IMG/VR virus record: IMGVR_UViG_3300032278_000128
Location: 1 to 21,951 of that record
Origin: a virus
Strand: one strand, 5' to 3'
DNA length: 21,951 nucleotides
Part shown: one piece after another, positions 1 through 21,951 of the stretch
Numbering within the stretch: the first letter of the stretch is position 1
How the letters are laid out: every line of letters starts with the position of its first letter
Translations under genes and position numbers: made by a program
The notes under the pieces: generated by a model
What the model was told of the DNA's origin: nothing
Databases searched by the model: none
The model's input: the letters and a program-made list of their open reading frames with translations, nothing else

Positions 1-119
1 AATTCATTATCGATTCTTAATGTGAAATCGTCCCTTACAGTCAGGAAATCTTTTTTTGATTCCGCTATTAAAACATTTGACTCGTTATTAATTGAGCCGA
101 GGAAAGTAATTGGTTTCAT
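1..119 (-). CDS. Unrecognised protein, N-terminal 39 codons only (cut by window edge)
   Basis: An ATG at 119 (reading leftward) opens a frame that stays open for 39 codons to the edge of the window. It begins MKPITFLGSINNE and continues with mixed polar residues, with no signal peptide or membrane segment. It lies 20 bases downstream of the stop of the 733-aa gene on the same strand, which matches the dense packing of the tail-tip operon, so it is probably the next gene of that operon. No clear Shine-Dalgarno sequence precedes it; the spacer is purine-rich (GAGAG) but too far from the ATG to be convincing. Too little is present to assign a family. By position it may be another tail or fibre component, which is inference only. 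Confidence 0.55.
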   Translation of the reverse strand, partial: MKPITFLGSINNESNVLIAESKKDFLTVRDDFTLRIDNE

Positions 120-139
120 GTAGAAGTATTTTAACTCTC

Positions 140-2341
140 TTAGGACGAAAAGTCAACTTTCATTTCGAAGTCCTTTAATTCCGCATCTACAGAGCCAAGC
201 TCGGTCGAATATGCTTGTATCGAGAACTCATACGCTGTATATGGATTTTCAGAATTGTAATTCGCAGTCATATGTTTACGAGTATTTGTGCATTGGTAAC
301 CCGACGTGCCACATTCAGTATATAAACCATCGTCAGGATCCTTTTCAGAATAATCTACATTTGGTTTTCTGCTAAATTGGCCCAACAACTCTATTCGTAT
401 TTTTAGATTTACTTGCCTTACTACTCCTTTATTGGTATCGCTTCCTTTGGGATATTCTTTTTTAAAAGACACATTTGTTACATTTTTCTTATCGAGAATT
501 TGCCGAGTGTCACCGTTAGCCTTAACAGATATATCGCAAAATGCTGTAGACGCATCTTCGTCTGTTAAAGATTCACCATAAATAGCAATAGACGCAGAGT
601 TTAGAGTCAGGTCTTTTTCGGGATTGAAAGTTTTCTTCGTCCCTCCAACTCTTGGGTTTCCAGAGAATATGCTCACCGGAACAGCTACTCTGCTAAAGTT
701 TAAATTCTTTTCTCCATATATAGTTTTAATATTTCCTCGCGCAGCTAATTGTCGAGCAGTATCATTGACGTCGAAATGTTTTTGATGCAGCAAGGTGTCA
801 AAAAAGCCCACAACTATGTTGCTCTTTTTTGCATTCATTTTTTCAGGAAGCGGCGCGGAAACTATACCCAGTATAGGATCTATTGTTAAATCTTTCAAAA
901 GAAAAAAGAATCTATTCACTTCCATTAATCTTGTCTGGTCGTCATAACTAAAAGGTTTTTTTTCTACTTCAAATATTTGTTTAGTATCTGCCCTGTCTTC
1001 CGGTATGCTGATTTGTTCATTGGCTAAAACGAATGGTTCGTCGGCGTAATATAAAACCAACCCCTTTATATCTTGAAAATAAGTATTAAATATGTCTACG
1101 GTATTTAAATATTTTTTTCCATTTTTTTCGCTTACATTAAACTTCACCGTTAAGTTCCCGTCATTTGTTATTTTGGGTTCAAGTAAATAAGGTATCTTTA
1201 AATCATACGCTTGGGCTTGGGTAATATCGTTGTCAGTGTTTTTATCGTTATATTCGTCTAGCATGATCAAGCTGCTTGGCGGCTCAAGTCTGACTTCGAG
1301 GATGTCATACCCATAAGGTTCTCTTCTTACGGTTGTTTTATCCAAGTCTTTGGCGACCTTAAAGTCTCCTTCGGAATCATCTAAGATACCGTTGTATAAC
1401 TTGTTTCCAGCGCTGGTGAAACCGGTCAAGGGATCATACGCTTCGACCACAATATCGAAGTCTCTTAAAGGAATCATTTCTTCAGTTAAATGTTCCGTTG
1501 TAACATAGGTGTTGGTCGGTATATTGGCGATGTCTCTAGCGGAGCTTTTTACAGCGTCAAGGCTATTTGCTTCTGAGGGAAACTCAAATGTTTGGTATCT
1601 AGCTATGTCTCCCAGCGGAAAAAGATAATAAATTGTTCTACTGGGCGTATTGTTAGGGCTTACTTTCCTGATGGTAATTCTTGATTTGGCGGAGAAGGTT
1701 GTTTGTCCAATTGGCGTCGACTTAATAAAGGCTCGATAATTAAAATCAGGAGAATGTTCTCCCCGAAGTGTGACCTTGGCTCCTCCTTCGACAACCTTAC
1801 TAGGAGTAGTTTCGTAGCCAGCTTTTACTCCTTCTGCTGTAAGGCCGTAAATACTTACGCTTTTATCCAGACTAACAAAGTCGCTTTGAACACTTGTAAC
1901 GATGTAAGGTTCCTGCGGAAAAGGATCACCACTGCCAAAATCTAAACCAAGGGTGTTTCCGGGGTAATAAACAGGACCGCAACGATCCCCGTCCATGCCT
2001 CTTTGGGACCAAAGACTAAAATAATAGCTGCCGTTCGCTTGAGCGTCTAGCGTTATTTTATAGGTTTTGTATTGTGGTATCTTCTCTCCGTTTTTATCTA
2101 ATCCAGTTAGATATCCTCCCGTTCCCTTTTCCGAGATAGTATGCCCGTCAATTTCGAATACTTGTCCGTAAAAAGATACAATAGATTCTTTTTTCTGAAA
2201 TTCGAAATCTGTGGAGATGAAGGGATTTCCGTATTTGACAATAACTATGTATTGTTCATAGGGGATGTAATTATCGTTTTCGTCTTTCGGTGAATCCCAA
2301 AGAAAAATAATCTCTCGTCCTTTTATTGCACTGTCTGACAT
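140..2341 (-). CDS. Large unrecognised structural protein downstream of tail hub gene J (733 aa)
   Basis: No known family is recognised with confidence. The protein is 733 aa, soluble-looking, with no signal peptide or transmembrane helix, and rich in alternating hydrophobic/polar stretches typical of beta-sandwich virion proteins. Two parts resemble fibronectin-III-like segments of tail-tip proteins: the first 40 residues (IIFLWDSP...YEQYIVIVKYG) and a segment near residues 295-355 (FDIVVEAYDPLTGFTSAGN, later GYDILEVRLEP). A small cysteine cluster (CGTSGYQC) lies near residue 680. It starts only 4 bases after the stop of the 786-aa gene and is followed 20 bases later by another gene start, so it belongs to the tail-tip operon. 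The likely role is a tail-tip, fibre or receptor-binding component, inferred from position after J. No Shine-Dalgarno sequence is evident before its ATG, so translational coupling is likely. Confidence 0.75.
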   Translation of the reverse strand: MSDSAIKGREIIFLWDSPKDENDNYIPYEQYIVIVKYGNPFISTDFEFQKKESIVSFYGQVFEIDGHTISEKGTGGYLTGLDKNGEKIPQYKTYKITLDAQANGSYYFSLWSQRGMDGDRCGPVYYPGNTLGLDFGSGDPFPQEPYIVTSVQSDFVSLDKSVSIYGLTAEGVKAGYETTPSKVVEGGAKVTLRGEHSPDFNYRAFIKSTPIGQTTFSAKSRITIRKVSPNNTPSRTIYYLFPLGDIARYQTFEFPSEANSLDAVKSSARDIANIPTNTYVTTEHLTEEMIPLRDFDIVVEAYDPLTGFTSAGNKLYNGILDDSEGDFKVAKDLDKTTVRREPYGYDILEVRLEPPSSLIMLDEYNDKNTDNDITQAQAYDLKIPYLLEPKITNDGNLTVKFNVSEKNGKKYLNTVDIFNTYFQDIKGLVLYYADEPFVLANEQISIPEDRADTKQIFEVEKKPFSYDDQTRLMEVNRFFFLLKDLTIDPILGIVSAPLPEKMNAKKSNIVVGFFDTLLHQKHFDVNDTARQLAARGNIKTIYGEKNLNFSRVAVPVSIFSGNPRVGGTKKTFNPEKDLTLNSASIAIYGESLTDEDASTAFCDISVKANGDTRQILDKKNVTNVSFKKEYPKGSDTNKGVVRQVNLKIRIELLGQFSRKPNVDYSEKDPDDGLYTECGTSGYQCTNTRKHMTANYNSENPYTAYEFSIQAYSTELGSVDAELKDFEMKVDFSS

Positions 2342-2345
2342 AATG

Positions 2346-4706
2346 TTATTGTTCTGGATTGTCTGATCCGAAGTGACTCCATGTTCCTCGTAAATCTCCT
2401 CTGGCTACAGAATTCGCATAGTTCATGTCATTAAGTTCAAGGTGTAGGTTTACAATGGTTTCCAAGGTAGATTCTTCTTTATAGATTTCAGTGCTCCTTG
2501 GATTAGACTCTAGTACTTCGGCTAGTAGAGTTAATCCATTCGCCCCCCAATGGGACCCAAATATTTCTTTAGAGCTAAGCAGTAAGTCACCGTCTTCCAT
2601 CCCGATACCCCAATGACTTGTATCTCCGAGGTGAGTAGGGAGTCTTAAATGAGAGGGAGGCGTAATTGTTTCATCAGTAGAATAAGCGTTGAAGCCGTTT
2701 AAGAAAATGCACTGTTTTTCTCCAACGTGAACTTTATTTCCGTTCAATACGAGAAGTTCTCCGGGATATTCGATTTCTGTACCAGCTGTTCGAGCTGTGT
2801 AATATAATTTTGGCAGCTTGGTTCTCGGAGGTTTAGCAGTGAGCTTTACCGATGTTCCTGTGTAACACTTGGGATCCGGTTCTGTATTATCGCCAGCTTT
2901 AAGTATGTCTTTTAGATTCAACGCAAAAGCGAAACTATAGCCTACTTGATCGTGACAACCGACGTTAGGATCAGTGTTTGGATGATCAGGATCGGACGAG
3001 GGACTTAAGCTGACATGAAATACAGAGTATTGTCCTTCTTTTATATAATTAACCCAATCATTATAATTTTCCTCCCCCCCAGCGTCTCCGTACTTTTCTG
3101 TTAGCCAGTCTGTAAAAAATTTGTTGTTGACTTCGAAAACCGTTGTAGGAAGTATCGGATCAAATTCAATAGTTCTCATATGCGTAGTCGGACTACAAAA
3201 AGCTAAACCCTTTACTTCTGACGAGTTGATTGTAATTGATTGTGTATTCGTCGAGTTTCCTTTGATTCCAGCTAAATAATTAAGGTTTATATCTGCTAAC
3301 GGATCATTATTTATCCCATCTCCTCCCTCAGAGAAGGGTTTTAATTGTGAGCAATTGCATCCCGGAATGTATGGTGCTTGTCCGTTTTTCGGCAGATTAG
3401 AGGCCGTATCTTTTATATGATCAAAATAAACATCCCTCATATCATAATGATCTACGTTGAACTCGGGAAGCCCCTCTAAAGGGACGCCTAAAAGATTACC
3501 GTAGTCGTCTAAATGTTCATCCTCTGGGCTTACGTAAAAATTTGGAAATTGATACAAGTCGTGTCGAACAGTTAGTGTGTATAGCTCGTTTGGAATAGCG
3601 CTCCAGAAAACTGCTTTTTGAGGTGAAATATCTGCAGTTCCCGGGAAATCCCCCTCTCCAGCTTTGATGGCTTCGGCAGTAAGATCATCGAGATCATGGT
3701 GACCGCCGTGCCAGAATATCTGATAAGTTCGACCTAAATCATTGGTATCTTCTCCGTTTTCGTCTTTTATATATTCATTCTTATGCGGAGGCTGGCATTT
3801 ATTAGCTTCCTCTCTTTGCCATATCGGGTCTTCAAAGTCTGTGCCCCTGAATTCAGGTAAACCGTAACAGGCAGGGACCACGTGTGGCCCACGGTTGTTT
3901 AATACATTTAATTTTTTTCCTTTTTCATAAAGGCTATCATATCCTGAATTACTTTCTTTATAATAACCTCTAATTGTGTAGCATTCGTCGTTTTCTGCAG
4001 CGAAATAATTTTTGCCGACGCCTAAGCCTTGATCTTCTGTCCACCATATTTCTTTACAAATTAAAAAAACATCTCCGTAGGCGTCTTTTTTGTCTTCCCA
4101 AGTATAACCACCGCTCTCAGGGGCAAGACAATCCAATTCTTCGTAATAAGCGTCTAAGGCTTTTTCCATTTTACCTGCTTCTTCGTCCTCGTCGTAATCC
4201 GGGTTAGGGCTGCCGTCTTTATTTACCTCTGGAACGGGGGCTACATTTACTTCTGAGCCTCCTGCTACCATTTTACCAATAGACCTGCTCCTTGAGAATG
4301 AAGCTAACATTTCTCCTAATATTCCAGCTTCATATGCTTGTTCATCAGTTATCTCCCTTAACTTGTATCGACCTGCTACTTGATAACTAGGCGTGAAGGA
4401 GTCAAAATTCATCGAGAGCTTGAATTTCAATCTGATAAATTCTTCATCAAGGGAGGGAGGCTCGGGTAACTCCCATTCCTTTGGGGGTGGACAACAGCAG
4501 TCATCCTTAGAGCCTTTTCTTAGAGCATTCTCAGCGGCCATTTGCTTTCTCTCCTCGACCGTGGCTTCTTCCCACTTTACCCTATTAACACTTTCGCTTT
4601 CCTTATATGGAAACGTCCAGTCTGCGCATTTTGCGCCCTCTCTCCATTCAGCAAAACAAGATTGTTCAATATCTCCGTCAAGTCTAGGATTTGTTTGCCC
4701 TCCCAT
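2346..4706 (-). CDS. Large cysteine-rich unrecognised tail-tip-operon protein (786 aa)
   Basis: A 786-aa protein of no family I recognise, without signal peptide or membrane segment. It is acidic and unusually rich in cysteine for a virion protein: CFAEW and CADW near residues 17-29, a CCC triplet followed by prolines near residues 70-75, and scattered single cysteines plus a CNC motif further on. These could bind metal or form disulfides outside the cell. Tryptophan- and tyrosine-rich segments (for example IFWHGGHHDLDDL) suggest a surface-exposed beta-rich protein. The start is well supported: an AGGAGG ribosome-binding site at 4717-4722, inside the end of J, lies 10 bases before the ATG. 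It begins 6 bases after J stops and ends 4 bases before the 733-aa gene. By position it may be a J-associated tail-fibre or tip protein; this is inference. Confidence 0.75.
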   Translation of the reverse strand: MGGQTNPRLDGDIEQSCFAEWREGAKCADWTFPYKESESVNRVKWEEATVEERKQMAAENALRKGSKDDCCCPPPKEWELPEPPSLDEEFIRLKFKLSMNFDSFTPSYQVAGRYKLREITDEQAYEAGILGEMLASFSRSRSIGKMVAGGSEVNVAPVPEVNKDGSPNPDYDEDEEAGKMEKALDAYYEELDCLAPESGGYTWEDKKDAYGDVFLICKEIWWTEDQGLGVGKNYFAAENDECYTIRGYYKESNSGYDSLYEKGKKLNVLNNRGPHVVPACYGLPEFRGTDFEDPIWQREEANKCQPPHKNEYIKDENGEDTNDLGRTYQIFWHGGHHDLDDLTAEAIKAGEGDFPGTADISPQKAVFWSAIPNELYTLTVRHDLYQFPNFYVSPEDEHLDDYGNLLGVPLEGLPEFNVDHYDMRDVYFDHIKDTASNLPKNGQAPYIPGCNCSQLKPFSEGGDGINNDPLADINLNYLAGIKGNSTNTQSITINSSEVKGLAFCSPTTHMRTIEFDPILPTTVFEVNNKFFTDWLTEKYGDAGGEENYNDWVNYIKEGQYSVFHVSLSPSSDPDHPNTDPNVGCHDQVGYSFAFALNLKDILKAGDNTEPDPKCYTGTSVKLTAKPPRTKLPKLYYTARTAGTEIEYPGELLVLNGNKVHVGEKQCIFLNGFNAYSTDETITPPSHLRLPTHLGDTSHWGIGMEDGDLLLSSKEIFGSHWGANGLTLLAEVLESNPRSTEIYKEESTLETIVNLHLELNDMNYANSVARGDLRGTWSHFGSDNPEQ

Positions 4707-4712
4707 AATAGT

Positions 4713-7700
4713 TTATCCTCCTATGCGCGTTCTTGCCGCGACTGAATTATGTCTTTCTTCCCATTCCATACATTCTTCATATGTAACGTTGTCGTAACAA
4801 TTAACTTCAAAGTCAGGATGACCTTCCTCACCGCACCTGACACAACAAGATCCCAACTTTGTTGGATTTTCTCCGTCTTCGTTACAGTTAGGATCCAATT
4901 CCCAACCTACGCTTACATCACCATCTCCTGTCGAAACCATGGTATCTATACAGTCGTCAATGGGATCTTTGACGCTTCCATCACAACAATACTCAGGTGG
5001 TCTACTATCTTCTCCGCTAATTCTGGGATTAGAAGGATCCATACAAGGACCGGGCGGAGGCTTCGGCGTGACGCCTCCTCCGATGTCGGTCGCTTCGTAT
5101 TTTATTGGTGAGTATTCTAGAGCCGAAATGTCATACTTCTTTTCATTTTCTTGGATGTTGATGACCCTGTATAATTCCGAATGTCCCGAAGAAAATTCTT
5201 CGTCCATGGTATAATTCTGAGCAAAAGTAATGTCCGAATCCGCGGGTTCAATAGCCCAGATTAAGTTAGCTCCGTCTGGATTCTCGTATCCGGCGGAGTA
5301 ATCGATTGGTTTTCCTGCAGCTAAATCCCCCATTATGGATGCCGTGTTATAACCTGTAACTACATAGTTCTCAAAGTCCAACCCCGATTGTATTTGGTTG
5401 TCAAAGAAAATCTGGGTCACTATCCCACTACCGCTAATTGAGTATTCAGAGCTGTAATCTCCGGTGTGTGGAATAGCTTGGAAGCCGCTAAAATAAATTG
5501 TTTGTATTTGATTCCTTCTTATTTCAGGAATATCTGCAGACGTTAAAGCTTTGTCAGTGTTGGATGAGCTTACTGTTATATCTTCGATTATTTTCTCGTC
5601 AGTCGATTTTGTATAATAATGAGTTCGGTATAGGTTAAAGCCAAAGTCTGACGTCGAAGTACTGGTTGAGCCAACTTGTGTGCTTGTTGGGGTAATGGGT
5701 GCAGTTAGTTCCAGTTTTAAAGTGGTTACTCCTGCTGGTTTAACGAACCCTTGCATCTCCGTTCGCCAAAGTCCTCCGAATTCCCCCCCTTGTACGACTC
5801 TTATTCGAGGAGTACATCCCACAACAGCCCAGCAACTGTTTTCTCCTCTTCTTTCATCTTTAGCTATTTCTCTTATTTCTTCAGTACTACCGTTTTCTGC
5901 ATACCAATCCAAACACGCCTTAAGGTCGGCATTCTCTCGAGTGCTTGTGCCATGTATATTTCCGTGGGTTGATTTGGCGATGGCTTTACTGTAATTTTCA
6001 CCCGGAAGCCCTTTAGCTATTGTAAATGGTGGGTTTTTATCGTATTGAATATATTTAGTATCATGTATCGTTACCTCTGCTTCGTTGCTATCAATATAAT
6101 AAAGTCTAAACCTTACCGGAGATCTATATGAAGGTAGGATATACATGTCGAACTTAGCTTTAGCGCCATCCACCGTATAATTTCTTACAGTTTGGAAAGA
6201 AGCGTCAGGATTGTCGTTCCAAGTAGGATTGGGAGGATCACCGGGACCAGCGCTCCTAACTTCCCAACCAGCATTTGCTGTTGTAAATTTATATTCGTTT
6301 TCAAACAAATTTTCAGCTGGATTGAGGGGCAATTCTACCTCGCTTTGCGACGGAACTATTGTCGCAGTTCCGCTTTCGACACATTCTGGCGGGGTTATTT
6401 GAGTGGGTTCAAAATAACTTGTGGGAGTCAGAAGGTTAAGTTTGTATTGTTTGTTTGGAGTAAAATGAAGAGGCTTGTCAATAATGATGGAGTTGCCCGT
6501 AACGCGATAGTCCCCGCTAGCATCAGCCCTAGGAAAATAGGAGGAATTAACACCAGAAGGTATTATTCCGGCCGCAGCTTCCTCAACCTTCAAGGTCCTC
6601 CCTGCTAAATTTCTATCATTTCTAAATTCGTCATAAATACTAATGGTATCCCCGGGCCGCATATACATTCCCTCCTGACCGGCAGTAAAAGCGACTGATT
6701 CTGTTTCAAGTATTTCACTTTTTAGTATCCAATGCCCAAACCTACTTGCCTGTGCTTCGCTGGTGCAACCAATGGACGCGGTTTCAATTTCCCTTATACC
6801 GTATCTTTGTATCCCTATCTGATCTTCTGAATAGGATATAGCGGGTTTATGCATGTTGTTCTTATCCGCGTATCTTACTATAGCTACAGTGTGCCTTGCC
6901 TTTTTCGCCGAGGAACTATAGTTAAACATTCCCTCCGCAACATTAGATGTGTTAAAGTGGTAGATGGGGTCTCTGGGTCTATCCTGAGAAACGTATATGT
7001 TACCGAAAGCGTAATACACTATGGCTCTAAAGGCCGAAGCCATATCATTTATTACCTTGTAAGCTTCCTCTCTGGAGGTAATAATGTGGTTTAGCGTGAA
7101 TCTAGGTTCGACTCCTCCCTTGCCGTCAGAAACGAGAATATCGCAATATTGAGCTATTTCGTATAATGTCCATTTGTCAACAAATTGTTTGTCAATATAT
7201 TCTCCCAGTCCGTACCTGTTGTTCGTTATCAGATCGTAAAAACACCAAGCAGGGTTGTTACTCCATTCTTTTTTAGCTTTAAAACAACCGTCCCAAATTT
7301 TGAGGGTACCATCCTCTTCCTTTAGATATGCTCTCTTTATCGGATCGTAGTTGTTTGGAACTCTGACTTTAAGAAGCTCCGTATCGTAGGCTCTAGAGGG
7401 AATTCTGGAAAAGAATTCTGCGCTAAACTTGGAATAGGCCATCGCACAGTAAGGATACCTTATTTTAGAATCATACATCTCCACTATGGAATCAACATAG
7501 CTTTCGTTTTGCAAATGAGTATGAACCGAATCGGGCGTAAGTCTTATTATTCTTACTTCCCAACCGTTAAAGTATTTATATTTATCGCTTGCGCTTATGT
7601 TAACCCCGGCTTTATGAGGATTGTTTATGTTATTTGTGAAATCTATATCTACGCTTCTTACGTACGGCTGCTCCACTCTGCCAAATATTACATCATCAAT

Positions 7701-8669
7701 ATCTGGTGTTTCGCTCCATGGAGGGTTCATTAAATTCTGAAGTATTGTCTTTGTGGTAACGTCTCCTTCTGTAGCTTTAAAATGTCTAGTGTCGTATACG
7801 GGACGAGTATATATTTGATAATGGATTTTCCTTGCTCGCATGTCTCCCGCTCCAAACGGATCCTGTTTGCCCCTTTTGGCTGTCTTTTCGGGTTGAGCGA
7901 AGAACCCTCGTTTCTCTTCATTTCCTTTCCATGAATCACCGTCGCCACCTATTTCGTCCCCCCAGTCATCTTGGATTTGTTCCATTAGTCTGGGAACTTT
8001 TATATTTACCCTAATCCCAACACATTCTTTATTGTTTATAATATATGTTTTAGAATTTCTATCTATAGTACCTGACAAGACAGGAGGCTGCGCAGATTTC
8101 TTTCCTAAATAATATCCCGGTTCAGTGCTTTCTATTTGCACTTTCCCATCCGAATCCGTTACTCTTTTACTTACTAATTGCAACGAAGGCCCGAATAATC
8201 TTTCTCCTATGCTTCTAAATACGCTTAATTCAAGAGGCGTTCCCCCTTTTAGGTTTTTATCGAATGCCAAATTGGAATTAAGAGCGGGCACTTGTCCTTG
8301 CGGCTTACCATCTGTCCACTCAATGTTAATTTCTTGAAAGTTATAAAATCCCTGCTTGTCCACCACCGGGGTTTCGTTCCAATAAATGGAGCGAAGGAAG
8401 CCGAGCTCCTCCGTGCAGGCCCCTAATTTGTCTACAGCTTTGTAGGGGGTGAAACTGGAACTTGTATATCCAAGATCCCCTATGTTTCCTTGGAACATGT
8501 ATTCTCCGGAAACTATTCCCTGTATTCCTCCCTCACACAAAAGATCAACTACATCAATGTGAGACAGGGAAGTGTAAAGGCCGGTATCGAGTGTACCATC
8601 TACATATCTCGCTACACCTAATTCATCGAATACGGCTTGTCTCGGTTCTGCTTGATCCTTTTTGCCCAT
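4713..8669 (-). CDS. J: Lambda gpJ-like central tail tip / host-specificity protein
   Basis: This is the tail hub and fibre protein at the distal end of siphovirus tails; in lambda, gpJ binds the receptor and nucleates tail assembly. The N-terminus contains the family signature SHIDVVDLLCEGGIQGIV (residues 35-52). The central core, about residues 370-700, follows lambda gpJ closely: VRIIRLTPDS, VRVPNNYDPIKRAY, IWDGCFK, NNPAWCFYDLITNNRYGLG, VDKWTLYEIAQYCD, VSQDRPRDPIYHFNTSNV, IGCTSEAQASRFGHWILK and RPGDTISIYD. At 1318 aa it is slightly longer than lambda gpJ. The region after about residue 790 diverges, as expected for the host-range part. The last roughly 110 residues form a cysteine-rich tail (CCDG, DDCID, GSCCVRC, NCYDNVTYEECMEW). 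The start codon overlaps the stop of the gpI-like gene by one base (TAATG), with an AAGGAG sequence 16 bases upstream. Assignment is strong; receptor binding by the C-terminus is inferred. Confidence 0.96.
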   Translation of the reverse strand: MGKKDQAEPRQAVFDELGVARYVDGTLDTGLYTSLSHIDVVDLLCEGGIQGIVSGEYMFQGNIGDLGYTSSSFTPYKAVDKLGACTEELGFLRSIYWNETPVVDKQGFYNFQEINIEWTDGKPQGQVPALNSNLAFDKNLKGGTPLELSVFRSIGERLFGPSLQLVSKRVTDSDGKVQIESTEPGYYLGKKSAQPPVLSGTIDRNSKTYIINNKECVGIRVNIKVPRLMEQIQDDWGDEIGGDGDSWKGNEEKRGFFAQPEKTAKRGKQDPFGAGDMRARKIHYQIYTRPVYDTRHFKATEGDVTTKTILQNLMNPPWSETPDIDDVIFGRVEQPYVRSVDIDFTNNINNPHKAGVNISASDKYKYFNGWEVRIIRLTPDSVHTHLQNESYVDSIVEMYDSKIRYPYCAMAYSKFSAEFFSRIPSRAYDTELLKVRVPNNYDPIKRAYLKEEDGTLKIWDGCFKAKKEWSNNPAWCFYDLITNNRYGLGEYIDKQFVDKWTLYEIAQYCDILVSDGKGGVEPRFTLNHIITSREEAYKVINDMASAFRAIVYYAFGNIYVSQDRPRDPIYHFNTSNVAEGMFNYSSSAKKARHTVAIVRYADKNNMHKPAISYSEDQIGIQRYGIREIETASIGCTSEAQASRFGHWILKSEILETESVAFTAGQEGMYMRPGDTISIYDEFRNDRNLAGRTLKVEEAAAGIIPSGVNSSYFPRADASGDYRVTGNSIIIDKPLHFTPNKQYKLNLLTPTSYFEPTQITPPECVESGTATIVPSQSEVELPLNPAENLFENEYKFTTANAGWEVRSAGPGDPPNPTWNDNPDASFQTVRNYTVDGAKAKFDMYILPSYRSPVRFRLYYIDSNEAEVTIHDTKYIQYDKNPPFTIAKGLPGENYSKAIAKSTHGNIHGTSTRENADLKACLDWYAENGSTEEIREIAKDERRGENSCWAVVGCTPRIRVVQGGEFGGLWRTEMQGFVKPAGVTTLKLELTAPITPTSTQVGSTSTSTSDFGFNLYRTHYYTKSTDEKIIEDITVSSSNTDKALTSADIPEIRRNQIQTIYFSGFQAIPHTGDYSSEYSISGSGIVTQIFFDNQIQSGLDFENYVVTGYNTASIMGDLAAGKPIDYSAGYENPDGANLIWAIEPADSDITFAQNYTMDEEFSSGHSELYRVINIQENEKKYDISALEYSPIKYEATDIGGGVTPKPPPGPCMDPSNPRISGEDSRPPEYCCDGSVKDPIDDCIDTMVSTGDGDVSVGWELDPNCNEDGENPTKLGSCCVRCGEEGHPDFEVNCYDNVTYEECMEWEERHNSVAARTRIGG
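4717..4722 (-). promoter_or_regulatory. Ribosome-binding site of the 786-aa gene
   Basis: A strong AGGAGG on the minus strand, 10 bases before the ATG at 4706 and inside the last codons of J. It is the strongest Shine-Dalgarno match noticed in the operon and suggests this gene is translated independently of J. Confidence 0.7.
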
Positions 8670-9892
8670 TATGGTTTTTCTGGATCTCCTTTAGGTAATT
8701 GTTCCAATAACCAAGTTTCTATCTCGCCTTTAACTCTGTTAAAGCACGTTGTATTATTGTACTTTAATACTATACCGTTAGCGTCTCTTTTTATCTTACC
8801 ATTTTCATCTTTTTCAGGATCACAGTCTTTAAAATAAAATTCTAAAGTTTTCTTATAAGTCGCCGAAAGTCCATCGTATTGTTTTTGTCCTTCCGTTCTT
8901 CCATCGCTAGTGTACTCCGGCCATGGGTGTGCAAAATCGATTGATTCAGCCGCAACATCAATTTGGGTTGTGACGTAATCATCGCCGTCCCTTCTCAAAA
9001 AAGTTTTCGGTTTTGACACCCCAGCGGTACCTTCTGGGCATTGATCGGCAGTTTTAGTTGTCCATGCGGCAATACGATCACGCATTAAATTTTCGGACGC
9101 TGTTCTTGTTGTGGTGAAGACATCATTTTTGTCCTTGGTAATGAAACCGCCTGCGCCGCCGCTATCTCTATAATCTAAACCATAGTTTTCTAGACCCCAA
9201 TGTTGTCCTCCTCCTACGTTTCTGACAAGATCACTGGTGTTCATTATGTTGCTATTTGACACATCGAACGTTTCGATACTAGATTGAATAACCTGACTTC
9301 CCACCACTAGTCTTCCGTATCCTATAAATACTGGACCACCTTCTCTCACGGTATTTTCCGGGCCGGAAAATATATACGAAGCCCTTCCTCCGCCCTCTAT
9401 TTCCCTAAAATCCCCAAACTCCGGCATTGGAGTAAGTAGATTGGCAATGCCAGCCGCCATTAAACCCAAGCCTCCAGCGATAAGCATCATTCCCATCTGA
9501 GTTGTGGCCCCAAAAGTGAAAACCCCGAGAACTATTAGGATTATTCCTGCTATTATCGCGAATATATCCTTCGCGTCCGCACCCTCAACAATGGGTACTA
9601 TGTCGATGCTTCTCAAATCTTGATATTCCCTAACTAATTCGGAGGAATTTAATCCCTCCTGAGTGTTTATGTCTTTTTCCTCATCATACAAAAAATCTTT
9701 TTCATTTATTAGCACTCTGTACTTTATATTTTTTTTGTCGTTTTTAATCAGGTTTTTGTAAAGTTTCTTGCTTTGTGATTCGAGTGCGCGCACAGCTTCG
9801 CCAACGGAAGATACGGCAAGGTTCCAAACTTCCCTACCGACTTGCTCTGCCAATACTCCGTGTAATTTAATTTCTACTAATTGATCGTTCAT
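8669..9892 (-). CDS. I: Lambda gpI-like tail assembly protein with long C-terminal extension
   Basis: A homologue of lambda gpI, a factor needed to assemble the tail tip. Residues 1-105 form a beta-grasp-like N-terminal domain (VEIKLHGVLAEQVGREVWNL, GEAVRALESQ, YRVLINEKDF, IDIVPIVEGA). A hydrophobic glycine/alanine-rich helical hairpin follows at about 108-153 (FAIIAGIILIVLGVFTFGAT, then MMLIAGGLGLMAAGIANLL), then the conserved block YIFSGPENTVREGGPVFIGY and GRLVVGSQVIQSS at about 173-205. In lambda the protein essentially ends here, at about 220 aa. This one runs to 407 aa, adding nearly 190 residues with glycine-rich and charged segments (GGAGGF; the tail ends KGDPEKP), for which I recognise no domain. 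The gene overlaps gpK by 4 bases (ATGA) and J by 1 base, the standard K-I-J arrangement. The hydrophobic hairpin could insert in membrane or pack inside the tip complex. Confidence 0.93.
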   Translation of the reverse strand: MNDQLVEIKLHGVLAEQVGREVWNLAVSSVGEAVRALESQSKKLYKNLIKNDKKNIKYRVLINEKDFLYDEEKDINTQEGLNSSELVREYQDLRSIDIVPIVEGADAKDIFAIIAGIILIVLGVFTFGATTQMGMMLIAGGLGLMAAGIANLLTPMPEFGDFREIEGGGRASYIFSGPENTVREGGPVFIGYGRLVVGSQVIQSSIETFDVSNSNIMNTSDLVRNVGGGQHWGLENYGLDYRDSGGAGGFITKDKNDVFTTTRTASENLMRDRIAAWTTKTADQCPEGTAGVSKPKTFLRRDGDDYVTTQIDVAAESIDFAHPWPEYTSDGRTEGQKQYDGLSATYKKTLEFYFKDCDPEKDENGKIKRDANGIVLKYNNTTCFNRVKGEIETWLLEQLPKGDPEKP

Positions 9893-10644
9893 TTTACATA
9901 CCTGTACACATCCATAAGTTTAGAGGAATAGAAAGCTCCGAAATCCTCAGTTGTGGGATATCTGTTCGCCGGGTGATGATGAATTTGCCCATTACCCAAA
10001 TAAATAGCCCAATGATCATAAGTTCTTACAACCCTAGACTTGAAAATAGAAAAACATAGTATGTCATTCTTTAAGAACTCATTCCTATTGCTAGGGTAAA
10101 CTTTTTTAAATTTATTATTCACCTGCAGGACTTCTTCTATTAAATTAGGGAACCTTTCATTCCAGAGAGCGTTTCTGGCCTGAAATTTTTCCGGAATAAA
10201 GGTATCAATATTCAAGTTTTCCTTTAGGTAATCTTTAACTAATACAATACAGTCAGAAACACCCCATTTGAATTCTCTGCTAAGGTTGCTCACTCCGTTT
10301 CTTTTGTAGTCGAATAGATGGAAGGCATCAAATTGAGTATTGTATAATACATAATTAAGCTCGTGCTTTTTACTGTTTTCCTTGTCGGTCTGACTAAACT
10401 CCTGATTTTCGCTAGTGTGAGAATGGTAGGTAGCTTCTATCTTTCCGTATCGAGTAGCTCTTACGTAATCCCTAGGGTCGATGGTAAAAAAACCTTCCTT
10501 ACTTTCAGCTAAGTTTCTGCATCGATGTACTTTAAGGTCGAACTTGTTTTTATTGGAAGTTAAAAGCCCGCAACACTCGCTTGGAGTTTCTTCCAAGGCG
10601 TGTGCTTTTATTTCTTCTCTGGTTTCTTTTGGTAGCCTTCTCAT
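9889..10644 (-). CDS. K: Lambda gpK-like tail assembly protein: JAMM plus NlpC/P60 peptidase
   Basis: A two-domain peptidase homologous to lambda gpK, needed for tail-tip assembly and possibly for cutting peptidoglycan during DNA entry. The N-terminal JAMM/MPN+ metalloprotease domain has the full zinc motif: Glu23 in PSECCG, His74-x-His76, then seven residues to Ser84 and two more to Asp87 (HSHTSENQEFSQTD). The C-terminal NlpC/P60 domain has the nucleophile Cys132 in WGVSDCIVLVKDYL, His211 in YDHWAIYLGNGQ, and a His-His-His run at 222-224 that could supply the third polar residue. At 251 aa the length is usual for the family. The ATG overlaps the gpL stop by 4 bases, and its own stop overlaps the gpI start by 4 bases, so the genes are translationally coupled. 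Both active sites look intact. Confidence 0.95.
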   Translation of the reverse strand: MRRLPKETREEIKAHALEETPSECCGLLTSNKNKFDLKVHRCRNLAESKEGFFTIDPRDYVRATRYGKIEATYHSHTSENQEFSQTDKENSKKHELNYVLYNTQFDAFHLFDYKRNGVSNLSREFKWGVSDCIVLVKDYLKENLNIDTFIPEKFQARNALWNERFPNLIEEVLQVNNKFKKVYPSNRNEFLKNDILCFSIFKSRVVRTYDHWAIYLGNGQIHHHPANRYPTTEDFGAFYSSKLMDVYRYVK

Positions 10645-12146
10645 CTTAATGTTTGGTCGAGTCTGGTGGCGTTTGGAAAGCCTCCATACTGTAATTCTCC
10701 TTCTTTAAAATCTTTATTATCGCCTATTACAGCGCTCCCTCCACGCCCCCATCTTTTCCTGCAACCTTGCAGGGTTTTTGAGCACATATCAGCTATCCAA
10801 TACTCGAAGTTTGGGGGCGCGTATTTCAAATGATGACTTGCCTTGTCGATCGTGCCGGGGATTTTTTCTCTAGCCACGAAATAATATTTAATATTGTTTT
10901 TTACTACGAAAACGTAATCTCCTTTTAAATAGCTTTTTCCAGAACTCCATTCGCCCTTATTCTTAAGGGTTCTAACTCCGAGTTTAGTTTTTATATTTTC
11001 ATCTGACAAGGTAGCTACTGGGGGTGCGTCGTCTAGCAGAGAAAGTTCGCTGTCTCTTATTTCGCATTTAGCTAAAAGCCTACTAGTTGTGCCGGGACCG
11101 GCTATTTTTTGGTTAGCCACATCACTAACATACAAGACGCAGGATTCACCCGATAAGTACGGATCATTAAATGTGAGTGTGTCACCTACCGCATATCCAA
11201 GCCCACCCGAAACCCAAGTGAAGGTTGGGATTCCCCCGCTGTCCGTAACTACAGAAAAAAGCGCACCCGTTCCGCTTCCAGTAGTGGATGCCTGTGCAAA
11301 TGCTGAATGACTTTGGCTCGCCCCCCAAGCACCAGATGTTAATGACTTCGACCAACCAGACGAAGTCACGGATGTTTGCACTTCCGGCTTGAACGTTTCG
11401 CTTTCTTTTTGCTCGTAAAAACATCCACAGCCCCTGTAGGTAAAACCGCATTTTTTAGACAAAATAACCCTTCTTGGAAGCTTTATGCCTTCCACATCTA
11501 TCAACGCGCTTAGCTCGTACTCTAAATTTATTTTGTTTTCGTTTGACTTTCTTTCTATATAGAAAATATCCCTTGGGAATTCAGCGTAAGGATCGGGTTC
11601 GTATTGATCTGGAAAATTAGATTCGTAAATACCTTGTTTTCCATCTATTTGACTAATGCTGGAGAAATTAGCTTGATCTAAATATTTGGCAAAAGTTCTG
11701 ATCCTTGTCACTTTAGCGCCAACGATATCTCCGTATTTGTGTATAGCTCTCCTTAAGATAGATAAAGCTTGTATTCCTTCTTCTTTTTGCGCAGTCATTC
11801 TTAATACTGGAGTAGGCAGCGTTCCTCTGGAGCTTATGTCGAATCCTTCCGCTTGAATTGGGGCAGGAAAATATGTTTTCCCTTGCCAGATTATTAAAGA
11901 ATTAAATACTTTTATATTATTGTGAAACCTTAAAATATCTTTCTCTGATGAATCAGTAGAAAAATTTATTCCCACTTGCGATCCGTCGTCAACCAAGCTA
12001 GATTGAATACCTTTGGTTGCTGTAGTCATATCTATCTCGAATAACTCCATTAAACTAGATGGGGTGAGGTTCGTAGCCTCGTACATCAGGGATTTAATTG
12101 ACTTACGAGCTTGTTCTTTATCAAAAATATGATAGTCGTCAGGCAT
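10641..12146 (-). CDS. L: Lambda gpL-like Fe-S tail tip protein with large insertion
   Basis: A homologue of lambda gpL, the tail-tip protein that coordinates an iron-sulfur cluster through four cysteines. Residues about 30-235 match the family: LFEIDMT, WQGKTYFPAPIQAEGFDISSRGTLPTPVLRM, FAKYLDQANF, DIFYIERKS, and RRVILSKKCGFTYRGCGC. The first cysteine pair, Cys233 and Cys242, has the same spacing of nine as lambda; an additional Cys240 lies between. The second pair, Cys455 and Cys462 (MCSKTLQGC), has the lambda spacing of seven. Lambda has only about a dozen residues between the pairs; here there are 213. The insert has a glycine-rich beta motif at about 292-326 (GTGALFSVVTDSGG, GGLGYAVGDTLTF) and an aromatic module at about 397-452 (GEWSSGKSYLKGDYVFV, KYYFVAREKIPG, FEYWIADM) resembling CBM5/12-type modules. 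The start overlaps the gpM stop by one base. The full length, 501 aa, is about twice lambda gpL. Confidence 0.94.
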   Translation of the reverse strand: MPDDYHIFDKEQARKSIKSLMYEATNLTPSSLMELFEIDMTTATKGIQSSLVDDGSQVGINFSTDSSEKDILRFHNNIKVFNSLIIWQGKTYFPAPIQAEGFDISSRGTLPTPVLRMTAQKEEGIQALSILRRAIHKYGDIVGAKVTRIRTFAKYLDQANFSSISQIDGKQGIYESNFPDQYEPDPYAEFPRDIFYIERKSNENKINLEYELSALIDVEGIKLPRRVILSKKCGFTYRGCGCFYEQKESETFKPEVQTSVTSSGWSKSLTSGAWGASQSHSAFAQASTTGSGTGALFSVVTDSGGIPTFTWVSGGLGYAVGDTLTFNDPYLSGESCVLYVSDVANQKIAGPGTTSRLLAKCEIRDSELSLLDDAPPVATLSDENIKTKLGVRTLKNKGEWSSGKSYLKGDYVFVVKNNIKYYFVAREKIPGTIDKASHHLKYAPPNFEYWIADMCSKTLQGCRKRWGRGGSAVIGDNKDFKEGELQYGGFPNATRLDQTLR

Positions 12147-12736
12147 TATGTATTAACTTGAACAAATTCTGCAGATATAGTATAGTTATTATAGAACTTA
12201 AATTCACTTCTCCAACCTCTACATACAAAAAGCTTTTTGTATCCTCCGATCTTAAGGTCATTGTGAGGTTCGGGCAGATCTTCGAAGACGAACGATTCAA
12301 CGCTTTTTCTACTCTTCAAAAAATGATTTATAGCTTTAGCCTCTTTAATATCTCTTAGCTCAAAAGCTAAGGATACCGTAATTAGATCGTTAAATATACC
12401 GTCTTGGAATCTTTGTTCGTATCCGTTTCCAAAAACGATATTATTTGTCCTTGGTTCGTGAGCTATTCCTATATTATAAGAAGGTTTCCAAATGAATTTA
12501 GGCTTTATTTTTTCGCCGACTCTCGTTATCCCACCCCATGCAACCGAATCTGGGGAAGGTTCTAGAGTGTTATTGTTGGATGTACTGTAGTAATAATCGG
12601 CTTTTTTGGGTATTTGAGAAGAGGTAAAACGCTCAAAAACGACAACTATATCGTCTTTTGCATATTTAGAAGTGTTGTTTCCCTCGTTTGGGTCACTCCA
12701 TTCCGAAATATTGTATATACTATTTTCGTCAGCCAT
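12146..12736 (-). CDS. M: Lambda gpM-like minor tail protein with N-terminal binding module
   Basis: A homologue of lambda gpM, a minor tail-tip protein that acts with gpH and gpL in building the tip. Residues about 78-196 hold the gpM domain: KPKFIWKPSYNIG, FGNGYEQRFQDGIFNDLI, AKAINHFLKSRKSVESFVFE, and the C-terminal FYNNYTISAEFVQV. Lambda gpM is about 109 aa; this protein is 196 aa because of an added N-terminal segment. Residues about 10-70 there have a W...Y.K.D.V...YYY...P...WGG pattern like the module inserted in the neighbouring gpL and like carbohydrate-binding modules of the CBM5/12 type (resemblance judged by eye). It is the first gene of the minus-strand operon. A good ribosome-binding site, AAGGA at 12740-12744, lies 3 bases before the ATG, supporting this start. 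Confidence 0.92.
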   Translation of the reverse strand: MADENSIYNISEWSDPNEGNNTSKYAKDDIVVVFERFTSSQIPKKADYYYSTSNNNTLEPSPDSVAWGGITRVGEKIKPKFIWKPSYNIGIAHEPRTNNIVFGNGYEQRFQDGIFNDLITVSLAFELRDIKEAKAINHFLKSRKSVESFVFEDLPEPHNDLKIGGYKKLFVCRGWRSEFKFYNNYTISAEFVQVNT

Positions 12737-12739
12737 TTT

Positions 12740-12744
12740 TCCTT
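12740..12744 (-). promoter_or_regulatory. Ribosome-binding site of the gpM-like gene
   Basis: AAGGA on the minus strand, 3 bases before the ATG at 12736. It fixes the start of the first gene of the tail-tip operon, including its extra N-terminal module. Confidence 0.65.
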
Positions 12745-12760
12745 ATACCTTTTCAAAATA

Positions 12761-12778
12761 TTACACTAAAAAGTGTAA
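12761..12778. promoter_or_regulatory. 18-bp perfect palindrome in the divergent intergenic region
   Basis: TTACACT, four A residues, then AGTGTAA: two 7-base arms around a 4-base loop. It lies in the 51-base gap between the minus-strand tail-tip operon (starting at 12736) and the plus-strand tail-gene operon (starting at 12788). Both promoters or their leaders must lie here or inside neighbouring genes. It could be an operator controlling both operons, or a hairpin in either leader RNA. The plus-strand gene has no Shine-Dalgarno sequence and the palindrome ends 9 bases before its ATG, so it could also affect initiation. The function is inferred only from position. Confidence 0.45.
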
Positions 12779-12787
12779 ATATATGTA

Positions 12788-13591
12788 ATGCTGTCAAGAA
12801 TAAGGAGAGAAGGACAAAGGTTAACGGTTAATGGGACTGGAGTAAACGCTATACAAAGTTTATCTTTCGGGTATCAGTCTACCGCGCAGCCAATTACCCC
12901 TCTTGGCTTATCTCAGGTTGTTTATGCCCCAAGTGCTCCCCAAACAGCCACAATTAACACTAATTCGTTACTGGTATATGATGATTTTTTCATAAATTTT
13001 ACTGGAGAAATGCCTTTTAGCGGACAGGTTGATTATAAAGACCAGAACGTGAAGTTTACCGAAGCTTACCTTTCTTCATATTCTTCCTCCTGCTCGATAG
13101 GGGAAATACCGTCCATAGGTATGCAGGCGGACATTTTCGGGGAACTGGGAACCGGAAGTTTCTTTGATTTCGGAGCTACAACTCCTCATGATGAGGAATT
13201 AAAGATAGCTGGATATAACTCGATTGATATTAGTTTGGATGAGTTCTCTTCGAACAGGGTAAATAGTTACTCTTTGGATATTGGGGTTCCTAGGTCTCCC
13301 GTATACGCTTTTAACGACAGAACTCCCTCGGAGGTTGTATCCAATTCTCCGTTGTCCGTGTCTTTAAATTTTAATATTGAACCTGATGATTATAAAATAA
13401 AGAATATGAGATTCGTGCCAGAAGAAACCGTTTTTAGGAACGTCAGGGTAAGGGTTAATAAGAATAATTCGACAGAAAAAATTCAAGATTATCTTTTTAA
13501 TAATCTTCTTTTAGTTTCAGAACAATACAGCGCAGACAATAATGGCAATGTAGGAATACAAATGAGCCTACAAGGAACAATTTTGAGATAG
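12788..13591 (+). CDS. Tail-associated two-domain beta protein, paralogue 1 of 3 (267 aa)
   Basis: The first gene of the divergent plus-strand operon. It has no signal peptide or membrane segment and looks beta-rich. Two related halves can be seen. The first contains a Y.ST..P..PLG stretch and ends in AYLSSYSSSCSIGEIPSIGMQ. The second contains SYSLDIGVPRSPVYAFNDRTPSEVV. The same two patterns, xYLxSYxxxxEPxxPV and SxxxxxxPVYxxGxxxP, occur in the next two proteins, so the three are paralogues. A tail-tube-like or tail-decoration role is likely, given the lambda-type tail-tip operon next door and the TIG protein downstream; this is inference, not a family match. The ATG is used without a visible Shine-Dalgarno sequence. 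The stop lies 14 bases before the next gene. Confidence 0.8.
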   Translation: MLSRIRREGQRLTVNGTGVNAIQSLSFGYQSTAQPITPLGLSQVVYAPSAPQTATINTNSLLVYDDFFINFTGEMPFSGQVDYKDQNVKFTEAYLSSYSSSCSIGEIPSIGMQADIFGELGTGSFFDFGATTPHDEELKIAGYNSIDISLDEFSSNRVNSYSLDIGVPRSPVYAFNDRTPSEVVSNSPLSVSLNFNIEPDDYKIKNMRFVPEETVFRNVRVRVNKNNSTEKIQDYLFNNLLLVSEQYSADNNGNVGIQMSLQGTILR

Positions 13592-13605
13592 GTGTAATTT
13601 GTAAG

Positions 13606-14466
13606 ATGGCTTCGATTCGTTACGACAAAATCCCCTTAATTCTGGAATACGATGGTAGAACAGAAAAGGTATTGGCGTATGACTGTTCGTTAAACGAAGA
13701 GGCTACTCTTCAGCCTGCTTACTCCATAGGGAAACAGGGGATAGCTGAGCAGACTCCTGCGGGAGCCAGAAAAGCTAGCGTTTCTTTTTCTTACACTCCG
13801 GTATTAACGGGATATGCGACAGTAGGGAATGAATTCAACATAATAAACGAAGCCGCAAGAAAACAAAAAATACTGAAAGGAACTCAAGCAACGGAAGTTG
13901 CTATAAGGTTTGGAGGAATTAGTGGAGAAGGGTTGTTGGAGTCTTATTCTGTTTCTCTCGAACCTTACGCTCCGGTTACCTGCAATGTTAATTTTCTATT
14001 ACTTGGTTCAGGGGAGAATATTCCCGTAAGCGGAGAATTAATATCGCAAGATCAAGCACATAAGCAGGCGGATTTAGCGTCAGACGTTGGCCATACGGCT
14101 TACTCTGATTTTATGGCGGGAGAATCTCCGGCCACTATAACTAGCGATAACCAAACGGGTGTTTTGACTTCCGTAAACTATTCTATAAATTTTAATTACG
14201 AACCAGTTTACAAGCTTGGGCAGGAATTTCCGTCCACTTTTCTCTACCATTCAGCAAATGAACGAGCCGAGATAAGCGAAAACACTTTCGAAACAGGAAT
14301 AGCGTTTACAGGTAAAGCAGAAAATTTTGATTTGGAAATAAAAAGCTTGGATAATAAAACAGCAATGAGGATAAGAATGACGAGGCCGATAGTAAAGGAT
14401 TCAAGGTTAAGTATCTCTGCCGGAGACATAGCGAACACCTCCAAAACACTCAACAGTTTTTACTAA
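13606..14466 (+). CDS. Tail-associated two-domain beta protein, paralogue 2 of 3 (286 aa)
   Basis: A paralogue of the proteins on either side and the one in which the repeat is easiest to see. First half, residues about 1-140: LQPAYSIGKQGIAEQTPAGARKASVSFSY, then GLLESYSVSLEPYAPVTCNVNFLLLGSG. Second half, about 170-286: SVNYSINFNYEPVYKLGQEFPSTFL. Each half is a compact beta domain of about 130 residues, the size of a typical tail-tube subunit fold. Two-domain tube-like proteins occur in some phages, but no family match can be claimed by eye. A weak AGGTG lies about 14 bases before the ATG. The stop TAA overlaps the next ATG by one base, so paralogues 2 and 3 are translationally coupled and probably made in similar amounts. 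Confidence 0.82.
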   Translation: MASIRYDKIPLILEYDGRTEKVLAYDCSLNEEATLQPAYSIGKQGIAEQTPAGARKASVSFSYTPVLTGYATVGNEFNIINEAARKQKILKGTQATEVAIRFGGISGEGLLESYSVSLEPYAPVTCNVNFLLLGSGENIPVSGELISQDQAHKQADLASDVGHTAYSDFMAGESPATITSDNQTGVLTSVNYSINFNYEPVYKLGQEFPSTFLYHSANERAEISENTFETGIAFTGKAENFDLEIKSLDNKTAMRIRMTRPIVKDSRLSISAGDIANTSKTLNSFY

Positions 14467-15353
14467 TGATTTTCGCCGCTAAAAATACGAAATTAAAACT
14501 TAATGAAGTTGATATCCTAGCTTCTCAATGCACGCTTGACGTTGCTACTTCCATTAACCCTAGATACGATGCTGGAGATAGACATACAAGAACGTATTTC
14601 GCGGATAATGGGTTAGGCTCAAGTCTTACGTTCACTCATTACCTTACGGGAAGTTTGGATAAGATAAAAACTTTCATTTCAGAGCAGGGAGAGTTGATCG
14701 GCTCTGATAATCGCAGCAACGAAGGGCAAATCATATCGGGAAGCTTTGGGGGATTGACCTTCACAAGTGGATATCTCGCGAGCTATACAATAAGGTTCGA
14801 ACCGAATAGACCTGTTACGGCTAATTCGACAGTAGTTTTTTATGATGATTTAGACGGTGAATTCACCCAAAACATAGAACCTGTCGAAGAAGAATCCATT
14901 CTTAATTGTAAAAACATAACTTTCGAAAATACATCAACAGAAGAAATAGGAGAGATTAATGATTTTATTTCAGCTTCTTATAATTATACCTCTGATGTAA
15001 GACCGGTGTACTCTGCAGGAAATACTGTTCCCGATAGGATATCTTTCGGAAGAAAGAGTGTCGCGATGGGAATTCAGGTAGATAATCCCACGGGGTATCT
15101 GCATTACAACGGAATTACAGCTAACTTTAAGATAAACCTATCTAATCACGAAGGAAATGAAAGTGTAGAAAATTTTACGTGCTTCGGAACATTGCAATCC
15201 AGAGCGATACAGGCTAGAGCAGGAGATAGGGTAAATCATCAATTGGCTGTAGTTTCTCACAAACATACCGTTCTAGCAAAGATCTTTGGTATTACTCCAA
15301 CCACGAGACCCGATATTAATGAGGGGATTTATCCCCCTCTGAACCTAAATTAA
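14466..15353 (+). CDS. Tail-associated two-domain beta protein, paralogue 3 of 3 (295 aa)
   Basis: The third tandem paralogue. First half: INPRYDAGDRHTRTYFADNG, then GYLASYTIRFEPNRPVTANS, matching the GLLESYSVSLEPYAPV block of paralogue 2. Second half: ISASYNYTSDVRPVYSAGN, matching SVNYSINFNYEPVYKLGQ. No signal peptide or membrane segment is present. It shares its first base with the last base of the preceding stop codon (TAATG) and ends one base before the TIG-protein start, so the four plus-strand genes form one operon. The C-terminus (GITPTTRPDINEGIYPPLNLN) is unique to this copy. Divergence among the three suggests different positions in the particle, for example tube, tube initiator or terminator; this is inference. 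Confidence 0.82.
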   Translation: MIFAAKNTKLKLNEVDILASQCTLDVATSINPRYDAGDRHTRTYFADNGLGSSLTFTHYLTGSLDKIKTFISEQGELIGSDNRSNEGQIISGSFGGLTFTSGYLASYTIRFEPNRPVTANSTVVFYDDLDGEFTQNIEPVEEESILNCKNITFENTSTEEIGEINDFISASYNYTSDVRPVYSAGNTVPDRISFGRKSVAMGIQVDNPTGYLHYNGITANFKINLSNHEGNESVENFTCFGTLQSRAIQARAGDRVNHQLAVVSHKHTVLAKIFGITPTTRPDINEGIYPPLNLN

Positions 15354-15354
15354 T

Positions 15355-18300
15355 ATGCCAGTATTTTATCCAAATTCAGGTTTTTATATTAGCGGGGAAA
15401 ATTTAGACTCTGTAAGTAAGGTTAGATGGGGAGACGTAGATATAGGAAGGGAGAAGATTCTGATAGATGGAACTACGGGGATAAGTGGGGTAATGCCTCC
15501 GAACGCTCAAACGGATATTGTTTTTTTTGTAGAGTCTGACGGTACGGTTACTTCGTTGGGGGAACAGCAAGTAAGGTTAAAGGAGGTAGACCAGATAACT
15601 GTAGGCTCTCTGAATGTAACCTCCGGAAATGCAAATGATATAGTACCTGTAACTGGGAAAAATTTCTATAGAGTAACTAATGTAAAGTTTGGAAATTCCG
15701 AAGCTAATTTCTTCTTAAATTCTCCTAGTGAAATAGAAGCGATTGTTCCTTTTGGTGCTGAGTATGGTAGTGTAACGGTTTATTCTTCTGTGAGGTCAGG
15801 AGAAGATGATGTTTATGGAGAGAAAACATTCTATAATAGCGGAGCATCCCCGAACAGTTTTACTACGCTGTCAGAAATAACTTCCATAAATCCAAATCAA
15901 CAAATTTTTGGTGAAAGCATAACTATTTCAGGGAATAGCTTGAGCTCTGTTACAGGAGTTAGGTTTCCTGACTCCAACATCGTTAATCCCGCTTCTCAAG
16001 TCTCAAATAATTCCTTTACTGTAGAAGTTCCTACTGGGAAAACTAGAGGAGCGTTGACATTGCTTCTAGAGGGGGGGCTGTCCAAGACTCCATCTAGCAC
16101 GAGTAATACATTCAGTCATATAGCTCTCATAGATAACGTGCCGTCGGTGGTAGTTGGGGGCAACCAGATACTTTTACAAGGAAGAAATTTCCACACCGGG
16201 CTTCTTTTTAATCAGGGGAATAGTTTAGTGAAGGTAGACTTTAGCGGGGTAACTGTTTCCGGATTTAAGGTTATAAGCCCAACGCTTATAGAGGGTAAGG
16301 TTCCTTCGAATTTAGAAACAGGTGAAACTTTATTGTCTCTTTTCGACGAAATAGGGGGAATATACCCCTCAGGTAAGACGATAACGGTAAGTGGGAATTT
16401 GCCTGTCATAAATAAAGTGAGACCAGATTACGGAATCACCGGAACTATTGTTAATATAGAAGGAAGAAATTTAATTGGAATAAAAAGCGTTACTTTAACT
16501 AGCGAAAAGGATTCAGGTAACTTTGCAAAAATAACAGGATCGAGTATTACAGATTCTTCATTGGGAGACTTTACGCAGGTTGCTATACCTACAGGATTGC
16601 AGTCCGGCTATAGTTCCGGAGAGGGTCGTTTCGCTTTAAATGTGGAGGTTAGCGGTTCATTTGGAGTTTCGAATAAATTAAGTAGTGGGTATTTGATTAT
16701 AGGAAGACCCGTTATCGAACAAGTTTCCGGGGGTGTTGATGCTACTCGTCAGCCAAGAGAGTCTGGAGCTTTGTCCGGAATCAATTTGCTTCGAGAATCT
16801 CGAGTGCAGATGTTTGATTCCGTCGACGAAAGCAGCATGGGTTTCGTTTCAGTTAGAAATACTTTTATAAACGCAAGCGGAGATTATGAAAAAGTTTCGT
16901 TTCTTTTTCCAGAGTCTTTCTCTTCGACTGGGGTAAAGTTAAAGGTGTCAAACTTGGGAGGAGTAAGTAATTTCTCCGACTCAATCCCCGTCTTTAAAGA
17001 GCCGGAGATTTCAGGTTTCGCTCCCGCTTCTGGCGTAGCAGGTACATCTGTTTTGGTAAGCGGTTACTTTAGTGGATTGAAGGAAGATACGGTAAAGGTA
17101 GGGACCGTTAACGTAAGCAATTTAATTTTTAATGAAAATACTGGTTTATCATTCGATTTTCCTCCTAATGCTACATCTGATTTTATTAATGTGGAAACAA
17201 GTGGAGGGACAGCGCAGTCTAAAACTAGATTTTCGTTACAGCCCGATATTCCTATAATAACAGGCTTTGATCCTGACGCGAATTCGCCTTTGGATTATTC
17301 TGTTTTCTCTAAGAATCAAAAGATAGATATACTGGGAAGCAATCTTGGCTTGGTTAATCAGGTACTTTTCTATGATAAAAACGGATTTGATACTCTCTTG
17401 ACTTCTCCGGACTTTTCATTTCGATCTTCCAATAAGATTTCTGTTTTTCTGAAAGATACAGCAGCCAGCGAAGATGTTAACAATTTATATTTAAGTGGTA
17501 ACGGTGGAAAGATAAGGTTGCAGGATAGGTTTTCTAGGCGTGTCACGGGTAGTCAACAGTTCAGGATAGCTGAGTTCTCTGGGACTTCTAGCAGCTACGC
17601 TGCTTTCGGCGAGGAATTATCTTTTAGTGGAAAGTTTTTCTCAGGACTAAATGCAACATTTAAAGACGAAAGCGGGATTAACGTACCCGGAGAGTATCAA
17701 TCAACCACAACGATTTCGAATACTGGGTATACTTTCAGCACAAAGGTACCGAGGGATATTGTTGGTTCGGAGATTTTAATTTCAGGAAACAATAACAAAT
17801 CTATACATACGACCACTGGTCAGTTTTTTCCTTTGCCTACTATCACTGGAGTTAGTGGAGTTAGCGATTTTTCTTTCGGGATTGGGGATAATTTTCAAGT
17901 CACGGGCGTAAATTCTTTCGGTGGTTTTCAGTCGGGTGATGCAGTTGTTGGAATAACGGGAGACGGCGAGCACTCTTTCTTTGGTATTAATTCTTTTTCC
18001 AGAGCGATTGATTCTAGTGGGGAAAAAGTGTCAGTTTTTGATTTGAATGTGGGAGATAATTTCACTGGAAGCGGGCAGCTATTTATTATGAGTCCTTGGG
18101 AGGATTACAACTCAACGAACTTTAGTTTCCCTTCCTCCAAAACCAATGAAAATATCAATAAAATTTTAACCGATGATTTTTATACTATTGTTTACCCTCA
18201 ACCTATTATTACGGGTATAGCAACAGGCAATAAATTCAATGAAAGAATATCTGGTTTTATAAGCGGAAATAATCTTTCTCCTGTCACCGGCGTATTCTTT

Positions 18301-19005
18301 TCTGGTTCAGGAAGCGGAGTATTGCATCAGGCATCAAGTTTTAAAGCTTCATCTAATACTTTATTGCAGTTTGCTCCGCCTTTTGGGGCTTACGGAGCGA
18401 TAGGAGACGGATCTACCGGTTCCGCTCTAACGGGTTCGGGGTATTTGATTGTTAAATCTCCGCAAGGAGATGTAACAAGTGAAGATTCTTTTGGGCAAAT
18501 AGAACTTATTCAGCCAGTTTCTTTTGACAGCTTTAGCCCTCTGGAGGGTATAACCGGCTCAGATGTTTATTTAATTGATAATCTTACCGCAGGTCTTGGG
18601 GGGTCATTGCTGCATACTTCTAAGGTTACTTTCGAAACTGTGGATCATGCTGGAGAGGCCGATTTTGTTATTGACTCACGAGCAAGAGTTACCGCTACCG
18701 TTCCTCAGTTTTCGATAGCAGAAGGCCAAGACGCTTTAATAACTATTCATGGGGTTCTTACTGATAAAGTAACGTCGGCAAACGTTCTGTCTTATTATCA
18801 TCCCGATAACGATAGGTTTACGGTAGTTCATGATTCTCCGACAGTTCAGTTTAATGTTTTAAGCGGTAGGGTTGCTCCAGAGGTGGGGTCAAGTAGGTCG
18901 GCAATATTTACAATAGTAGAGAGCATAGACGGAATTGATTATTACGTGACGAAGATGATTAATCCGGATGGCAAAGAGGTAATCATTAATACTGAAACAA
19001 CATAA
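15355..19005 (+). CDS. Multi-domain IPT/TIG (Ig-like) repeat protein, putative tail decoration or fibre
   Basis: A 1216-aa chain of about 12 IPT/TIG-type immunoglobulin-like domains, each about 80-110 residues. The recurring signature is P.I..(v/f).P..G..G..v.I.G.NL..v..V.F followed by a VP.G...G.(v/l).V strand. Clear copies begin near residues 173 (ITSINPNQQIFGESITISGNS), 352 (INKVRPDYGITGTIVNIEG), 548 (ISGFAPASGVAGTSVLVSG), 637, 735, 826, 948 and 1052 (FDSFSPLEGITGSDVYLID). Partial or diverged copies fill the first 170 residues and the gaps. Cysteine is absent as far as I can see. Ig-like and TIG domains commonly decorate phage tails and bind cell-surface sugars. The C-terminal 60 residues (FTIVESIDGIDYYVTKMINP) are not TIG-like. 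The gene follows paralogue 3 by one base and is the last gene of this operon. The domain assignment is firm; fibre or decoration role is inferred. Confidence 0.85.
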   Translation: MPVFYPNSGFYISGENLDSVSKVRWGDVDIGREKILIDGTTGISGVMPPNAQTDIVFFVESDGTVTSLGEQQVRLKEVDQITVGSLNVTSGNANDIVPVTGKNFYRVTNVKFGNSEANFFLNSPSEIEAIVPFGAEYGSVTVYSSVRSGEDDVYGEKTFYNSGASPNSFTTLSEITSINPNQQIFGESITISGNSLSSVTGVRFPDSNIVNPASQVSNNSFTVEVPTGKTRGALTLLLEGGLSKTPSSTSNTFSHIALIDNVPSVVVGGNQILLQGRNFHTGLLFNQGNSLVKVDFSGVTVSGFKVISPTLIEGKVPSNLETGETLLSLFDEIGGIYPSGKTITVSGNLPVINKVRPDYGITGTIVNIEGRNLIGIKSVTLTSEKDSGNFAKITGSSITDSSLGDFTQVAIPTGLQSGYSSGEGRFALNVEVSGSFGVSNKLSSGYLIIGRPVIEQVSGGVDATRQPRESGALSGINLLRESRVQMFDSVDESSMGFVSVRNTFINASGDYEKVSFLFPESFSSTGVKLKVSNLGGVSNFSDSIPVFKEPEISGFAPASGVAGTSVLVSGYFSGLKEDTVKVGTVNVSNLIFNENTGLSFDFPPNATSDFINVETSGGTAQSKTRFSLQPDIPIITGFDPDANSPLDYSVFSKNQKIDILGSNLGLVNQVLFYDKNGFDTLLTSPDFSFRSSNKISVFLKDTAASEDVNNLYLSGNGGKIRLQDRFSRRVTGSQQFRIAEFSGTSSSYAAFGEELSFSGKFFSGLNATFKDESGINVPGEYQSTTTISNTGYTFSTKVPRDIVGSEILISGNNNKSIHTTTGQFFPLPTITGVSGVSDFSFGIGDNFQVTGVNSFGGFQSGDAVVGITGDGEHSFFGINSFSRAIDSSGEKVSVFDLNVGDNFTGSGQLFIMSPWEDYNSTNFSFPSSKTNENINKILTDDFYTIVYPQPIITGIATGNKFNERISGFISGNNLSPVTGVFFSGSGSGVLHQASSFKASSNTLLQFAPPFGAYGAIGDGSTGSALTGSGYLIVKSPQGDVTSEDSFGQIELIQPVSFDSFSPLEGITGSDVYLIDNLTAGLGGSLLHTSKVTFETVDHAGEADFVIDSRARVTATVPQFSIAEGQDALITIHGVLTDKVTSANVLSYYHPDNDRFTVVHDSPTVQFNVLSGRVAPEVGSSRSAIFTIVESIDGIDYYVTKMINPDGKEVIINTETT

Positions 19006-19008
19006 AAA

Positions 19009-19034
19009 TAACCACCGACTTTCGCCGGTGGTTA
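19009..19034 (-). terminator. Intrinsic terminator of the minus-strand tnpB transcript
   Basis: A perfect 9-bp stem (TAACCACCG / CGGTGGTTA) with an 8-base loop. Read on the minus strand it is followed by TTTTTATG, so it fits a rho-independent terminator for transcripts coming through the tnpB-like gene and its 3' flank. Read on the plus strand it starts 3 bases after the TIG-protein stop but is followed by AAAATGAG without a T run, so it would be weak in that direction, though the hairpin could still protect the mRNA 3' end. Confidence 0.75.
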
Positions 19035-19224
19035 AAATGAGCTTTTGTTTCTACTACTCTCTCAGCTAGGAAGCCTGAAACCTACTGCATAATTAGAGAT
19101 AGTGTTAGTTTTGTAACCACTTAATTCTAAGACGAAGTCATTTCGGACTTCTCTTTCCTTTTCGAATTAAGTATTTTATGTTATGCGGGGTTTGTACTTA
19201 CTCTTTCTCGGGTTAGGACCCCTA
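19035..19224 (-). ncRNA. Candidate structured RNA downstream of tnpB (possible omega RNA)
   Basis: This interval of about 190 bases between the tnpB-like stop and the terminator has no convincing gene but much complementarity. A 9-bp stem joins 19119-19127 with 19164-19172 and encloses a 6-bp hairpin (19134-19139 with 19146-19151). A bulged 6-bp hairpin at 19211-19226 covers the tnpB stop codon. A short stem pairs 19047-19051 with 19077-19081. TnpB nucleases of IS200/IS605 elements work with an RNA encoded at and beyond the 3' end of tnpB, so position and orientation fit an omega RNA. Guide boundary and element end cannot be fixed here. The stems alone could also be an untranslated leader or insertion-sequence end. 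Confidence 0.35.
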
Positions 19225-20580
19225 CCTACCGTTTATTTGAGAGGAGTGAAAAATGTTTTCGCTTTCTTTTATTTTAGCCCATTGTTTGCTTTTATCAAAC
19301 GTCCAGAAATCGATATCCGCTAAGTACTTTGCGTATACGACATGGTTCTTAGCTCCGGTTCGGTCGGCATTTTCGGCTTTATTACAATGTTCACAGGTAA
19401 AGGTGTTGGTTTTCTTATCTCTTGAACTGTTTGCCTTACTCAAGTCCAACCAGCCGCAATGTATGCATCTCCGAGAAGTATAATAACTCGGAGCGAGAAT
19501 ATAGGGAACCTTTCTTTCGATGCATTTATCAACAAACAGTTGCTTCAGTTTGTCTTGACCGAAAGTACCGAGCTCCTCTCCCATAGCGACAGTGTCAATC
19601 GCCAAACCGTAAGATTTTGATACTGCGTAATCTAGAATTGAATCTATAATTCCTCTTTCTTTACCGGGAAACCGAGAAGTTTCTATAAGATTCATATGTT
19701 TTTCGTGGAGTTTTTGAATCTCCAGCCTTACGGGTGTCCGTTGCTTGGATCGAACTTCTCTTTCTGAAATCTTTTTGTGAACCTTAACGATCTTGTTTAA
19801 AGATTCAATATGTTTTTCGAGAGCCGAGATAACTGGGTATGATTTTTTGGATATTTTTTCCTGCCCGAAGACATCTTCAGAAAAGTATATCCAATTTTCA
19901 TTAGACTTATTAAAATCCAACCCGATAAAACCTTTTGGATAATAATCAAATTCAACCGGAACATCGACGCTTGCCACTATTCTGTCAGGTTTGCCTTCCT
20001 TGCCGAATACAATTGTCCCCCCAAACTTTTTTTCGATATTTACGTGTTCAATGTATTTTAAGGCGTTGTTTTGAATCCCCTTACACTTGGAGGATTTTCT
20101 GTACCTGACAATGGATTTGGTTCCATCTAGGTTTTTTACTTTCAGCTTTCCATTAATTTTATTTTTATAAAACTCGAAGAAACCATCTCCCATTACTAGA
20201 TTATCACTTCTTACGGCGATAAAATTGGGAAGTTTACCCTTGTTTCTTTTCTTGTAGCCTTTGTATTTTCTCAACTGTCCGGCAGTAAACATTCTTAACT
20301 GTGTCGTAACCTTAGATTTTTCATAAGGAGAAAAAATATCAGACATGAATTCTTTCATGAAATTAGACGTAGTTAACTTCTCTCCATCAGGGAGAGCTTC
20401 TCTGTGGATGTAGACATCGTTAAATGATCCATTGATATTAATTAAAATATTGTCTCTTATTAGAGACGATATTCTTTCGTTGATCTGGATCATCAGGGGG
20501 TGAGTCTGCTTCCTGAGATTAGAAAGCCCGTTCTTGTCGGCGATAATTAGTTTTATCGCCTTTTTTACATTAATTGTCAT
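19222..20580 (-). CDS. tnpB: TnpB/OrfB-like RuvC nuclease (IS200/IS605 family, Cas12 ancestor type)
   Basis: A 452-aa protein with TnpB architecture. Residues about 100-210 look like the beta-rich wedge region. RuvC-I is at Asp222 (FIGLDFNKSNENW). A helical segment follows at about 250-320. The RuvC-II strand is YGLAIDTVAMGEEL (324-337), where the strand position that usually carries Glu appears to be Asp329, with Glu335/336 nearby. Next come PSYYTSRRC, a zinc ribbon of Cys372-x2-Cys375 and Cys396-x2-Cys399, and RuvC-III Asp406 in ENADRTGAKNH. Family members are RNA-guided DNA endonucleases that help their element persist, and some have become repressors or phage genes. No tnpA transposase is present in the window. 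It starts about 100 bases after the cyclase gene ends, without a clear Shine-Dalgarno sequence. Family assignment is firm; mobility and activity are not established. Confidence 0.92.
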   Translation of the reverse strand: MTINVKKAIKLIIADKNGLSNLRKQTHPLMIQINERISSLIRDNILININGSFNDVYIHREALPDGEKLTTSNFMKEFMSDIFSPYEKSKVTTQLRMFTAGQLRKYKGYKKRNKGKLPNFIAVRSDNLVMGDGFFEFYKNKINGKLKVKNLDGTKSIVRYRKSSKCKGIQNNALKYIEHVNIEKKFGGTIVFGKEGKPDRIVASVDVPVEFDYYPKGFIGLDFNKSNENWIYFSEDVFGQEKISKKSYPVISALEKHIESLNKIVKVHKKISEREVRSKQRTPVRLEIQKLHEKHMNLIETSRFPGKERGIIDSILDYAVSKSYGLAIDTVAMGEELGTFGQDKLKQLFVDKCIERKVPYILAPSYYTSRRCIHCGWLDLSKANSSRDKKTNTFTCEHCNKAENADRTGAKNHVVYAKYLADIDFWTFDKSKQWAKIKESENIFHSSQINGR

Positions 20581-20613
20581 AATAATAGTGACTCTAAAAC
20601 CCTTTCTCTATGC

Positions 20614-20650
20614 GAGAACCGTTCTCAATTGAAACGATTTCAAAGTTTCA
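20614..20650. promoter_or_regulatory. Two perfect dyads just upstream of tnpB
   Basis: Two inverted repeats lie in the 103-base gap before the tnpB-like ATG (at 20580). GAGAAC-N1-GTTCTC is at 20614-20626, and TGAAAC-N9-GTTTCA is at 20630-20650. They could be operator half-sites for a dimeric regulator, or small hairpins like those at IS200/IS605 left ends. No clear -35/-10 pair could be assigned. Confidence 0.35.
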
Positions 20651-20671
20651 CTGGGGTTATTATGACCGAAG

Positions 20672-20693
20672 AAAAGATTTTGTCTAATCTTTT
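20672..20693. terminator. A/T-rich hairpin at the end of the cyclase gene
   Basis: An 8-bp perfect stem (AAAAGATT / AATCTTTT) around a 6-base loop, overlapping the last codons and stop of the ankyrin-cyclase gene. It contains no G+C-rich core and is not followed by a T run on the minus strand, so it would be a weak terminator at best; on the plus strand a short T run does follow. Confidence 0.25.
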
Positions 20694-21949
20694 TTAAATT
20701 CTGCTTTCTTTGTTCCTCTCCAATCGGGAAATTCAGTTCTTCCAAAGCCGGGACCATAAGCTGTGAGAAGGTGAACGGTCGAACCATGTTTGACAAATAC
20801 TTGCCCCCAATCTTCAAATTTTAATCCGGGAATATCCATTTCGCTAACATTCATATACACGCCGTTAGAGATTAAAATGTGATCGTTGTCTCCGGCATCC
20901 ATACATCTTTGCGCCATATTGATGCCGTGACCACTGACGTTGGGGTTATTATTTATGTCTCTTACGGGTACAACTGGACCCGTATAAAGACCATTCCTTA
21001 AGCCTATGTCTTTGCTTTTATAGCATTTCTTACCTACGTCGACAGCACATTTGAAAGCGGCATGAACGCTATTGAAAAATACGAGAGCCATTCCGTCTCC
21101 GGTTGGAAGAATAATCAGTTTCCCTTGTCTTTGTGCTTGTTGGTAGCCTTGTGTTCCCTTGACGATAGCTATAAGGTCGTCCATCACTTTCTTCTGCATG
21201 GGGGTACTCTTCTTTGAGTACCCCACAATATCCATGAAGTATGTGTAAGATTCACAAGGGCTATCATATGTAATAGAGTCACCCTTGCAGGTAAATGGAT
21301 CCTCTCCCCATTTCCATTTAATGACCCTAGATCTTTTTAAGCGCTCTTCTTCTTCTTTAGCTTTATCGGCGGCTTCTTTTATGAGGGCATTTCTTTCTTC
21401 ATGTTCTTTCTTCGACGCTTCTTCCCTTGCCTGCCTGTCGGATTTAGATTCTGTCATTTTGCCCCAGAGACTGGTGGGAGCCTTTTTAGAGTCTTGGAAT
21501 TCCATGGACTTGTGTTCTTTAGGTTGATTGCTCCCTACTTGCACAGTAGACGTGATGCTTGGTTGTTTTTTGTAGTTTCTGTTGAGGTTCTTTTTACATC
21601 CTTTTAGTTTTAGATAATCAAGAAATTCTTCGCTTCCATTATCCGAAGCGATCTCGTAGGGGTTCAACTGGCCATCATGACATGACCCGTTAGGGTTGGC
21701 CTTGTGTTCAAACAGTATCTCACAGATATCTTTGTTTCCTAGTTCGACTGCGTAGTGAAGAGGCATCCAGCCTCTGTTGTCTCTTCCGTTTATTTTGACG
21801 CTTTCATCTTCAATAAGAGATTCTATTTCGTCTAGGTCCTCCATTTGAACAGCTTGATGGAGATTCATTTCGTTTCCGTAAAACTTACCTCCTTTTTTCT
21901 TAAAATTTGCTAATATCTTGGTTCGGTTAGGTCCTTCGGCTACGTCCAT
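20684..21949 (-). CDS. Ankyrin-repeat protein fused to a class III nucleotidyl cyclase domain
   Basis: Residues 28-117 hold about three ankyrin repeats (NLHQAVQMEDLDEIESLIED, GWMPLHYAVELGNKDICEIL, LNPYEIASDNGSEEFLDYL). A low-complexity linker and charged coiled coil follow at about 165-207. A class III cyclase catalytic domain occupies about 235-400: Asp240 in YFMDIVGYS and Asp285 in LPTGDGMALVFF bind the metals, Asn344 and Arg348 in GINMAQR match the transition-state pair, and Lys387 matches the C-terminal phosphate-binding lysine. The residues that select the base are Leu281 and Asn337, not the Lys/Asp of adenylate or Glu/Cys of guanylate cyclases, so the product is uncertain. Such domains act as homodimers making a cyclic nucleotide; Pycsar defence cyclases are of this class. 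The ATG is 2 bases from the window edge, so the true start may lie outside. No signal peptide or membrane segment. No effector gene is in view. Confidence 0.9.
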   Translation of the reverse strand: MDVAEGPNRTKILANFKKKGGKFYGNEMNLHQAVQMEDLDEIESLIEDESVKINGRDNRGWMPLHYAVELGNKDICEILFEHKANPNGSCHDGQLNPYEIASDNGSEEFLDYLKLKGCKKNLNRNYKKQPSITSTVQVGSNQPKEHKSMEFQDSKKAPTSLWGKMTESKSDRQAREEASKKEHEERNALIKEAADKAKEEEERLKRSRVIKWKWGEDPFTCKGDSITYDSPCESYTYFMDIVGYSKKSTPMQKKVMDDLIAIVKGTQGYQQAQRQGKLIILPTGDGMALVFFNSVHAAFKCAVDVGKKCYKSKDIGLRNGLYTGPVVPVRDINNNPNVSGHGINMAQRCMDAGDNDHILISNGVYMNVSEMDIPGLKFEDWGQVFVKHGSTVHLLTAYGPGFGRTEFPDWRGTKKAEFKKD

Positions 21950-21951
21950 AG

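Follow-up and report, generated by a model that had tools for sequence, protein, structure and literature searches.

Phage proteins that join ankyrin repeats to a class III nucleotide cyclase, and their possible role in signalling to the host

What would a phage do with a nucleotide cyclase that carries an ankyrin array at its N-terminus? The question is raised by a gene at one end of the virus record IMGVR_UViG_3300032278_000128, which was analysed at its whole length of 21,951 nt (here called the window). An earlier reading of this DNA, made without database searches (the sequence-only reading), took the gene for an active ankyrin-cyclase fusion with unusual base-selecting residues, likened it to the Pycsar cyclases of anti-phage defence, and named a defence gene, a signal that reprograms the host and a decoy as possible roles.

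We found that the gene is a genuine open reading frame on the minus strand (20684..21949; 421 aa) that has lost its 5' end, ~92 codons, at the end of the contig. Relatives of the protein begin ~92 residues earlier than the window frame, so the start of that frame is artificial; the ATG at 21949 is internal, and the window runs only 2 bases past it. The extra N-terminal part of the relatives is also ankyrin. The closest relative found (L002/L048, 513 aa at full length) is 97% identical over 421 aa, and window residue numbers are converted to those of L048 by adding 92. Genes were called with a simple longest-ORF script rather than a gene finder, so short neighbouring genes may be miscalled.

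The N-terminal ankyrin repeats and coiled coil described by the sequence-only reading agree with what we found. Ankyrin repeats occupy residues 30-123 (21581..21862, minus strand; PF12796, E 1.6e-12), with further ankyrin upstream in full-length relatives. They are followed by a predicted long linker helix, residues 169-206 (21332..21445, minus strand), which corresponds to helix 261-298 in the AlphaFold2 model of L048 and fits a coiled coil. The remainder, residues 221-421 (20687..21289, minus strand), is a class III nucleotide cyclase domain, as indicated by profile, structure matches and trees. The full-length model has a pTM of 0.42 and does not fix the arrangement of the domains relative to one another.

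PF00211 scores the window protein at 15.2 bits, below the gathering cut-off of 21.9, and no cyclase family in PHROGs or NCBIfam matched the window protein or the L048 domain; in the same search the cyclase domain of a second phage lineage (clade 2, below) reached 29.9 bits against LipJ, far under its cut-off of 800. A profile built from 23 relatives finds solved cyclases (3mr7, E 4.7e-8; Rv1900c, 1ybt, E 6.1e-7). In addition, the domain was modelled with AlphaFold2 (mean pLDDT 88.9), and the model superimposes on the mycobacterial adenylyl cyclases Ma1120 (4wp9) and Rv1900c (1ybt/1ybu) with a Z of 18.4 and an rmsd of 2.4-2.6 over 157-159 residues. The phage enzyme shares with these two proteins the fold and the pair of metal-binding aspartates. 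In contrast, identity over the structural match is ~21%, and the solved domains have no ankyrin. The fold leaves the substrate undecided: the adenylyl cyclases match at Z 18.4, and Foldseek places a guanylate cyclase, 3et6, first. A structure search of viral proteins with the full model returned chiefly ankyrin proteins, and one giant-virus protein with a guanylate cyclase domain at rank 22.

The sequence-only reading placed the gene next to phage tail genes and raised the possibility that the right end of the contig is chimeric bacterial DNA. The gene is not adjacent to the tail genes: between them lie a TnpB-like gene and a block of four genes on the opposite strand. The same order (TnpB-like gene, then a block encoding proteins of 1216, 285, 286 and 267 aa, then tail genes) is found downstream of the cyclase in L002. 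A chimeric end is unlikely, because L002 is a separate, non-identical contig of 43 kb that keeps this gene order across the junction.

These neighbours have features of their own. The TnpB/Cas12f-like protein (19222-20580, minus strand; PF07282, E 1.2e-10) is encoded directly downstream of the cyclase, and a TnpB-like gene is also near the cyclase in L002, L004 and L008. The middle acidic residue of the RuvC site in TnpB is Glu; this position is Asp in all four phage proteins, and the last Asp is replaced by His in L004. After the gene come ~200 nt without a called ORF (19006-19221) that end, by eye, in a hairpin and a T run. It is possible that this protein is a nuclease-weakened regulator that depends on a guide RNA. 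The four-gene block (12788-19005, plus strand) ends in the 1216-aa protein, which has weak matches, below cut-off, to PhiKZ gp244 and TIG. Two of the smaller block proteins and the L002 homologue of the 1216-aa protein had no match in PHROG.

The gene is part of a large and widely distributed family, whose phages are known chiefly through environmental DNA. With the window protein as query, a scan of IMG/VR found 44 loci, and a profile scan gave 109 relatives, 80 of which were kept. The 110 family ORFs reduce to 53 distinct proteins of at least 300 aa. The 48 proteins of at least 470 aa were aligned; 36 entered the conservation alignment (A3) and 23 the profile alignment (A2). One cyclase that is split over two ORFs (L040) was excluded from alignments A1-A3. 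Clade 1, which includes the window, consists of proteins 51-97% identical to the window protein. The 38 loci of clade 2 are all close relatives and encode proteins of 591-592 aa with ~33% identity, and one protein (L068, 45% identity) is intermediate between the clades. Genes for PhoH, a terminase, a nuclease of the ERCC4 type and a protein with weak similarity to sigma factors are frequent in clade 1 loci; clade 2 loci encode the portal protein and the major head protein. When the neighbours within the fetched stretches were clustered by blastp, with 23 re-fetched duplicates omitted, what the two clades had in common was the cyclase, a small membrane protein and a further cluster limited to a single clade-1 locus; little else in these stretches is common to both. 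The cyclase is a genuine phage gene, present in viral records of two phage lineages.

In a representative genome set we found one full-length copy, flanked by clade-1 phage genes; it lies in a Flavobacteriales metagenome-assembled genome (MAG), on a contig of 77 kb. The full-length query, run against 50,697 phage records at E 1e-3, matched through its ankyrin part alone (query residues 5-230), in three records of phage WO. The cyclase domains of clade 2 and of a cellular relative had no match in these records, and an ordinary class III cyclase domain had one. A plasmid search with the cyclase domain found no match. The sequence-only reading knew of no described ankyrin-cyclase defence or counter-defence system of this layout, and we found no description in the open-access literature (subscription papers and preprints were outside the scope). 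This is a new phage family within a known enzyme class.

We found that the active site is intact throughout the family. In an alignment of 36 full-length relatives spanning both lineages, all seven residues named by the sequence-only reading are placed as it stated and are invariant (36/36). All are encoded on the minus strand. The metal-binding aspartates are Asp240 (L048 D332; 21230..21232) and Asp285 (L048 D377; 21095..21097). The transition-state residues are Asn344 (L048 N436; 20918..20920) and Arg348 (L048 R440; 20906..20908), and the phosphate-binding Lys387 (L048 K479; 20789..20791) is in a VKHG motif. The base-selecting positions, Leu281 (L048 L373; 21107..21109) and Asn337 (L048 N429; 20939..20941), are equally constant among the phage rows. 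The metal pair, the Asn/Arg pair and the lysine are what would be expected of a catalytically competent cyclase.

The catalytic domain is also under strong purifying selection. Among 14 clade-1 genes the median dN/dS was 0.015 for the cyclase domain (14 of 91 pairs usable), 0.071 for the ankyrin region (7/91) and 0.113 for the linker (30/91); the excluded pairs were saturated at synonymous sites, apart from one that was too close. With invariant catalytic residues and a dN/dS of ~0.015 in the cyclase domain, a dead enzyme acting as a decoy is unlikely. As judged from its sequence, the phage enzyme very probably makes a cyclic-nucleotide messenger.

Which nucleotide it makes is less readily told from the base-selecting positions. 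Adenylyl and guanylyl cyclases have canonical pairs of the Lys/Asp or Glu/Cys type, and the Leu/Asn pair of the phage family is neither. The sequence-only reading took this departure as a likeness to Pycsar. We found that the pair is common in a group of cellular class III cyclases, which we call LPTGDG cyclases. These are mostly 669-891 aa long with an N-terminal cyclase domain, and two of them pass PF00211 (36.3 and 28.3 bits). The second base position is Asn in all 19 cellular relatives, and the first is Leu in 13, Ile in four, Phe in one and a gap in one. At the first position the alignment puts a gap in each of the 21 other cyclases; the comparison of base positions is therefore confined to the phage and LPTGDG proteins. 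In the phylum of a 'PVC group' MAG, 288 genomes were searched with the profile; seven were positive and three of these had strong cellular relatives, two of them with 8-9 matches each. A 141-genome sample of one class added one more genome. In addition, phmmer ranks Rv1900c first among the solved matches of the window domain. Its structure entry names it an adenylyl cyclase, and in the alignment Asn replaces Lys at its first base position. A non-canonical pair is therefore, by itself, no pointer to pyrimidines.

We compared the phage domains directly to Pycsar-like cyclases, identified as PycC-model matches whose CNBD-TIR-like or transmembrane neighbours were judged by eye. In a tree of 43 domains (12 phage rows), the phage clade (99/95) and the cellular group (84/89) were joined at 100/100, and the three Pycsar-like cyclases fell elsewhere, on a branch of length 5.5; the Pycsar part of this tree consists of three proteins from one PADLOC model, one of them of odd composition. 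A 63-domain tree without Pycsar also united phage and cellular domains (99/95), with long-branch warnings, strongest for L119. The PADLOC PycC models gave two partial matches to phage domains (E 0.013-0.026, ~12 bits) and none to the L068 domain, and they scored an ordinary cyclase (L121) higher, at 23.5 bits. PycC entries were absent among the matches listed in PDB structure searches with the cyclase domain, which excludes nothing. The PycC base residues given in PMC11224242 (Tyr/Asp/Arg, Phe/Lys/Phe or Phe/Arg/Gln) differ from those of the phage family.

Several Pycsar-like and LPTGDG-like loci turned up alongside. Pycsar-like loci are present in 3 of 194 genomes of the PVC MAG's phylum (one PycC model, E 1e-20); by eye, the cyclase adjoins a CNBD-TIR-like protein in two (L304 and L305) and a multi-TM-like protein in the third (L306). 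A short cellular cyclase of 263 aa (L142:601-1389, plus strand) is long-branched, reads LPIGDG, has the same Asn position and is near a gene that by eye resembles a DNA cytosine methyltransferase. It is a possible defence-island relative of the LPTGDG subfamily.

The LPTGDG cyclases resemble the phage proteins in their cyclase motifs, Leu/Ile and Asn base positions, VKHG lysine and joint clade. They differ in layout: their cyclase domain is N-terminal, whereas that of the phage proteins is C-terminal. Two LPTGDG cyclases that were scanned have TPR over cut-off and sub-threshold TolB_N/FlgO behind the cyclase; in contrast, the phage proteins end soon after the cyclase and have no such TPR-bearing region. 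Where the full-length phage profile matches LPTGDG cyclases, the match spans the cyclase domain and extends no further than part of the linker, leaving out the ankyrin. Pelagiphage curli cassettes carry an adenylate cyclase for which PMC9599517 proposes a role in signalling. By that description it is like the ankyrin-cyclase in being phage-borne and proposed to signal, and unlike it in lying within a curli secretion cassette; we found CsgG in none of 26 records of the ankyrin-cyclase family, and a curli cassette as the setting was rejected. The ankyrin proteins of the Ankyphage and of phage WO are similarly phage-encoded. In contrast, the part matched in phage WO has no cyclase.

The sequence-only reading had suggested looking for an effector with a cyclic-nucleotide-binding domain (CNBD), a TIR domain or a transmembrane domain. 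None of 23 family records (22 virus records and one MAG) had a PF00027 receptor over cut-off, and 11 of 14 control genomes were positive. Since the searched virus records are fragmentary, they may lack a receptor gene that the phage has, and PF00027 may miss divergent receptors. A weak match in the L002 contig (13.3 bits) was dismissed; it falls on a cupin-like ORF.

One partner candidate is a small membrane protein similar to a minimal MscS channel (mini-MscS-like), the sole family besides the cyclase that is widely common to both lineages (38 clade-2 loci and 26 others, among them the MAG locus, L046). Its gene lies upstream of the cyclase, at a distance of 2-18 nt in all 38 of the closely related clade-2 loci and of 9 nt in L026. 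The L040 member matches the MscS beta domain at 29.8 bits (cut-off 20.2); three other scanned members are below. Of 296 mini-MscS loci we took the best 80, with flanks of up to 8 kb and some shorter, and found no cyclase in 64; 17 of 48 cyclase records, including records of 114-128 kb, have no mini-MscS-like gene. With these exceptions the protein is rejected as an obligate partner; clade 2 keeps a link open. Aligned members are 104-181 aa, with, by eye, one hydrophobic helix and a beta domain. The family is widespread in phages, with 296 relatives in viral contigs (loci L072-L109 and L148-L227, for example L082:9511-9897, plus strand), and L015, L019, L024 and L045 each have two divergent copies.

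Of 32 loci with a lipoprotein-like gene, 20 have the cyclase upstream of it and 12 lack the cyclase, three of these with <1.1 kb of upstream sequence; the lipoprotein too was rejected as an obligate partner. In L032, L033 and L037 the cyclase is preceded by a module whose genes encode a histidine kinase, a lone receiver domain and a protein that resembles a coiled coil and has hydrophobic stretches. The cyclase is within 4 kb in only 3 of 56 module loci, and the module was set aside as a dedicated input. This three-gene phage module (L032:7465-9678 and L309-L364) was found in 56 viral loci with a receiver query (66-100% identical), with the kinase in 55 and the membrane protein in all; the L032 kinase has PAS and HATPase_c domains. 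Prepilin-like genes are upstream of the cyclase in L002-L007 (L002:7072-9347 and L006:7012-8978, both plus strand; the two that were scanned have the N_methyl motif). Two genes downstream of a clade-2 cyclase is a Mom-family DNA modification protein (L082:11933-12703, plus strand; PF25680, E 1.8e-44).

The cyclase thus occurs in varied contexts (a PhoH/mini-MscS locus, prepilin-like genes, the kinase-receiver module, a region of head genes). Because each of the mini-MscS-like, lipoprotein, kinase-receiver and prepilin-like partners is inconstant, the cyclase is the constant element and its neighbours change. Among 34 mini-MscS-centred loci with PhoH and a second anchor gene, the cyclase is between the anchors in six, elsewhere in one and absent from the fetched stretch in 27. 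That is, the cyclase is an accessory gene at this site.

Some of these neighbours bear on the host. In the PVC MAG's phylum, 106 of 115 genomes have a match to the L006 prepilin-like protein, mostly over its N-terminal part, against none of 118 in the Flavobacteriales MAG's phylum; these were the two phyla tried. In addition, L020 carries a DUF1552 protein, and DUF1552 is common in PVC bacteria. These observations point, indirectly, to PVC-type hosts for the window's subclade. PVC hosts for all members are disfavoured by the clade-1 copy in the Flavobacteriales MAG.

Taken as a whole, the cyclase looks like a signalling tool inside the infected cell and not like a relative of known Pycsar enzymes. 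We propose, with a probability of roughly 45%, that it is a stand-alone, ankyrin-gated class III cyclase that signals through the host's cyclic-nucleotide receptors. The enzyme would be cytosolic and presumably a dimer. Its N-terminal ankyrin array would bind a protein made or exposed in infection, and binding would set the activity of the C-terminal cyclase through the helical linker. The product would most likely be a purine 3',5'-cyclic nucleotide, with cAMP favoured, and would act on the host's own receptors, so that the phage could alter host physiology using one accessory gene. The domains, the fold, the conserved active site, the purifying selection, the phage location and the accessory status were all computed, and no partner gene among those tested was constant. 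A receptor in the host is the simpler target, given that neither the 22 virus records nor the MAG had a CNBD gene over cut-off; for a stand-alone accessory enzyme with no phage receptor found, the simplest notion is that it signals into the host. The invariant residues, the dN/dS, the adenylyl cyclase fold, the varied contexts and the position between anchors in 6 of 34 loci favour signalling to the host, as does the union with a cellular subfamily whose two scanned members carry TPR. This proposal is weakened by the non-canonical Leu/Asn pair and the guanylate cyclase at the top of the Foldseek matches, and by the clade-2 MscS-like protein, which could be a phage-encoded effector.

That protein is central to the main rival, itself rather unlikely, which is superinfection exclusion with a membrane effector. 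The ankyrin array would detect a protein belonging to a rival phage. The cyclic nucleotide would then open or recruit a phage-encoded membrane protein, either the MscS-like mini-channel or the small lipoprotein, and shutdown of the cell would follow, much as in Pycsar but with unrelated parts. This idea is strongest in clade 2. The mini-MscS-like protein common to both lineages, its adjacency to the cyclase in every clade-2 locus and in L026, the lipoprotein genes with the cyclase upstream and the accessory status of the cyclase are all in its favour. The many loci in which either putative effector or the cyclase occurs without the other argue against it, as do the single MscS match over the Pfam cut-off among four proteins scanned and the absence of a CNBD over cut-off. 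A narrower version, in which the ankyrin-sensing cyclase gates the adjacent minimal MscS-like channel as a two-part phage system unrelated to Pycsar, directed against competing phages or timing lysis, seems to us improbable; it too is strongest in clade 2, where the genes are adjacent in all 38 loci.

It is also conceivable, at long odds, that the enzyme serves counter-defence by flooding or occupying the host's cyclic-nucleotide-sensing defences with a non-activating nucleotide. An accessory cyclase would suit this, and Pycsar-like loci do occur in the PVC MAG's phylum, but we saw no tie between the phage cyclase and any defence locus, and phages are known to answer such systems with nucleases (PMC9117128). 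We consider it very unlikely that the protein, in the manner of an Ankyphage factor, leaves the bacterium and targets a eukaryotic cell or a grazer, making contact by its ankyrin repeats and producing a cyclic nucleotide. Phage ankyrin proteins are said to act on eukaryotes (PMC9203015), but the N-terminus here (MGELHTLASNGN-like) has no signal peptide by eye and the relatives of the cyclase are bacterial. The slightest chance of all we give to a pyrimidine cyclase of the Pycsar type, the lead of the sequence-only reading. The non-canonical base positions and weak PycC matches could be read that way, but membership is rejected on the tree placement, the PycC model scores and the lack of a CNBD effector over cut-off in 23 records, and the base residues differ as well.

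To return to signalling through host receptors: if that proposal is correct, phages in the environment send their hosts messages in the form of cyclic nucleotides. We know of no product established for cyclases with a Leu/Asn base pocket, and the phage proteins provide an entry point to the cellular subfamily that shares it. The phage family also offers a direct test of second-messenger signalling by phages, perhaps in PVC-type bacteria.
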